A DNA stretch of 55,371 nucleotides from Verrucomicrobiales bacterium (GTDB lineage: Bacteria; Verrucomicrobiota; Verrucomicrobiia; Verrucomicrobiales; DEV007). The notes below the pieces were generated by a model. It saw only the letters and a program-made list of their open reading frames with translations, had not been told where the DNA came from and did no database searches. Positions within the stretch are counted from its first letter, which is position 1. Each line of letters opens with the position of its first letter. Positions 1 through 55,371 of the stretch are shown here, piece by piece. Location: contig JAOFXR010000015.1 in assembly GCA_028047635.1 (NCBI GenBank), positions 1 to 55,371 on the forward strand. The letters run 5' to 3'. The position numbers and the translations under genes are program-made.

Positions 1-2363
1 TTCATGAACTCTTCAAGTGAGTAATCGTTCCCGTAGAGGCTCGAGTCGATGATGCGGGCGAGGGTGTTCTTATGCAGGAGTTGAGCGAGTGCCGCCTTTT
101 GAATCGAGAGAACGCTTTGGTGCACTTTTGGATCCTCGTTGTCATCGAGTTCATAGAACTCGAATCCGCGCCTCTCCATTTGCAGTTTCGAAATGAGAGT
201 GGGGGAAAACGCAAAGGCATCGGGGCCGAAGATCTCCTTGGTGAGGTGGGTCATCGCGAGGCGCTGCTTTTCGGCAGGAACCGGAACAAATGGCTCAGTC
301 GCTCCTCCATTCTGCGTATGCATCGAGCGATCAATGTAGACCCCTCCGACAAACCGGGACATCACTTCACCGGCTCGAGCGTGATTACGCATCAGCGACG
401 AGAAAGCGGTTCGCAATTCGTGATAACTCTCACCATCGACGGGGAAAAGAGTTTCCAGTTTGGGAAGCGTCTCACGCACCATCGCAATCTGATCGGCGGC
501 GTAGAGAATTGGCTCGCTCGTGAGATCGTTAATCATTGCCTGCGGATCGATTCCACGGCCTGCTTTGCGCATATCGTCTGCGTCATTGGCAAAGACGTGC
601 TCAGGCTTTGTTGACTCGCTGAGGACGGCGGCACGGTCTTTTTCGTCTCCGTATCCAAAACGAATCGCCCAGTGATCATAGGGGCCGGGAACGACACCAA
701 AGTAGTGGCCTTGTTTTTCGGGATCACGAGCGAGATTAATGGGAGCATAGTCCATGACCGATCCGATTGTCCCGGTCTTGGACGTCTTTTCCCGATTGTG
801 AATTGCTTCACGGTCGTAGAGGTGGCTGGCACGGAAATTGTGATTGAGTCCTATCGTGTGTCCGACCTCATGCAAGATGAGGTCTGTCAGCGCTTCTGTG
901 ATGAGGCGCTCCATCTCGATTTTCTCATTGTCCAGTTTTCGAATAGTAGGACTGTTCAGCATCATGGCGCGAAGCATCGCCTGTCCGGCAATTCGATTGC
1001 TGTGAAGATGATCACGGCATTGGCAGAGGAATCGCATTTCTCCAGGCATGGAAGCCTCTGCCTGTTCACTTTCACCGGCCTGGCCAAGGTCAATGACTTC
1101 TTTGAGTCTGATGCGATTGGTGAGGAAGACATACTCTAACATGATGTCAGCGCCGAGGATCTGTCCGGTTCGCGGATTTACAAAGCTGGGGCCGTATCCA
1201 CCGAAGGGAGGATCGGGCGAGGAAGTCCACCTTAAGACGTGATAGCGAATGTCATCCGCATCCCATTCGGCATCGTCGGGCTGAATTTTGACTGCGACAG
1301 CTCCCGTGAAACCGGCGGATTCATAGGCAAGATTCCACGCGAGAACGGCATCTCGAATCGTCTCTCTCAGTTCGACCGGTGTGGTGTTCTCGATCCACCA
1401 GGTAATCGGTTCAACCGGCGGTGATAGTTTTGCGTTAGGATTTTTCTTTTTGAGATGCCAGCGATGGACGAGGTCGCGATAGGGGGCGCTCGACTTCGAA
1501 GTCAGGTCGGTGACCTGGGTGGAGAAAAAGCCGACACGGGGATCCGTGAAGCGAGGCTTGTAGTCATTGTCCGGCATCTCAATGAAGGTGTGCTGGACTT
1601 TGATGGTTACGAACCTTGAGTCGGCAATATCTTCGTCGCCATACTTAGACGGATGTAGATTCTCGAAAACATACTGAACCCGGAAAAGCGTGTTGTCGGG
1701 GAACGACTTTGATTCGATAAATCGAGTCCTGTCTTTCGAAAGATCCCCCAATTTAAAGTCGTCTTCTTTGTCGTCCTTCTTTTTCCCGGGCTTGAGCTGT
1801 CGGAAGAACTCTTTGAGGAAAACACTATCGGCTTCGACAAGGTAGTCTCCGGTCGCTTCGTCCGTAGCCGCGATTTTTGCAGTGGCGAGAACTGCGTCCG
1901 AGATGTTCGCGGAGGCCGCCCGCTTTAAGGCGCTGGCAGGATTGAAATAGAAGTTCGAATTCTCAGCCACAAACTCGATTATCTCGAAGTGGCGCTTAAT
2001 CGTGAAAACCCTGGCGGTGCTGAATTGTCCGCGAAACAGTCCGAGCCCCGCAACTCCATCGAGGGTGTGGCTGAAATGAATAAATTCGGGCTTTGTCTCT
2101 TCGGACGAAATCTGCTCCGACGCAATTTGAAGGTAGAGTTTCCCCGTTTTTCTGTCCTGATGCAGTGGAAAAAGGCCCTCTTTTGAATCACACTTTTCGA
2201 TGATTTCGGCGATCGTCTTTGTTTCGTCTTTTTTGTCCTCGGCCTTGTCGTCTTTCTTGTCTTCCTCGCTGAATCCCTTCAGGAGAGGCAGTTGCACGGC
2301 TAGAATGACGAGGAAAAGTGAAAGAAGATGCCTAAATACGGGATATTTGTGAATTGAAGTCAT
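1..2363 (-). CDS. Secreted zinc-dependent metalloprotease (DUF5117/DUF4953-like met-zincin), 3' truncated
   Basis: The frame is open from the ATG at 2363 to base 1, 787 codons without a stop, so the C-terminus lies outside the window. The first ~30 residues are a signal peptide (hydrophobic stretch about residues 13-30), followed by a Lys/Asp/Glu-rich linker. The zinc site HEVGHTIGLNH is at residues 498-508 (ligands H498, H502, H508; catalytic E499). SVMDY near M537 matches the Met-turn of metzincins. This combination is known from DUF4953/DUF5117 bacterial proteases of 800-900 residues, so most of the gene is present. It probably acts in the periplasm or outside the cell; the substrate is unknown. 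It is divergent from the CXXCH gene at 2417, with 53 bp between the two starts. No Shine-Dalgarno motif precedes the ATG. Confidence 0.85.
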   Translation of the reverse strand, partial: MTSIHKYPVFRHLLSLFLVILAVQLPLLKGFSEEDKKDDKAEDKKDETKTIAEIIEKCDSKEGLFPLHQDRKTGKLYLQIASEQISSEETKPEFIHFSHTLDGVAGLGLFRGQFSTARVFTIKRHFEIIEFVAENSNFYFNPASALKRAASANISDAVLATAKIAATDEATGDYLVEADSVFLKEFFRQLKPGKKKDDKEDDFKLGDLSKDRTRFIESKSFPDNTLFRVQYVFENLHPSKYGDEDIADSRFVTIKVQHTFIEMPDNDYKPRFTDPRVGFFSTQVTDLTSKSSAPYRDLVHRWHLKKKNPNAKLSPPVEPITWWIENTTPVELRETIRDAVLAWNLAYESAGFTGAVAVKIQPDDAEWDADDIRYHVLRWTSSPDPPFGGYGPSFVNPRTGQILGADIMLEYVFLTNRIRLKEVIDLGQAGESEQAEASMPGEMRFLCQCRDHLHSNRIAGQAMLRAMMLNSPTIRKLDNEKIEMERLITEALTDLILHEVGHTIGLNHNFRASHLYDREAIHNREKTSKTGTIGSVMDYAPINLARDPEKQGHYFGVVPGPYDHWAIRFGYGDEKDRAAVLSESTKPEHVFANDADDMRKAGRGIDPQAMINDLTSEPILYAADQIAMVRETLPKLETLFPVDGESYHELRTAFSSLMRNHARAGEVMSRFVGGVYIDRSMHTQNGGATEPFVPVPAEKQRLAMTHLTKEIFGPDAFAFSPTLISKLQMERRGFEFYELDDNEDPKVHQSVLSIQKAALAQLLHKNTLARIIDSSLYGNDYSLEEFM

Positions 2364-2416
2364 TGCGTGTTCGTCTATAGTTGGAGGCGTTTGTAAAACA
2401 ACCACACCTTATTCTT

Positions 2417-2878
2417 ATGCGAAAAATTATTCTTCTTACAGCTCTTTGTGGGTTTGCCCTACCTGTTATGAACACTCAAGCGGAGGACATCGACTTTGAG
2501 AAGCAGATTTATCCTCTGATCAAAGCCAGCTGTGTGAAGTGCCACAAGCCTGCTCACGAAGACGAACGAGGTCGGACACGGAAGCCCAAGGGCGGGTTTG
2601 TTCTCACTACCAAAGTGGGCATCATGGATTCTGAAGGCGAAGAGGGTGAAAAGTTCATCGTTGCCGGTAAGCCTGACGAAAGCCGCATGCTTCAGGTAAC
2701 GAAGCTTCCAATCGACGATGACATGCATTTTCCACCAGAGGGCAAAGCGCCGCAGTGGACGACTGCTGACAAGGAACTTTTCGCTAAGTGGATTACAGAC
2801 GGTGCTGATTTCGGCGACTGGACTGAAGATCCCAAGCCACTCGAAGACGTTGAGTGGGACGGCAAGGAAAAGGAGTGA
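2417..2878 (+). CDS. Secreted planctomycete-type cytochrome c domain protein
   Basis: 153 residues from the ATG at 2417. An upstream in-frame ATG at 2381 would put 12 residues before the signal peptide and is not preferred. The signal peptide (residues 1-22, MRKIILLTALCGF then ending near TQA) is followed by one haem-type motif, SCVKCH, at about residues 37-42. The surrounding pattern (DFEKQIYPLIKASC at the start, later GKPDESRM and a final IxxWIxxGADF) is typical of the c-type cytochrome domain abundant in Planctomycetes and Verrucomicrobia. It is probably periplasmic and haem-binding; no electron partner is adjacent. A clear terminator follows at 2931-2957. Confidence 0.8.
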   Translation: MRKIILLTALCGFALPVMNTQAEDIDFEKQIYPLIKASCVKCHKPAHEDERGRTRKPKGGFVLTTKVGIMDSEGEEGEKFIVAGKPDESRMLQVTKLPIDDDMHFPPEGKAPQWTTADKELFAKWITDGADFGDWTEDPKPLEDVEWDGKEKE

Positions 2879-2930
2879 GCCGCCACTCAGGTTGCTGAGT
2901 AGTTAGATACTACCTTTAATTTTCAAGAGG

Positions 2931-2957
2931 AGCCGGGGCATTTGCTCCGGCTTCTTT
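2931..2957 (+). terminator. Rho-independent terminator after the CXXCH gene
   Basis: AGCCGGGGC (2931-2939), a four-base loop and GCTCCGGCT (2944-2952) form a 9-bp stem with one G-T pair, followed by TCTTTTG. It lies 52 bp after the stop codon at 2878. Confidence 0.85.
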
Positions 2958-3016
2958 TGTGGTGCTTACCTTTCAGAGCGGGGGGGGCGCAAAAAGAGAT
3001 CCTTGGCTTGTGACCG

Positions 3017-3080
3017 ATCACTTGGAGAGTGATGGGTGCGTGCGCGTCTACTCTCCGAGAGACGCCGCATAGACTCCGCT
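3017..3080. repeat. Structured intergenic repeat, family 1, copy A
   Basis: This copy begins with the hairpin ATCACT-TGGAG-AGTGAT (3017-3033), followed by GGGTGCGTGCGCGTCTA, a CCGAGAG segment and GACTCCG. A second copy with the same order of blocks lies at 5476-5537. The first stem differs in sequence between copies (ACT/AGT here, ACA/TGT there) but stays paired. GCGTCT (3043-3048) can also pair with AGACGC downstream. Function is unknown; a structured RNA or a REP-like DNA element is possible. Confidence 0.6.
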
Positions 3081-3150
3081 TCCCAAGGGCGCGATTTTCT
3101 GATACTTTTTTAACAGGCATCGCTCGACCGGCATGGGATGAGCCTCGACC

Positions 3151-5007
3151 ATGAAAGACGTAAATTCCCTTCTAGCACGACTGAAAGAGTCTCCGCATGA
3201 TTGGAATATCCGAATCGAGGCTGTGGAGCACTTGCTGCGAACAGGCGACAAAGAGGGTGCTCAGCGGTTGGTGAGGGAAGACCCGTCCGAAGATCCCAAT
3301 TCTTTTGAGATACAGCTGCGGTTGCACACCGCATTCACCCGGGGCGTTCCGCCACTTTCTGAGGAGACCGCAGGAGGTCATGAAGAGGAGCCACCCGCGG
3401 GCGGTGTTCACTCCGACGAGACCGAAACGGCACTCGTCGATTTAGAGAAAAAACAAGACAGCAAGAAAGTCGTAGCGAGGGCCAAGCTGGAGTCGGAGAT
3501 TTCTCCCGGCTTGGGGCTTGGGGCTTTGATTGAGCAATTCGAAGAGGAGGACGTTTATTTGCCTAAGAAAATAGTGCAGGAGGCGTCAAAGATCCGGTGG
3601 GATGCAGCGGTAACGCGATGGGAAAACTATGACGGGGGATTGAATTTGGTCGATGGCGGACGAGATTTGCTTCCGGAAAGAGACTCACTCGCTTCCGAGC
3701 GGATTTCTTCCATTGGGGTTGCGGTGATGCTTCACGTCGTTCTCTTCTTTGCCATCGGTCTGGCTGTCATTGATATGCCACGAGCGAAACCTCCGCAGAT
3801 TGTCGTCTCGGTAGTGCATGAAAAGCCGCTTGACCTGATCACTCCGAAAATGGTTCGGCCTTCTTTGGATGTTTCTCCCTCAGCGGCGGCGGCCTCTGCA
3901 ATCAATGTCATTACCTCGATTGACGAATCCAGTTTTTCAGTCCCTGATCTCGACAATTCGACCAACACTATCGTGACGGCATTGCTTCCCGGGATGCAGC
4001 CAATCGGTCAGGGGAAGAGCTTTTCAACCGATGCGACGAAAGCATCGGATGTTAACTTTTTTGGCATCACCGGGAGCGGAAATAAAATCGTTTTTGTGAT
4101 CGATGCGACCCGGCAAATGCTCGTTGATGAAAAAGGAGGTATGACCGCGTTCGACAACGTGAAGGATGAAGTCGGCGTGATGCTGACGACCCTCAACCGG
4201 AATACACATTTCAATATTATACTCTACGAGGGGAAACGGCTCATTCCTTTTCGTGATGAGCTCGTGCCCGGACTTCCCTCGAATGTAAGGTATGCTCTCG
4301 AGTGGCTTGCGCCGCTGAACACCGACTACGAGCAACTTGGTTTGCCGAGGGCCTTTGGTGAAACACTGAGCGTTTCAGATCACGAGAAGTTGGCGCTTCA
4401 GGCTGCGGACGTCGCGCACTACACCAAAGCAATTCAGAAAGCGATGGAATGGGGTGCCGCATCTGTTTTCTGTATCGCGAGTGGTTATGGAGAGATGCGG
4501 CGTTCGTTGACGCCGGAGATGAAAAAGGAGTTGATGGAGAATCCGGCGACGCCGGGGACTCCCGGTAAGATTGACGATGGGGAGGTCAAGCGATGGAAAG
4601 AGGCCGTTGCGAAAACAAGAGCCTGGCTCGCAGAGGAGAATGCGGCTAGACAGTCCAAAGGAATGTCGCCAAAAGTCGTCGTGAATTTCAATCGACTCGT
4701 TCGCGAACGCACTGGGGCAACACAACCGCGCAGACGAGGGGGAACTCCCGCAAGCGGCGGGATGCCGAATCTTCCGCCTGTCACGACCAAAGACATTGAG
4801 GAACACATCGAGACGCTTGTGAAATTGGAATATAAAGAACCCGGCCTCGACGAGCCGAGCGTTCACATGGTGGTGTTTCTCGGCGAAAATGAGCGCATTG
4901 AAGAAGCTGAAGATCACTTTCGTCGACTCACGAGGCAGAATGGAGGGAAGTTGAAAATTTTGAGAGGTCTATCGTCACTGAATGATGTGACGAGTGGGAC
5001 TGAGTGA
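3151..5007 (+). CDS. Membrane-anchored von Willebrand factor A-like protein
   Basis: 618 residues. The N-terminal ~60 residues look helical and TPR-like (LLARLKESPHDWNIRIEAVE). Next comes a charged low-complexity region (residues 70-120), then a single transmembrane segment at about 187-208. A predicted extracytoplasmic part starts near residue 310 with a vWA-like fold: GNKIVFVIDATRQM, where D318-A-T-R-Q replaces the MIDAS DxSxS, then FNIILYEGKRLIPF. A Gly/Pro/Arg-rich insert lies near residues 525-550. The cytoplasm-TM-periplasm order resembles TonB-like anchors fused to vWA domains in Verrucomicrobia. Function is unknown. It stands alone between intergenic repeat A and the Dabb gene. The ATG at 3151 has no clear ribosome binding site. 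Confidence 0.7.
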   Translation: MKDVNSLLARLKESPHDWNIRIEAVEHLLRTGDKEGAQRLVREDPSEDPNSFEIQLRLHTAFTRGVPPLSEETAGGHEEEPPAGGVHSDETETALVDLEKKQDSKKVVARAKLESEISPGLGLGALIEQFEEEDVYLPKKIVQEASKIRWDAAVTRWENYDGGLNLVDGGRDLLPERDSLASERISSIGVAVMLHVVLFFAIGLAVIDMPRAKPPQIVVSVVHEKPLDLITPKMVRPSLDVSPSAAAASAINVITSIDESSFSVPDLDNSTNTIVTALLPGMQPIGQGKSFSTDATKASDVNFFGITGSGNKIVFVIDATRQMLVDEKGGMTAFDNVKDEVGVMLTTLNRNTHFNIILYEGKRLIPFRDELVPGLPSNVRYALEWLAPLNTDYEQLGLPRAFGETLSVSDHEKLALQAADVAHYTKAIQKAMEWGAASVFCIASGYGEMRRSLTPEMKKELMENPATPGTPGKIDDGEVKRWKEAVAKTRAWLAEENAARQSKGMSPKVVVNFNRLVRERTGATQPRRRGGTPASGGMPNLPPVTTKDIEEHIETLVKLEYKEPGLDEPSVHMVVFLGENERIEEAEDHFRRLTRQNGGKLKILRGLSSLNDVTSGTE

Positions 5008-5021
5008 TGTCTGGGAACGGC

Positions 5022-5092
5022 CTGCCCCTTCAGATATTGATTTTCTCTTATCTTTTCTAAATTGGTCCAGTCGCTTAGAGTGCCAGGGGCAG
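5022..5092 (+). other. Long-range 8-bp inverted repeat after the vWA gene
   Basis: CTGCCCCT (5022-5029) and AGGGGCAG (5085-5092) are perfectly complementary across a 55-nt AT-rich loop. They lie between the vWA stop (5007) and the Dabb start (5141). No T-run follows, so this is not a canonical terminator. It could be a 3'-UTR or leader structure. Confidence 0.3.
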
Positions 5093-5140
5093 TCGTTTCG
5101 ACTAATAGGCGAAACTAAGTATCCGAAAAACTTTAAATAG

Positions 5141-5443
5141 ATGATTCAGCACACTGTCGCTTTTAGACTAAGCTACGCTTCCGGTTCGGAGGAAGAACGC
5201 GATTTCCTTCGTTCCCTCGATGCGTTATCCACGATTCCTTCGGCCACTGATTTCGAATGTCTTCGACAGGTCGGAAAGAAGAACAAGTTCACCTTCGGGC
5301 TCTCGATGAAGTTCGCTAGCGAGGAGGATTATGCTTCCTATTGCACTCATCCTATCCACGAGGAATTTCTTCAAACGCGATGGATTCCGGAAGTGGAGGA
5401 CTTCATCGAGATCGATTACATTCCATACCGTGAGGGGTGTTAG
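5141..5443 (+). CDS. Dabb (stress-responsive alpha/beta-barrel) family protein
   Basis: 100 residues. It opens with IQHTVAFRL and continues with a helical segment, then FTFGLSMKFASEEDYASYCTH, IHEEF and a final VEDFIEIDY. This order matches the Dabb ferredoxin-like fold of about 100 residues (dimeric alpha+beta barrel). It is cytoplasmic, with no signal peptide. Known family members are small stress-associated or cyclase-like proteins; no substrate can be assigned here. It is convergent with the sulfatase gene ending at 5544, with repeat copy B between them. Confidence 0.75.
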   Translation: MIQHTVAFRLSYASGSEEERDFLRSLDALSTIPSATDFECLRQVGKKNKFTFGLSMKFASEEDYASYCTHPIHEEFLQTRWIPEVEDFIEIDYIPYREGC

Positions 5444-5475
5444 GAGATCTCGAAGGTGAGCGTGGCTTCTGAATC

Positions 5476-5537
5476 ATCACACAGAGTGTGATGGGCACGT
5501 AGGCGTCTATCCCCGAGAGCCGTTCCGGAGACTCCGT
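5476..5537. repeat. Structured intergenic repeat, family 1, copy B
   Basis: Second copy of the element at 3017-3080. It has the hairpin ATCACA-CAGAG-TGTGAT (5476-5492), then GGGCACGTAGGCGTCTA, CCCCGAGAG and GAGACTCCG. It lies between two convergent genes (Dabb and sulfatase). The compensatory base change in the first stem relative to copy A suggests the fold is conserved. Confidence 0.6.
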
Positions 5538-5543
5538 TGCAAA

Positions 5544-7055
5544 TCACTTGCTCATTACCTGCGGAATCGGGTTGTCCATTTTCCCAATCTCCCGCTGACC
5601 AGAACCTCGCTTCTCTCCGTTGCCGAGGTCAGCGCGACCTGCTGCAGCAAGGTCGGTGAGTCGAGCGACGATCTCGGGATGCTCTGCGGCGACATCGGAT
5701 TCGCAGGCAATGTCGGTTTCGACATTGAAGAGAAGAGGCTTGTTTGAATCTTCCTTTTTCTTTGAAAAATGAGGGTGATTTCGAAACGTTTTCAGAGGTA
5801 CGAAAAGCTTCCATGGCCCGGAACGAACTGCCTGGAGTTGGACGCCGTCATAGTAGTAAAACGCATCGTAGGGTGTTGTCGCGCCCTCTTCGCCGAGGAT
5901 GAGTGGGTGAATGTCATGGCCATCGATAGTGCGATCTTTTGGTTCTTCGCCGCCAGCGAGATGAGCGAAGGTTGGAAGCAGGTCCATCGTCGTGCAGAAT
6001 TGATCGCTTGTTGTGTCGGCGGGAATTGTTCCCGGCCACCACATGATGGTAGGAACCCGGAAAGCGCCTTCAGAGGTGGTGTAGCCGCGTCCATGCAAGG
6101 GTTGGTTTGAACCGCGTGTGATGTTCCCCGGTTCGGGGCGAATGGGGGCTCCGTTATCGGATGTCCAGATCACGAGAGTGTTCTTCTCAATGCCCAACTC
6201 AACCAGTTTATCCATCAATTGCCCTTGTGACCAATCGAGCTCTTCAATCGAATCCCCCCAGGGCCCGTTTTTACTTTTGCCCCGAAATTCGGGACTTGAA
6301 AAAGGAGTGCTGGTGCTGCCCGGCATCGCCTGTGGAAAGTAGAGGAAGAACGGCTCGTCTTTATGCTGTTCAATCCAATCGTTTGCTTTTTCGGTGTAGC
6401 GTTTTGTGAGGCCATTGCGATCAACGGGTGCTTCGATTACTCTGTCGTTCTCCATCAACGGCAGTGGTGGCCATGGCAAATCGGTCAGGGTTGGGGCGCG
6501 AGGATTCTTCCGCTGGTGATTCCGAACGCCTGCTTCCTGCGTCATGTCGTCGCTGTAGGGAATCCCGAAAAAGTAATCAAAACCCTGGGCGTTAGGCATG
6601 AATGCCTTCTGGTCGCCGAGGTGCCATTTCCCAATCGTTGCGGTGGCGTAGCCTTGCTCTTTCAATACCTCGGCAATAGTGATTTCGTCAGGGTTGAGGC
6701 CGTAGGGAGAGACCGGGCGCAGGACCCACCCGTCGCGAGGGTTATTGTGCATTCCGAGGCGTTGCGAGTAGCAGCCTGTCATAATGCTTGAGCGCGAAGG
6801 AGTGCAGACTCCGGCGGTGACGCTGAAATGGGTGAACTTCCGTCCTTCTTTCGCCATCCGATTCAAATTTGGCGTGCGGTGTGCTGTGGAGCCGAAGGGC
6901 TCAATATCGCCGTAGCCGAGATTGTCGGTGTAGATGATAATGAAGTTAGGCTTTGTCTCTTCGGCTGCTTTGGCTAAGTCGCAGGGCGATCCGGCGATTA
7001 GCAGAGCAAGCAGAAGAAGGAGAGGGCGGGGAATGAGAGCGCTGGGTAATATCAT
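5544..7055 (-). CDS. Cysteine-type sulfatase (S1 family), exported
   Basis: 503 residues from the ATG at 7055. An upstream open extension of 87 residues precedes a clear signal peptide (MILPSALIPRPLLLLLALL) and is rejected. The sulfatase signature is GVCTPSRSS, with C84 as the residue converted to formylglycine. The N-terminal metal motif is TDNLGYGD (D44, N45): the second Asp of the usual DD is Asn, as in some sulfatase subgroups. A second metal motif, TSDNGAP, lies mid-protein. It probably cleaves sulfate esters from polysaccharides in the periplasm or outside the cell. A maturase is needed; the SUMF1-like protein at 11353 does not look catalytic. It is divergent from the esterase at 7234. 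Confidence 0.9.
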   Translation of the reverse strand: MILPSALIPRPLLLLLALLIAGSPCDLAKAAEETKPNFIIIYTDNLGYGDIEPFGSTAHRTPNLNRMAKEGRKFTHFSVTAGVCTPSRSSIMTGCYSQRLGMHNNPRDGWVLRPVSPYGLNPDEITIAEVLKEQGYATATIGKWHLGDQKAFMPNAQGFDYFFGIPYSDDMTQEAGVRNHQRKNPRAPTLTDLPWPPLPLMENDRVIEAPVDRNGLTKRYTEKANDWIEQHKDEPFFLYFPQAMPGSTSTPFSSPEFRGKSKNGPWGDSIEELDWSQGQLMDKLVELGIEKNTLVIWTSDNGAPIRPEPGNITRGSNQPLHGRGYTTSEGAFRVPTIMWWPGTIPADTTSDQFCTTMDLLPTFAHLAGGEEPKDRTIDGHDIHPLILGEEGATTPYDAFYYYDGVQLQAVRSGPWKLFVPLKTFRNHPHFSKKKEDSNKPLLFNVETDIACESDVAAEHPEIVARLTDLAAAGRADLGNGEKRGSGQREIGKMDNPIPQVMSK

Positions 7056-7233
7056 CTTTCGTCGGGGAAACCGGTTTAGTGAAAGTTTGTGCCATTGTAG
7101 GAGCCGTTTAGCGAGCCCGCATCTGCGTCTGGTCCGCGAAGGGGCGTTGATCTCCCTGGATAGGGTAGGTTTATGATTTTCGGTGAAACGCTCTTCGTTT
7201 AGTTTTGTCACCAACTGTTTCGATACTAAACGC

Positions 7234-8556
7234 ATGACAAATTTCGCTCTTCCTCTTCGATTTATAATCACTCTTTTTTCCCTGACATTATTACCCAGCG
7301 CTTTTGCGGCCGTCACGGTTGAGGTTTCAATTGACAGGGAAGATGCGATCTATCAAACCGGTGAGGAGGTTACTTTCACTGTCACGGCGAAGGACGGGGC
7401 GAAAGAACTCGACTGGGGTGATATTCGCTGGGTCCTCTCTCGCGGTGGTTATGAGACACTTTCTCAAGGAGATGAAACGTTAGACGGCGGCAAAGGATTG
7501 CAGGTAAAAGGAAAACTCGGACGGCCGGGTTTTCTTTTGCTCACCGCGACCTTCACAGGTCCTGACGGAAAGAAAACCAACGGCTACGGGGGTGCCGGTT
7601 TTGCTCCGCTTGAGATCCAACCCAGCATGAATGCTCCCGATGAATTTGATGAATTCTGGGATGCCCAAAAAGTGGCGCTCGCGAAAATCCCGATGGAGGT
7701 TGAAAGTGTGCCTTTGACCGATGGGGTTGCTGAGGCCGTTGACGCCTTTGATGTGAAGATCAAATGCGCAAACGAGGGGCCTCCGGTGTCAGGCTATTTC
7801 GCGAAGTCGGAGAATGCACTACCAAAATCTTTGCCCGCTGTTTTGTTTGTTCATGGCGCGGGAGTGAGGTCGTCCTCACTGGGCACTGCGGTGAACGGCG
7901 CTAAAGCCGGGTTTCTCTCGATGGATATCAATGCTCACGGCAGCGAGAACGGAAAGCCACAGGCGTTCTACGATGAACTCAAGAAAGGTGACTTGAATGG
8001 TTATACCTATCAGGGGCGCGACAGTCGTGATGATATTTACTTCCGGGCGATGTATGTACGGATGATACGTGCGATCGATTTTCTGACGAGTCAGGCGGAG
8101 TGGGATGGGCAGGTCATGGCCGTCATTGGTCACAGCCAGGGCGGGCTGCAGGCTCTGGTTGCAGGAGGTCTTGATGAGCGAGTGACCTTTATTGGATCGG
8201 GCGTTCCAGCGGGCTGTGATCACACGGGAATGAAAGTGGATCGAATTAGTGGTTGGCCAAAGATTGTCCCGATCGTGGACGGCAAGCCTGGCCCGAAAGT
8301 GATTGAGGCGAGCCGTTATATTGACGCGGTGAATTTTGCCCGTCGTTGCCAGGCTGACGCGATTCTTAGCGTGGGTTTTATTGATCGAACGTGTCCGCCT
8401 ACGAGCGTTTACGCCGCTTACAATGCTTTGAAAGGTAAGAAGGAAATGATCAATGAGCCCAAAATGGGACACGCCCGACCCAAGCCGATCGAAGAAGCTT
8501 TTTGGAACGCTTTGAAAGCGCACGTTGCGGCGACCAAGGGGGCTGTCGCTAAATAG
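7234..8556 (+). CDS. Acetyl xylan esterase-like (AXE1 family) secreted hydrolase
   Basis: 440 residues from the ATG at 7234, which opens a good signal peptide (LPLRFIITLFSLTLLPSAFA). An ATG-type start 17 codons upstream would bury it. A beta-rich N-terminal domain (residues 22-130, VEVSIDREDAIYQTGEEVTF) precedes the alpha/beta-hydrolase part. The nucleophile elbow is GHSQGG with S301, the acid is D384 in VGFIDRTCPP and the base is H413 in MGHARP, the order seen in AXE1/cephalosporin-C deacetylases. It likely deacetylates a plant or algal polysaccharide, which fits the flanking sulfatases. Substrate is inferred from family and context only. Confidence 0.85.
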   Translation: MTNFALPLRFIITLFSLTLLPSAFAAVTVEVSIDREDAIYQTGEEVTFTVTAKDGAKELDWGDIRWVLSRGGYETLSQGDETLDGGKGLQVKGKLGRPGFLLLTATFTGPDGKKTNGYGGAGFAPLEIQPSMNAPDEFDEFWDAQKVALAKIPMEVESVPLTDGVAEAVDAFDVKIKCANEGPPVSGYFAKSENALPKSLPAVLFVHGAGVRSSSLGTAVNGAKAGFLSMDINAHGSENGKPQAFYDELKKGDLNGYTYQGRDSRDDIYFRAMYVRMIRAIDFLTSQAEWDGQVMAVIGHSQGGLQALVAGGLDERVTFIGSGVPAGCDHTGMKVDRISGWPKIVPIVDGKPGPKVIEASRYIDAVNFARRCQADAILSVGFIDRTCPPTSVYAAYNALKGKKEMINEPKMGHARPKPIEEAFWNALKAHVAATKGAVAK

Positions 8557-8563
8557 AAAATAC

Positions 8564-9349
8564 TCAGGAGTGCATGACCTGACCTCCATCGATGTTGATG
8601 GTTTGTCCGGTGATATTTCGTCCGTGATCGCTGGCTAAAAAAATCGCCATGGCTCCCAATTCTTCCGGTTCCTGCCAGCGGGCGAGGGGAGATACGTTCG
8701 CTGTTTTTTCGCTGCCCCATTCTTCGTAGCTCTGGTCGCTTGATGCAGGCATCGTTTGATAAACGGAATGATTCATCGCCGTCTTAACCATGCCGGGAGA
8801 CATCGCGTTGACCCGAATTCCGTGTGCCGCGAAATCTTTCGCGGCACATTGGGCGAAGTTGATCACAGCCGCTTTGCTGGCGCTGTAGGGAGGGTCTGTC
8901 TGTGATCCTATTTGGCCAGCGACAGAGGCGAGTAGTAGCACGCTTTTTTGCTGAGTTTCGTCGGCGTCCGCGAGTAGGGACGGTGCAAACGCGTGGACGG
9001 TGTTGACTGTGCCCATTAGAGTAATTTTAATGACCTTCCCCCAATCCCCGGGTTCCAGGTTCCAAAACGGAAAGCCGCTTTTTCCTGATCCGATTGCCGC
9101 TGCGCAGACGAGGTGATTGATTTTCTTCCCTCCCGCAATTCCTTTCAGAAGCGCATAGTTGCCCACATCGGCTGTGACGGTTTCAATCTTTTCAGGCGCT
9201 GTCTTTTGAAAATCGGACAGAGCGGCGGCATCAATGTCGATGGCAAGAATATGGGATCCGGCTTCAAGAAATGATTCGGCAATCGCCCGGCCAATGCCTT
9301 GCGCGGCTCCGGTGATGGCAGCGGTTTGTCCTTCGAGGTTAATCTTCAT
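8564..9349 (-). CDS. SDR-family oxidoreductase
   Basis: 261 residues. The cofactor motif TGAAQGIG is at residues 13-20, the catalytic residues are S142, Y155 and K159 (YSASKAA), and the protein ends with TGQTINIDGG, usual for classical short-chain dehydrogenases. It is cytoplasmic. The substrate is unknown; the neighbouring sulfatases and esterase suggest sugar or sugar-acid metabolism, but that is inference. It is convergent with the esterase gene (7 bp between stop codons) and divergent from the sulfatase starting at 9484. Confidence 0.9.
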   Translation of the reverse strand: MKINLEGQTAAITGAAQGIGRAIAESFLEAGSHILAIDIDAAALSDFQKTAPEKIETVTADVGNYALLKGIAGGKKINHLVCAAAIGSGKSGFPFWNLEPGDWGKVIKITLMGTVNTVHAFAPSLLADADETQQKSVLLLASVAGQIGSQTDPPYSASKAAVINFAQCAAKDFAAHGIRVNAMSPGMVKTAMNHSVYQTMPASSDQSYEEWGSEKTANVSPLARWQEPEELGAMAIFLASDHGRNITGQTINIDGGQVMHS

Positions 9350-9483
9350 AAATGTTGAGGGAGATACAGTAAGTGGAACATAGAGGAAAGAAGAGCTGTA
9401 TCTCTCGTTTTCATGCTGGATGGAAGCGCCTTTTTTATCCAGAATCTTGTGTGTCTTATTTTTCTGATCTTTCTAAACAAACG

Positions 9484-11037
9484 ATGAGCCCTTCATTTTT
9501 GCCCCTTAGCGTTTCGTTGCTGATGATAGCGTGTTTTGCTTCGAATGCGGAGTCGGCGGATGACTCTTCTCAAAAGCCTAACATTCTTATTATTCTAGCC
9601 GATGATATGGGCTATGGGGATGTAAGGGCAATCAACCCTAGCAGTAAAATTCCCACTCCAAATTTGGATCGGTTGGCACACGAAGGGCTGATTTTCTCCG
9701 ACGCGCATTCATCCGGCTCTTACTGTGTGCCTTCCCGGTATGGGCTGCTGACCGGTCGCTACATGTGGCGCACGCGTTTAGGTTCAGGTGGGAATCTCGC
9801 CAACCTGGCGGGGACTTTGATCGAGCCGGAGAGAAAGACGATCGCGGATGTGTTGAAGGAGGCGGGCTACTTCACGGGGTTGGTCGGAAAGTGGCACCAG
9901 GGAATGGACTGGAAATTGCATGATGAGAGCGAACGGGAGCTCATTCGGGTTGATCCAAACTACCAGAATTTTTCCAACATTGACTTCGCGTCTCCTGCTT
10001 TAAGGGGACCGAGGGATGGCGGTTTTGTTTATTCTTTCGGCACCGCTGGATCAGCAGAGATGAATCCTGCTGCTTTCATTAGAAATAATCAGACGACGGT
10101 TATTCCCTCGATTACCTCAGCCGAAGCCTTGAAGAAATACGGCGAATGGTATGGTCGAGATGACAACATCATTGCGGAAGGCTACACAATGGATCAGCTC
10201 GTTCCGACACTGTCGGACAGGGCTTGCGAGTTCGTTGAAACGGCCAACCGTTCTCGACCCGGTCAACCGTTTTTTCTCTACTACGCGATGACGAGCCCGC
10301 ACAATCCGATCGTTCCCAATGAGGCGTTCCTCGGGAAGAGTGGAGCTGGCGCCTACGGGGACTTTGTCGTCGAGACGGATCACCATGTGGGCAGAATTTT
10401 AGATAAGCTGACCGCACTCGGGATTGAAAAGAACACTCTCGTTCTTTTTACGAGCGATAACGGACCGGTTAATCGCACGAAAGGGTATTCGGCAAAATGG
10501 GTTCGGGGTGATGTGGGTATTTCCGGGCACGATAGCACCGGTCCACTGAGCGGCTGGAAATCAAACCTCGAAGAGGGCGGGCATCGCGTCCCGTTTTTCG
10601 TTCGTTGGCCGGAGTCGGTCAAGCCGGGTGAGACGTGCTCCACGACGATTGTCTTCAATGATGTGATCCCGACTTTAGCTGACATGTTAGGGCGCGAGCT
10701 GGGCAGCGATACCGCCGGGGACGGCCGAAGCTTTTATCCTGCGATGAAGGGCGTCAATCGACCTGAGTCGTTTCATGAGGCAATTGTCCACAACCAGAGC
10801 AATGGCACATTTGCGATTCGGGAAGGCAGTTGGAAGCTGACGGTCAAGGGCCCGAAAACCACGGCGGATTTGATCGATGATACTTTTCCGGTGACCGCCT
10901 TTGTTCTCTATGATCTGAGTCAAGATATCGGGGAGACCAACAACATTTTCAATGAGTATCCCGGGAAGGTTGCTTCAATGCATGCTCTGCTAAGGAGAAT
11001 CGTTAAGGAAGGGCGAAGTGACGGCAGGGATGAATAG
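9484..11037 (+). CDS. Cysteine-type sulfatase (S1 family), exported
   Basis: 517 residues from the ATG at 9484, which opens a signal peptide (LPLSVSLLMIACFASNAESA). An extension of 37 residues upstream is rejected. The signature is GSYCVPSRYGLLTG with C81 as the formylglycine precursor. The metal ligands D40-D41 lie in ILADDMGYGD, and SDNGPVN is further downstream. It is close to arylsulfatase/N-acetylgalactosamine-6-sulfatase-like proteins. It differs from the sulfatase at 5544-7055 in having the full DD pair. The gene overlaps the start of the small membrane protein at 11030 by 8 bp, suggesting coupling. Confidence 0.9.
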   Translation: MSPSFLPLSVSLLMIACFASNAESADDSSQKPNILIILADDMGYGDVRAINPSSKIPTPNLDRLAHEGLIFSDAHSSGSYCVPSRYGLLTGRYMWRTRLGSGGNLANLAGTLIEPERKTIADVLKEAGYFTGLVGKWHQGMDWKLHDESERELIRVDPNYQNFSNIDFASPALRGPRDGGFVYSFGTAGSAEMNPAAFIRNNQTTVIPSITSAEALKKYGEWYGRDDNIIAEGYTMDQLVPTLSDRACEFVETANRSRPGQPFFLYYAMTSPHNPIVPNEAFLGKSGAGAYGDFVVETDHHVGRILDKLTALGIEKNTLVLFTSDNGPVNRTKGYSAKWVRGDVGISGHDSTGPLSGWKSNLEEGGHRVPFFVRWPESVKPGETCSTTIVFNDVIPTLADMLGRELGSDTAGDGRSFYPAMKGVNRPESFHEAIVHNQSNGTFAIREGSWKLTVKGPKTTADLIDDTFPVTAFVLYDLSQDIGETNNIFNEYPGKVASMHALLRRIVKEGRSDGRDE

Positions 11038-11296
11038 GCTCTTCACACCGCTTTCGATCTTTTGGTCGATGCTCCGGAGGGCAACCGTTTTGGCGCCGCT
11101 CTTTGTCGTCTTTCAGGTGCTTGTGGCCGCGAGCTGGGCGGCGCGATTCTTTTTCCCCTTTTTTATTTGTTTGTCCGGGCTGTCAGGAGATTGGATCGCT
11201 TTCGCGGCTTATTTCTTTGCGTGGCTGCTCTCGGTCGCGTTGTGGCGATGGAATACCTTTCGGAATCTCCTGGAGACACCTTCTTCGTTGCTCTGA
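11030..11296 (+). CDS. Small hydrophobic membrane protein, hypothetical
   Basis: 88 residues from the ATG at 11030, which overlaps the sulfatase stop (ATGAATAG). A GTG at 11018 is an alternative. Two or three hydrophobic segments are visible (ATVLAPLFVVFQVLVAASWA, FFFPFFICLSGLSG and WIAFAAYFFAWLLSVALW). No family is recognised. Overlap with the preceding gene and clear membrane character support it, but competing open frames over the same bases keep confidence moderate. Confidence 0.45.
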   Translation: MNRLFTPLSIFWSMLRRATVLAPLFVVFQVLVAASWAARFFFPFFICLSGLSGDWIAFAAYFFAWLLSVALWRWNTFRNLLETPSSLL

Positions 11297-11352
11297 ATGA
11301 CAGACGACAGTGATTGCTACTTTATCGTTTAAACGGTCAGCCGTTGAACTTT

Positions 11353-12273
11353 CTACTTGGAAAAAATGATACAGATGCGAAATCCCAGTCCGTGCACCCG
11401 CGTGTTGGGGGAGGTACTTCCCCGGCGGGCGGCGCGGTGGTAATTGGGTTCGTTGTAGTAGAGTCCGCCTAGAATAATTTGGCTGGTGCCGGAGTCCGGT
11501 CCGGTGGGGTTTTGATCTCCTGCGAGTTGATCAGTCGACCAATCAAGGCACCACTCGCGCACATTCCCATGCATGTCATGTAAGCCCCAGGCGTTGGCCT
11601 TTTTCTTGCCAACTTCGTGAGTCTTGCCATCGCTGTTTTCCTGAAACCAAGTCACCTCTTGTAAATTACCTCCGGAATACGGGCCGGGCTCTCCAGCCCG
11701 GCAAGCGTATTCCCACTGCGCTTCGGTGGGGAGGCTGTAGGTCCACTCCTTTGGTAGTTTGCCGCTTTCGTGTTCGAGTGCCGTTAGTTTCTCACAAAAA
11801 GCCATCGCTTCATCCCAGTTCACCTGCTCGACGGGAGCGTCTTCTCCTGCTGCTTCAAATCTAGCGGGGTTGGTTCCAATCAGACTTTCATATTCGTCTT
11901 TTGTCACTTCGTATTTACCGAGCCAAAACCCGTCTGTCAGTTCGACCTCTACCTGTGCCTCTTTATCGGCTTCACGTTCAGGTTCGCTTTCGGGGCTGCC
12001 CATCGTGAATGATCCCGCAGGAATCCAGCACAGTTTTAAACCCTTCCCATTCCGGATTTCTTCGCCCGGGTTTCTCCCTGCAAAGTCACTTCCTTTCCGA
12101 ATAGCAGGTCCGGAAGCAAGTGTCTCGCCTGCCCGGGTGGCGAGTCCTGCATCCTTCTCCATCATCGCGAGTCGCTCAGCTTCTGCGAGTGCCCGCTTCG
12201 CCTCTTCAATTTTTCCTTGATTTGTCCACGTGGCAGCCATTTCTGAAGCATATTTCCTCGCGCTCCCAATCAA
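11353..12273 (-). CDS. SUMF1/FGE-like protein, C-terminal part of a frameshifted gene
   Basis: 306 residues with only a TTG available as start (12273); no ATG or GTG fits. Residues 1-60 are helical (WTNQGKIEEAKRALAEAERL). Residues ~75-306 are a formylglycine-generating-enzyme-like domain (IPAGSFTMGS, LPTEAQWEYACRAG, WGLHDMHGNVREW, LGFRI). In true FGE two cysteines lie in the GGSxxC...C segment; here the segment reads GGLYYNEPNYHRAARR, with no cysteine. It is therefore probably not a sulfatase maturase but a binding or structural SUMF1 relative. The reading frame is the continuation, one base shifted, of the exported coiled-coil fragment at 12270-12653. Together they encode a typical exported SUMF1-like protein of about 430 residues. 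Confidence 0.8.
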   Translation of the reverse strand: MIGSARKYASEMAATWTNQGKIEEAKRALAEAERLAMMEKDAGLATRAGETLASGPAIRKGSDFAGRNPGEEIRNGKGLKLCWIPAGSFTMGSPESEPEREADKEAQVEVELTDGFWLGKYEVTKDEYESLIGTNPARFEAAGEDAPVEQVNWDEAMAFCEKLTALEHESGKLPKEWTYSLPTEAQWEYACRAGEPGPYSGGNLQEVTWFQENSDGKTHEVGKKKANAWGLHDMHGNVREWCLDWSTDQLAGDQNPTGPDSGTSQIILGGLYYNEPNYHRAARRGSTSPNTRVHGLGFRICIIFSK

Positions 12274-12653
12274 GTCAGTCTAGGGGCGGCTATGGCTGCC
12301 TTCTGCGTTTCACGTTGCTCCCGATAGATTTGCTGAAGACGTTTCAACTCCGGGAAGGTGGACAATGAAATGGCGGCCTTTTCCGACGGAGGATCTTCAA
12401 AATGGTTCAGCTCCTCATCAACCGCGAGCATAGCTTTCAGCATTCCTTTTTGCTGATAACTGCTTTTTTGTTTTTCCAGATAGCCCTGGTATTTTTCGTC
12501 GAGGTCCTTGAGCGTCTGATTCAACTTTGCGAGTTTCGCCTGAAATTCGATTCGAAACGATTTCAGTTCTGGGGGATCGTCCTGAGCCAACGCGGAAGAA
12601 ATGGATGCCTGAGCAAGCAGCAAGGTGACTAGCAAAAACAGAACTGGTTTCAT
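12270..12653 (-). CDS. Exported helical fragment, N-terminal part of the frameshifted SUMF1-like gene
   Basis: 127 residues from the ATG at 12653, which opens a signal peptide (MKPVLFLLVTLLLAQASISS...ALA). It then carries two helical-hairpin repeats rich in charged residues (LDEKYQGYLEKQKSSYQQKG...LAVDEEL and LKRLQQIYREQ). The frame ends at TGA (12270-12272), halfway through the second hairpin. The missing half (KYASEMAATWTNQGKIEEA) is encoded at once in the next frame. One added base near 12272 would join the two parts. The intact cassette protein at 27787 has the same type of hairpin in one piece (YERAVERA...LTQKGDLAQA), supporting this reading. Confidence 0.75.
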   Translation of the reverse strand: MKPVLFLLVTLLLAQASISSALAQDDPPELKSFRIEFQAKLAKLNQTLKDLDEKYQGYLEKQKSSYQQKGMLKAMLAVDEELNHFEDPPSEKAAISLSTFPELKRLQQIYREQRETQKAAIAAPRLT

Positions 12654-12833
12654 GATGAAGCGTGGAACAAAGGAATTAATTCTTCGAAGATGTAAGGCCC
12701 TCGAGCGGCGGTCAAGTCCGCCTATGGGGACGACGAAATAATCCTGAGGCAGTATGCGGGGGAGTAACAGGCTGCTTTTTTTGATCGACGGAACGATGAA
12801 TCGGTGGTTAAGGTTTCGAGAACTCCATCGATT

Positions 12834-13025
12834 ATGAAACAACTTCAGCTTCTCTCACTTAGCCTCCTCGCCGTAGCCAGTTTTTCTCTCACGAGCTGTG
12901 TTACTAACAATCCAGAAGACGAAGGCGCGAGCCAGGGGATCTCTGGTTCCCAAACCGGTATGACTCGTGAAGATGTTTACAATTGGCAGGATAGAACTTT
13001 CCGCCAGCTTGCATACTCTCGCTAG
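12834..13025 (+). CDS. Small lipoprotein, hypothetical
   Basis: 63 residues from the ATG at 12834. The signal sequence LLSLSLLAVASFSLTSC carries a lipobox (LTSC) with the lipidated Cys at about residue 22. The mature part is short and Gly/Ser-rich, ending in TREDVYNWQDRTFRQL. It is likely an envelope lipoprotein of unknown role. A clear terminator follows at 13044-13072, so it is a single-gene transcript. Confidence 0.7.
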   Translation: MKQLQLLSLSLLAVASFSLTSCVTNNPEDEGASQGISGSQTGMTREDVYNWQDRTFRQLAYSR

Positions 13026-13043
13026 GCGATCACAGTTACCAAA

Positions 13044-13072
13044 GGCCGGGCCGTGAAGGTTCGGTCTTTTTT
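13044..13072 (+). terminator. Rho-independent terminator after the small lipoprotein gene
   Basis: GGCCGGGCC (13044-13052), loop GTGAA and GGTTCGGTC (13058-13066) form a 9-bp stem with three G-T pairs, followed directly by six T (13067-13072). Confidence 0.85.
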
Positions 13073-13144
13073 GTATTTTCGGGGTATATTATAAATACTA
13101 GACAGTTTGGATAGGTTAAGCGAATGTGATAAGCACCGCTTCTC

Positions 13145-14305
13145 ATGTCCCCTGAATTTATTTTTACCTGGTTTCTTCCTGCTATCGCCTTCGCGATCGG
13201 GGCCTGCATTGGCTCATTTCTCAATGTCGTCATTTACCGCATTCCTAACGGACTGAGCGTAAATGAGCCGAAGCGGTCTTTTTGTCCCACATGTAAGACG
13301 CAGATTCCGATGCGTCTCAACATCCCGCTCGTGACGTGGCTGATGCTTCGCGGCAAGTGTAAGTGGTGCAAGTCACCGATCGCCTTTCGCTATTTTCTGG
13401 TGGAGTTGCTCACCGCAATTTGTTTTCTCGCGATCTGGCAACACGGAATCGAGTCTGTTGGTCTTCAGGGCGTGGTCGCTTATTGGATTCTTGCGGGCCT
13501 GTTGATTTCGGCAACGTTCATTGATTTTGATCATTTCATTATTCCCGACTCCATCACGATTGGCGGTTGCGGGGTGGGCATTCTGGCGAGTTTTATCGTT
13601 CCTGCACTTCACGATGAGAAAATCTGGTGGCAGGGTGGTCTTCAGGGGATTTTCGGAGCGATCGTTGGGTTCATTGTTCTCTGGCTCGTAGTGTTGATGG
13701 GGAAGATGGCGTTCGGCAAAATCAAACACGAGTTCGACGAACCTACTGATTTTGAAATCTCTCAGCCGGGCGGTGAGGAAGCGCCTATCATTATCAAACT
13801 CGGTGATACCGAATATGAGTGGGGTGAGGTGTTTTTCCGAAAATGGGATCGGCTCATCATGGACACGAAGGAACTCTTTTTTGATGATGAGCCTCGCGAG
13901 TTTAAAGAGTCGTTTTGCGTGATCGGTGACGGATTCGAAATCGACGGCGAGCGGGTTGAACTGGATAGCGTGAAAAAGGTCTCGGGAAAAATCATGAGTG
14001 CGGTTGTTCCGAGAGAGGCGATGGGATTCGGGGATGTGAAATTCGTTGCAATGATTGGAGCCTTCCTCGGATGGCAGTCGGTCATTTTCACGCTTTTTGC
14101 AGCTTCGATAGTCGGAGCCGTCATCGGCCTGACTCAGAAATTTGTAGTCAAGGAGGAGTGGTCGCGGCCCCTGCCTTTCGGCCCTTACCTTGCCCTCGGT
14201 GCGTTTATCTGGCTGTTCATCGGCCCCGGCATCTGGATGTGGTATATCAGCGCGTTGCGATCCGGCGCGGGATTGTCGATGGCGGGATTTCTCTTTGGAG
14301 GCTAG
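13145..14305 (+). CDS. Prepilin peptidase (A24 family, PilD-type)
   Basis: 386 residues and polytopic. The N-terminal domain begins [14 protein letters not shown] and has two cysteine pairs, C47/C50 (CPTC) and C72/C75 (CKWC), as in PilD-type enzymes that also methylate. The first catalytic Asp is in [10 protein letters not shown] (~127-135) and the second in MGFGDVKF (GxGD). Between them lies an unusually long acidic insert of about 95 residues (roughly 195-290) predicted to face the cytoplasm. It would cleave and methylate type IV pilin or type II secretion pseudopilin leaders; no pilin gene is in the window. mtnA follows 8 bp after the stop. Confidence 0.9.
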
Positions 14306-14313
14306 GCTCTCCT

Positions 14314-15456
14314 ATGCTTGTCGATGGAAAGCCTTTTCGAACCGTCTGGATGGGGGGCGATGGTGTCTCGGTTGAGATCATTGATCAACGACGGCTCCCG
14401 TTTGCCTTTGAAATAGTCACTCTTCGATCGACGGAGGACGCGGCGCGGGCAATTCTTGAAATGCTCGTTCGCGGAGCCGGTTGTATCGGCGCGGTAGCCG
14501 CTCATGGCATGTATCTTGCCGCGTTGGAATGTTCGAGCGCAGAGGATTTTACCGAGCTTTTCTCCCGTAAAGGCGATGAACTGAAAGCGACACGTCCTAC
14601 TGCGGTGAATCTTGCCTGGGCGGTTGATCGTCAGATAGTGGCGGTAGCGGGAGTGGTCGAATTGGATCACAAAATCGCTGTGGCAAAAAAGACAGCGCTC
14701 GAAGTGGCAGATGAAGACGCTTCCTGGTGTCAGTCCATTGGTGAGCACGGGGTGAAGGTAATTGAAGCGATCGCAGCGAAGAAGCCAGCAGGGGAGCCGG
14801 TGAATATTTTGACCCACTGCAATGCGGGCTGGCTCGCATTTGTGGATTATGGTTCCGCCACGGCCCCCATTTATGCGGCGCATGATGCGGGAATTCCGGT
14901 TCATGTCTGGGTCGATGAGACTCGTCCTCGCAATCAGGGCGCTCGCCTTACGGCATGGGAACTTGGGCAGCATGGGGTGCCGCACACGGTGATTCCGGAT
15001 AATGTCGGCGGACACTTGATGCAACATGGCCAAGTTGATCTGGTGATTACGGGCACCGATCGGACAACGTTTACGGGGGATGTGGCGAACAAGATTGGCA
15101 CTTACCTCAAAGCTCTGGCGGCACATGACAACGGAGTTCCTTTTTATGTGGCTCTGCCTTCTTCGACCTTCGACTGGGAAATTCGGAATGGCGTCGCTGA
15201 GATTCCGATCGAAGAGCGGTCGGGGGATGAAGTCAGCTGTATCTCAGGCCTACCGACAAGAGGCGGAACTGAGTCGGTTAGTGAAAATGACGGCGAAATT
15301 GAGGTGAATCTGGTTGCGAAAGGGTCACCGGTAGCGAACTATTCCTTCGACGTGACACCTGCCAGACTGATCACGGGTTTGATTACCGAAAGAGGCGTTT
15401 GTGAAGCTTCAGAATCTTCCGTGTTAAGTTTGTTTCCTGAGAAGCGTCCCAACTAA
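14314..15456 (+). CDS. mtnA: S-methyl-5-thioribose-1-phosphate isomerase
   Basis: 380 residues from the ATG at 14314. A longer open frame starting inside the prepilin peptidase gene is not needed. Family hallmarks are [13 protein letters not shown] (53-65), THCNAGWLA with catalytic C169, and [18 protein letters not shown] with catalytic D249. It converts methylthioribose-1-P to methylthioribulose-1-P in the methionine salvage pathway, in the cytoplasm. It is 8 bp downstream of the prepilin peptidase and probably cotranscribed. No other mtn gene is nearby. Confidence 0.93.
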
Positions 15457-15525
15457 TCAAATCGAAGTGTTTGATCAATCTACTTTGTGGAAAGCAACTT
15501 TTCTGCCCGAAATCTCTCCAGATCC

Positions 15526-16431
15526 ATGCCTGTAAAAATTGACCCCAAATTGCATCGTGAGAAGAAGCCACCATGGATTCGGGTGAAGCTTCCTAATAAT
15601 CCTGTCTTCTGGGATACGAAGAGCATGATTGAAGATCTTAGCCTCGTCACGGTGTGTGAGGAGGCGCAGTGCCCCAATCGCTGGGAGTGTTGGGGGCAGG
15701 GAACGGCTACTTTTATGATAGCGGGGGAGCGGTGCACGCGAGCTTGTGGTTTCTGTGCGGTGGACACCCGCCGTCCGATGCCACTTGAAGCGGACGAACC
15801 TGATCGTGTCGCGGAAGCGGTCAAGCGCATGGGCCTGAACCATGTCGTGATTACGGCAGTGGCACGGGACGATCTTGCCGATGGCGGTGCCTGTCATTTT
15901 GCGGAGACGATTTACCGCTGTCGCGAGGTCAATCCCGATACTGTCGTCGAGGTACTGGTTCCCGATTTTATCGGACGTGATGATTCGCTTTGGATCGTGA
16001 TGGAGGCAGCTCCTGAGATTTTTAACCACAACCTGGAAACGGTAGAGCGTCTCACCCCGGTGGTTCGTTCGCAGGCTGAATACTGGCGTTCGCTGAAGGT
16101 TCTGAAGACGGCACGGAAAATGGCCAAAGAGATGGGTAACCGATGTGCGACAAAGAGTGGTATCATGCTCGGTCTCGGCGAGACGGAGGAGGAAATTTTT
16201 CAGTCGATGGACGATTTGAGAGCTCACGATGTAGGTGTTCTCACGATGGGGCAGTATCTCCGTCCTTCGCCAAAGCATCTACCTGTCGTGGAATATATCG
16301 AGCCGGATACCTTTGAGCGGTATCGCGAAGTCGCTCTTGAAAAAGGTTTCAGGCATGTCGCTTCCGGCCCGCTCGTGAGAAGTTCGTATCACGCGGCAGA
16401 CTTTAAGCCTGAGCTAGATCCTGACGCGTAG
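15526..16431 (+). CDS. lipA: Lipoyl synthase
   Basis: 301 residues from the ATG at 15526; a GTG at 15487 would add 13 residues that do not match the family. The auxiliary cluster motif is C44-x4-C49-x5-C55 (CEEAQCPNRWEC). The radical-SAM motif is C70-x3-C74-x2-C77 (CTRACGFC). The C-terminal RSSYHA carries the conserved Ser ligand. It inserts two sulfur atoms at C6 and C8 of octanoyl groups on 2-oxoacid dehydrogenase E2 and GcvH. No lipB is adjacent. It is 69 bp after mtnA. Confidence 0.96.
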   Translation: MPVKIDPKLHREKKPPWIRVKLPNNPVFWDTKSMIEDLSLVTVCEEAQCPNRWECWGQGTATFMIAGERCTRACGFCAVDTRRPMPLEADEPDRVAEAVKRMGLNHVVITAVARDDLADGGACHFAETIYRCREVNPDTVVEVLVPDFIGRDDSLWIVMEAAPEIFNHNLETVERLTPVVRSQAEYWRSLKVLKTARKMAKEMGNRCATKSGIMLGLGETEEEIFQSMDDLRAHDVGVLTMGQYLRPSPKHLPVVEYIEPDTFERYREVALEKGFRHVASGPLVRSSYHAADFKPELDPDA

Positions 16432-16570
16432 GGCTCCCAAGGTGCCCGGAGCTACATAAAAACGTGATTGTTTCCGTGTTTTTTGTCGCTGAAAGCCGTG
16501 CTACTGTTGGCCTTCTTTGAAAAGAACCACGTATTTTGAGTAGTCTCAAAAAAGTGATCACTGCCAATTA

Positions 16571-17008
16571 ATGAAATCGAGCGCATTTTTGTTCCGCACA
16601 ATACTCCTGGCGATGTTCACATTGTCGTTGTTGACCGGGGCGATTGTGACTGACTACTACGTTCGACATGAGGTAACAAGGAAAGCAAAACGGAGTCTTG
16701 TTGATCAAGAGGTTGCGCTTTCAGTGGAGACTACGATTGAGGCCGCCCGCTCTGGCAAAACCTCACTGTTAGAAACCCTTGAAACCGCAGGAGTCAGCCT
16801 TGGCACGACTGATGATGTGGGAACAAGCCCATTGCTTGCGGCGGTGAGGCAGGGAAACCAGCCAGTTGTCCATTTTTTGATGCAACGGGAGTCGGTGGTG
16901 GAGTCCATCAATCAATTAACCGAACCCGGCAGAGAGACACCGCTTTCGCTCGCACTGAACGCACGGGATTTTGATCTTGCTGACCAGTTGATCGATCGGG
17001 GCGCTTAA
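16571..17008 (+). pseudogene. Ankyrin/L,D-transpeptidase gene, 5' part ending at a premature stop
   Basis: 145 residues. An N-terminal membrane anchor or signal (SAFLFRTILLAMFTLSLLTGAIV) precedes the first ankyrin repeats (DVGTSPLLAAVRQGNQPVVHFLM and ETPLSLALNARDFDLADQLIDRGA). Reading stops at TAA (17006-17008), directly after RGA, where an ankyrin repeat normally continues. The same frame then continues open to 17527 with more ankyrin repeats, so the stop is an internal nonsense codon. With the frameshift near 17500 repaired, the whole gene 16571-18888 would encode about 772 residues. Confidence 0.75.
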
Positions 17009-17527
17009 CCTACCGTTGACAAGACTCCCGGACGTCCCTTCCTCGTTGAGGCGGTTCGTGAGGATGACGAGGAAATGCTGAATTACCTGCTTCAGAAGCA
17101 GGTGGATGTTGATTATCGAGGCGCCCTCTCGACCACCGCCTTGGCCGTGTCAGCGGACTTGGATCGGATTGACCTGATGAAAAAGCTTATTGAGGCCGGG
17201 GCGGATATCAACGTTCGCGGTGTCTCGGGAAAGCCTTTGTTGATCGAGTCGGTGAAGGAAGGGAATCGTGAGAAATTTGATCTCCTTATGGCGAAGGGGG
17301 CTGATGTGAATTTGAAAACCGGAGAGACGATTGGCAGCGAAATGAATGCGCTGAGTTTTGCTATCGGGAGCGGCAACAGCAAGATGACCGATGTGCTTCT
17401 TCTAAAAGGAGCGAAGTCCGATGTCTACGGGATTTCAGGCCAGCCCCTCGTGCACGAGGTGGTGGCAGAGCAGAAGAGGGAGGTGGTTTTAAATTACTTG
17501 AGAAGGGCGCCTTGTTTGATGTGGTGA
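17009..17527 (+). pseudogene. Ankyrin/L,D-transpeptidase gene, middle part
   Basis: This stretch is in the same frame as 16571-17008 and begins right after the TAA. It carries at least three ankyrin repeats (ALSTTALAVSADLDRIDLMKKL, VSGKPLLIESVKEGNREKFD, MNALSFAIGSGNSKMTDVLLL). The first internal ATG is at 17075. The repeat register breaks at about 17500: the frame reads YLRRAPCLMW and stops at 17527. One base further the other frame gives EKGALFDVVTEEGETPIGAAV, the expected repeat. A single missing G (TTG GAG read as TTGAG) would explain it. Confidence 0.75.
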
Positions 17528-18888
17528 CTGAGGAAGGCGAGACGCCGATAGGGGCTGCGGTGGCGAACGAGGATATTGATATGGTCGAGTTACTTTTGGA
17601 TGGTGGCGTGAGTGCCTCGCCCAAAGTCGAGAATGGAGATACTCCCTTGATGCTCGCGGTGGGTTCAGGAAACGTTCCGATTGCCCACCAGCTGATTGCT
17701 TCAGGTGCGGCGATTAATAAGAATGCCTTACTCGCGAAGTCCTACACTCTTAGGGATGATCCTTTGATGAGTTTGCTTCTGAATTCAGGAGCCGACCCCG
17801 AGGCAGTGATCCCCGGAACTGAGCAACGAGTCTTTGATGCGGCGGTTCAAGATGGAGCGACGGGCGCCGTGAGAACGCTTCTTGCCGCAGGGGCTTCGAT
17901 TGGCGACAACCTTTGGGCGGCTCTTCTTACGGGGCAGGATGATTTGATTCGCTTGATTCTCGATGCTGGAGCTGATCCTCGTCAAAAGGGGCCGGAGGGA
18001 CAGGACCCTCTCGATTTTTGTTTGAAGCAGGAGCGCTATCGGGCTGCCCGTGAACTCCTCGACGGAGGCGCCAATCCGGATGCGCTTTACAGTGATGACA
18101 GAACCTGGCTCGAGGAGGCGATTCGCAAAGGAAATCCCAATATTGCTGAAGCGCTTATCAGGGCCGGAGCAACAGTGGAAGGCGTTCGCTGCAGCGATCG
18201 GCACACTTTTCTCGCGTGGGCGGTGGCTCACGAGATGCCCACAGTGGTGAAAGCCCTGCTTGATGCCGGAGTCGATCCCGATATCGATGAACGTTCTCCC
18301 GCGAGCTCTGAGTTTCAGAACATGTTCACGAGCACGACTTTTAAGTATCATCTCAGATCAGATCGTCGCATTCGCCCGATTATGATGGCCGCTGCGCAGC
18401 GAAATCATGAGATTGCACAGATTTTGATGGATGGCGGCGCAAACGGGAAGGCTTACACACCGAACTACCTCATGGCGGCGATTATCGGTTCCTGGTATAA
18501 GGACGCGAAGATGCAGCATATTGCCTTGCTGGGGAAAGTCCCTGAAGTTCAGCCTCGCCGAGTGATTGTCGATCTTCCGTCTCAGCGAGTGACTCTGTAT
18601 GAGAATGGCGTCGCGACTTATTCGACTCGTTGTTCAACCGGGAAGAGTGGCTATCGCACTCCTACTGGAGAGTATGTCATCAGCGACAGGCACCGCAGCC
18701 ATACTTCATCCATTTATGGTTCAAGCATGCCTTATTTCCAGCGCTTCAATTACAGCGCCTTCGGATTCCATGCGGGCTATGTGCCGAATTATCCTGCTTC
18801 ACATGGTTGCATTCGACTTCCCAAATCGGCGGCCCGCCATCTTTTCGGTAAGCTTGAAGTGGGTGACTATGCCGTGATTCAGCATTGA
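17512..18888 (+). pseudogene. Ankyrin/L,D-transpeptidase gene, 3' part with intact YkuD domain
   Basis: 458 residues in frame +1; the true continuation starts at about 17500. About nine further ankyrin repeats run to residue ~330, then a YkuD L,D-transpeptidase domain (VIVDLPSQRVTLYENG...STGKSGYRTPTGEY) with the active-site motif SHGCIRLP (catalytic Cys). L,D-transpeptidases make 3-3 crosslinks in peptidoglycan or attach lipoproteins to it. Fusion to a long ankyrin array is unusual. If translated alone from the ATG at 17512 the product would lack the membrane anchor and probably stay in the cytoplasm, so the domain would be misplaced. Confidence 0.75.
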
Positions 18889-19014
18889 ACTAATTCGCTG
18901 TTTACCTGATTCATCTGAACACAGCTTGCGGGCTGATACTGGTATCGGGCGCAGCCCCTGCAATCTTTCCTTGCTGAAGATACGCACACATCGTTCAATG
19001 AGGTAGGAAAGGGA

Positions 19015-22000
19015 ATGAGATGTCGAAGATCAGTGGCCACACTATGGCTGATCCTTGCTTCTTGGTGCCATGCTTCTTTGGAGGCGGCGACCAGTGAAGA
19101 TGAGGACAAGAAAGGGGAGGAGAAAGCGATTCAAGCGCTTCTCGTGACTGGCGGCGCTTCGCACGCCTACGGCATCCGGAAGGACATCATTACCCGCGGA
19201 GTTCGGGAGCGTGTTTCTCAAAAAATCGAGTGGATGGTTCGCCTTCAGGGCGAAGGCGAAAGTGACGCGAGGATTCCGCTCTTTGAATCGCCGACCTGGG
19301 CGGACGGATACGATATTGTGGTCCACGACTACTGCTTCCCCCGGGTTTGGGACACGGGTTATGTTGACCGCGTTCTGGCTCCTCACGAGGGAGGGGTTCC
19401 CGCTGTTCTCCTTCACGGCACGATGCACTCGTTTCGAACTAGTGATGACAGATGGTTCGAATTTTGTGGGATTACTTCCCGGCGTCATGACAAAAATTAC
19501 CCGCTCACGATTATCCCCGAAACTCCATTGAGTCCGATCTGGGGCGGGCTCGATACGTGGACGACGCGAGAGGGGCAGCTCTACTTCGTGGACAAGGTTT
19601 TCGAGAATACCAAGGTTCTGGGAACGGCGCTTGCCCGTGGCAGTGAAAAGCCGCACGCCGTTGTCTGGCAGCATCGCTATGGAGCGGCAAATGCTCGTGT
19701 TTTCGGGATGACGCCGGGCAATGATCTTACGACTTTGGTGCAGCCCGAATACCTCGACACACTCGCGAGAGGCTTTCTTTGGGCTCTCGACAAAACCGAC
19801 ACGGCTGAATTTAAAGAGATTGCTGCGGAAGATTCGCTGAGTGGTTTTACGCTTCCTGTTCCGCCTTCCGCTCTTCCGTCGGTTGGGGCGAGAGCATTGA
19901 CATTTGCCTCGGCTGGGATCTCGGCCCCCGGTGACATGGTCGCTTCTTCTCCGTGGGGTGGCAGGCTGGCAGCAGATCGGGATTCGGGCACTTCGTGGAT
20001 TCCTGAAAAAACGGGCCTGGCAGTGTGGCAGGGGGAATTGAAGAGAAGCTCAACCGTGAGTGCTCTCGCGATTATCTGGGACAATCCACCGGCTCAGTAT
20101 TCCATTTCGACTTCAGTAGACGGGATTGTCTGGGAGATCGCGGGGGGGAAGCCGGAGACGTCGGGCCCTTCTCACTCTCTGCACGAGATCGTGCCACGCG
20201 AAGCTGGCTGGATACGTGTCGACCTCCTCCAAAGTGGTGGAGGTGCGCCTTCGGGTATTCGAGAGTTAGGGGCCTACCGGAAACGTTCCGATGTTCCTGC
20301 CGAATTTCGAGAGTGTAACCTAGAAGAGGAGGTGAAAGAGGCTGTGAGTCCTCCGACTCTCTCACTCGATGACAATCGAGTAGAGAATGGGTTTCTGCTC
20401 AGCGGTGACTGGAGCCTGAAGGCTATTGCTGAGTTGTCTCCTGACGCGGTCGTTAAATCAATCACCACTAAAGCCTCAGATTCTGCCTTTCTGCTCGTTT
20501 CATCGGCTTTTCGAAAAGACGCTGCTTTAGAGGTGCTTCATTGCCACTGTGAAGGTGGTGAAATGACGTGGGTGTCGTTCCTCGACGGGCTGGCTCCGGA
20601 GTCTGTCATCGGTTGGGACGGGGAATGGCTGTATGTATTGAGCGGTCCCGCGATGGACCTTTATCGAGATACCAATGGAGATGGCGCCGCCGATGAGCGC
20701 CATGGAACTCCCTCGCTTTTCTCTGAAGATCTGACGGCTCAGGGTAAACCGGTGAATCGTATCTTTCATGAGATGGTGGTGGCTCCTGATGGTTGGATTT
20801 ATGCGAGCTTCTCTCAGGAAGAAAGAAGCGAAGCTTTTTCAAGCAGTGGCAAAGCGTTAGCGTTACCACAACAGGGAATTCTCCGCTTCACCCGTAATTT
20901 CGATAAGCCCGAGTTAGTTCTGAATACGATGAGTAAAATCAATTCATTTATCGTTGATCATCAATCAATTAAGGTGGTTTCGGGTGGGCTCTCCGAGGGG
21001 CTCTACCTTTTGCCTGCGATTGCGGCGGGCCTTTCGAGCCTTGAATCTCTAAGCGCGGTGGCTCCGGATACCATCGCAAGGGGTTGGCGGGAACAGAGCT
21101 GGATTGAGATTGTCGATAATTCTATCTCTGAGGTCGAAGGCAATCCCGGGCACGTTCGTCGAACCCCGTTGGCGACTGTTCCCGGCATCCAGTATTTTTC
21201 GATGGATGGACTTAACCATGGTTGGTTCGTTCGCTCGAAGGGCACCGGGGAGGCAATCGAACTGGGAGTCATTTCCCGCGAGGAAGAGGTCAACCGGTGG
21301 GAGCTCGATCGTGTGACTACAGATGCTCTTGTTGAACTTATCGGGAAGGGCACGCTCCGGCAGCAGGACGTTTTGTTTTTCGAATTACTGCGACGTAAAC
21401 TGAAACCTGTATCAGAGATCGAAGCGATACTAAATGATACCGAACGGAAGATGGCTTCACGGGTTCTTGCCTTACGATTGCTCTCGGAAATTGATAAAGA
21501 GGGTTCTTTAACCCGTCTCGTCGAATGGGCACAATCTGAGGAAGCTCTTTTGCGTAAAGAGGCCTTTGATCTGCTCGGAAGTCTCGAAGGCGCCGCGAAT
21601 CATAAGGTCTTATCCAAGATCACTGAAGAGAAGGATCCCGTTGTTACGGCCGCCATTCTAGGGAGCATTTTCCGATCGGGAAGCGATGTGAAAGGACTTG
21701 ATCCACTCGTATTGAAACTGGCAGCGACGCCCGAGCCGCTCGTGGCGGAATCGGCATCCGCTTTTCTGGTGCGACGCGAAACGGTCTCTACCTGCTTTAC
21801 TGCGCTGGATGATCCGGAAAAAAGAGATCTCTGGCCTGCTGCGTTCGAGGTGCTCTCCCTTAGGCGCCGGGAAACAGTGGTCGAGGGGCTTGGAGAGCGT
21901 CTTGCCCGAACCACTGATCCTGGTTTTCGAGCGCTGAGCTTAACTGCTTTATGCCGGCTTTATGCATCGCCTTCGGGTGAGCCCTGGGAGGCTTCAGGGT

Positions 22001-23208
22001 TCGTTGGCAGTCTTCTCAGGGCTTCTCTGAGTGACAGGCGTGTCGACAAGGCGCGACTAGTAGATCAAATGGTCGCACGCAAGATACCGCTTCAGCCTTC
22101 ATCGCTCATGAGTCTGGCAAAGGACGACATCACCTTGGAGTCATTTGTCGTGGATTGGCTTATGAGGAGGCAAGTGGCTGCGGAATCGGTGCCGTGGCTA
22201 AAAGAGCTCATCGAAAGCGATAGTCGCGATCCGATTTTAAAACGGAAGGCGTTAGTCGCGCTTGCTGGAGTGAACGAGGGGAAGGGGTATCTGAGTCTTG
22301 TAGATTCGATAGTGAAAGCCCTCGATGAAACACCATGGATTGGTGATTACCGCGGACAGCTTGAGCGACGGTGGCGTGATAACCCGATTCGAGCGGCTGT
22401 GGTGCAAGATTTGATCAAGATCACAAAGGGAAAGGATCCTGACAAAAGCAAACTCGCCTGGGAGCCACTGTTGTTGCTGCGTGATGACTTTAACGGGGGA
22501 GTAAACGATTCTCGCGGCGTAGTGGAGAGGATTGATGAAGTTCTGTTTTCGAAAAAAGACGAGATCAAACCAATGCTTCTCGCAATGAAGCGGGTAGCCT
22601 CGTTCGAGCTTCCCAGAGCTCTTGCCGTGATTGAGGGTGGCAACGACGAAACCTTGAAGTCAGCGGTGCAAGACTTAGCGATTTCGGACGAAACTTCAAT
22701 GGCATGGTCCGCTTCGTTTTCTGACCAGGAGACTGAGCGCTTCCTTGCTGAGGCGCGAGCGGTTGCTGGCGATGCCGAGGCCGGATCCGAGTGGTTCGAA
22801 CGCTCGGGCTGTTCCGACTGTCATAATATTCATGGAGAAGGGCTTTCGCTTGGGCCGGACTTTGCCTTTGCGACCGAGCCTTTCGATCTCGTGACTCTTT
22901 TTGATTCGGTAACTGATCCAGCGGCCGAAGTAGCGGAATCCTTTGTTCTTCACACCTTTGAGATGCGCAATGGCAGCCGCCTCTACGGGGCAAATGTCGA
23001 GAGAGAGAAAGAGCAAGTCAGTCTCATTGATACCGCTGGGAATCGAGTGTCTTTTTCCAGCAAAAACGTTCACCGTGAATGGGTTCAGGGCGATAGCCTC
23101 ATGCCTCAAATGAATGATGGGATCATGACGAGTCAGCACCTTGCTGATTTAAAAGTGTTTCTCGACTCCCTCGTATCGCCCGGTCTCACGACCAGTGAAG
23201 TGGAATAG
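19015..23208 (+). CDS. Secreted multidomain ThuA / PVC-type propeller / HEAT / cytochrome c protein
   Basis: 1397 residues. The signal peptide (residues 1-25) is followed by a ThuA-like domain (~38-265, ALLVTGGASHAYGIRKDII ... VWQHRYGAANARVFGMTPG). Next is a discoidin-like beta domain (~315-420). A PVC-type beta-propeller follows (~445-735, LDGLAPESVIGWDGEWLYVL, APDGWIYASF). A helical HEAT-like array runs ~765-1220. The C-terminal cytochrome c domain has CSDCH at about 1266-1270 and the TIGR02603-type ending (ESFVLHTFEMRNGSRLYGANV). Such proteins are a hallmark of Verrucomicrobia and Planctomycetes. They are periplasmic, with a suspected role in oxidative sugar metabolism. A purine-rich GGAAAGGGA precedes the ATG, one of the few SD-like sequences here. 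Confidence 0.85.
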   Translation: MRCRRSVATLWLILASWCHASLEAATSEDEDKKGEEKAIQALLVTGGASHAYGIRKDIITRGVRERVSQKIEWMVRLQGEGESDARIPLFESPTWADGYDIVVHDYCFPRVWDTGYVDRVLAPHEGGVPAVLLHGTMHSFRTSDDRWFEFCGITSRRHDKNYPLTIIPETPLSPIWGGLDTWTTREGQLYFVDKVFENTKVLGTALARGSEKPHAVVWQHRYGAANARVFGMTPGNDLTTLVQPEYLDTLARGFLWALDKTDTAEFKEIAAEDSLSGFTLPVPPSALPSVGARALTFASAGISAPGDMVASSPWGGRLAADRDSGTSWIPEKTGLAVWQGELKRSSTVSALAIIWDNPPAQYSISTSVDGIVWEIAGGKPETSGPSHSLHEIVPREAGWIRVDLLQSGGGAPSGIRELGAYRKRSDVPAEFRECNLEEEVKEAVSPPTLSLDDNRVENGFLLSGDWSLKAIAELSPDAVVKSITTKASDSAFLLVSSAFRKDAALEVLHCHCEGGEMTWVSFLDGLAPESVIGWDGEWLYVLSGPAMDLYRDTNGDGAADERHGTPSLFSEDLTAQGKPVNRIFHEMVVAPDGWIYASFSQEERSEAFSSSGKALALPQQGILRFTRNFDKPELVLNTMSKINSFIVDHQSIKVVSGGLSEGLYLLPAIAAGLSSLESLSAVAPDTIARGWREQSWIEIVDNSISEVEGNPGHVRRTPLATVPGIQYFSMDGLNHGWFVRSKGTGEAIELGVISREEEVNRWELDRVTTDALVELIGKGTLRQQDVLFFELLRRKLKPVSEIEAILNDTERKMASRVLALRLLSEIDKEGSLTRLVEWAQSEEALLRKEAFDLLGSLEGAANHKVLSKITEEKDPVVTAAILGSIFRSGSDVKGLDPLVLKLAATPEPLVAESASAFLVRRETVSTCFTALDDPEKRDLWPAAFEVLSLRRRETVVEGLGERLARTTDPGFRALSLTALCRLYASPSGEPWEASGFVGSLLRASLSDRRVDKARLVDQMVARKIPLQPSSLMSLAKDDITLESFVVDWLMRRQVAAESVPWLKELIESDSRDPILKRKALVALAGVNEGKGYLSLVDSIVKALDETPWIGDYRGQLERRWRDNPIRAAVVQDLIKITKGKDPDKSKLAWEPLLLLRDDFNGGVNDSRGVVERIDEVLFSKKDEIKPMLLAMKRVASFELPRALAVIEGGNDETLKSAVQDLAISDETSMAWSASFSDQETERFLAEARAVAGDAEAGSEWFERSGCSDCHNIHGEGLSLGPDFAFATEPFDLVTLFDSVTDPAAEVAESFVLHTFEMRNGSRLYGANVEREKEQVSLIDTAGNRVSFSSKNVHREWVQGDSLMPQMNDGIMTSQHLADLKVFLDSLVSPGLTTSEVE

Positions 23209-23230
23209 CGTTCGAATGCAGGATATTGCA

Positions 23231-23317
23231 GTAGTCACGTCCCCAAGGACGTGGACGCATGCTTTGGGATGAGCGAATGTTCGAAGCGCGAGGTTTCACG
23301 GCTTTCACCTACAGAAT
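23231..23317. repeat. Structured intergenic repeat, family 2, copy 1
   Basis: GTAG (23231) to CTAC (23309-23312) encloses a perfect 7-bp hairpin, CACGTCC-CCAA-GGACGTG (23236-23253). This is followed by GGACGCATGCT, TTGGGATG, a GTTCGA block and TCACGG. The second copy at 23330-23414 has the same blocks in the same order. The hairpin stem sequences are completely different but paired in both copies. It lies between convergent genes. Confidence 0.7.
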
Positions 23318-23329
23318 AAGCTTGAGCCC

Positions 23330-23414
23330 GTAGCTGAGCCCCGTGGGCTCGGACGTATGCTCTTGGGATGTAAGAACGTTCGACGAGCGAAGTCACGGCC
23401 TTCACCTACGGAAT
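23330..23414. repeat. Structured intergenic repeat, family 2, copy 2
   Basis: CCGTAG (23328-23333) pairs with CTACGG (23406-23411) as a closing stem. Inside is the hairpin GAGCCC-CGT-GGGCTC (23336-23350), then GGACGTATGCT, TTGGGATG, ACGTTCGA and GTCACGG. Its right end contains the folK stop codon (23406-23408 on the minus strand), so the last codons of folK are formed by the repeat. Function is unknown; it could terminate or stabilise the two convergent transcripts. Confidence 0.7.
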
Positions 23415-23900
23415 GAACGCAAGCACTGACGCATTGGCGAAAAGTCGTGTCGCCTTCTTATCAAAGGCATAATTGGCGGGGACGAGGTCTTCGCGAATGT
23501 CAGAAAGGGGACGGAGCACGAAATCTCTCTCATGCATACGAGGATGAGGAATGATCAGTGTTGGCTCATTGATTACGAGGTCTCCGTAATACAAAATATC
23601 GACGTCGATAACGCGAGGAGCGTTTACCTCACGGCTCGATTGGTCGGGGCGACCAAACTCGATCTCGATGGCTTGGGTGTGGTTTAGCAGGTCGAGAGGA
23701 GGAAGCTCGGTTTCAACCTCAATGACGGCATTTAGGAACCCCGGAGAGCCTTCAGGGCAATCGACGGGATCTGTCTCGTAAGCATTTGAGACGAGAAGGT
23801 GATTACTCGATGCCAGCTCACGAAGCTTCGCACAGGCCCGTTGTAGATGATAGAGTCGATCTCCGAGGTTGGTTCCCAGACTGAAGCCGACTTTCGTCAT
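23406..23900 (-). CDS. folK: 2-amino-4-hydroxy-6-hydroxymethyldihydropteridine diphosphokinase
   Basis: 164 residues. It opens with VGFSLGTNLGDR and carries FLNAVIEVETELPPLDLL, IEIEFGR, RVIDVDILYYGD and IPHPRMHERDFVLRPL, the full set of HPPK signatures, including the paired Asp (DVD) that binds magnesium. It transfers pyrophosphate from ATP to the pterin in folate synthesis. The start is 3 bp after the dapB stop, so it is the last gene of the trpA-dapFAB operon. Its stop lies inside repeat family 2, copy 2. Confidence 0.93.
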   Translation of the reverse strand: MTKVGFSLGTNLGDRLYHLQRACAKLRELASSNHLLVSNAYETDPVDCPEGSPGFLNAVIEVETELPPLDLLNHTQAIEIEFGRPDQSSREVNAPRVIDVDILYYGDLVINEPTLIIPHPRMHERDFVLRPLSDIREDLVPANYAFDKKATRLFANASVLAFIP

Positions 23901-23903
23901 CGT

Positions 23904-24644
23904 TCACTTGAGTCCTAAGACGTCCTGCATGTCGAAGAGGCCGTTCTTCAGCCCTTCGCATTCAATCCATTTGGCCGCGCGAACGGCGCCCTTGGAAAAG
24001 GTCTCACGACTGGATGCTTTGTGGGTCAGTTCAACCCGTTCGCCATCGTTAGCGTAAACGACAGTGTGATCTCCAACGACATCACCACCGCGAAGGGCGT
24101 GAACACCGATTTCTGTCTTGGTGCGAGCTCCGACATCGCCAAAGCGACCATGCTTGCAATCGTCGTCGTAGGAGAGATCACGGACATCAGCCAAAATCTC
24201 AGCGAGACGGCGAGCGGTCCCGCTTGGTGAATCTTTTTTGTGGCGGTGATGCATCTCGATGACTTCGAGGTCAAAGTCATTTCCGAGGATCTCGGTAGCA
24301 CGACGCGTCAGCCAGAAGAGGGTATTGACCCCCACTGAATAGTTCGGAGCATGAACGATGGGGATCGATTTTGAAGCCTCTTGAATCAACTGAAGCTGCT
24401 CATCCGTGTGTCCCGTTGTTCCCATGACAATCGGGACGCCTTTTTTGAGACAGCCTTCGATCAATTCGTCGGTGAAGGTGGGAAGCGTGAAATCAATTAC
24501 GATTTTCGACTGATCTAGTGCCTCGACAAGTGAATCCCCGAGATCAATCCCTGCGGCGACCCGTGTCTCAGGATCGGCACTGACAGAGGCGGCAACCATT
24601 TGCCCCATACGACCGCGAAAGCCGGTAACTAAAACATCAAGCAT
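23904..24644 (-). CDS. dapB: 4-hydroxy-tetrahydrodipicolinate reductase
   Basis: 246 residues. The nucleotide motif is TGFRGRMG (residues 7-14). The catalytic region is EMHHRHKKDSPSGTA, with H132/H133 and K137. It carries out the NAD(P)H-dependent reduction in the lysine/diaminopimelate pathway. It sits 18 bp after dapA and 3 bp before folK on the same strand. The ATG at 24644 has no Shine-Dalgarno sequence. Confidence 0.95.
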   Translation of the reverse strand: MLDVLVTGFRGRMGQMVAASVSADPETRVAAGIDLGDSLVEALDQSKIVIDFTLPTFTDELIEGCLKKGVPIVMGTTGHTDEQLQLIQEASKSIPIVHAPNYSVGVNTLFWLTRRATEILGNDFDLEVIEMHHRHKKDSPSGTARRLAEILADVRDLSYDDDCKHGRFGDVGARTKTEIGVHALRGGDVVGDHTVVYANDGERVELTHKASSRETFSKGAVRAAKWIECEGLKNGLFDMQDVLGLK

Positions 24645-24662
24645 AGCAAAAAGAGAAAGGGG

Positions 24663-25544
24663 TTAGACTAAGTTAAGCCCGGCAAGAATAACGCGGAGTT
24701 CTTCCACCTTTTCGTCGGACATCTCGACCATGGGAAGCCTGAGTTTTGGCAGGCATTCGCCAGTGAGTCCAAGCGCTGCTTTGATTGGAACAGGGTTCGT
24801 GTCGAGTTGGAGAAAAGCACTGAAGAGTCCGTAGTATTGAGCATTGATCGACTCGGCATCACCCACTCGATTTTCCAACATTGCACTGGTGATGTCAGCC
24901 ATCGCTTTCGGGATCAGGTTGGAGGCAACAGAGATCACTCCGACGCCGCCTTCTTTCATGAATTCGATCGTAAGCGCATCGTCTCCCGAGAGGATCTCAA
25001 AATCATCCGGCAGCGCGGCACGCAGCAGTCTGACGCGCTCAGTGACGCCTCCGGCTTCCTTGATTGCTTTGATTCTCGGGCATTCCCTTGCGAGCCGTAC
25101 CGCAGTCTCTACGTCGATTTGAACGTGGCAGCGACCTGGGATGGAATAGAGAATGATGGGGAGTTCGGTCGACTCGGAAATCGCCCGGTAATGCTGGAAG
25201 AGCCCTTCCTGGGAGGGTTTGTTGTAGTAGGGCGTCACGATGAGCGCAGCACTGGCACCGCCTTCTTCGGCTGCTTGAGTGAGGGCAACGGCTTCGCGAG
25301 TGGAATTGGATCCTGTGCCGGCAATGACAAGGCCACGTCCGGCTGTGTGCTTGACCGCGAGTTCAACGACACGATGGTGTTCCTCGGTGGAGAGGGTGGC
25401 TGATTCGCCGGTGGTTCCTACGGGCACAATCCCTTTGATGCCGTTATCGAACTGCTTGTCGATCAGCTTGCGGAATGAATCGGTGTCGATCATTCCGTCT
25501 TTGGAAAACGGGGTTACGAGAGCTGTGTGAGCGCCTTCAAACAT
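24663..25544 (-). CDS. dapA: 4-hydroxy-tetrahydrodipicolinate synthase
   Basis: 293 residues, the usual family length. Motifs are PVGTTGES (41-48, with the proton-relay Thr), ILYSIPGR with Y133, and IKEAGG with the Schiff-base K162. It condenses pyruvate and aspartate semialdehyde, the first committed step towards DAP and lysine. It is cytoplasmic and part of the operon with dapF 44 bp upstream and dapB 18 bp downstream. Confidence 0.96.
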   Translation of the reverse strand: MFEGAHTALVTPFSKDGMIDTDSFRKLIDKQFDNGIKGIVPVGTTGESATLSTEEHHRVVELAVKHTAGRGLVIAGTGSNSTREAVALTQAAEEGGASAALIVTPYYNKPSQEGLFQHYRAISESTELPIILYSIPGRCHVQIDVETAVRLARECPRIKAIKEAGGVTERVRLLRAALPDDFEILSGDDALTIEFMKEGGVGVISVASNLIPKAMADITSAMLENRVGDAESINAQYYGLFSAFLQLDTNPVPIKAALGLTGECLPKLRLPMVEMSDEKVEELRVILAGLNLV

Positions 25545-25588
25545 GATGGTTGTGGGGAAAGGGGCAGAGAATCTAAATAGGGAAAATG

Positions 25589-26401
25589 CTAGAGTGAGGT
25601 GAGATGGCCGTGGAAAGTGAAATCAGCCGGACCGAGTAAAGTGACATTCTCGTAAACGCCGGAAGCGTTCTTCGTGAAATTGATTTCGAGTGTATCACCC
25701 CCTGCGACCCGAACCTTAATCGGTCCCTCTGTGCCGGTCAATTCGTGATGAATGATTGCACAGGCAACCATCCCGGTTCCGCAGGCGAGGGTTTCATCCT
25801 CTACCCCGCGTTCGTAGGTGCGGATGGCAATCTCAGCATCACCAGTCACTTCGACAAAGTTGGCGTTCGTTCCCGACGGGGCAAACTGGTCGTGGTAACG
25901 TACCGCTGTACCCAACTTCTTAATTTCAACCCCGGCAAGTTCATCGACGAAAACGACCGCATGAGGCACTCCGGTATTGACCGAGTGAACTGCGTGGCTT
26001 TCTCCAGCGAGCTCGAACTGGAGGTTTAAATTCAAATCGAACGGCTCGCTTAGCTGAATGCGAACTTCGTCTCCGATAAACTCCGCTTCGATGACGCCGG
26101 CGATCGTTTCGAAGGTGGTCTTCTCAAGTGTGTTGTCTTCGAGTTGGTTGACAAAACGGGCAAAACAGCGCGCACCGTTGCCGCACATTTCTGCCTCGCC
26201 ACCGTCAGCGTTGTAGTAGCGCATCCGGTAGTCAGCTCCGTTTTGAGCCGGTTCGACCGCGAGGAGTCCGTCGCCTCCAACCCCGCGTTGGCGCTGACAG
26301 AGACGCGCAATTTGCTCCGTGCTCAAAGTGAGCCGGTTATCGCGATTGTCGAAAACGACAAAATCGTTTCCTGCACCATTCATTTTCCAAAATCCTTCCA
26401 T
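25589..26401 (-). CDS. dapF: Diaminopimelate epimerase
   Basis: 270 residues. The two-base catalytic cysteines are C73 (EMCGNGARCF) and C207 (LACGTGMVA). NGAGNDFVV at the N-terminus and VGGDGLL (~41-47) are also diagnostic. It interconverts LL- and meso-DAP for peptidoglycan and lysine synthesis. It lies 29 bp after trpA and 44 bp before dapA on the same strand. Confidence 0.96.
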   Translation of the reverse strand: MEGFWKMNGAGNDFVVFDNRDNRLTLSTEQIARLCQRQRGVGGDGLLAVEPAQNGADYRMRYYNADGGEAEMCGNGARCFARFVNQLEDNTLEKTTFETIAGVIEAEFIGDEVRIQLSEPFDLNLNLQFELAGESHAVHSVNTGVPHAVVFVDELAGVEIKKLGTAVRYHDQFAPSGTNANFVEVTGDAEIAIRTYERGVEDETLACGTGMVACAIIHHELTGTEGPIKVRVAGGDTLEINFTKNASGVYENVTLLGPADFTFHGHLTSL

Positions 26402-26430
26402 CTCAAAGAGGCCTTTTGCCGTGGAAAAGA

Positions 26431-27240
26431 TTAAACCGACTTGGCGGCATCGACAAGCGGTTTGACGAACTCCGCGACCTTCGCGGCGACCTCGTCCGCA
26501 TCACCATATTGTTCGACAATTCTGACGATGGCACTCCCGACGACGACTCCGTCTGAAGATCGGGCTACCTCAGCCGATTGCTCGGGCGTTGAAATGCCGA
26601 ATCCGACGACGATGGGGACATTGGTATGTGCTTTGATTTCGGCGACATTTTTTTCGATTCCCTCGGCGAGACTGGTTTGGGCTCCGGTGACACCTTCGCG
26701 TGAGACGTAATAAATGAAGCCTTCGCTCGAACTGGCCAGTTCGGGAATACGCTCAGCAGGGGAGGTCGGTGCGATCAGGCGGATGTGCTTGAGGTCGCTG
26801 TTTTCGGCGAGTTCTTCATTGATCGCTGCTTCCTCAGGAGGCAGGTCGAGGAGCAAAATCCCATCTGCTCCGGCGGCCGTAGCATCGTTGTGGAAATCGG
26901 AGAATCCGTAGGTGTAAACCGGATTGAGATAAGTGAAAAGAGCGATCGGTGCTTCAGAGGTCTCGCGAAACTTCCGAATCAGCTCGAGAACCTGCCTCGT
27001 GTTGGCCCCGGCCTCAAGGGCGCGGTGGGCTGCCATTTGATTAACGATCCCGTCCGCCATCGGATCTGAGAACGGGATTCCCAGTTCGATAATGTCTGCT
27101 CCCGCCGTTTCCAGCGCATGCATGATTTCAAGCGAGCGCTCCATCGTTGGGTCGCACGCGCAGATGTAAGCGACAAAGGCGGATTTGCCCGACTCACGCA
27201 AGCGTTCAAAGCACTGATCAATTCGGTTTTCCTGACTCAT
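26431..27240 (-). CDS. trpA: Tryptophan synthase alpha subunit
   Basis: 269 residues. Catalytic E52 (IIELGIPFSDP) and D63 (PMADG) match the enterobacterial E49 and D60. The C-terminal VVVGSAIV phosphate loop is present. The usual AYITAGDP is AYICACDP here, a minor change. It cleaves indole-glycerol phosphate and passes indole to TrpB, which is not in the window. trpA heads an operon with dapF, dapA, dapB and folK. Confidence 0.95.
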   Translation of the reverse strand: MSQENRIDQCFERLRESGKSAFVAYICACDPTMERSLEIMHALETAGADIIELGIPFSDPMADGIVNQMAAHRALEAGANTRQVLELIRKFRETSEAPIALFTYLNPVYTYGFSDFHNDATAAGADGILLLDLPPEEAAINEELAENSDLKHIRLIAPTSPAERIPELASSSEGFIYYVSREGVTGAQTSLAEGIEKNVAEIKAHTNVPIVVGFGISTPEQSAEVARSSDGVVVGSAIVRIVEQYGDADEVAAKVAEFVKPLVDAAKSV

Positions 27241-27762
27241 GAAAAGATCGCATTATCGCAGCAATCGGGCATCGCGAAACCGGAAATCGAGGTATTTTTG
27301 AAGGGCGGTTCCAAAAAGGCGGGGAAGACCTGGCTGTGTTAATTGGCCGCCGACTGATGGTCCCGCTCGGGGAAGAGTAACTGGCTCTAGTAGGCTCGCT
27401 AATATCTCCACCGACAGTGAGGTCACTCCGCGAGGAATAACCATCCTTCCGATGACTCCCAACGTGCTGGCTCAGAGCAAAAAATGTCTTCGTTTGTGAA
27501 GGCCGAAAACGGCAAACTTTGCTTGTGCAAATAATTTAAAGAGACAAAACATCCAGCTATCCTTAACCAAATGATCGGACCTGTAACGAATTGTCTTTTT
27601 ATGCTGATCGTAAAATAAACAAGTAACACTGGAATTTTTTCATAAAATTGTCCTCAAGCCCTGACGTCACAGGTGGAAATCGATTGAGTCACGGTAGAAG
27701 GTTTCTTGAAATCCAGACAGGTGAGTGCCTGAAATAGGAGGGGAATCGTTCTTGAATAGACG
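27241..27762. other. Non-coding region upstream of trpA and of the cassette array
   Basis: No convincing gene is seen; short open frames here have no family resemblance or plausible composition. The region must hold the promoter for the trpA operon (minus strand) and any promoter for the cassette genes (plus strand). Base composition becomes visibly AT-rich from about 27520. A small hairpin CAGG-TGAGTG-CCTG occurs at 27718-27731. No integrase gene or remnant is recognisable where an attI-adjacent intI would be expected. Confidence 0.5.
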
Positions 27763-27786
27763 GTTAGGCTGAGAAAACTAAATACG

Positions 27787-28302
27787 ATGAAACCGTTAGC
27801 AATATTCGCTCTCTTCTTCCCTTTTGCATTATTCGCTCAAGACCGGTTGCCAAATCGAATTGAAGTTTTAACCGAAAACTATGAGAGAGCAGTGGAACGA
27901 GCGACCAACCCCATCACTCAAAAATATGCCACAGAACTCAAAAAACTTTTGCTAGAACTAACTCAAAAAGGAGATTTGGCCCAAGCCCAGCAGGTCGAGA
28001 AGAAGTTACGAACTCTCGGAGTCCTCGAAAAGACACTTGGTGACATTCTATTAAGCGAAACGTGGGAGTATTCAGCAAACGGATCGAAGTCGCAAATCGT
28101 GTTTAAGGATGATGGGACAGCTCAAATGGCTGGCGAATCGAACGGCGTTTTTCCGTGGAAGTTGGAAGACGAGTTAACTCTTACCTTATTGTATAGCGAC
28201 GGTAATTCCTGCACCTTCAAATTCCGTGATCTCGAGACTTTATCTGTCGAAGGCAAGACTAGACTTGGAGGTGCGATCCGTACCCTCAAACCAAAGGAAT
28301 AG
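27787..28302 (+). CDS. Cassette 1: exported protein with helical hairpin and beta C-terminal domain, hypothetical
   Basis: 171 residues. The signal peptide (MKPLAIFALFFPFALFA) precedes a helical hairpin (~25-80, YERAVERATNPITQKYATEL, LTQKGDLAQAQQVEKKL). The C-terminal domain (~88-168) has a lipocalin-like or beta pattern (ETWEYSANG, IVFKDDGTAQMAG, GVFPWKLEDELTLTLLY). The hairpin is the same type as in the SUMF1-like gene at 12270-12653 and is common in exported verrucomicrobial proteins. No enzymatic motif is seen. Codon use is more AT-rich than in neighbouring operons. Confidence 0.7.
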   Translation: MKPLAIFALFFPFALFAQDRLPNRIEVLTENYERAVERATNPITQKYATELKKLLLELTQKGDLAQAQQVEKKLRTLGVLEKTLGDILLSETWEYSANGSKSQIVFKDDGTAQMAGESNGVFPWKLEDELTLTLLYSDGNSCTFKFRDLETLSVEGKTRLGGAIRTLKPKE

Positions 28303-28323
28303 CGCATTCCAATTCCATGAAGA

Positions 28324-28448
28324 GCCTGACAAGACGGAGATCTCAAGGCCGATCACGCCGCGAGTTGATTGACTTTCCTGATTCGAATCTTTACCATTCA
28401 TTCGAAATCGCGCCCTCTGATCGGTCTGAGATTTTTTGAACGTTCGCT
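28324..28448 (+). repeat. attC-like site 1
   Basis: The left half GACAAGACGG...ATCTCAAGGCCGATCACG and right half TGATCGGTCTGAGAT...GAACGTTC are inverted repeats: ATCTCA pairs with TGAGAT, CCGATCA with TGATCGG, and a CGCGA block with TCGCG further in. The loop part (28365-28405) is not conserved. GTTC is at 28442-28445. It matches sites 2 and 3 in end sequences and spacing. The right box GTTCGCT departs from the usual GTTRRRY. Confidence 0.7.
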
Positions 28449-28455
28449 CTGGAAA

Positions 28456-28821
28456 ATGGCTTGGCACTGGAATGACGACACCGCCTTAACGGCAGAGAAT
28501 TTTTCGTTCGCTCCTTCCGGCGGCAGATTCAAATTAGTCATTCTCGGGCTCATTCTTCCATGCGTGATCTTGTATTTCGGTATTCGTGGCTGGATTACCC
28601 AAGAGGCTCTGTGGGTTGGCGACGGTATCGATCTTGGCGTCAGCGGGGTAACCGCTCGGGCAATTTCATTCGCGTATTCGGGGATCGGGATGCTTTTCCA
28701 TTTCCGGTGGGTGTGGGGCATACTTGGGTTCCACCGGACTTTCGAGATTGGCACGATTTTTTCTGCGTTGGGGATTATTGGAGGGATTGCTTATGGATTC
28801 TATTACGAACTTCGATACTGA
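28456..28821 (+). CDS. Cassette 2: small membrane protein, hypothetical
   Basis: 121 residues from the ATG at 28456, 10 nt after the site-1 CGTTC. A longer reading would begin inside the attC-like site. A hydrophilic N-terminus (MAWHWNDDTALTAENF) is followed by three hydrophobic segments (about 31-47, 66-85 and 94-115). No family is recognised. Confidence 0.65.
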   Translation: MAWHWNDDTALTAENFSFAPSGGRFKLVILGLILPCVILYFGIRGWITQEALWVGDGIDLGVSGVTARAISFAYSGIGMLFHFRWVWGILGFHRTFEIGTIFSALGIIGGIAYGFYYELRY

Positions 28822-28828
28822 ACATAAC

Positions 28829-28954
28829 GCTAGAACAAGCCGGCGATCGTAAGCCTGAGCACGCTTTGAGTTGGTTGATGTTACGTATTGGAATCTTTAC
28901 ACTTTCGCTTAGACGGCGCTCCGTCATCAGGCTGAGGTGCCCCAAACGTTCGCT
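28829..28954 (+). repeat. attC-like site 2
   Basis: The left half GAACAAGCCGGCGATCG...AAGCCTGAGCACGC and right half GGCGCTCCGTCATCAGGCTGAGG...AAACGTTC are homologous to sites 1 and 3. AGCCTGA pairs with TCAGGCT, and GAAC with GTTC at the ends (28833-28836 and 28948-28951). The site begins 8 bp after the cassette-2 stop codon. Confidence 0.7.
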
Positions 28955-28962
28955 GATAAAAA

Positions 28963-29595
28963 ATGGCAGGCTGCACGAATAACCGGAAAACGACACCTAA
29001 AGTTCGCAACGGACAGGTTCAAAAAAAGAATCGTCATGCACCTACGCGCCTCAACAGCTTCTCCTTTGGCTTTATAGGCAGCGGAGGTCGACTCGCTACG
29101 ACCAAGGAAGAGGTGTGGAAGTTTCTTCGACTGATCCCAGACTGGAAGCGCGTCTCATCTGACCTCGACATCATCGACTTGAACGCCGAGGTGAGTAACG
29201 AGGCCGATGGGTGGTATGAATATCCTCAACAGCCGGGAATTGTTTTGAACGCTTTCGAGGACGATTTGAGAACATTTCCGGGGCAGGATTATTTTGAGCA
29301 GCATCAGGCATTGTTCCGCCGTCTTGGAGTGGACATTCAGGAGGACGAGCACGGGTATCCAGTGTGCCAGTTCGATGAAGACTCCGCGAAAGCGTTTCAG
29401 CTACTTCACATACTACTTCATGAGCTTGGGCATCATCACTACCGTATTACTAGAGGACGCGGGCGTTTTGCTGGTGACGAGAAATATGCAGAGAACTATG
29501 CTTTGAAGATGGAACGAATGATTTGGAAACGTTATTGCGAGGTGTTCGCTTTCAGACCGCGGCACAGCAAACAAGCCGAGCCACCCAAGCCCTGA
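28963..29595 (+). CDS. Cassette 3: HExxH zinc metallopeptidase-like protein
   Basis: 210 residues from the ATG at 28963, 11 nt after the site-2 CGTTC. The zinc motif LLHELGHHHYRITR lies at about residues 150-163, with a downstream acidic DEKYAENYA that could supply the third ligand (gluzincin-like). The N-terminal ~30 residues are basic; despite an AGC near the start there is no hydrophobic segment, so it is probably cytoplasmic. Its stop codon lies inside attC-like site 3, a common arrangement in integron cassettes. The substrate is unknown. Confidence 0.7.
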   Translation: MAGCTNNRKTTPKVRNGQVQKKNRHAPTRLNSFSFGFIGSGGRLATTKEEVWKFLRLIPDWKRVSSDLDIIDLNAEVSNEADGWYEYPQQPGIVLNAFEDDLRTFPGQDYFEQHQALFRRLGVDIQEDEHGYPVCQFDEDSAKAFQLLHILLHELGHHHYRITRGRGRFAGDEKYAENYALKMERMIWKRYCEVFAFRPRHSKQAEPPKP

Positions 29596-29689
29596 CCGCG
29601 CCACGTCACAATGTCTTCTCTAATCCACGAGCTTCCTTCACAATCCACCCGCGCCCTCAAATCGGGCTGAGATTCTTCAAGCGTTCTGC
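29566..29689 (+). repeat. attC-like site 3
   Basis: The left half AAACAAGCCGAGCC...AAGCCCTGACCGCG and right half GCGCCCTCAAATCGGGCTGAGATT...AAGCGTTC are homologous to sites 1 and 2. AGCCC pairs with GGGCT; one extra T bulges in the left arm, as extrahelical bases do in attC. GTTC is at 29683-29686. It overlaps the 3' end of cassette gene 3. Confidence 0.7.
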
Positions 29690-29690
29690 G

Positions 29691-30124
29691 ATGAAATTAA
29701 AATATTGGCTCATCTTTGGATTCGGCTCGGTTCTCTCTGCATCGGGAAGCCCGATTCCGTCCCGATCGATTCGATGGAAATGCTCGATCAGTTGAAGGTT
29801 CGTATTGAGCACGAAGAGTTTGATGGCATCAGGGACGACGGACGTGACGTCGTTGTGAAACTGACTTGGAAACCAATTCAGAAAGACAAAGATTTCCCTC
29901 CCCGCTTCGATCTAATTCTGTTTCGACCGACTGAGCCGGGGGAGCGAAGCAAAAGACGAATGTGGGTGATAACCAAGCCGGACGCTGAAGGGGTGTGCGT
30001 TTCCGAGTTCGTAGTTTCCAAGTCTGAGGTGGAACATGCTCAATTAATTTTTCGCAACGGACAACATGAGGTTTACGGATTTTCCTTAGCCGAATTCTTA
30101 GAGGGGTTTCCAGATCCCGGATAG
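29691..30124 (+). CDS. Cassette 4: small protein of unknown function, probably frameshifted after its signal peptide
   Basis: The ATG at 29691, 4 nt after the site-3 CGTTC, encodes a convincing signal peptide (MKLKYWLIFGFGSVLSASGS), but this frame stops at 29795. The main open frame (to 30124) is offset by one position. It can start only at TTG 29705 or ATG 29774 and encodes MLDQLKVRIEHEEFDGIRDD...FSLAEFLEGFPDPG, about 115 residues. Joining the two frames between 29745 and 29775 would give an exported protein of about 140 residues. Alternatively the short cytoplasmic form is real. No family is recognised. Confidence 0.5.
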
Positions 30125-30162
30125 GGATTTGGAGCTAAGTCTTTCCGCAAGGCCGACGAAAG

Positions 30163-30318
30163 CGCCGAACAAGATTAAGCCCAGAACAAGAGGTTGCCGT
30201 GATCAAGCAAGGCTGCTGCCGTGAGTGGGGCGGCCATGGGCAATTCGATCCCCTTTATTTGTGCCAACCCTAGGCGTCTGTCGGGGATGGTATGTCAGTG
30301 ATGTATGAAAAACGTTGG
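30163..30318 (+). other. Possible degenerate fourth attC-like site / right edge of the array
   Basis: GAACAAG occurs twice (30167-30173 and 30183-30189) just after cassette gene 4, as at the left end of sites 1-3. An AACGTTG is found at 30311-30317. I could not find a convincing fold between the two ends, and the spacing does not equal 112 nt. The stretch otherwise holds no gene. Confidence 0.3.
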
Positions 30319-31176
30319 CTACTCCCCAAGCGCCTTAGTCACCGCGATATCAAGTTCCTCACCTCGCAAATCCGACGCGATGATTTCCCCACCTTTGCCG
30401 ACGAGAAATGAGGCTGGGAGTCGGTTGATTCCGAATCGCTGGGCGAGTTCATTGTCGTAGCCTTTGCCATCGCAATACTGCGGCCAGGTAATACCTTTAT
30501 CGGCACTGAATTTTTCGACCGCCTCGATGCTGTCGTCGAGTGAGATCCCGATCACTTCAAAGCCTTTGTCTTTGTTCTCAGCGTAGGCCTTGATGATGCC
30601 CGGAATCTCGGCAATGCAGGGCGCGCACCAGGTGGCCCAGAAGTCGACGAGGATGACTTTGCCTCCCATCGTGGTGGTGTCAATCTCGTTGCCGTTGAGA
30701 TCAGTGAAGGCGATGTCCATCCGGTCTCCAACGCCGGGGAGATAAAGTTCAGCTCCGAATTGATCGAGGATCGCAGTTACCTGGCCGGCCGAGGGGCTGT
30801 TGGCAAAGTCGGCCTTCACTCTCGCAACGAATGCTTTCGCTTTGTCTCGCTGGTCAGAGACGATCGCGGCATCGATAAGTGGTCTCACGATTTCGCCGAT
30901 GATGAGTTGAAGATTAGGTTCCTCCTCCTTTGCCTGAAGTTCGTATCGCTGAGTGAGAAGGTCGGGGACCGGCTTGAATTCTCCTACTGCGAGGTAGGCG
31001 CCGACGAGAATGGCAATCGCTTTTTCTCTGTCTTCTGCTTCTGGATTGTCAGTGAGGTAGGTCTCAATCGCTTCGATTTTTTGCTGATCAAAACGACTCG
31101 CGATCTCCGTTACATTTTCTGACAGAGCAGCGGTGGTGAGGCTTAGAGCCGCGATGAGAAGAAAAGGGGCTTTCAT
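30319..31176 (-). CDS. TlpA/ResA-like exported thioredoxin-fold protein
   Basis: 285 residues from the ATG at 31176, which opens the signal peptide (MKAPFLLIAALSLTTAALS). An upstream start 23 codons earlier is rejected. A helical N-terminal region (~20-150) precedes the redoxin domain with WATWCAPCIAEIPG (CxxC) and the later cis-Pro segment GINRLPASFLVGKGG. It is probably a periplasmic thiol-disulfide reductase. It follows the lipoprotein gene (31242-31787) on the same strand, 65 bp apart. Confidence 0.88.
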   Translation of the reverse strand: MKAPFLLIAALSLTTAALSENVTEIASRFDQQKIEAIETYLTDNPEAEDREKAIAILVGAYLAVGEFKPVPDLLTQRYELQAKEEEPNLQLIIGEIVRPLIDAAIVSDQRDKAKAFVARVKADFANSPSAGQVTAILDQFGAELYLPGVGDRMDIAFTDLNGNEIDTTTMGGKVILVDFWATWCAPCIAEIPGIIKAYAENKDKGFEVIGISLDDSIEAVEKFSADKGITWPQYCDGKGYDNELAQRFGINRLPASFLVGKGGEIIASDLRGEELDIAVTKALGE

Positions 31177-31241
31177 GGTGTTTTCTTTGGAGCTTTTGGG
31201 GAGATTCCCATCGGAAGTAGACCCCGGGGAAGGTAAAAAGT

Positions 31242-31787
31242 TCAATCTTTCGGCTTAGGAAGCGGCGCTGCGGGCTCGATAAAGCCTGATGGCGTAATGC
31301 CTGCTTCTTTAATCGGGATGAATTCATCGACGAGTCGAATTCGGGAATTGTATTGGGCAGGCGTTTCTTCTCCTGTTGATACGGTCGCCTGTATGGCCGG
31401 GATTTCGAAGGTGGTCTGAATGCCATTCGTATCGAGGATGTATGTCCCGGGCCCCTCGGTGCCGAGGAGTTCGATGGGAATTCGTGTTCTGAACGGTGGC
31501 GTTGTTCCGAGAGCGGGCAACAGTGTCGCGCCGCGAGGTGTTTGCTCGAGGACTTCGATGAAGAGGGTGTTCCCAACGCGCGACTGTTTGGGATCAACGA
31601 GCATCGCGGCGCTGCTCGTTAGCGTTCCTTTGACAGTGGCGATGGCTTCCAGACGGCCTGCGAAAAACCGGACTTCGACTTCCGCTGATTCTACGATCAC
31701 GGGAACGGGGGGCGGTGCATAGGGTTCCAGCTGGCAGGATACAGCCAGTAAACAATTGATGATCAAGATGACTCTAAAGAAATCCAC
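31242..31787 (-). CDS. Lipoprotein, hypothetical
   Basis: 181 residues. The signal sequence MDFFRVILIINCLLAVSC ends in a lipobox with Cys18. The mature part is Pro-rich at first (PYAPPPVPVIV), then beta-rich (VEVRFFAGRLEAIATVKG) with no recognised domain. It is likely outer- or inner-membrane attached. It is followed by the TlpA-like gene, probably in one transcript. Confidence 0.65.
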   Translation of the reverse strand: MDFFRVILIINCLLAVSCQLEPYAPPPVPVIVESAEVEVRFFAGRLEAIATVKGTLTSSAAMLVDPKQSRVGNTLFIEVLEQTPRGATLLPALGTTPPFRTRIPIELLGTEGPGTYILDTNGIQTTFEIPAIQATVSTGEETPAQYNSRIRLVDEFIPIKEAGITPSGFIEPAAPLPKPKD

Positions 31788-31937
31788 ACTGATTCATTAG
31801 GCTGTTTTAAAAGATAAATAAAACTGAAACTTATAGAAATTATCTGAAAATCGTGTAAAAACAGTAATACGTGCTTTCGCTCATTGATTTCCTCAGGCAA
31901 ACCTCCTAGTTTCGTTTAAGGGTGATCTTGATAGGGA

Positions 31938-31943
31938 TATACT
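31938..31943 (+). promoter_or_regulatory. Candidate -10 element upstream of brnT
   Basis: TATACT lies 43 nt before the brnT start. Seventeen bases upstream stands TTTAAG, only a weak -35. A short inverted repeat GCCGG-ACAC-CCGGC (31965-31978) between this and the ATG could be an operator for the antitoxin. These are suggestions from sequence pattern only. Confidence 0.25.
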
Positions 31944-31986
31944 ATTCAAGCAAGAGCGCCAGAACGCCGGACACCCGGCCCTCACT

Positions 31987-32265
31987 ATGGAATTCGATTG
32001 GATAGACTGTCACTTCGACCTGAAAAAGGTAACACCTAAAGAGGTGGAGGAAGTTTTTGAGGATCCTTTTTCGATTCGTCTCTTTCCCGAGAATGACAAC
32101 ACCGGGACGGACGCCCGCTATTTTGCATTGGGAAAAACCATTAATAACCGGCCTTTGTTCTCGGCCTTTTGGACCGACGGCAAACGTTATCGCGTGATTC
32201 TCTGTCGCGAGATGAATGACGATGAACTCACCTTTTACGAAAGAAAAAACGCTGAGTGGGTCTAA
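31987..32265 (+). CDS. brnT: BrnT-family toxin (type II toxin-antitoxin)
   Basis: 92 residues. It opens EFDWIDCHFDLKK, then VEEVFEDPFSIRLF, ARYFALGKTINNRPLFSAFWTDG and YRVILCREMNDDE, with an R/E-containing C-terminus. The order matches BrnT ribonuclease toxins (~90 residues, RelE-like fold). The adjacent gene encodes a ribbon-helix-helix antitoxin, completing the usual toxin-first order. It likely cleaves RNA when freed from BrnA. Confidence 0.8.
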   Translation: MEFDWIDCHFDLKKVTPKEVEEVFEDPFSIRLFPENDNTGTDARYFALGKTINNRPLFSAFWTDGKRYRVILCREMNDDELTFYERKNAEWV

Positions 32266-32316
32266 TCCTCCTGGGCACCATACCCTGTTTGATCCACCAT
32301 CTAACCCTGTTGCATT

Positions 32317-32595
32317 TTGAAAACGATCGAAAAGTGGGAAGACATTCCTGAATTTGACAGTGATAAAGAAGAAGCGGAATTCTGGACTTTCCATACTCTG
32401 GATCCCCGTCTCATGAACGCCTCCGTGCAGCGTCAGACGGTTCGGGAATCGACTACGATTACGCTCCGCTTTGATCCGCAAATGCTAAGCCGTATCAAGC
32501 GACTCGCCCGCCATCGCTATCTGAATTATCAGAGCATGATAAAGCAGTGGCTCAGTGAGCGCCTCGAAGAGGAAGTGCGAAAGCAAAACGACTAG
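32317..32595 (+). CDS. brnA: BrnA-family antitoxin, ribbon-helix-helix
   Basis: 92 residues from a TTG start at 32317; no ATG is available before the conserved part. The N-terminal half (KWEDIPEFDSDKEEAEFWTFH) binds toxin in this family. The C-terminal half ESTTITLRFDPQMLSRIKRLARHRYLNYQSMIKQWL is a CopG-like DNA-binding fold, shown here as separate pieces ITLRFD and NYQSMIKQWL. It is 51 bp after brnT and 34 bp before ligA. It probably represses its own promoter. Confidence 0.78.
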   Translation: MKTIEKWEDIPEFDSDKEEAEFWTFHTLDPRLMNASVQRQTVRESTTITLRFDPQMLSRIKRLARHRYLNYQSMIKQWLSERLEEEVRKQND

Positions 32596-32629
32596 CTTTC
32601 TCCTTTCGGGAACTTCTTATCCTGTTGCT

Positions 32630-34783
32630 ATGAACGACGCAGAGGCGCGTGCTGAAATTGAACGCGTTTCCGCCGAGTTGGAAAAGCACAACCGACTCTA
32701 TTACGTCGAGGCTGAGCCGCTTGTTTCTGATCGTGAATACGATGAGTTGTTTCGAAATCTCGAACTGCTCGAAGCTTGCTTTCCCCATTTTGCTTCTACT
32801 AATTCTCCAACCCGTCGGGTTGGAGGTGAGCCAATCGATGGGTTCGAGCAACGGGCTCATGATGTTCCCATGTTGAGTATTGATGATGTCTTTTCAGAAG
32901 AAGAGCTGGGTGACTTTTTTAAACGGCTCGTAAAAGGGCTCGGGACGGAAGCAATTCCGGTAACGATTGAGCCGAAGATCGACGGTGTTGCGGTCGCTTT
33001 GCATTATGTAAAAGGGGAACTGGATTTCGCGATCACTCGCGGAGACGGTGCGCGTGGCGATGTCATCACGGAAAATGTGAGAACGATTCGCAATGTTCCG
33101 CTGGTGTTGGAAGGGGATGCACCGGAGTGGCTCGAGGTTCGTGGAGAAATTTTCATGCCGAACGAGAAGTTCGCGGCAATGAACCTTGCGCGGGATGAGG
33201 CGGGGTTGGCGGTGTTTAAGAATCCGAGAAATGCGACGGCAGGAGCACTGAAGCTTCTCGATTCTCGTGAAGTCGCAAAACGCCCACTCGAGTTTATTGC
33301 TCATGGCTTCGGGCGCATTGATGGGCTCGCGCTACGGTCGGCGGATGAGTTTTTGACCCTTCTCGCTGAGTTTAACATTCCGGGCAACGATCCCATTTGG
33401 CATGCCTCGACCTTGGAAGGTGTCATGGCTGCAGTGAATGAGCTGGACGTGAAACGGCACACACTTCCTTATGGGACTGACGGGGCGGTGGTAAAGGTAG
33501 TCGATTTCGCGGATCGCGAAGGATTGGGCTACACATCACGAGCGCCGCGGTGGGCTGCTGCTTTCAAATATCCGCCGGAGCAAAAGGAGACCGTGTTGCG
33601 CGCTGTGACGGTTCAGGTAGGCCGAACTGGAAAACTGACACCGGTCGCTGAACTGGACCCTGTGCTGGTGTCCGGCACGACAGTGAGTCGGGCGACTTTG
33701 CACAATCAGGACGAGATTGATCGGAAAGACGTTCGTATTGGCGATACCATTATCATTGAGAAGGCTGGTGAGATTATTCCAGCGGTCGTGAAAGTGGTTC
33801 TTGAGAAGCGTCCTCCGGATGCAGAGAAGTTCGATCTCTTCACTTTCGTTAAGGGAAGTTGCCCGAGTTGTGGGAGTCCGATCGAAAAAGAGGAAGGGTT
33901 TGTCGCCTGGAAGTGCGTCAATTTTAGTTGTCCTGCGAAGATGGCGAATCGGCTCAAGCAGTTCGTGAGCCGAAAGGCGCTCGATATTGACGGGGTGGGA
34001 AGCATTGTAGCCGAGAAGTTGGTTGAGCGCGGGCTCGTGAACTCTCCGCTCGATCTCTTTGCGCTGAAGGTTGAGGATCTTGCTGAATTGAATTTGGGGA
34101 CTGATGAGGATCCTCGTATGTTTGGCGCGAAGAACGGGACCAAACTTGTCACCACTGCGGAGCGCGCGCGGATGGCTCCTTTGCATCGTTGGGTTTATGC
34201 CCTCGGAATTCCTCAGGTGGGGGAGTCGGCTTCGCGTGAATTGGCCCGGCTTCATCGAAATTTTGATGAGCTCGCTGTTTCTGAAATTCTCCCGGTTCTC
34301 AGTGAGATGAAAACCGGACAGCGAAAGGAAGACAATGAAATGCTAAGTGAATTCCAGATCGCCGGCGAAGTGGGACCTACTGTTGCCGGAGCGATGAAAA
34401 AATATCTCGCAAGTGACGAAGGTATTGAATTGCGCTTGCGAATGAAGTCGCTCGGGATCGATCCGGAGTCTGCCAATTATCTACCCGTCGCACCCAATGG
34501 CGACGAAGCGAGTGAGAGCAATCCGCTTGCAGGGAAAACGATCGTAATCACGGGAACGCTTTCTGCTCCCCGCAACGAGATTAAGGAACGAATCACGATA
34601 CTGGGAGGTAAAGTGACCGGATCGGTAAGTAAGAATACTGATTTTCTCCTCTCCGGTGAAGGTGGCGGCTCCAAGCGTGATAAGGCCGAGTCGCTCGGTG
34701 TTCGCATCATTTCCGAAGAGGAATTGATGGCCTTCACCGAGACACAGAAAGCCTCGGCTGTTTCCAAGGCGGGAGCAACGTGA
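32630..34783 (+). CDS. ligA: NAD-dependent DNA ligase
   Basis: 717 residues from the ATG at 32630; an extension of 25 residues into brnA is rejected. The adenylation site is EPKIDGVA with K116. An OB-fold follows (LTPVAELDPV). The four-cysteine zinc finger is CPSCG...CVNFSCP (~405-432). Helix-hairpin-helix motifs follow (LDIDGVG, LGIPQVGE), and a C-terminal BRCT domain covers ~625-705 (GKTIVITGTLSAPR). It seals nicks during replication and repair. It lies directly behind the brnTA pair on the same strand. Confidence 0.96.
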   Translation: MNDAEARAEIERVSAELEKHNRLYYVEAEPLVSDREYDELFRNLELLEACFPHFASTNSPTRRVGGEPIDGFEQRAHDVPMLSIDDVFSEEELGDFFKRLVKGLGTEAIPVTIEPKIDGVAVALHYVKGELDFAITRGDGARGDVITENVRTIRNVPLVLEGDAPEWLEVRGEIFMPNEKFAAMNLARDEAGLAVFKNPRNATAGALKLLDSREVAKRPLEFIAHGFGRIDGLALRSADEFLTLLAEFNIPGNDPIWHASTLEGVMAAVNELDVKRHTLPYGTDGAVVKVVDFADREGLGYTSRAPRWAAAFKYPPEQKETVLRAVTVQVGRTGKLTPVAELDPVLVSGTTVSRATLHNQDEIDRKDVRIGDTIIIEKAGEIIPAVVKVVLEKRPPDAEKFDLFTFVKGSCPSCGSPIEKEEGFVAWKCVNFSCPAKMANRLKQFVSRKALDIDGVGSIVAEKLVERGLVNSPLDLFALKVEDLAELNLGTDEDPRMFGAKNGTKLVTTAERARMAPLHRWVYALGIPQVGESASRELARLHRNFDELAVSEILPVLSEMKTGQRKEDNEMLSEFQIAGEVGPTVAGAMKKYLASDEGIELRLRMKSLGIDPESANYLPVAPNGDEASESNPLAGKTIVITGTLSAPRNEIKERITILGGKVTGSVSKNTDFLLSGEGGGSKRDKAESLGVRIISEEELMAFTETQKASAVSKAGAT

Positions 34784-35095
34784 GGGGCCTTCCTATAAAC
34801 TTGGGCTCATCGGGAAAAGAGTTTTGAAAACCACGAGCGTTTCGTGACCTTCGACTGCTTCTCCTTCTGCTGGTTCAATAAGAACAGTGTGTGATCATCG
34901 GTGAGTGTGGCCGAAGAATGGAATTTTCTCCGGGACATTTCAGCCGCGTTTTGGGAAAAGCGCTTTTCTCTGATCAGGGTATTTCTTTCAGCAAACATGT
35001 GCGTTTGGGGCGGGGTCTTTCTCTAAATCGCTCAGTATTATCAACTTTGCAAGCCTTCGGCGGGGACGCAGAAGCGGCTGAAAATCTTGTAACTT
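34784..35095. other. Intergenic region between convergent ligA and tatD
   Basis: 312 bp. The only candidate gene is a minus-strand frame at 34807-34998 (63 residues, basic C-terminus KVTKRSWFSKLFSR) downstream of tatD. It has no recognisable family and I give it low weight. No terminator with a clear T-run is seen. Confidence 0.4.
34807..34998 (-). CDS. Possible small basic protein, hypothetical
   Basis: 63 residues on the same strand as tatD, starting 98 bp after its stop. It is hydrophilic and rich in Lys/Arg/Ser, ending in SWFSKLFSR. No homologous family is recognised and there is no ribosome binding site. It may be a chance frame. Confidence 0.2.
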   Translation of the reverse strand: MFAERNTLIREKRFSQNAAEMSRRKFHSSATLTDDHTLFLLNQQKEKQSKVTKRSWFSKLFSR

Positions 35096-35899
35096 TTACA
35101 TCCTGAATAATCGAAACGCATTCTCCGTCGTGATTTTGGTGATGTCAGGAAGGCTGAGTCCGTGAAGTTCACCTAACTGCCGTGCCGTGTGCGCTACCAT
35201 GTGCGGTTCGCACTGCTTACCTCTAAAAGGCACAGGAGCGAGATAGGGACTGTCTGTTTCCACCATAATTCGATCAAGGGGCGCTGCCGCAGCGACTTCC
35301 CGCACATCTCCCGCGCTGGGGAAGGTAAGAATTCCGGTAAATGAAAGGTAGAATCCGGCTTCAAGGGCGATCTCCGCTTGTTTCCGGGTTCCGTTGAAAC
35401 AATGCAGGACGGCACGAGTGCCGGGAAACTGACGAAGGACCTCCATAACATCATCAGCACTCTCCCGCTGATGAATCACCACGGGGAGATCAAAGTCGAT
35501 AGCGAGTTGCAGCTGAGCCTCGAAAACATCCCTTTGGGTTTTTCGCCAGGCCTCTTCGGTCGAGCCATCTTGGGGAGGGTGAAAATAATCGAGACCGATT
35601 TCACCGATTGCGGCTACTTCAGGCCGTCCTGCGAGGGTTCGAAGCGATTCAAGCCACGTAGCGGTATCGACTTCGTGCACATAAAGAGGGTGAACTCCCA
35701 CCGTCGGTATGACTTCTTCAAAGTTCTCTGAGAGCGCTATATTGGCCTCTGAGTCCTCGATATCACAGGCAATTGACAGGATTCTTCCAACATTGCTTTC
35801 TCTCGCTTTCACCAACAATTCGGTGACGCTTCCGCCGAATCGTGAAGAGTTCAGGTGTGCGTGAGTATCGATTAAATAAAATGCATTTTTGTCTTCCAT
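35096..35899 (-). CDS. tatD: TatD-family metal-dependent deoxyribonuclease
   Basis: 267 residues from the ATG at 35899; a start 9 codons upstream is possible but adds unconserved residues. Metal ligands are in IDTHAHLN, GEIGLDYFHP, VIHQRES, LHCFNG and VETDSPYLAP, the full TatD/YcfH set. It is a cytoplasmic 3'-5' DNase implicated in DNA quality control. It is monocistronic here and convergent with ligA. Confidence 0.92.
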   Translation of the reverse strand: MEDKNAFYLIDTHAHLNSSRFGGSVTELLVKARESNVGRILSIACDIEDSEANIALSENFEEVIPTVGVHPLYVHEVDTATWLESLRTLAGRPEVAAIGEIGLDYFHPPQDGSTEEAWRKTQRDVFEAQLQLAIDFDLPVVIHQRESADDVMEVLRQFPGTRAVLHCFNGTRKQAEIALEAGFYLSFTGILTFPSAGDVREVAAAAPLDRIMVETDSPYLAPVPFRGKQCEPHMVAHTARQLGELHGLSLPDITKITTENAFRLFRM

Positions 35900-35977
35900 T
35901 GTTGTGGGATACCTCTCTACCATCATATTTGAGTCGAAAAGATCGAAAATTTCTTAAAAAAACCTTTTTCAAGCCAC

Positions 35978-35991
35978 TTAACGTGTGTTAA
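35978..35991 (+). promoter_or_regulatory. Palindromic TTAAC-GTGT-GTTAA upstream of the TpsB-like gene
   Basis: A 5-bp inverted repeat with a four-base spacer, 45 nt before the start at 36036. It could be an operator or part of a promoter; no bound regulator can be named. Confidence 0.25.
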
Positions 35992-36035
35992 TCGAATAAC
36001 TCAAGACGAGTGCGTTAATTCGCTCCCTCTATCGA

Positions 36036-37901
36036 ATGATGAGAATCAATAGCCTTTTTACCGGAATTACCGCAGTAACAATCTCGTTGCTGGCGTCATC
36101 ACTGATGGCCCAGCAGACAGTTACTGACCAATATGGCACGGAGATCCTCATGGATGTCCTACCGCCTGCGACACAGAACCAAGTCTATGAGACCCAAACG
36201 GTTCTCGAGACCGGCGGCGGCGAAGGCCCCATCGAAGTCGATAAACTTGGGCGCTTCAATCTTGAGAATTCAGGTAAAGGAGGGATCTCAAACGGTCCTA
36301 GCACGGACGAATACCTCGTGAACCAGTTGCTCGGTGTCGTCCTTCTTCCTCGTCCCGGTGACGTTCGTCCGGATGGATGGCCCGGCGTTGAGGGTATCTG
36401 GCACGATTTTGATGAGTTTCCCCGTGGGGTTGGTTTAGTTCTTCAGAGCTACATTGGTAGACCTGTTTCTCTTTCCTCTCTCGATCAGATGGTGAAAGAG
36501 GTAGTGGTTGCTTATCGTGATGGTGATCGCCCTGTGGTTGATGTGTTGCTCCCTGAGCAGGACATTACTTCCGGTGTCGTGCAGCTCGTGGTGATTGAGT
36601 CAGAACTCGCCCGGATTCGCGTGGAAGGTGTCGATGCTGATACTGAGGAATTTATCCGCAGCCAGATGCAAGTGCAGAAGGGCGAAGTAATTCGTGCTTC
36701 TGAAATTCTGAGAGACCTTTCATGGGTAAATCGCAGTCCTTATCGCAAGATTGATATGGTTTACGCGCCCGGTTACGAGTTCGGAACGACTGATGTCATT
36801 CTCAAGAGTTATCAGACCAAAGCGAACTGGTTTTACACCGGCTACGAGGATTCAGGGACACCGTTCCTTGGAGAGGACCGCTTCATTGCAGGTTTTAATT
36901 TCGGAGATGTTTTCGGTCCGACTCGTAGTTTGAGTTATCAGTTCACTTCTGACTTTGATTTTGAGCATGTTCGGGCTAACTCGCTTGTTTACACCGAGGC
37001 TCTTCCTTGGCGTCATTGGGTTACGGTTCTCGCTTCGTATGTCAATATTGAGTCAGCGGCTATTCCAGCCCCTGGTGTGGGTAACTTGAACTCCAGCGGT
37101 GACAACATTCAGCTGAGCGGTCGCTACGGTATTCCTCTCGCAGGAAAAGCAAATCGTTCACGTGAGATGGATTTCGGATTTGATTGGAAGTCCAACGGCA
37201 ACAACCTTGAGTTCGCGTCTTCTTCCATTCCGCTAATTCAGACTCTGAACGACACTCGTGTGGAGATCTTCCAGTTCAGCCTTGGTTATAAAGAGACCAT
37301 CCAACACAAACGCGGCGTGACTCAGTTCGACGTTCGCGGTGTCTGGTCTCCGGGCAATTTTAACACCCAGAATTCAACCGCGAGGTTCCAGCAGTCACGC
37401 GCCTTGTCTGACTCTGAGTATTTCTATGCGACTGCGAGTATTGAGCATCAGCGCCGCCTCCGCGAGGATTGGTCAATGCGTTGGAAAATGCAGGGGCAGG
37501 CCGCAAATGGTAATCTACAGGCGTCCGAGCAGCTCGGAGCAGGTGGTTATGACACTGTTCGTGGTTTTGACCAGCGTGTTGCAAGTGGTGATCATGGCTT
37601 CTGGACGACGGTTGAGCTTTATACTCCAGAGCTTTCATTCGGACGGATCTTTGATTGGGAGAACGAGACCGATAGTCTTCGTCTTCTGGGATTCTTTGAT
37701 GCAGCCAATCTGGGCAATGAAGATCTCCTTCTTGGAGAGCCTTCAGATATCCAGCTCGGGTCTGTTGGTGTTGGTCTTCGCTGGAACTACAGCGACTGGT
37801 TCAAGTTCCGCGCGGACTACGGTTACCCGATCATTTCGGATGACCTCTTTGGTGTTGATGAGTCTGGTCGTTTCCACATTGGTGCGACTGCGACGTTCTA
37901 A
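36036..37901 (+). CDS. TpsB/ShlB-like two-partner secretion outer-membrane protein
   Basis: 621 residues. The signal peptide (TGITAVTISLLASSLMAQ) is followed by a POTRA-like domain (~140-200, YIGRPVSLSSLDQMVKEVV, SGVVQLVVIESELARIRVEG), a linker and a beta-barrel (~260-621). The barrel ends with GRFHIGATATF, with the terminal Phe usual for Bam-assembled barrels. A conserved FHDR-like GFDQRVASGDHGF is near residue 512. TpsB proteins export large beta-helical partners, but no TpsA-like gene adjoins this one. A start at 36039 is equally possible (ATGATG). A strong terminator follows. Confidence 0.8.
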   Translation: MMRINSLFTGITAVTISLLASSLMAQQTVTDQYGTEILMDVLPPATQNQVYETQTVLETGGGEGPIEVDKLGRFNLENSGKGGISNGPSTDEYLVNQLLGVVLLPRPGDVRPDGWPGVEGIWHDFDEFPRGVGLVLQSYIGRPVSLSSLDQMVKEVVVAYRDGDRPVVDVLLPEQDITSGVVQLVVIESELARIRVEGVDADTEEFIRSQMQVQKGEVIRASEILRDLSWVNRSPYRKIDMVYAPGYEFGTTDVILKSYQTKANWFYTGYEDSGTPFLGEDRFIAGFNFGDVFGPTRSLSYQFTSDFDFEHVRANSLVYTEALPWRHWVTVLASYVNIESAAIPAPGVGNLNSSGDNIQLSGRYGIPLAGKANRSREMDFGFDWKSNGNNLEFASSSIPLIQTLNDTRVEIFQFSLGYKETIQHKRGVTQFDVRGVWSPGNFNTQNSTARFQQSRALSDSEYFYATASIEHQRRLREDWSMRWKMQGQAANGNLQASEQLGAGGYDTVRGFDQRVASGDHGFWTTVELYTPELSFGRIFDWENETDSLRLLGFFDAANLGNEDLLLGEPSDIQLGSVGVGLRWNYSDWFKFRADYGYPIISDDLFGVDESGRFHIGATATF

Positions 37902-37950
37902 TCAGTTTCCTAATACAATGGGGTTAGTTCTTCTGAACTTCCCGCTCCAG

Positions 37951-37980
37951 TGCCTCGATTCATTTGATCGGGGCATTTTT
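37951..37980 (+). terminator. Rho-independent terminator after the TpsB-like gene
   Basis: TGCCTCGAT (37951-37959), loop TCATTTG and ATCGGGGCA (37967-37975) form a 9-bp stem with one T-G pair, followed by five T. Confidence 0.85.
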
Positions 37981-38069
37981 GTGTCGTGAAGAGAGGCTGA
38001 AAGAATATGGCCCGGTTTCGTATTGAAGATCTCCGATCTGAATCATAATTCTTTCTTGCTTGAGTGCTG

Positions 38070-38093
38070 AGGTGCCGGTTATTGTCGGCATCT
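38070..38093 (+). other. Leader hairpin upstream of the isomerase gene
   Basis: AGGTGCCG (38070-38077) pairs with CGGCATCT (38086-38093) over an eight-base loop, 35 nt before the start at 38128. Only a short CTTT follows, so it may be a weak terminator or a 5'-UTR structure. Confidence 0.35.
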
Positions 38094-38127
38094 CTTTAAC
38101 TGAACTCTAATTACATCTAAATTTACT

Positions 38128-39120
38128 ATGGGAAGACCCGTTACTCTCTTCACCGGCCAGTGGGCCGATCTTGACTGTGAGTCTGTTATCGTCAAAGCCA
38201 AGGAAATGGGCTATGACGGTGTTGAACTCGCTTGTTGGGGCGATCATTTCGAAGTGTATAAAGCTGACTCCGCTTATTGTGCTGCCAAGCGTGAGCTATT
38301 GGACAAGCACGGAATGAAATGTTATGCGATCTCGACGCACCTTGTTGGACAGGCGGTGTGTGACCGAATTGACGGTCGACACCAACAAATTGTTCCTGAT
38401 TACATCTGGGGCGATGGAGATCCTGAAGGGGTTCGACAGCGCGCTGCGGAAGAACTCAAAAAGACCGCTGTAGCGGCAAAAGAGTTTGGTGTCAGTGTCG
38501 TGAATGGATTCACCGGGTCTTCTATTTGGCATCTTCTCTATTCATTCCCCCCGGTTCTGCCCGGTCAGATCGAAGGTGGCTACCAAGACTTCGCAGACCG
38601 GTTTGGTCCGATCATGGATGTATTCCAGGAGAATGGTATTAAGTACGGTCTCGAAGTTCATCCTACAGAAATCGCTTTCGATATCTCATCTGCGGAGCGA
38701 GCTCTTGAGGCCATTGATAATCATCCTGCATTCGGGTTCAACTACGACCCGAGTCATCTCGGTTATCAGGGGGTCGACTACGTTGAGTTTATCTATCGCT
38801 TTGCTGACCGTATCAATCATGTGCACATGAAAGATGTTAGCTGGTCCGACCATCCCGTTGATGCCGGTGTTTTTGGTGGGCATGTGGACTTTCACAACCG
38901 GAAGCGGTTTTGGGATTTTAAATCAGTGGGTCGCGGGCGGATTGATTTTGAGCGTATTATTCGCGCGTTGAATGATATCGAATATACAGGACCTCTCTCC
39001 GTTGAGTGGGAGGATGGTGGAATGGATCGTATCGCCGGAGGTGCCGAGTCGGCCGCCTTTGTGAAGCAGATCGATTTCCCCGCGTCAAACATCGTATTTG
39101 ATGCTCAATTTGATCGTTGA
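38128..39120 (+). CDS. Sugar phosphate isomerase/epimerase (xylose isomerase-like TIM barrel)
   Basis: 330 residues. TIM-barrel signatures with metal-binding acidic and His residues are visible: [33 protein letters not shown] (Glu), [11 protein letters not shown] (Asp/His), NHVHMKDV (His) and [11 protein letters not shown] (Glu). It belongs to the AP-endonuclease-2-like isomerase superfamily common in sugar catabolism of this phylum. The exact sugar is unknown. It is cytoplasmic and flanked by terminators on both sides, so it is a single-gene unit. Confidence 0.88.
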
Positions 39121-39151
39121 TTTGCCTTGTCAGCTTAAAGCTGGAACCTTC

Positions 39152-39187
39152 AAAAGGGAGTGAGCCTCAGGTTTGCTCCCTTTTTTT
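39152..39187 (+). terminator. Rho-independent terminator after the isomerase gene
   Basis: AAAAGGGAG (39152-39160) pairs with CTCCCTTTT (39176-39184) over a 15-base loop, and the T-run extends to 39187. Confidence 0.85.
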
Positions 39188-39684
39188 GTCGAGTTGGTGG
39201 AGAAGCCGCCCCGTGGGGAGGCGGTAGCCGTTTGCTTTGCCTCGGCCCCCTAAAGAGGTCTCGGGCGCTTTCTCAACGAGAGTGGGCTGCCAAATAGTGA
39301 AGCTTGCACAGTAGCCTCTGAATATGGCTTTATTGGTCTCTGCTGCAGTCTTGTCAGCACTGATTGTGTGATGATAAGCCTTGGGGCGGCAAGTCTATTA
39401 GGAGCATGGCGGAGAAGGGATGGTGATAGGTGTTTCACCTCCGTGCGCACCTTTCAGTGACTCTCTGCTTGGCGTGCTCCATTTCGAGCCTTCTTCGCTC
39501 TCTGCGGCGCTGCGAAACACAATAGTGCTCCTAGGTTTCTCGAGGGGGCCTCAGTAGGCGAGGGGACACCGTAAGAGGAGTTCCCGGGTGGGTCTTCGGC
39601 TGTTCTCTTCCGTGAGAAACGATATCACACTTTCATATCGTCAGAGTAGAAGGCGGCTATCCCGCGAGTTTCTGGTGCCAAGGT
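39188..39684. other. Long non-coding region between convergent isomerase and lptD-like genes
   Basis: 497 bp with no credible gene. Two dyads are visible: GCCGCCCC/GGGGAGGCGG near 39213-39232, and a perfect ACGATAT...ATATCGT (39619-39641) 44 bp beyond the lptD-like stop, which may mark the end of that transcript. I looked for RNase P RNA, tmRNA and tRNA signatures on both strands and saw none. Confidence 0.5.
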
Positions 39685-41952
39685 CTAATCGTCCTCAGTG
39701 CCAAGACCACCGGGCTGAAAATCGATTGGCAGAGTCAATCGAGGGAAGGCTTTGAGAGTCAGGCTGAAGATCATGCCGTATTCATTCTCCTCGGTTCTGT
39801 TATCACGAATAATTCCACCGAAGCTCGCTGTGAGTGCGGCCATGTCCCGGTGAATCATATACTGCTGATACTCGAGAGTGTTATCGTCCGCCTCAAACCT
39901 GTGGGAAGTGGAGACGCCCCAATTATCGCTTAACCTGGTGTAGGTATTAAAGGAGTAGAGGCTGGCGTTGTCCAGGGTGGGGTGGTCAGACAGAAAATAA
40001 TGGCGAAGAGAAAAGCGGAACCAATCGTTGGGCATGATAGTCATTGCTGATGTGACTTCAGAGAACTCATGCGAATCGTCGAAAAGAGGAACCTGGGCGG
40101 TTGTTGATGCTCTCAGCCAAGGCACTGGAGTCCAGTTGACATCCGTGAAAAAGTTGGAAAAATCACGATCAAATTCAGGATCTTCAATGTAGGTGTCAAA
40201 GTAGTTATTGATCGAAAGCCACTCATGCGTGCGTCCTCTGCGCTTGGTAAGCCATCGATTCGAGATACCGGCTCTCACCACTTGCCAGTTGTGGAGATCG
40301 TCAACCGCAGTGAAGAGCGGCACGTCGATCGGTCTAAGGCGGGTTGATTGCACGAGGCGATCAATCGGAGACATTCTACCGGTTAGGTCATCTGTATTTA
40401 AATAGGAGTAATTCACGTATGGTCTCACCACATGGAGGAGGCCGTCTAAACCGAGGGCTCGATTAACAATGTTCGGAGAACGCTTGGACATCTTGAATGA
40501 GAAGTCGACGCCAAGGTGCTTGGTAGTGCGGCTTACATTATCAAATCCCGGGATGTCAAAATTAGCATAATTGGTATATCCGATTCCTGCACGGGGAACG
40601 ACATTCAAGAATCCTCCAAACTGTTGGGGGAACAGGGCCTCGTGATAGGTGTTGAACCGATTAAAGCCTGACGGCTCGATGAGACCTGCGAGCGTGTCTG
40701 CATCACTCTGTTCTTCTCCTATGATGCCATAAGAGGTAAGCCCATCATAAAAGAATCCAGAATTACCAATGGGTGTTCGGATGACATCAATCGCCAACTC
40801 CGGTGAACGAGTGTCGGTGCGAAAGAACTCATTGAGTTGAAAGCGGCCCGTGAGTGAGATTTCGCCCTGATCGAAAATCTTCGTCAGATTGACTACGTTA
40901 TCAGGACGAGGGTCAATTCGGAAGTCCGACTGAAAGAAGTCTTCGTAGAAAAATTCATCACTCAACTTGTTGATATCAACGTCGAGGTAGAACGTTTTGT
41001 CATCAGAGCCTGGAAAATAAACCCGCTGCTGAAGATTCATACGATAACGTTCCGAATCGGCTATACCCGGTCTTTCCGTTCCATTGAATCGAAGCTGCGG
41101 ATTACTATCCTGAGCGTAGTAAAGGAAAAGGCTGCCTATGTTGTCGTTGTTCCGGAAATTCCGGTCCTTGAACTCAACTCCACCGGCAATTCCTCTTTCT
41201 CCTCTCACATCAAGATGGAGCTTGGCTAAATAGCGATCATTGATCGATACCCCGTATTGATTGAGGAGGAAGCCGCCCCACGCTGAATTCCAACCAGGAG
41301 TGAAGTAATAGCCCAGATCCTCTTCGAGCGGCTGGACGAAGTAGGGGAAATAAAAGATAGCTCGCGCTTTATCCCCTGAGCCTGCGTAAACCTTCGCTCC
41401 GCGCATCACGACTTTATTTCCCGGGTAAACCTCAAGTTTTTTCACCTTGAAGTGAAACATGGGGTTAGCTGCATCGTGAGTGGTGAAGGTCGAGTTTCGC
41501 AGAATGATGGGGCCGCCTGATTCGTCTTCGGGTCTCAGGACATCGTCGGAGGTATAAAAAATTGGCTCAAGTGAGCTCTTCAGCTGGCTTGTGGTGAGCT
41601 CACCGGTGTGGATGTTGTAAATGATTTCCTCGGCATCAATTACTTGTCCGTCTTTAAACACCCGGACGTTGTCACGAGCGAAAACTTTGCCGGAATACTC
41701 GTGAAACTCAATTTGATCTGCTTTGATCGTTACGCTTCCGTATTTCACGATGGCACCACCTGAAGCCTTAGCGATGCCCAGGTCTTTGTCGTAATCGGTG
41801 AAATCGCTCTGGATATCAAGATTCGTCGATTCTTCTTCTTGAGCGATCGCTTGTGTCGCGGTGAAGGAAAAGGCACAAAAACACACAAAAAAAGGAAGGG
41901 CTCGGGCCCAACACTTCGTTGAAGTCTTGTTGCTGTTAAGGCTACGAATCAA
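39685..41952 (-). CDS. lptD: LptD-like outer-membrane LPS assembly protein
   Basis: 755 residues. The signal peptide (ARALPFFVCFCAFSFTATQAIA) is followed by an OstA/LptA-like beta-jellyroll (~45-140, ASGGAIVKYGSVTIKADQIEFH, VFARDNVRVFKDGQVIDAEE). The long C-terminal beta-barrel (~190-755) is rich in alternating aromatic strands. The order jellyroll-barrel is that of LptD, which inserts LPS in the outer leaflet. It is downstream of lpxA on the same strand, consistent with an LPS cluster. The conserved LptD cysteines are not apparent, so the symbol is by architecture. Confidence 0.75.
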   Translation of the reverse strand: MIRSLNSNKTSTKCWARALPFFVCFCAFSFTATQAIAQEEESTNLDIQSDFTDYDKDLGIAKASGGAIVKYGSVTIKADQIEFHEYSGKVFARDNVRVFKDGQVIDAEEIIYNIHTGELTTSQLKSSLEPIFYTSDDVLRPEDESGGPIILRNSTFTTHDAANPMFHFKVKKLEVYPGNKVVMRGAKVYAGSGDKARAIFYFPYFVQPLEEDLGYYFTPGWNSAWGGFLLNQYGVSINDRYLAKLHLDVRGERGIAGGVEFKDRNFRNNDNIGSLFLYYAQDSNPQLRFNGTERPGIADSERYRMNLQQRVYFPGSDDKTFYLDVDINKLSDEFFYEDFFQSDFRIDPRPDNVVNLTKIFDQGEISLTGRFQLNEFFRTDTRSPELAIDVIRTPIGNSGFFYDGLTSYGIIGEEQSDADTLAGLIEPSGFNRFNTYHEALFPQQFGGFLNVVPRAGIGYTNYANFDIPGFDNVSRTTKHLGVDFSFKMSKRSPNIVNRALGLDGLLHVVRPYVNYSYLNTDDLTGRMSPIDRLVQSTRLRPIDVPLFTAVDDLHNWQVVRAGISNRWLTKRRGRTHEWLSINNYFDTYIEDPEFDRDFSNFFTDVNWTPVPWLRASTTAQVPLFDDSHEFSEVTSAMTIMPNDWFRFSLRHYFLSDHPTLDNASLYSFNTYTRLSDNWGVSTSHRFEADDNTLEYQQYMIHRDMAALTASFGGIIRDNRTEENEYGMIFSLTLKAFPRLTLPIDFQPGGLGTEDD

Positions 41953-42098
41953 ATCGACTATTGCGGTTCTGAAACACGAACATAGGAAGATGAGTTATTT
42001 CGCACATCCTACCACACCTCATTTACTCTCATATGCCCAAAAGACCAACGAAAAATCATTTTATTACGCGATTTGCTTAACATAAGTTAATTAAATTC

Positions 42099-42884
42099 TT
42101 ATCGTTTTGAGCTCCGAATACAAACTCCTTTTTTTGAAGGCTCGCTGAGAAAATTATAGAAAACACTCACTGCTTCACCGATTTCATCCGGTTCGATTTC
42201 TGCAAGCACCTCTTTCAGGGTCTCATGGCTGCGATACACCCGCTTAAAAGCGTCTTTTATTGCAATCCTATCTTTTGGCTCAATCCCGGCTCTCTTCAGT
42301 CCGATTAAATTGATTCCCACCACTTCATTGATCTCTGCTCCGATAACGTAAGGAGGCAAGTCTTGAGAAAATCCTGACAAGCCCTGGCACATCACGTAAT
42401 CGCCAACACGGACGAATTGATGAAACATTGAGCCGCCCCCGACAAACACGTTATTGCCCATGGTGACGTGTCCTCCCAGTTGAACCCCATTGGCAAAGGT
42501 GTTGTGATCCCCTACCAGGCTGTCGTGTCCAATATGAGAGCCGGTCATGAAGTAATTGTCATTGCCGACAACCGTTGCTCCCTCTTCAAAAATGCTCCGA
42601 TGAACAGTCGAGTTTTCTCTCAATACGTTGTCTGATCCGATAATGACCTCTGATTGAATCGTTTTATCGAAACCTTTAAATTGCGGGGCGCTTCCGAGGA
42701 TTGAAGCGCTTCCAATCTCACAGTTCGCCCCGAGCGTAACCCCCTTGCGGATTTGAGCTGCCGCTTCAATGACGCAATTGTCGCCTATGGAGGTTCCCTC
42801 TTCAATAATCGCAAAAGCTCCGACAGAAACGTTTTCACCCAGAGTGGCGTTGGGGTGCACAATGGCAGTGGGGTGTATAGACAT
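42099..42884 (-). CDS. lpxA: Acyl-ACP--UDP-N-acetylglucosamine O-acyltransferase
   Basis: 261 residues. The N-terminal ~190 are hexapeptide repeats of a left-handed beta-helix (IHPTAIVHPNATLGENVSVG, GATVVGNDNYFMTGSHIGHD with the catalytic His region). The C-terminal helical part has VVGINLIGLKRAGI, the LpxA signature. It is the first step of lipid A synthesis. Its length is close to E. coli LpxA (262). It starts 21 bp after radC, with the lptD-like gene 146 bp further downstream. Confidence 0.92.
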   Translation of the reverse strand: MSIHPTAIVHPNATLGENVSVGAFAIIEEGTSIGDNCVIEAAAQIRKGVTLGANCEIGSASILGSAPQFKGFDKTIQSEVIIGSDNVLRENSTVHRSIFEEGATVVGNDNYFMTGSHIGHDSLVGDHNTFANGVQLGGHVTMGNNVFVGGGSMFHQFVRVGDYVMCQGLSGFSQDLPPYVIGAEINEVVGINLIGLKRAGIEPKDRIAIKDAFKRVYRSHETLKEVLAEIEPDEIGEAVSVFYNFLSEPSKKGVCIRSSKR

Positions 42885-42905
42885 ACGTTATGGAGTGTGA
42901 AGGTG

Positions 42906-43598
42906 CTAAAGAAGGCCGGCTTCGCGAAAACTGAAATAGGGAGTTCTGTTTTCGCTAACGGAATGCCCACCTATAATGATGTGATCAAGAAATTCAACGC
43001 CGATAGCTTCACTCGCTTCCTTCATGCGGCGCGTTACCTCGTGGTCGGCCCGGCTGGGTGAGGGGTCTCCGGAAGGATGATTGTGAACAAGAATATAAGA
43101 GGCTGCTGAATGACTGATCACCTTGCGAAGAATTTCGGGTGGATTGGCAAATGACTGATTGCCTGTGCCGATAAAAATCTCAGCGACTTGAATCAGTTTT
43201 TTCTGACTGTTTAGAAGGATTGCCCTGACGGACTCCTGAGTAAGGCGCTGCATTTCAGTGCCTACGAGATCATAGACGTCTTCAGGGGTGGTAATGGCCT
43301 GCTCATTGAATGGCTCTTTGGCGAGTCGCTTGCCAAATTCAAAGATAGCCGCAAGCTGGGCTGCCTTGGCGGGGCCAATGCCGTCGATTTTAAGAAGATC
43401 CTCAAACGAAGCCCGCGACAACTGGCGCATCGAGCCAAATTCTTTGATCATTTCTCTACCGAGTTCGATCGCACTGATTCCCTGGCGTCCTGTTCCGAAG
43501 AAGAGGGCTAGAATCTCTGAATCACTCAGTGCTTCTGCGCCTTTGTTCAGGAGCTTTTCGCGCGGTCGCTCGTCTTCGGGTAAGTCTCGTATCAACAT
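42906..43598 (-). CDS. radC: RadC-family JAMM-domain protein
   Basis: 230 residues. The N-terminal helix-hairpin-helix region (ALSDSEILALFFGTG, LLKIDGIGPAKAAQLAAIFE) precedes the JAMM/MPN zinc motif HNHPSGDPSPSRAD and DHIIIGG. This is the full-length RadC/YeeS form. Its role in DNA repair is uncertain for the family. It heads the radC-lpxA-lptD gene order and is divergent from mnmE (151 bp). Confidence 0.93.
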   Translation of the reverse strand: MLIRDLPEDERPREKLLNKGAEALSDSEILALFFGTGRQGISAIELGREMIKEFGSMRQLSRASFEDLLKIDGIGPAKAAQLAAIFEFGKRLAKEPFNEQAITTPEDVYDLVGTEMQRLTQESVRAILLNSQKKLIQVAEIFIGTGNQSFANPPEILRKVISHSAASYILVHNHPSGDPSPSRADHEVTRRMKEASEAIGVEFLDHIIIGGHSVSENRTPYFSFREAGLL

Positions 43599-43749
43599 AG
43601 CTCTCTGAATACTGAGTTTCGAATTTTATGCAGGAGGGTGCAACGTCTTTCTCCTTTATGTCCTCACATTTCGATCATAGTTTCTAATCCTATTTCAGAC
43701 GCTTCGGGTCGCATTCAGGCGGGACGCGGTTGTCTAAGTTACCATTTTT

Positions 43750-45099
43750 ATGGAAAATTCAGTTAAGACCATTGCCGCAATCGCCTCTCCGCCCGGGACG
43801 GGCGCCGTATCGCTTATCAGAGTGAGCGGATCAGCTGCTTCCAGTATCGTGTCCAGCGTCTTTCGAGGCAAGTCAGCATCCGAGTGGCAACCAAGGTATC
43901 AGCATTTTGGGAAGATTCTCGATACCTTGGGAGACACCGTTGATGAGGTTCTCCTTACCTGGTTTCCTTCGCCTCACAGCTTCACTGGGGAAGAGGTCGT
44001 CGAGATTGCCTGCCATGGTGGCGTGGTCGTAACGGGAAAGGTGCTGAAAGCCATCCTTGCGGCTGGTGCGGAAAGCGCAGAGCCCGGCGAGTTTTCGCAG
44101 CGTGCCTTTTTCAACGGAAAAATCGACCTGACCCAGGCGGAAGCGATCATGGATTTGATTTCAGCGCAAACCGAATTGGCGATGAAGGCGGCGAATCAGC
44201 AATTGGAAGGAAGGCTGGGTCGTGATCTCGAGCAGTTAAGGCAATCGTTGATTGGTCTGATCGCTCATCTTGAGGCATATATCGATTTTCCGGAGGAGGA
44301 TATTGATCCTGATTCAAATGACGGTCTCATGAATCGCTGTCGTGAGATTACGGGTCAGATTGATCGATGGCTAAATACAGCGGACCAGGGGAAGATTTTG
44401 AGAGAAGGCGTTCGCACGGTTATCTGCGGCGCACCAAATGCGGGGAAATCGAGCCTCTTAAATCTTCTCCTTGGATTTGATCGAGCGATCGTCAATGGAA
44501 CGGCGGGAACTACACGGGACACTATTGAGGAGGTAATCAGTCTTCGGGGTATTCCATTGCGCCTTATTGATACGGCGGGTATCCGGGACGGTGGTGAAGC
44601 GATTGAAAAAGAGGGGATTCAACGAACCTATGCGGAGATCCAGAATGCAGAATTGGTCATCCACGTGGTTGATTCCAGTGAGGCGAGACCGCCAGATGCA
44701 GTCATCGATTCTGAGGGGGGCGCTCGTATCCTGACTCTTTTGAATAAATCCGATCTGCCGCTGCACTCTGACTGGTCAGGCGTCGAGAGCTTTGCGCTTT
44801 CCTGTAAAGACGATGAGGATACGGAAGCCCTGAAAGACCATCTGTTTGATTCGCTTACCAGCGGAAACCGTTTTGATAGTTCGAGTCTTGTTTCAATCAA
44901 TACACGACATCAATCCTGTCTTAATCGTGCACGTGAGGGGATGATCGCGGCGGAGGCAAATTTAAGAGCTTCTGAGTCTCCCGAATTCGTTGCCATGGAT
45001 CTCAGAACAGCGCTGGAAGCGATCGGTGATGTGATCGGGAAGACCGATATTGAAGAGATCCTCGGCGAAATCTTCAGTAGCTTTTGTATCGGGAAATGA
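43750..45099 (+). CDS. mnmE: tRNA uridine-5-carboxymethylaminomethyl modification GTPase MnmE
   Basis: 449 residues. The N-terminal folate-binding domain (TIAAIASPPGTGAVSLIRVSG, ACHGGVVVTGKVL) is followed by the G domain with P-loop GAPNAGKS (227-234), TAGTTRDTIEE, DTAGIRD (274-280) and NKSD. The protein ends in FCIGK, where the C-terminal Cys is required for tRNA modification. It works with MnmG at wobble U34. It is a single gene, convergent with the DUF1501 gene. Confidence 0.96.
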   Translation: MENSVKTIAAIASPPGTGAVSLIRVSGSAASSIVSSVFRGKSASEWQPRYQHFGKILDTLGDTVDEVLLTWFPSPHSFTGEEVVEIACHGGVVVTGKVLKAILAAGAESAEPGEFSQRAFFNGKIDLTQAEAIMDLISAQTELAMKAANQQLEGRLGRDLEQLRQSLIGLIAHLEAYIDFPEEDIDPDSNDGLMNRCREITGQIDRWLNTADQGKILREGVRTVICGAPNAGKSSLLNLLLGFDRAIVNGTAGTTRDTIEEVISLRGIPLRLIDTAGIRDGGEAIEKEGIQRTYAEIQNAELVIHVVDSSEARPPDAVIDSEGGARILTLLNKSDLPLHSDWSGVESFALSCKDDEDTEALKDHLFDSLTSGNRFDSSSLVSINTRHQSCLNRAREGMIAAEANLRASESPEFVAMDLRTALEAIGDVIGKTDIEEILGEIFSSFCIGK

Positions 45100-45128
45100 A
45101 AAACGCCGAACCCTTATCGGATTCGGCG
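45099..45128 (-). terminator. Rho-independent terminator of the DUF1549/DUF1501 operon
   Basis: Read on the minus strand, CGCCGAA.CC (45128-45119) pairs with GG.TTCGGCG (45113-45104) and is followed by TTTTTC. It lies 33 bp past the DUF1501 stop at 45162. On the plus strand no T-run follows, so it serves the minus-strand operon, though it may also slow mnmE transcripts. Confidence 0.75.
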
Positions 45129-45161
45129 CCTTCAAAAAACGGGTGTATTCAGAGAATACAC

Positions 45162-46427
45162 CTAGCCAAACAGCTTCGTCGCCGGCTTACCTTTGTCTGC
45201 AAACGTAAATGGACGCTGCGTAGGTGAGTAGATCGTCTTCTCGAGTTCGAGACCCATGCCGTGTCCAATTGTGGCAAGGAAGTCTTCAGGCTTCATGTGA
45301 TCGCTCTTCACCTTCTTGCCTGATCCATCGGTTTCGCCATATTTGGTTCCACCCTTAATTCCGCCACCAGCCAGAACACATGAGTAAGCAGCAGGGAAGT
45401 GATCTCGTCCGCTGTTCATGTTAATGTCAGGTGTTCGGCCAAACTCAGTTCCGACAGCAACCATCGTAGACTCGAGGAGTCCGCGGGATTCAAGATCGGT
45501 CAAAAGAGTGGACAGTGCCACATCGAGTTCTGGAATCCGTGTGGCAGCAGAACCATCGAGGTCTACGTGCATGTCCCAGCCACCGGAGATGACTTCAACA
45601 ACACGGACGCCGTTTTCGACAAGCTTGCGGGCAAGGAGGCAACCCTGACCCAAGCGGCCAGTGCCGTAATCCGCGGCATTGGACTCATTTGAAATATCAA
45701 ATGCAGAGAGCGCGTCACTCTTCAGTAGGCGGTTCGCCTGATTGTAATACTCCACATAGGAGTCAGGACCCATGTATTTGAATTTCTCAGTGAACTGTGA
45801 ACCGAGCTTCTGAGCCATTTCCATCCGGCGATCAAAGCGATCCCCTTCAACAATGAGGTCAGTATTCGGCACTCCGTTCGTCGGATCTGCAATTGGAAGA
45901 GGACTCAACGATGGGTCCATGTATCCCGCGTTCGAGGTACTTCTTCCCACAACGACACTGTCAGGAAGGATTTCGCCCCGCTTACCAAGAAGCGTCTCGG
46001 CCCATGGCCCGATAGTAGGGTGCACGATCGTAGCGCGCTTATTGTAACCTGTGCGCATGATATACTGACCCTGCTCGTGAGCACCGTTGGTCGAGATCAT
46101 CGAGTTGATCACAGCAAGCTTGTCGGCGTGCTTTGCCAACTTCTCGAGGTGCATACCGAATTTGATGTTATCGACATTGGTGTCGATCATCTCAGTGTTT
46201 CCCATTACACCTGAATTCTTCTTCGGATCGAAGGTGTCCAGATGGGTCATCCCGCCTGACATGTAGATGTAGATAAGATTCTTCGCTTTAGCTCCGTCTT
46301 GGGCCTGGAAGTTTCTCGGGAGGAAGGGGACTGCGGTGGAAACGCCGAGCGAAAGCTTCGCGGACATTTCCATAAAGTAGCGTCGGCTCAGAGGATCCTT
46401 ACCGGCAAGTTCAGCTATGTTAGTCAT
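45162..46427 (-). CDS. DUF1501 domain-containing exported protein
   Basis: 421 residues. The N-terminus LSRRYFMEMSAKLSLGVSTAVPFLP looks like a twin-arginine signal (SRRYFM). The mature domain has NLIYIYMSGGMTHLDTFDPK, NSMISTNGAHEQGQYIMRTG and GTEFGRTPDINMNSGRDH, all typical of DUF1501, a sulfatase/alkaline-phosphatase-like fold of unknown substrate. It is 45 bp downstream of the DUF1549/1553 gene, the conserved pairing in Planctomycetes and Verrucomicrobia, and is closed by a terminator. Confidence 0.92.
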   Translation of the reverse strand: MTNIAELAGKDPLSRRYFMEMSAKLSLGVSTAVPFLPRNFQAQDGAKAKNLIYIYMSGGMTHLDTFDPKKNSGVMGNTEMIDTNVDNIKFGMHLEKLAKHADKLAVINSMISTNGAHEQGQYIMRTGYNKRATIVHPTIGPWAETLLGKRGEILPDSVVVGRSTSNAGYMDPSLSPLPIADPTNGVPNTDLIVEGDRFDRRMEMAQKLGSQFTEKFKYMGPDSYVEYYNQANRLLKSDALSAFDISNESNAADYGTGRLGQGCLLARKLVENGVRVVEVISGGWDMHVDLDGSAATRIPELDVALSTLLTDLESRGLLESTMVAVGTEFGRTPDINMNSGRDHFPAAYSCVLAGGGIKGGTKYGETDGSGKKVKSDHMKPEDFLATIGHGMGLELEKTIYSPTQRPFTFADKGKPATKLFG

Positions 46428-46472
46428 AATAAAAAATGAGTTAAATCTGAGGGGTTATTAGGTAGGAAAAGA

Positions 46473-48548
46473 TTACTGAACGAAGAGGAATTCCGGGCTG
46501 TTCATCAAGGCCCATGCAAGATCACTGATCCCGTCATCCCCGTAGTCTTCCATCATGCTCACACCGAGCTTGAGTTCATCTTCGGTTGGAAAGCGACTGA
46601 GCATCGTGAAGAAAACGCCACGCACCTTGTCGTCCGGACCATCAAGCTCTTCGAGATCCTTCACCACTTTGGAAGAAAGGCCTGTCAGCTGAACAGTTGC
46701 TTCACCGTTCATCAGGGCAAGCACCTGAGGAACTGATCCGTCGTAGTTGTGTGCGTCTGTAATCTGGCGATCAGACTGGCCAAAAGTATCCAGCATCGAT
46801 GCCGGCATATAAGGCTGTTTCAGCTCAGAGGCTCTGAGGTATTTGTCATTAACGATCTCAGGGTAGTTATCTTCAGCAGAGCTCACAACGGCGTTGCCCA
46901 TTTGGCGACGGTTGTCGTTCCACATCTCGAAGTGAGTCCAAACTTCTTCGTTGGTGGCAACATTGAGATCGAGGTCGAGGACTTTCTTGTAGAATGAGCC
47001 GTCGGCTCCTTCTTTGGTGTCAACCTCAGTGCCAAACTGCAGCACCATCATCGAGTCCCAGGCTTGCTCTGCACGCATACGGCGGAGAATGGGGCCTTGG
47101 AAGTAATAGTCATCAGCCCAATCCGGCTCTTCCGCTGTCGCGGTCGACTGGTAAGCCCGTGTGTTGTAGAGGATGCGCATAAATTGCTTAAGATCGTAAT
47201 CTACTCGCTGCATCTCGCGTGTCACAAATCGAAGCGCTTCACCCTGTGAGGCGCGTTTGATCATGTCATCACTGAAATCATTTACGGGGCCGACGAGCGC
47301 TCTTCCGAAAGCGCGCTCCCACATGCGATTCGCAATCACGAGAGCGAATCGGGGATTTTCCGGAGCGGTAAGCCAGCCCGCAAGCGCTTCGCGGCGGGTC
47401 TTTCCTCCCAGTTTGGCTGCTCCGCCGACCATAGTCCGGGGATTGGCTACTGTGTTTGGCTTCCCGCCACTTCCGATAAAGTCAGCAGGAAGGACCGTCT
47501 CCATCATCTCGTTGTCAGCGACATTCCAGCCGAGTGCGCTAACGAAATAGCGGAACTCACGATTTTCACCCGTGTTGTCTCTTGGGATGATGCCTTTCGA
47601 GTTTTGCGCCCAGCTCTCGAAATCTTTTTTCCAGTTTTCCGGGGCGTTCGGCATTTGGATGGTGCCTCCGCCCATCATGGATGAACCGGCACGGTATCCG
47701 ACGGAGCGCTGGGTATTGCCGAAGAAGGCAGCCATTTCGTAGAAATCTCCCTGAGTCCACTCATCGAAAGGGTGGTCGTGGCACTGGGCGCAGGAAATAT
47801 CAATTCCCAGCATGACCTGACCGAAGTTAGCGAAAGCATCAAACTCCATGCCTGTGTCGCGAAGAATGAAACCTGAGGCGGGGTTTTGACCCACGTTTCC
47901 GTCAGCGGTGATCATTTGGGTAATGATCTGATCGTAGGGAGTGTTTTCCTTGAGCTGGGTTCTCCACCACTCGAGATAAGGATCCATTCGGATACCATTA
48001 TTGAAATCTTCATCCGCCTGAAGGCGATACATGTCACCGAAGTAATTGAACAAATTGGAGGCGTATCCCGGTGAAAGGAGGAGCTCATCAATGAGGGCCT
48101 CGCGCTTATCGGCACGGGCACTTTCTGCAAACTTGAGGAACTCGTCGCGGGTCGGGATGCGACCGGCAATGTCGAGATAGACTCGACGGACGAAAAGGTC
48201 GTCAGGCAGTGGCTCGTTGAAGGAGCTGTAGCCGTTTTTCTTCAGGTTGGTGGCAAGAAGAGTATCAATCTGACGCGCGGATGCTTTCGTGAAGCTATCA
48301 TCACCGATCACATTCAAACGGACGGCTGCTTCCTGATCCGCTTTAATGAAGCGGTCTTTGGGAACGGAAATCTCCTTCCCGTTAGCCATTTTGAATTTGA
48401 AGTTCTCTCCCTCAATGCCGAGAAAAATCGCTTTCAATGGTTTGCCGTCAGTGCTTGTCCATGTTCGTGCTTGAGTTGGTGAGGCAAAGAAAGCAGCAAA
48501 CACCATGACGCAGACGGTCTGGATGATGGTTCTAATTCGGGTCTTCAT
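46473..48548 (-). CDS. DUF1549/DUF1553 domain protein with SHD1-like N-terminus
   Basis: 691 residues. The signal peptide (residues 1-27) is followed by an SLA1-homology-1-like segment (~28-70, RTWTSTDGKPLKAIFLGIEG, GKEISVPKDRF). DUF1549 covers ~85-290 with the CAQCHDHPFDEW motif, and DUF1553 ~380-690 (RREALAGWLTAPENPRFA, NRMWERAFGRALVGPVNDF). It is periplasmic. The CXXCH-type motif suggests haem binding, but biochemical function is not established for the family. It is the first gene of the operon with DUF1501. Confidence 0.9.
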   Translation of the reverse strand: MKTRIRTIIQTVCVMVFAAFFASPTQARTWTSTDGKPLKAIFLGIEGENFKFKMANGKEISVPKDRFIKADQEAAVRLNVIGDDSFTKASARQIDTLLATNLKKNGYSSFNEPLPDDLFVRRVYLDIAGRIPTRDEFLKFAESARADKREALIDELLLSPGYASNLFNYFGDMYRLQADEDFNNGIRMDPYLEWWRTQLKENTPYDQIITQMITADGNVGQNPASGFILRDTGMEFDAFANFGQVMLGIDISCAQCHDHPFDEWTQGDFYEMAAFFGNTQRSVGYRAGSSMMGGGTIQMPNAPENWKKDFESWAQNSKGIIPRDNTGENREFRYFVSALGWNVADNEMMETVLPADFIGSGGKPNTVANPRTMVGGAAKLGGKTRREALAGWLTAPENPRFALVIANRMWERAFGRALVGPVNDFSDDMIKRASQGEALRFVTREMQRVDYDLKQFMRILYNTRAYQSTATAEEPDWADDYYFQGPILRRMRAEQAWDSMMVLQFGTEVDTKEGADGSFYKKVLDLDLNVATNEEVWTHFEMWNDNRRQMGNAVVSSAEDNYPEIVNDKYLRASELKQPYMPASMLDTFGQSDRQITDAHNYDGSVPQVLALMNGEATVQLTGLSSKVVKDLEELDGPDDKVRGVFFTMLSRFPTEDELKLGVSMMEDYGDDGISDLAWALMNSPEFLFVQ

Positions 48549-48697
48549 AATTACAGTAAGGTCGAGTAGTTGTACGTTGTATATCTTTTTGGCACGGTTT
48601 CGTCACGACTATTTTTCGAAAAGTTCAGGTTTCTGAAATATCTCCGAAAACAGCTGTTTCAAAAGAGTGCCTGAGTCGAATTATCGGCAGGAGGTGG

Positions 48698-50038
48698 CTA
48701 GTTCCCGAAGCGGTAGATCGCCTGTTCTGAGCGGATCAATAATGCCTCATTCACTGCGATGGGAGAGGCCATGATACTTCCTTCCAGCGTCGTCTCAGAG
48801 AGGGGGGAGAAGGTGGTTCCCGGCTTAAAGACAGTGATAACCCCCTCATGGCTCGCAACAAAGATTTTTCCATCTGCGAAAAGAGGTGAGGCGGAATAGT
48901 TGCCATCGATTCGGTCGTTCCAGTAGGTTTCACCTGTGGCGGCATTGAGGCAAGTCGTGACGCCTCCGTCGGCGATAACGTAGAGCTCATCTCCAATGAG
49001 AAGCGGGGACGGCCTCGCCGGGATTCGCTTGGACTCTTTCCATGCGATTTTGTCTGAGTCAGTGATGTCACCTTTGCCGTCCACTTTGACGGCAATCAGA
49101 ACCGGCTTGCCGAACCCGGTTGAGAAATAGAGGAGTTTGTGTTTTGGGCTGTAGACGGGACGGGGAACGATCGAAAACCCTGCTCCATGGTCCAGTCTCC
49201 ACAATTCGTCACCTGTATCAGGGGCATAACTGATGAGCCACTGTGCGCCAAGGCAGATAATTTGCGGCGTACCACCGTCCTCAATGAGCACCGGTGTATT
49301 ATACGATTTTTTCTGATCGCCTTTGACCGCTCTCATTTCAGGGCGCTCCGTAAGCCAGGCTGTTTCGCCGGTCTTGATATCGAGGGCGGTGACAAACTGA
49401 CGGTCGGTGCCGTCGCAGATCAGAATCAGTTTGTCTTCATAAATAAAAGGCGAGCTACCGGGGCCCACGCTGTGCTCGATTTCAATTTTTCTCTCCCAAT
49501 CCACTTCTCGTGAAGTGGTATCAATGCAGAACGTTCCAAATGCACCAAAGTGGGCGTACAGTTTGCCGTCTTTCAAGACCGGCGTGGGAGACGCGAAGCT
49601 GTTCAGGGCATGGATGGTCTGTGGATTGTCAATTTTGATGAGAGGTACGGTTTGCAGGAGCTTTCCTGATTCGAAATCTACCTGGATGGCGCTCAATTTG
49701 ATGCTCTTGGCGACCTGCCTCACTTTAAACTTCTTGGCTTCTTCTCCCTGGGACTCCAAAATTTTGATCCGCTCTTCTTCATCCGGAAAAATTTCCTCCG
49801 CAGCGGTGACCCAGAGGTAAGTGCCATCAAAAACCGGTGAGGACCAACCGCGGCCGGGCAGGTCTGTTTTCCATACGAGGTTGGAACTTTCATCGAGCTT
49901 CTCCGGGATATTTTCAGCCGCAGCAATGCCGTCGCCGGTAGGACCTCTGAACTCCGGCCAACTATCAGCACTCGAGATCGAGACGATGGCAGTCAGCGAA
50001 AGCGCGATGATGACTTTTTTTTTCAAAAACGATTTCAT
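48698..50038 (-). CDS. Exported PQQ-like beta-propeller repeat protein
   Basis: 446 residues. The signal peptide (KKKVIIALSLTAIVSISSADS) is followed by WPEFRGPTGDG, the usual start of this PVC-enriched family, then repeated blades (LVWKTDLPGRGWSSPVFDG, NSFASPTPVLKDGKLYAHFG, GETYWNDRIDGNYSASPLF). No catalytic residues are evident, and it may be a binding scaffold. It starts 9 bp after the ribokinase stop, in an operon with ribokinase and thioesterase. Confidence 0.88.
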   Translation of the reverse strand: MKSFLKKKVIIALSLTAIVSISSADSWPEFRGPTGDGIAAAENIPEKLDESSNLVWKTDLPGRGWSSPVFDGTYLWVTAAEEIFPDEEERIKILESQGEEAKKFKVRQVAKSIKLSAIQVDFESGKLLQTVPLIKIDNPQTIHALNSFASPTPVLKDGKLYAHFGAFGTFCIDTTSREVDWERKIEIEHSVGPGSSPFIYEDKLILICDGTDRQFVTALDIKTGETAWLTERPEMRAVKGDQKKSYNTPVLIEDGGTPQIICLGAQWLISYAPDTGDELWRLDHGAGFSIVPRPVYSPKHKLLYFSTGFGKPVLIAVKVDGKGDITDSDKIAWKESKRIPARPSPLLIGDELYVIADGGVTTCLNAATGETYWNDRIDGNYSASPLFADGKIFVASHEGVITVFKPGTTFSPLSETTLEGSIMASPIAVNEALLIRSEQAIYRFGN

Positions 50039-50047
50039 ACGAGGATC

Positions 50048-50983
50048 CTACTGGGATTGTGCAAGATGTTCGAGGTGCTGATCGACGCGTTCGCGGTCCG
50101 GAATCGGATTTTGAGCACCTGCTCCGAGGGTGGTCAGTGCTCCTGCGCAATTTGCGGCAGCAAGTGCGTCTTCGAGCGATTCGCCGTTGGAAATGCGCGC
50201 GGCAAAGCATCCGGCAAAGGCATCACCCGCTCCTACTGTATCAATAGGCAAAACGGGGAGCGTTGAAATGTTGAGCACTTCATCACCGCGATTGTATACA
50301 AGCGTGTCATCGCCGCCACGGGTGATAATTAGATTTTCGACGCGAAGTTCATGGAGTCGCTGCCTGACGAGGCTTAGCTCTTTGTTCCAGGGTTCAAACC
50401 CAAGAACTTCGCTGGCTTCGTACTCATTCACGAGCAGGTAATCAGTCCGAATTTCCTGCCAGGGGAATGACTTCTCCACCGGTGAAGGATTGATGATTAC
50501 AGGGATCTCATTCTGATTGGCGATTCGGGCTGCTTCCAAAATCGATGAAATGGGAACTTCGAACTGACCCAGAACAGCGCCAGCGCTGCTGATTTGCTTA
50601 GTTTTGGCCTTGATGTGTTCACGGGTGAGCGAGCTATTCGCTCCCGAAGAAATCACAATCATATTCTCGCCACTTCGATCAACGGTAATGAAGGCTGCCC
50701 CGGTGTTGCCTTTTACGGAGTCGATGTGGGCAATGTCTATTCCCTCTTTCTCGAGGGCCTTAAGATACTTCTTTCCGTGTTCGTCGTTCCCAACCGCTCC
50801 GATGAAAATGATTTCACTTCCCTGGCGGGATGCGGCAATTGCCTGGTTGGCGCCCTTGCCGCCGCGAAAGAGATTAAGGCTGTCGGAGCAGACGGTCTCA
50901 CCGGGGGCGGGGAGAGACCCAACGCGGGTAAAATAGTCGATGTTTAAGGAGCCGATTACGGCGACGCTTTTTGCCTCAGTCAT
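50048..50983 (-). CDS. rbsK: Ribokinase (PfkB family)
   Basis: 311 residues. It opens SVAVIGSLNIDYFTRVGSLP and has NLFRGGKGANQAIAASRQG (substrate-binding GGKGxNQA), INPSPVEKSF and the catalytic DTVGAGDAFAGCF. These are the ribokinase signatures; phosphorylation of D-ribose is expected. It lies between a thioesterase gene (26 bp upstream) and the PQQ propeller (9 bp downstream). Confidence 0.9.
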   Translation of the reverse strand: MTEAKSVAVIGSLNIDYFTRVGSLPAPGETVCSDSLNLFRGGKGANQAIAASRQGSEIIFIGAVGNDEHGKKYLKALEKEGIDIAHIDSVKGNTGAAFITVDRSGENMIVISSGANSSLTREHIKAKTKQISSAGAVLGQFEVPISSILEAARIANQNEIPVIINPSPVEKSFPWQEIRTDYLLVNEYEASEVLGFEPWNKELSLVRQRLHELRVENLIITRGGDDTLVYNRGDEVLNISTLPVLPIDTVGAGDAFAGCFAARISNGESLEDALAAANCAGALTTLGAGAQNPIPDRERVDQHLEHLAQSQ

Positions 50984-51009
50984 GCCAAATTCAAAAAGCT
51001 ATCAGATGT

Positions 51010-51351
51010 TCAGCGCTTGGGAAGTGATTGTTTGCGCCCCTCGTCATCGACCCTGACAAAGGCAACTTCGGTCGCAAATATGGCCTCGCCTTCGGTAATA
51101 ACCCGAACGGAATACTGAACCGAAGTTTCTCCTTCGTAGACACGTGTCGTTTCAAAACGGAGGATCGCCCCTTCGCTCACTCCCTGACGGAAACTCACTT
51201 CCTTCATTCCTACGGTCACAAAATGACAGTTCTGATAGTCGAGTGTCGCGGCCATCCAGGCGATCTCGTCGACCCACTTTAAAAGATGCCCTCCGAATAA
51301 AAAACCAAACTGGTTCATGTGTTCCGGAAGGACGAGGCGATGGTGTTCCAT
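51010..51351 (-). CDS. Acyl-CoA thioesterase (hotdog fold)
   Basis: 113 residues, slightly short. It begins HHRLVLPEHMNQFGFLFGGHLLKWVDEIAWMAA, quoted here in its key parts: MNQFG at the helix start and WVDEIAWMAA with the catalytic-type Asp. FRQGVSEGAILRFE and VFATEVAFVRVD-like strands follow. It resembles YciA/BFIT-type acyl-CoA hydrolases. It is cytoplasmic and the first gene of the thioesterase-rbsK-PQQ unit; the pairing has no obvious metabolic logic. Confidence 0.85.
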   Translation of the reverse strand: MEHHRLVLPEHMNQFGFLFGGHLLKWVDEIAWMAATLDYQNCHFVTVGMKEVSFRQGVSEGAILRFETTRVYEGETSVQYSVRVITEGEAIFATEVAFVRVDDEGRKQSLPKR

Positions 51352-51512
51352 GGTGTGAAAAGGGTTTGTCCTCCCTGGTGCGGGGACTTCCCTTCCTATA
51401 ACAGGGACAGAAATACTTAAGAAAAGCGAAATGCTTTTCTTTTGCGGTAACCTTTTTGCATGTATGTTCCTGATCAGTCGTCCAACAGGCGCTGGGCTCT
51501 CCAGTTGAACCT

Positions 51513-52265
51513 ATGAAAAAGTTTTTTACCTTCTTCACATTTGTTGCCATGATTTTTTCCAGCGCCGTTGTCGCGCAGGAGAGAGGAGAGGCCGCTCCCA
51601 CTTCGCCGGCGCCTTCGTTTGCCGGGAAATCAATTGATCAACTCACCGCTGATGAAGTGCTGAAACTGGTTCGTTATAGTTACACGCTTTATGACCGGGA
51701 TTTCACAGGGGTGCTTCGCATGGGGCTTGTCAAAAAGGTGCCTTTCATCATGTCGCTGAAGCCTGAATCGATTCGCTTCATTTTCAACGATCCTTCGCAA
51801 GTGGTGCTTCTCGATACCAAAAATAGCAGCTTTGCTCTCTACGAGGGAATTGGTGGTGCTCAGCTTAAAAGTGTTGATCCTGCCAAATTCGACGATTCAA
51901 TTCGGGGTACGGATGTCACTTACGACGACCTTTCGATGCGTTTTCTTTACTGGCCAAATGCCAAGATTGTCAGGATAGACAAGACCAAAGGGCGCGAAAG
52001 TTGGCTCGTTCGGGTCCGTAACCCCACCTCAGCAGGTGCCTATTCCACCGTCGATGTCTGGATCGATAAGGCCAGTGGCGGGATGATCAAGATGATCGGA
52101 TATAATAGCGGCGGTCGCCCGATTCGTCGATTTGAAGTGCTTCACGGAAAGAAGTTCGGGGATGTCTGGATGGTCGACGAAATGCGAATCGAGACGGTGA
52201 GCCCCTCTGCTGGAGGTCATGTCACCTCCAGCACACGGATGTCGATTAAGTCAGCAGTAGATTAG
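51513..52265 (+). CDS. LolA-like outer-membrane lipoprotein-sorting family protein
   Basis: 250 residues. The signal peptide (MKKFFTFFTFVAMIFSSAVVA) is followed by a LolA/LppX-like half-barrel: VLKLVRYSYTLYDRDFTGVL, VPFIMSLKPESIRFIFND, LSMRFLYWPNAKIVRID, STVDVWIDKASGGMIKMIGY and DEMRIETVSP. It belongs to the family of exported lipid/lipoprotein carriers (PF17131-like). No partner genes are nearby except the membrane protein 20 bp downstream. A perfect 10-bp hairpin lies just before its stop. Confidence 0.78.
   Translation: MKKFFTFFTFVAMIFSSAVVAQERGEAAPTSPAPSFAGKSIDQLTADEVLKLVRYSYTLYDRDFTGVLRMGLVKKVPFIMSLKPESIRFIFNDPSQVVLLDTKNSSFALYEGIGGAQLKSVDPAKFDDSIRGTDVTYDDLSMRFLYWPNAKIVRIDKTKGRESWLVRVRNPTSAGAYSTVDVWIDKASGGMIKMIGYNSGGRPIRRFEVLHGKKFGDVWMVDEMRIETVSPSAGGHVTSSTRMSIKSAVD
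52208..52233 (+). other. Perfect 10-bp hairpin within the 3' end of the LolA-like gene
   Basis: TGCTGGAGGT (52208-52217) pairs fully with ACCTCCAGCA (52224-52233) over the loop CATGTC. It sits 32 nt before the stop codon and ~50 nt before the next gene. It has no T-run, so it is not a terminator. It may affect mRNA stability or expression of the downstream gene. Confidence 0.4.
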
Positions 52266-52285
52266 TCGCTGGCTCTCTCCTCCCG

Positions 52286-52732
52286 ATGGAAAGCCCCTTA
52301 AGCCGTTCCCAGCTTTGCTGGACGATTATTCGAGTCATCGGGCTCTTCTTCTCCTTTACCGGAATCATCAACCTGGTAGTTTTCATCGGGGCGCCCTCTT
52401 TGCTGTGGATATTGTTTGGCGAAGTCGGTCTTCCGTCCGTTAGTGTTTGGATTGTGGCTCTCTTACAGAGTCTTGGATGGCTTCTTCTTGCCTTCTATTT
52501 TCTCCGCCATGGCAATTGGGTTCACGACCTTTTGATGTTTGATTGCGTCGTTCCTCAGGCGATCCCTGTGCTGAAAAAGGCTCCTATTGATCCTAAAACG
52601 GGCCTGACCGCTGAAGAGCTCGAGATTTTCCGTGAATGGCGGGATGGTAATCCGACGGTCCGATACATGGAGATCGAAGACCAAGTGGCTCATTATCGTG
52701 ACTCCAAGGCTGAAACACGTCTTTTTGACTGA
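52286..52732 (+). CDS. Small membrane protein, hypothetical
   Basis: 148 residues. There are two hydrophobic segments at about 15-40 (IGLFFSFTGIINLVVFIGAP) and 50-72 (VSVWIVALLQSLGWLLLAFY). The soluble C-terminus (~95-148) is charged (LTAEELEIFREWRDG, RYMEIEDQVAHYRD). No family is recognised. It starts 20 bp after the LolA-like gene and is probably cotranscribed. A weak hairpin AGCCTTCT/AGAAGGGCT with TTT overlaps its stop (52732-52766). Confidence 0.65.
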   Translation: MESPLSRSQLCWTIIRVIGLFFSFTGIINLVVFIGAPSLLWILFGEVGLPSVSVWIVALLQSLGWLLLAFYFLRHGNWVHDLLMFDCVVPQAIPVLKKAPIDPKTGLTAEELEIFREWRDGNPTVRYMEIEDQVAHYRDSKAETRLFD

Positions 52733-52810
52733 GCCTTCTCAGGTCAATCACCCAACAGAAGGGCTTTAGGCTGGAACCGCCCGGAGGAGTGGCGTGCTTC
52801 GGGGCTCTAG

Positions 52811-54229
52811 CTAACTCACCTCGTAGGCATGTGCGGCACGGAGAATATCCGCTTCGCCGAATGACTTTCCGAGGAGCTGCAGTCCGACTGGCAACTCTTT
52901 GCCGTTCGCGGGAACGGTTCCGCAGGGCACAGAGATTCCGCAGATCCCGGCGAGGTTTGCAGAGATCGTGTAAATGTCAGCGAGATACATTGAAAGTGGA
53001 TCACTACACTTCTCACCCATTTTAAAGGCAGGCGTCGGGGAAACGGGGGAGGCGATCACGTCGACTTTGGAAAAGGCTTCCTGGAAATCATTCCGGATCA
53101 GCGTTCTCACTTTCTGCGCTCGCGTGTAGTAGGCATCGTAGTAGCCGGAACTGAGCACGTAGGTTCCCAGGATGATGCGTCGCTTCACTTCGTCGCCGAA
53201 TCCTTCAGCACGAGATTTTTTGTAGAGCTCGATGAGGCCATCGGCTTCGGCGCGGTGTCCGTAGCGAACGCCGTCGAAACGGGCGAGGTTCGCGGATGCT
53301 TCTGCCGTCGCAATCACATAATAGGTCGCCACGGCGTGTTCGGTGTTCGGGAGCGAGACTTCGTGAATCTCAGCACCGAGGCTTTCGAGTTGCTTGATGG
53401 CGGCTTCCACTTTTACCTTCACCGCAGGATCGAGGCCCTCGGCAAAGTATTCGGCGGGAAGACCGATCTTGAGTCCCTTAATATCTTTGCAAATGGCATC
53501 AGCGTAGCAGGGAACCTCCTCCTTGAGGCAGGTCGAATCACGATCACAGGCGCCGGAGATTGCTTGCAGGAGCGTCGCGGCATCTTCGACCGTTTTGGTC
53601 ATGGGGCCGCACTGATCCAGTGACGAGGCGAAGGCAACAAGACCGAATCGCGAAACACGTCCATAGGTGGGTTTCAAACCGACCACGCCGCAGTGCGAAG
53701 CAGGCTGGCGAATCGATCCGCCGGTGTCGGTTCCAAGCGCGGCTACTGCCGTATTTGCAGCAACCACTGCGGCTGATCCACCTGATGATCCACCGGGGAT
53801 GCGATCAAGATCGTGTGGATTGCGACAGGGTTTGATGCCTGAATTTTCATTCGACGAACCCATTGCGAACTCATCCATATTGGCGCGTCCGAAGGGGATC
53901 GCTCCTGCTTCGCGCAGTTTGCGAATAACGGTAGCGTCGTAGGGAGATTGGTACTTCCCATCGAGAATTTTCGAAGCGGCCGAACAGGGGTGCCCCTCAA
54001 CATTGATGAGGTCTTTGATCGCGATCGGGACGCCGCCGAGTGGGAGTGAAAGGTCGGCGCTCTCGGCATCCTTCAAGGCAAGGTCCAAATCGTAAGACAA
54101 GTAGCCCCCGATGTCGCCGTCCACCGAATCAATTGATTCGGCGACAGACTTGAGTGCGTCGGCGGGAGTGAGATCTCCTGCGGCATAGGCGCTGCGGAGC
54201 TGTGCAATGGAAAGAGTAGCGACTTTCAA
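52811..54229 (-). CDS. gatA: Aspartyl/glutamyl-tRNA(Asn/Gln) amidotransferase subunit A
   Basis: 472 residues from a TTG start at 54229; no ATG is in frame upstream. The amidase triad is K72 (AIKDLI), S148 (GGSSGGS, cis-Ser) and S172 (GTDTGGSIRQPA), with the 24-residue Ser-Ser spacing of GatA. It hydrolyses Gln to supply ammonia to the GatB kinase/transferase subunit, which is not in the window. It follows gatC by 54 bp. Confidence 0.95.
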   Translation of the reverse strand: MKVATLSIAQLRSAYAAGDLTPADALKSVAESIDSVDGDIGGYLSYDLDLALKDAESADLSLPLGGVPIAIKDLINVEGHPCSAASKILDGKYQSPYDATVIRKLREAGAIPFGRANMDEFAMGSSNENSGIKPCRNPHDLDRIPGGSSGGSAAVVAANTAVAALGTDTGGSIRQPASHCGVVGLKPTYGRVSRFGLVAFASSLDQCGPMTKTVEDAATLLQAISGACDRDSTCLKEEVPCYADAICKDIKGLKIGLPAEYFAEGLDPAVKVKVEAAIKQLESLGAEIHEVSLPNTEHAVATYYVIATAEASANLARFDGVRYGHRAEADGLIELYKKSRAEGFGDEVKRRIILGTYVLSSGYYDAYYTRAQKVRTLIRNDFQEAFSKVDVIASPVSPTPAFKMGEKCSDPLSMYLADIYTISANLAGICGISVPCGTVPANGKELPVGLQLLGKSFGEADILRAAHAYEVS

Positions 54230-54283
54230 AACGTGAAGCGGGAAATGGAATGCAAAAAAGGGGGACTCGAAATGTCGGGTTGG

Positions 54284-54559
54284 CTATTCGACTACTTTGG
54301 GCATTTTGATTTGATCGTGCGCTGTTTCGGGAGCATTGCCCAGAACCGCTTCCTGAGAAATCGAGCTACCCGTGGCAACATCCTCACGAACGATATCAAA
54401 AACCGCAGCCGCGTGCGCAGTTGGTTCGATGCCTTCGACGTCGATCTGATTCAACTGCTCAACGTAGTGGAGGATTTGATCCATTTGCTCTTGATAGCGC
54501 GAGGCCTCTTCATCTGAGAGTTCAATGCGAGCCAAATTGGCAACATCCCTGACATTCAT
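54284..54559 (-). CDS. gatC: Aspartyl/glutamyl-tRNA amidotransferase subunit C
   Basis: 91 residues from the ATG at 54559; an upstream ATG adds 23 unconserved residues and overlaps the preceding gene. It opens NVRDVANLARIELSDEEASR, then QILHYVEQLNQIDVEGIEPT and REDVATG, the GatC pattern. It bridges GatA and GatB. It lies 41 bp after the AsnC-like gene and 54 bp before gatA. Confidence 0.92.
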   Translation of the reverse strand: MNVRDVANLARIELSDEEASRYQEQMDQILHYVEQLNQIDVEGIEPTAHAAAVFDIVREDVATGSSISQEAVLGNAPETAHDQIKMPKVVE

Positions 54560-54600
54560 AATCGTTGTGGTGCTGGAGGAAGTAAGCGGGTGAGACCTGA

Positions 54601-55371
54601 TTAGAGGACCTGACCGGAATCTTTCCACTTATCGTGGAATTCTTTGTAGATTTTGGGAGAGATCTCTGAAGGCTTGATTTCGCTGCGTCCGCCCCAGAAT
54701 ACATTGGTGTATTCGACTGGAATTCCGACCTTGGCAAGGTGCTCGTCGATCGCTCCTTTGTGCTCAAGAACGCGGGCTTTGTCGGTTCCATGAACCACTC
54801 CCATAATGTTTACGCCGCCAAAACGGGGACCACCTTCACGCCAGTAAGCGTGGGTCATGATGTGATGCCTTCCTACTTCTGAACCGGCTTGAGGCTGCAT
54901 GCCTTCCGGAACTTTCCAGTGAAAGAGGGCATTGAAGCGGGTCACGCGTTTGCCTGACTTACTGGCTTTGACGTGCTCAAGAAAGGTAGAGAAACGACCG
55001 ATAACTTTCTTAGCATCAAGTTGTTCCGCGATTTTAAAGAACTTTTCTCTATCCATTCCGATCGCATCTGCCCGGGGGCCCCATGGATCTTCGCAGATTT
55101 CTTCGAGAGTGAGCTCTTCTTTGATCGCAAGAAGCACATCCCATTCCTCAGGTTCGAGTTCGACGGTCGTCGTCGTATTCATGACCGCTGGCTCGGGGGA
55201 TTTGTCTCCCAGTTCCATTGTCTTGCGACGAACATGACCGACGCCAAGGGCAAAAATACCATTGGCCGGCATAAGCACGAACTCATGGGCTCCGGTGAGC
55301 TTTCTCAGTACCTCCGCGTGCTCCTCGAGCGACTCGCCTTGGGGAACTTTTAGCGTCGTCCAGAGCTTGTA
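54601..55371 (-). CDS. AsnC/Lrp-fold, siroheme-decarboxylase (AhbA/AhbB)-like protein, 5' truncated
   Basis: The frame is open from the window end, so the start lies beyond 55371; 256 codons are seen. The first visible part (YKLWTTLKVPQGESLEEHAE...FALGVGHVRR) is one Lrp-type ligand-binding half. A winged-helix-like segment (~LEPEEWDVLLAIKEELTLEEI) follows, then a second ligand-binding half (GRFSTFLEHVKASKSG, RFNALFHWKVPEG, IMTHAYWREGGPRFGGVNIM). Tandem halves of this kind form AhbA/AhbB siroheme decarboxylases and NirDLGH proteins. A regulator is the alternative. Other haem-pathway genes are not visible here. Confidence 0.6.
   Translation of the reverse strand, partial: YKLWTTLKVPQGESLEEHAEVLRKLTGAHEFVLMPANGIFALGVGHVRRKTMELGDKSPEPAVMNTTTTVELEPEEWDVLLAIKEELTLEEICEDPWGPRADAIGMDREKFFKIAEQLDAKKVIGRFSTFLEHVKASKSGKRVTRFNALFHWKVPEGMQPQAGSEVGRHHIMTHAYWREGGPRFGGVNIMGVVHGTDKARVLEHKGAIDEHLAKVGIPVEYTNVFWGGRSEIKPSEISPKIYKEFHDKWKDSGQVL

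Follow-up and report, generated by a model that had tools for sequence, protein, structure and literature searches.

Integrons are usually described as single loci that unite intI, attI and their cassettes; clusters of cassettes that lack intI are regarded as leftovers of such loci or as off-target insertions. Integrons and CALINs are already known, also in Verrucomicrobiota, where the sequence-only reading of this locus had been unsure how well they are described: in its available excerpts, PMC8618304 counts the phylum as one in which integrons occur and sets out three ways in which CALINs can form. As far as the excerpts of the other sources go, intI inactivation and CALINs are described in Xanthomonas (PMC12444791), CALINs and single attCs in Shewanella (PMC9229058), and CALINs with capture in trans in archaeal bins (PMC9668308); attG sites are named (PMC12901181), attC has been modelled by taxon in an excerpt that leaves Verrucomicrobia unnamed (PMC8352920), and Verrucomicrob is absent from the available portion of the main text of PMC9024848. 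Among titles and abstract openings of the open-licence literature, we found no report of multi-copy attI platforms lacking intI, which is weak evidence of absence.

The window, meaning the whole stretch analysed, is the entire 55,371-base contig C57 of a genome (G000) of 3.18 Mb in 193 contigs that is 63% complete. In it, trpA (26431-27240) and a tlpA-like gene (30319-31173), both on the minus strand, flank four plus-strand genes and three homologous elements of ~130 nt (Table 1), which confirms the codirectional genes separated by repeated elements that had first drawn attention to the locus. Like a CALIN, it holds attC-bearing cassettes with short codirectional genes and no intI nearby, and the label suits it by definition, with three attC recognised by our covariance model R1 and no intI on the contig. 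Unlike a CALIN, the array has at its head a conserved attI-like block that adjoins intI in relatives, and is in this respect more than a bare attC cluster. The adjoining intI of a complete integron is missing on the window contig. According to the excerpts of PMC12444791, the sedentary chromosomal integron of Xanthomonas with an inactivated intI resembles our locus in that the array outlives its integrase and contents vary between relatives; there, however, intI stays at one place (ilvD), whereas here intI-less blocks occupy three sites in G000 and six in a relative, G041. Off-target insertion at attG, in the excerpts of PMC12901181 and PMC12444791, likewise puts cassettes with GTT ends at chromosomal sites away from intI, but attG is a minimal target, whereas the insertion point here is a conserved block of ~206 nt.

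Based on our results, the locus is best read as an attI platform that carries cassettes, lacks intI and would draw its integrase from elsewhere, a reading that we consider probable. The array, an insert between tlpA and trpA, would comprise an attI-like block, four cassettes and three recognisable attC, with a fourth attC probably lost. The block would belong to the intI lineage that adjoins its copies on contigs C32 of G007 and C463 of G041; several copies are present in G000 and G041, nearly all without intI, and an integrase elsewhere would serve the platform in trans.

Table 1. Features of the insert between trpA and tlpA, and of its trpA-side flank, in the window
Feature	Positions	Strand	Remarks
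Conserved 50-nt stretch directly upstream of trpA	27241..27290	-	Common to L062, similar in many of 28 other genus loci; possible promoter, read by eye
attI-like block (probable attI)	27564..27769	+	Ends in GTT where cassette 1 starts; homologous to intI-side DNA in G007:C32 and to two other G000 copies
Cassette 1	27764..28442	+	Gene 27787-28302, 171 aa, no family above cut-off; boundaries G^TT to G^TT
attC of cassette 1	28320..28452	+	R1 125.5 bits; member of training set
Cassette 2	28443..28948	+	Gene 28456-28821, 121 aa; 83% aa relative within intI-linked array of G008
attC of cassette 2	28826..28958	+	R1 98.7 bits; member of training set
Cassette 3	28949..29683	+	Gene 28963-29595, 210 aa, with HELGHHH; 59% aa relative in G037
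attC of cassette 3, degenerate	29562..29693	+	R1 64 bits; member of training set; L helix 6/15 in fixed frame
Cassette 4	29684..30314	+	Long frame 29705-30124; possibly frameshifted near start; 32% aa relative in attC array of G005
Possible lost or decayed attC of cassette 4	30163..30316	+	Guess

The three elements are not chance resemblances, as their alignment recovers further copies. An iterated profile of the three led to 19 elements in stretches of G000, from which R1 was built, and R1 matches at least 21 elements on ten contigs of this genome with E values of 1e-7 or below (150 of 478 first-look candidates scored), 19 of them being the training set and the remaining two lying on C128 and C150. 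When 72 loci were resampled by a Markov model, an earlier nhmmer profile had zero matches in these copies. Contig C26 (3.56 kb) is an array throughout, with five elements and one main gene between neighbours. The sequence-only reading had held that occurrence at many non-cassette places would speak against an integron; lone copies do exist in G000, four in number (C122, C172, C128 and C150). Its spacing of 112, 112 and 111 nt between (A/G)ACAAG and CGTTC became 107, 107 and 106 nt on recount, with the 0/0/-1 pattern preserved.

RNAalifold predicted zero pairs on a MAFFT alignment of the 19 elements, and the attC structure was therefore drawn by hand on the same sequences, with an R helix of 8 pairs and an L helix of 15 pairs plus one unpaired column, and its pairs were counted. 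In this fixed structure, elements 1, 2 and 3 form 15, 12 and 6 of the 15 L pairs and 5, 4 and 4 of the 8 R pairs (graded excellent, good and poor), and all three have the GTT core at the 3' end; the claim that the halves are complementary in every copy was thus too strong. Over the 19 G000 elements, 71.1% of the cells are paired, against 56.5 (sd 1.7) after shuffling, and covariation scores 0.410, compared with 0.196 for the shuffles (0/500 in both cases), in a test where related sequences can exceed shuffles. Slid versions of the structure pair at 26.5-37.7%, a control that is generous to the drawn structure because it came from the same sequences. When arms were swapped among the 19 copies, the summed score fell from 461 to 337 on average (sd 18.7; 0/20000), and the same swap among the three window elements alone was not significant (6720/20000). 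Unconstrained single-stranded DNA folding of the bottom strand of elements 1 to 3 gave z values of -0.79, +0.60 and +1.48, none significant, so that folding energy alone does not single them out; the expected attC fold is seen in the covariation of the 19 copies and not in free folding. Complementarity of the arms with compensatory change is strong over the 19 copies, good in elements 1 and 2 and poor in the third. Judged by their sequence, the three window elements are attC sites in an array of integron type, and the proposal of such an array without intI is supported by this covariation as well as by the linkage of attC to intI in relatives, the pairing of cassette starts and the comparison with empty sites.

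The ends of the cassettes can be examined in another way. A circular cassette is cut between G and TT, and its first bases complete its own attC, so R'' should match the start of its own cassette rather than the R' that now adjoins it. For 83 cassettes at 16 loci (chosen for having arrays, with sites more than 2.5 kb apart unpaired and matches that were unlisted or cut by a locus end excluded), pairing with the own start was 7.18 of 8, against 5.53 in place and 5.42 at random; it was better than in place for 65 cassettes, worse for 6 and tied for 12 (Wilcoxon 2.8e-11). In the window, cassette 1, which starts with GTTAGGCT, forms 8/8 pairs with the R'' arm of its attC, compared with 5/8 in place, and the corresponding counts are 5 vs 4 for cassette 2 and 7 vs 4 for cassette 3. 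Own-start pairing is a mark of independent circular units, and the test finds true cassette ends from the letters alone, in a manner applicable to any genome. Gene 2 has an 84% DNA match in G008 over 28441-28829, which are the ends of a cassette body: its first base immediately precedes the GTT of attC 1, and it ends where attC 2 starts. The attCs that follow gene 2 in the window and in G008 have a likeness of 0.67, other pairs ranging from 0.55 to 0.72.

The next gene had been placed 4-12 nt after each element, and ATGs at 28456, 28963 and 29691 do lie 10, 11 and 4 nt past CGTTC; the one at 29691, however, opens a frame of only ~34 codons, and the long reading frame of gene 4, which is a different one, begins at TTG 29705. 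Behind gene 4, AACAAG at 30163 or 30180 forms 7/8 pairs with the bases that open cassette 4, and tlpA homology restarts at a GTT (30314); the other end of the insert has a GTT too (27763). R1 scores nowhere above 4.4 bits at 30163..30316, and for this reason a decayed attC of cassette 4 is a guess.

A trpA match is present in 29 of 33 genomes of the genus; the relatives recovered via trpA are Verrucomicrobiales and other Verrucomicrobiota bins. The comparison of relatives for presence or absence that the sequence-only reading had proposed covered the 28 other genus genomes: in 20 the site is empty, with 43-240 nt separating trpA from tlpA, one (G007) is occupied by other genes, and seven are without tlpA in the available stretch, which in two of them is under 600 nt. 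R1 found attC in G007 alone over the 28 trpA-side stretches. In the genomes searched, no distant relative was seen to carry the window's four genes at matching distances, an arrangement that would have pointed away from mobile cassettes. G007 is the nearest relative (TrpA 91% identical, on the same contig as L062), and its gap of 3,092 nt holds three attC and four genes that have no match in the window insert at E up to 1; Pfam names two of these, DMP19 and ExbD, the latter just above cut-off. The same G007 contig carries intI with 12 attC ~56 kb from the trpA-tlpA array. Between the window and this relative, flank homology ends at 27289 and restarts at 30316, and the insert leaves the conserved 50 nt upstream of trpA intact. 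Cassette content at the trpA-tlpA site thus differs between relatives.

The leader ahead of cassette 1 is where the locus departs from the described clusters. The segment 27569-27776 matches DNA just upstream of intI in G007:C32 (66%, E 4e-9), and 27562-27777 matches G000 contig C1 ahead of that contig's own array (73%, E 9e-31). In G007:C32, the block is what lies between intI and the first cassette, and the copy in G041:C463 likewise adjoins intI; from this homology, the block is probably attI. A sequence-only model (R2) from five aligned copies has at least 14 matches in 6 of 33 genomes (at most 74 candidates scored per genome), of which at least 11 are strong (83 bits or more) and fall in three genomes, namely three in G000, one in G007 and seven in G041, the five training copies included; a match in G002 reaches 43 bits, and those in G022 and G036 are weak. 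By the genus IntI profile, with at least 1.4 kb of the intI side covered for all 14, intI adjoins two blocks, those of G007:C32 and G041:C463, at ~95 and ~97 nt from the block to the assumed start methionine. The blocks of G041 were inspected over ~1.5 kb to several kb around each. An attC follows 10 of the 14 blocks within the available stretch (C463 ends 120 nt past its block), and none was seen in the available stretch after those of G002, G022 and G036. At the first-cassette junctions of these ten, pairing is 7.5/8 with the own attC, 6.0 when swapped and 5.1 in place (0/20000). G041:C185 is an exception, where pairing in place is better, and the in-place value of G041:C119 is unreliable, its attC being cut by the contig end.

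The IntI proteins of G007:C32 and G041:C463 are 73% identical and share 39-60% with the 17 other IntI compared, which suggests that the block is associated with one IntI lineage. A promoter in the block is plausible from a -35/-10-like pattern seen by eye in the aligned copies; a scan of 27100-30500 for sigma-70-like promoters gave two sites where 2.5 were expected, both outside the leader. In the nearest relative, the leader holds a weak block remnant at best (6.3 bits, with 1/1000 resampled as high), and its last 25 nt do not resemble the block significantly. A tree of 12 blocks had no well-supported branch.

The reported absence of an integrase stands for the contig and not for the organism, given that G000 is 63% complete and has a decayed intI end on another contig. 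The search of G000 gave three weak matches only (31.8, 25.6 and 21 bits; cut-off 265), none on C57, and no protein-level remnant of intI was found in the window. Contig C163 carries a decayed C-terminal piece of intI, ~260 nt from an attC and directed away from the array, that belongs to the IntI lineage of G007:C32 and G041:C463; no other intI of this lineage was found in G000. Above the TIGR02249 cut-off, intI is present in 12 of 36 genomes (our own included): ten belong to the genus, and the remaining two to a single further family of the order. R1 finds attC at 12 of 20 intI loci of relatives; at nine of these, intI and the array diverge in the manner of classical integrons, and at three (L045, L048, L058) they share a strand, orientations being read by hand. 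As a background, 31 of 52 trpA loci were searched with R1 and two had matches, L062 (the nearest relative) and L086. R1 matches occur in at least 29 of the 33 genus genomes (at most 102 candidates scored per genome): attC arrays are common in the genus, and the array itself is ordinary.

The products of the four genes have no match above cut-off in Pfam or NCBIfam, and Rfam at gathering scores has none in the window. Gene 1 has one weak match in PADLOC and one in PHROGs (E 0.01 and 0.052), genes 2-4 have none there, and gene 3 is without a sequence relative in PDB and without a phage relative; gene 4 was queried as the frame from 29690 in family and relative searches and as the TTG 29705 frame in searches of the PADLOC/PHROGs type. 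Their distribution in the genus is patchy, gene 1 (mostly weak matches) being found in 13 of the 33 genomes, G000 counted, gene 2 in four, and genes 3 and 4 in two each.

Several other explanations have to be weighed. That the elements are dispersed repeats between unrelated genes, or an artefact of assembly, might be suspected in a bin of 193 contigs at 63% completeness with single copies on four contigs, but attC is linked to intI, cassettes pair with their own starts, and a separately assembled genome also has an array at this site, all of which makes the suspicion extremely improbable. Our working view of a pure off-target insertion was dropped once the homology of the leader to intI-side DNA appeared. 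That explanation holds that cassettes entered a chromosomal GTT of the attG type and left a bare CALIN behind ordinary repeated DNA; it accords with GTT at 27763 and 30314, with no intI near and with the known routes to CALINs (off-target insertion in the excerpt of PMC8618304, attG sites in that of PMC12901181), but the leader is homologous to intI-side DNA in two relatives, heads other arrays and is absent from the 43-240 nt gaps of relatives, and we consider it very unlikely. Somewhat less remote, though still improbable, is that the block is not attI itself but an ORF-less, promoter-bearing cassette that often comes first. The alignable promoter-like pattern would suit such a cassette, yet the promoter scan has no site in the leader, the block lies ~95-97 nt from the intI start in both linked copies, no R1-family attC stands at its end, and no second attI-like stretch was seen between block and intI.

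A different question is how an intI-less platform arises. A complete integron may have lost intI in situ, without any spread of intI-less platforms, the copies in each genome then being independent losses; this agrees with the preferred reading on the identity of the locus and differs on its origin. The DNA 100-250 nt left of the window block has a marginal likeness to DNA coding for the IntI N-terminus (7/500 and 10/500 shuffles as high; for the 85 nt adjoining the block, 197/1000 and 23/1000), an intI end has decayed on C163, and intI loss is common in Xanthomonas according to the excerpts of PMC12444791. Against this, C1 and C119 have no such likeness in the same test (100, 52, 154 and 146 of 500), the window has no protein-level remnant, and five blocks of G041 (C466, C208, C33, C185, C495) are 79-93% alike, are 73-79% alike to the intI-linked C463 and have a common left extension of ~27 nt that C463 lacks. 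We regard loss in situ as the sole origin as quite possible, if doubtful, and we lean towards amplification in G041 and loss in G000. The reading of an intI-less attI platform served from elsewhere has points against it too: the free fold, the poor element 3, the missing attC after gene 4, the scan of the leader, no intI of the block's lineage in G000 beyond C163, a cassette-2 attC no closer to its G008 counterpart than others, and the weak block in the nearest relative. We infer that the block may function as attI and as a promoter, and that the platform may be active at present with an integrase acting in trans.

In conclusion, the part of this locus worth following is the attI-like leader with its dispersed intI-less copies. 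A possible, and for now tentative, hypothesis is that in this verrucomicrobial lineage the attI platform has become separated from its integrase: attI-plus-cassette modules without intI would multiply at scattered chromosomal sites and be served in trans by one intI-bearing copy, which would make the integron a distributed system with one enzyme and many docking and expression sites. Should clusters of this kind contain genuine attI platforms, present in multiple copies, a single integrase could run cassette capture and expression at many sites, and such platforms would escape notice wherever attI is sought in a few classes only.

The attI-like block that precedes the four cassettes of the window holds an almost invariant inverted repeat, with AACGATTT toward its left end and AAATCGTT toward its right end. 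In the related genome G041, direct repeats of ACCCTGTTG with a 22-nt period lie to the left of three blocks that have no intI beside them (contigs C466, C33 and C495; stretches L194, L201 and L204), and two of these repeat units are also present in the G041 stretch around trpA (L170, L071).

The G007 integrase that is encoded next to an attI-like block (contig C32) is 456 aa long and scores above the TIGR02249 cut-off (322 vs 265 bits), its Pfam domains starting only from residue 112; long N-terminal extensions are found in the IntI proteins of the window organism's genus. In several genomes multiple intI genes exceed this cut-off, located at three places in G007, three in G008 and four in G029. 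Among the 12 intI loci that have attC, three (L045, L048 and L058) have intI on the strand of the array, not divergent from it.

Coordinates of the features, with scores from R1, the covariance model of the attC family
Feature	Stretch	Coordinates	R1 score (bits)
attI-like block	window	27564-27769	
Cassette 3 gene	window	28963-29595	
Gene 4, start (from ATG 29691)	window	29691-29795	
Gene 4, body	window	29705-30124	
Small gene pair before ligA	window	31987-32595	
intI of G007, contig C32	L054	8582-9952	
attC-like stretch, contig C163	L012	7269-7403	56.7
ORF overlapped by it	L012	7256-7645	
Single strong attC	L086	11209-11340	92.7
Short attC-like palindrome, G008	L042	about 17780-17835	

Within the array, the cassette 3 product contains a HELGHHH motif, which we take to be zinc-protease-like and which is retained in a relative of about 60% identity in G037. 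Gene 4 looks, from its reading frames, to be divided between two of them: its start is signal-peptide-like, and the conserved body lies in a different frame. Beyond the array, the two small genes before ligA resemble BrnT/BrnA by eye, and the pair is conserved at this position across many of the trpA loci.

Elsewhere, the attC-like stretch of contig C163 overlaps the first part of an ORF, and the single strong attC in another Verrucomicrobiales genome comes directly after dapA. By eye, a short attC-like palindrome of ~60 nt precedes the G008 relative of cassette 2, so one array may combine long and short attCs.
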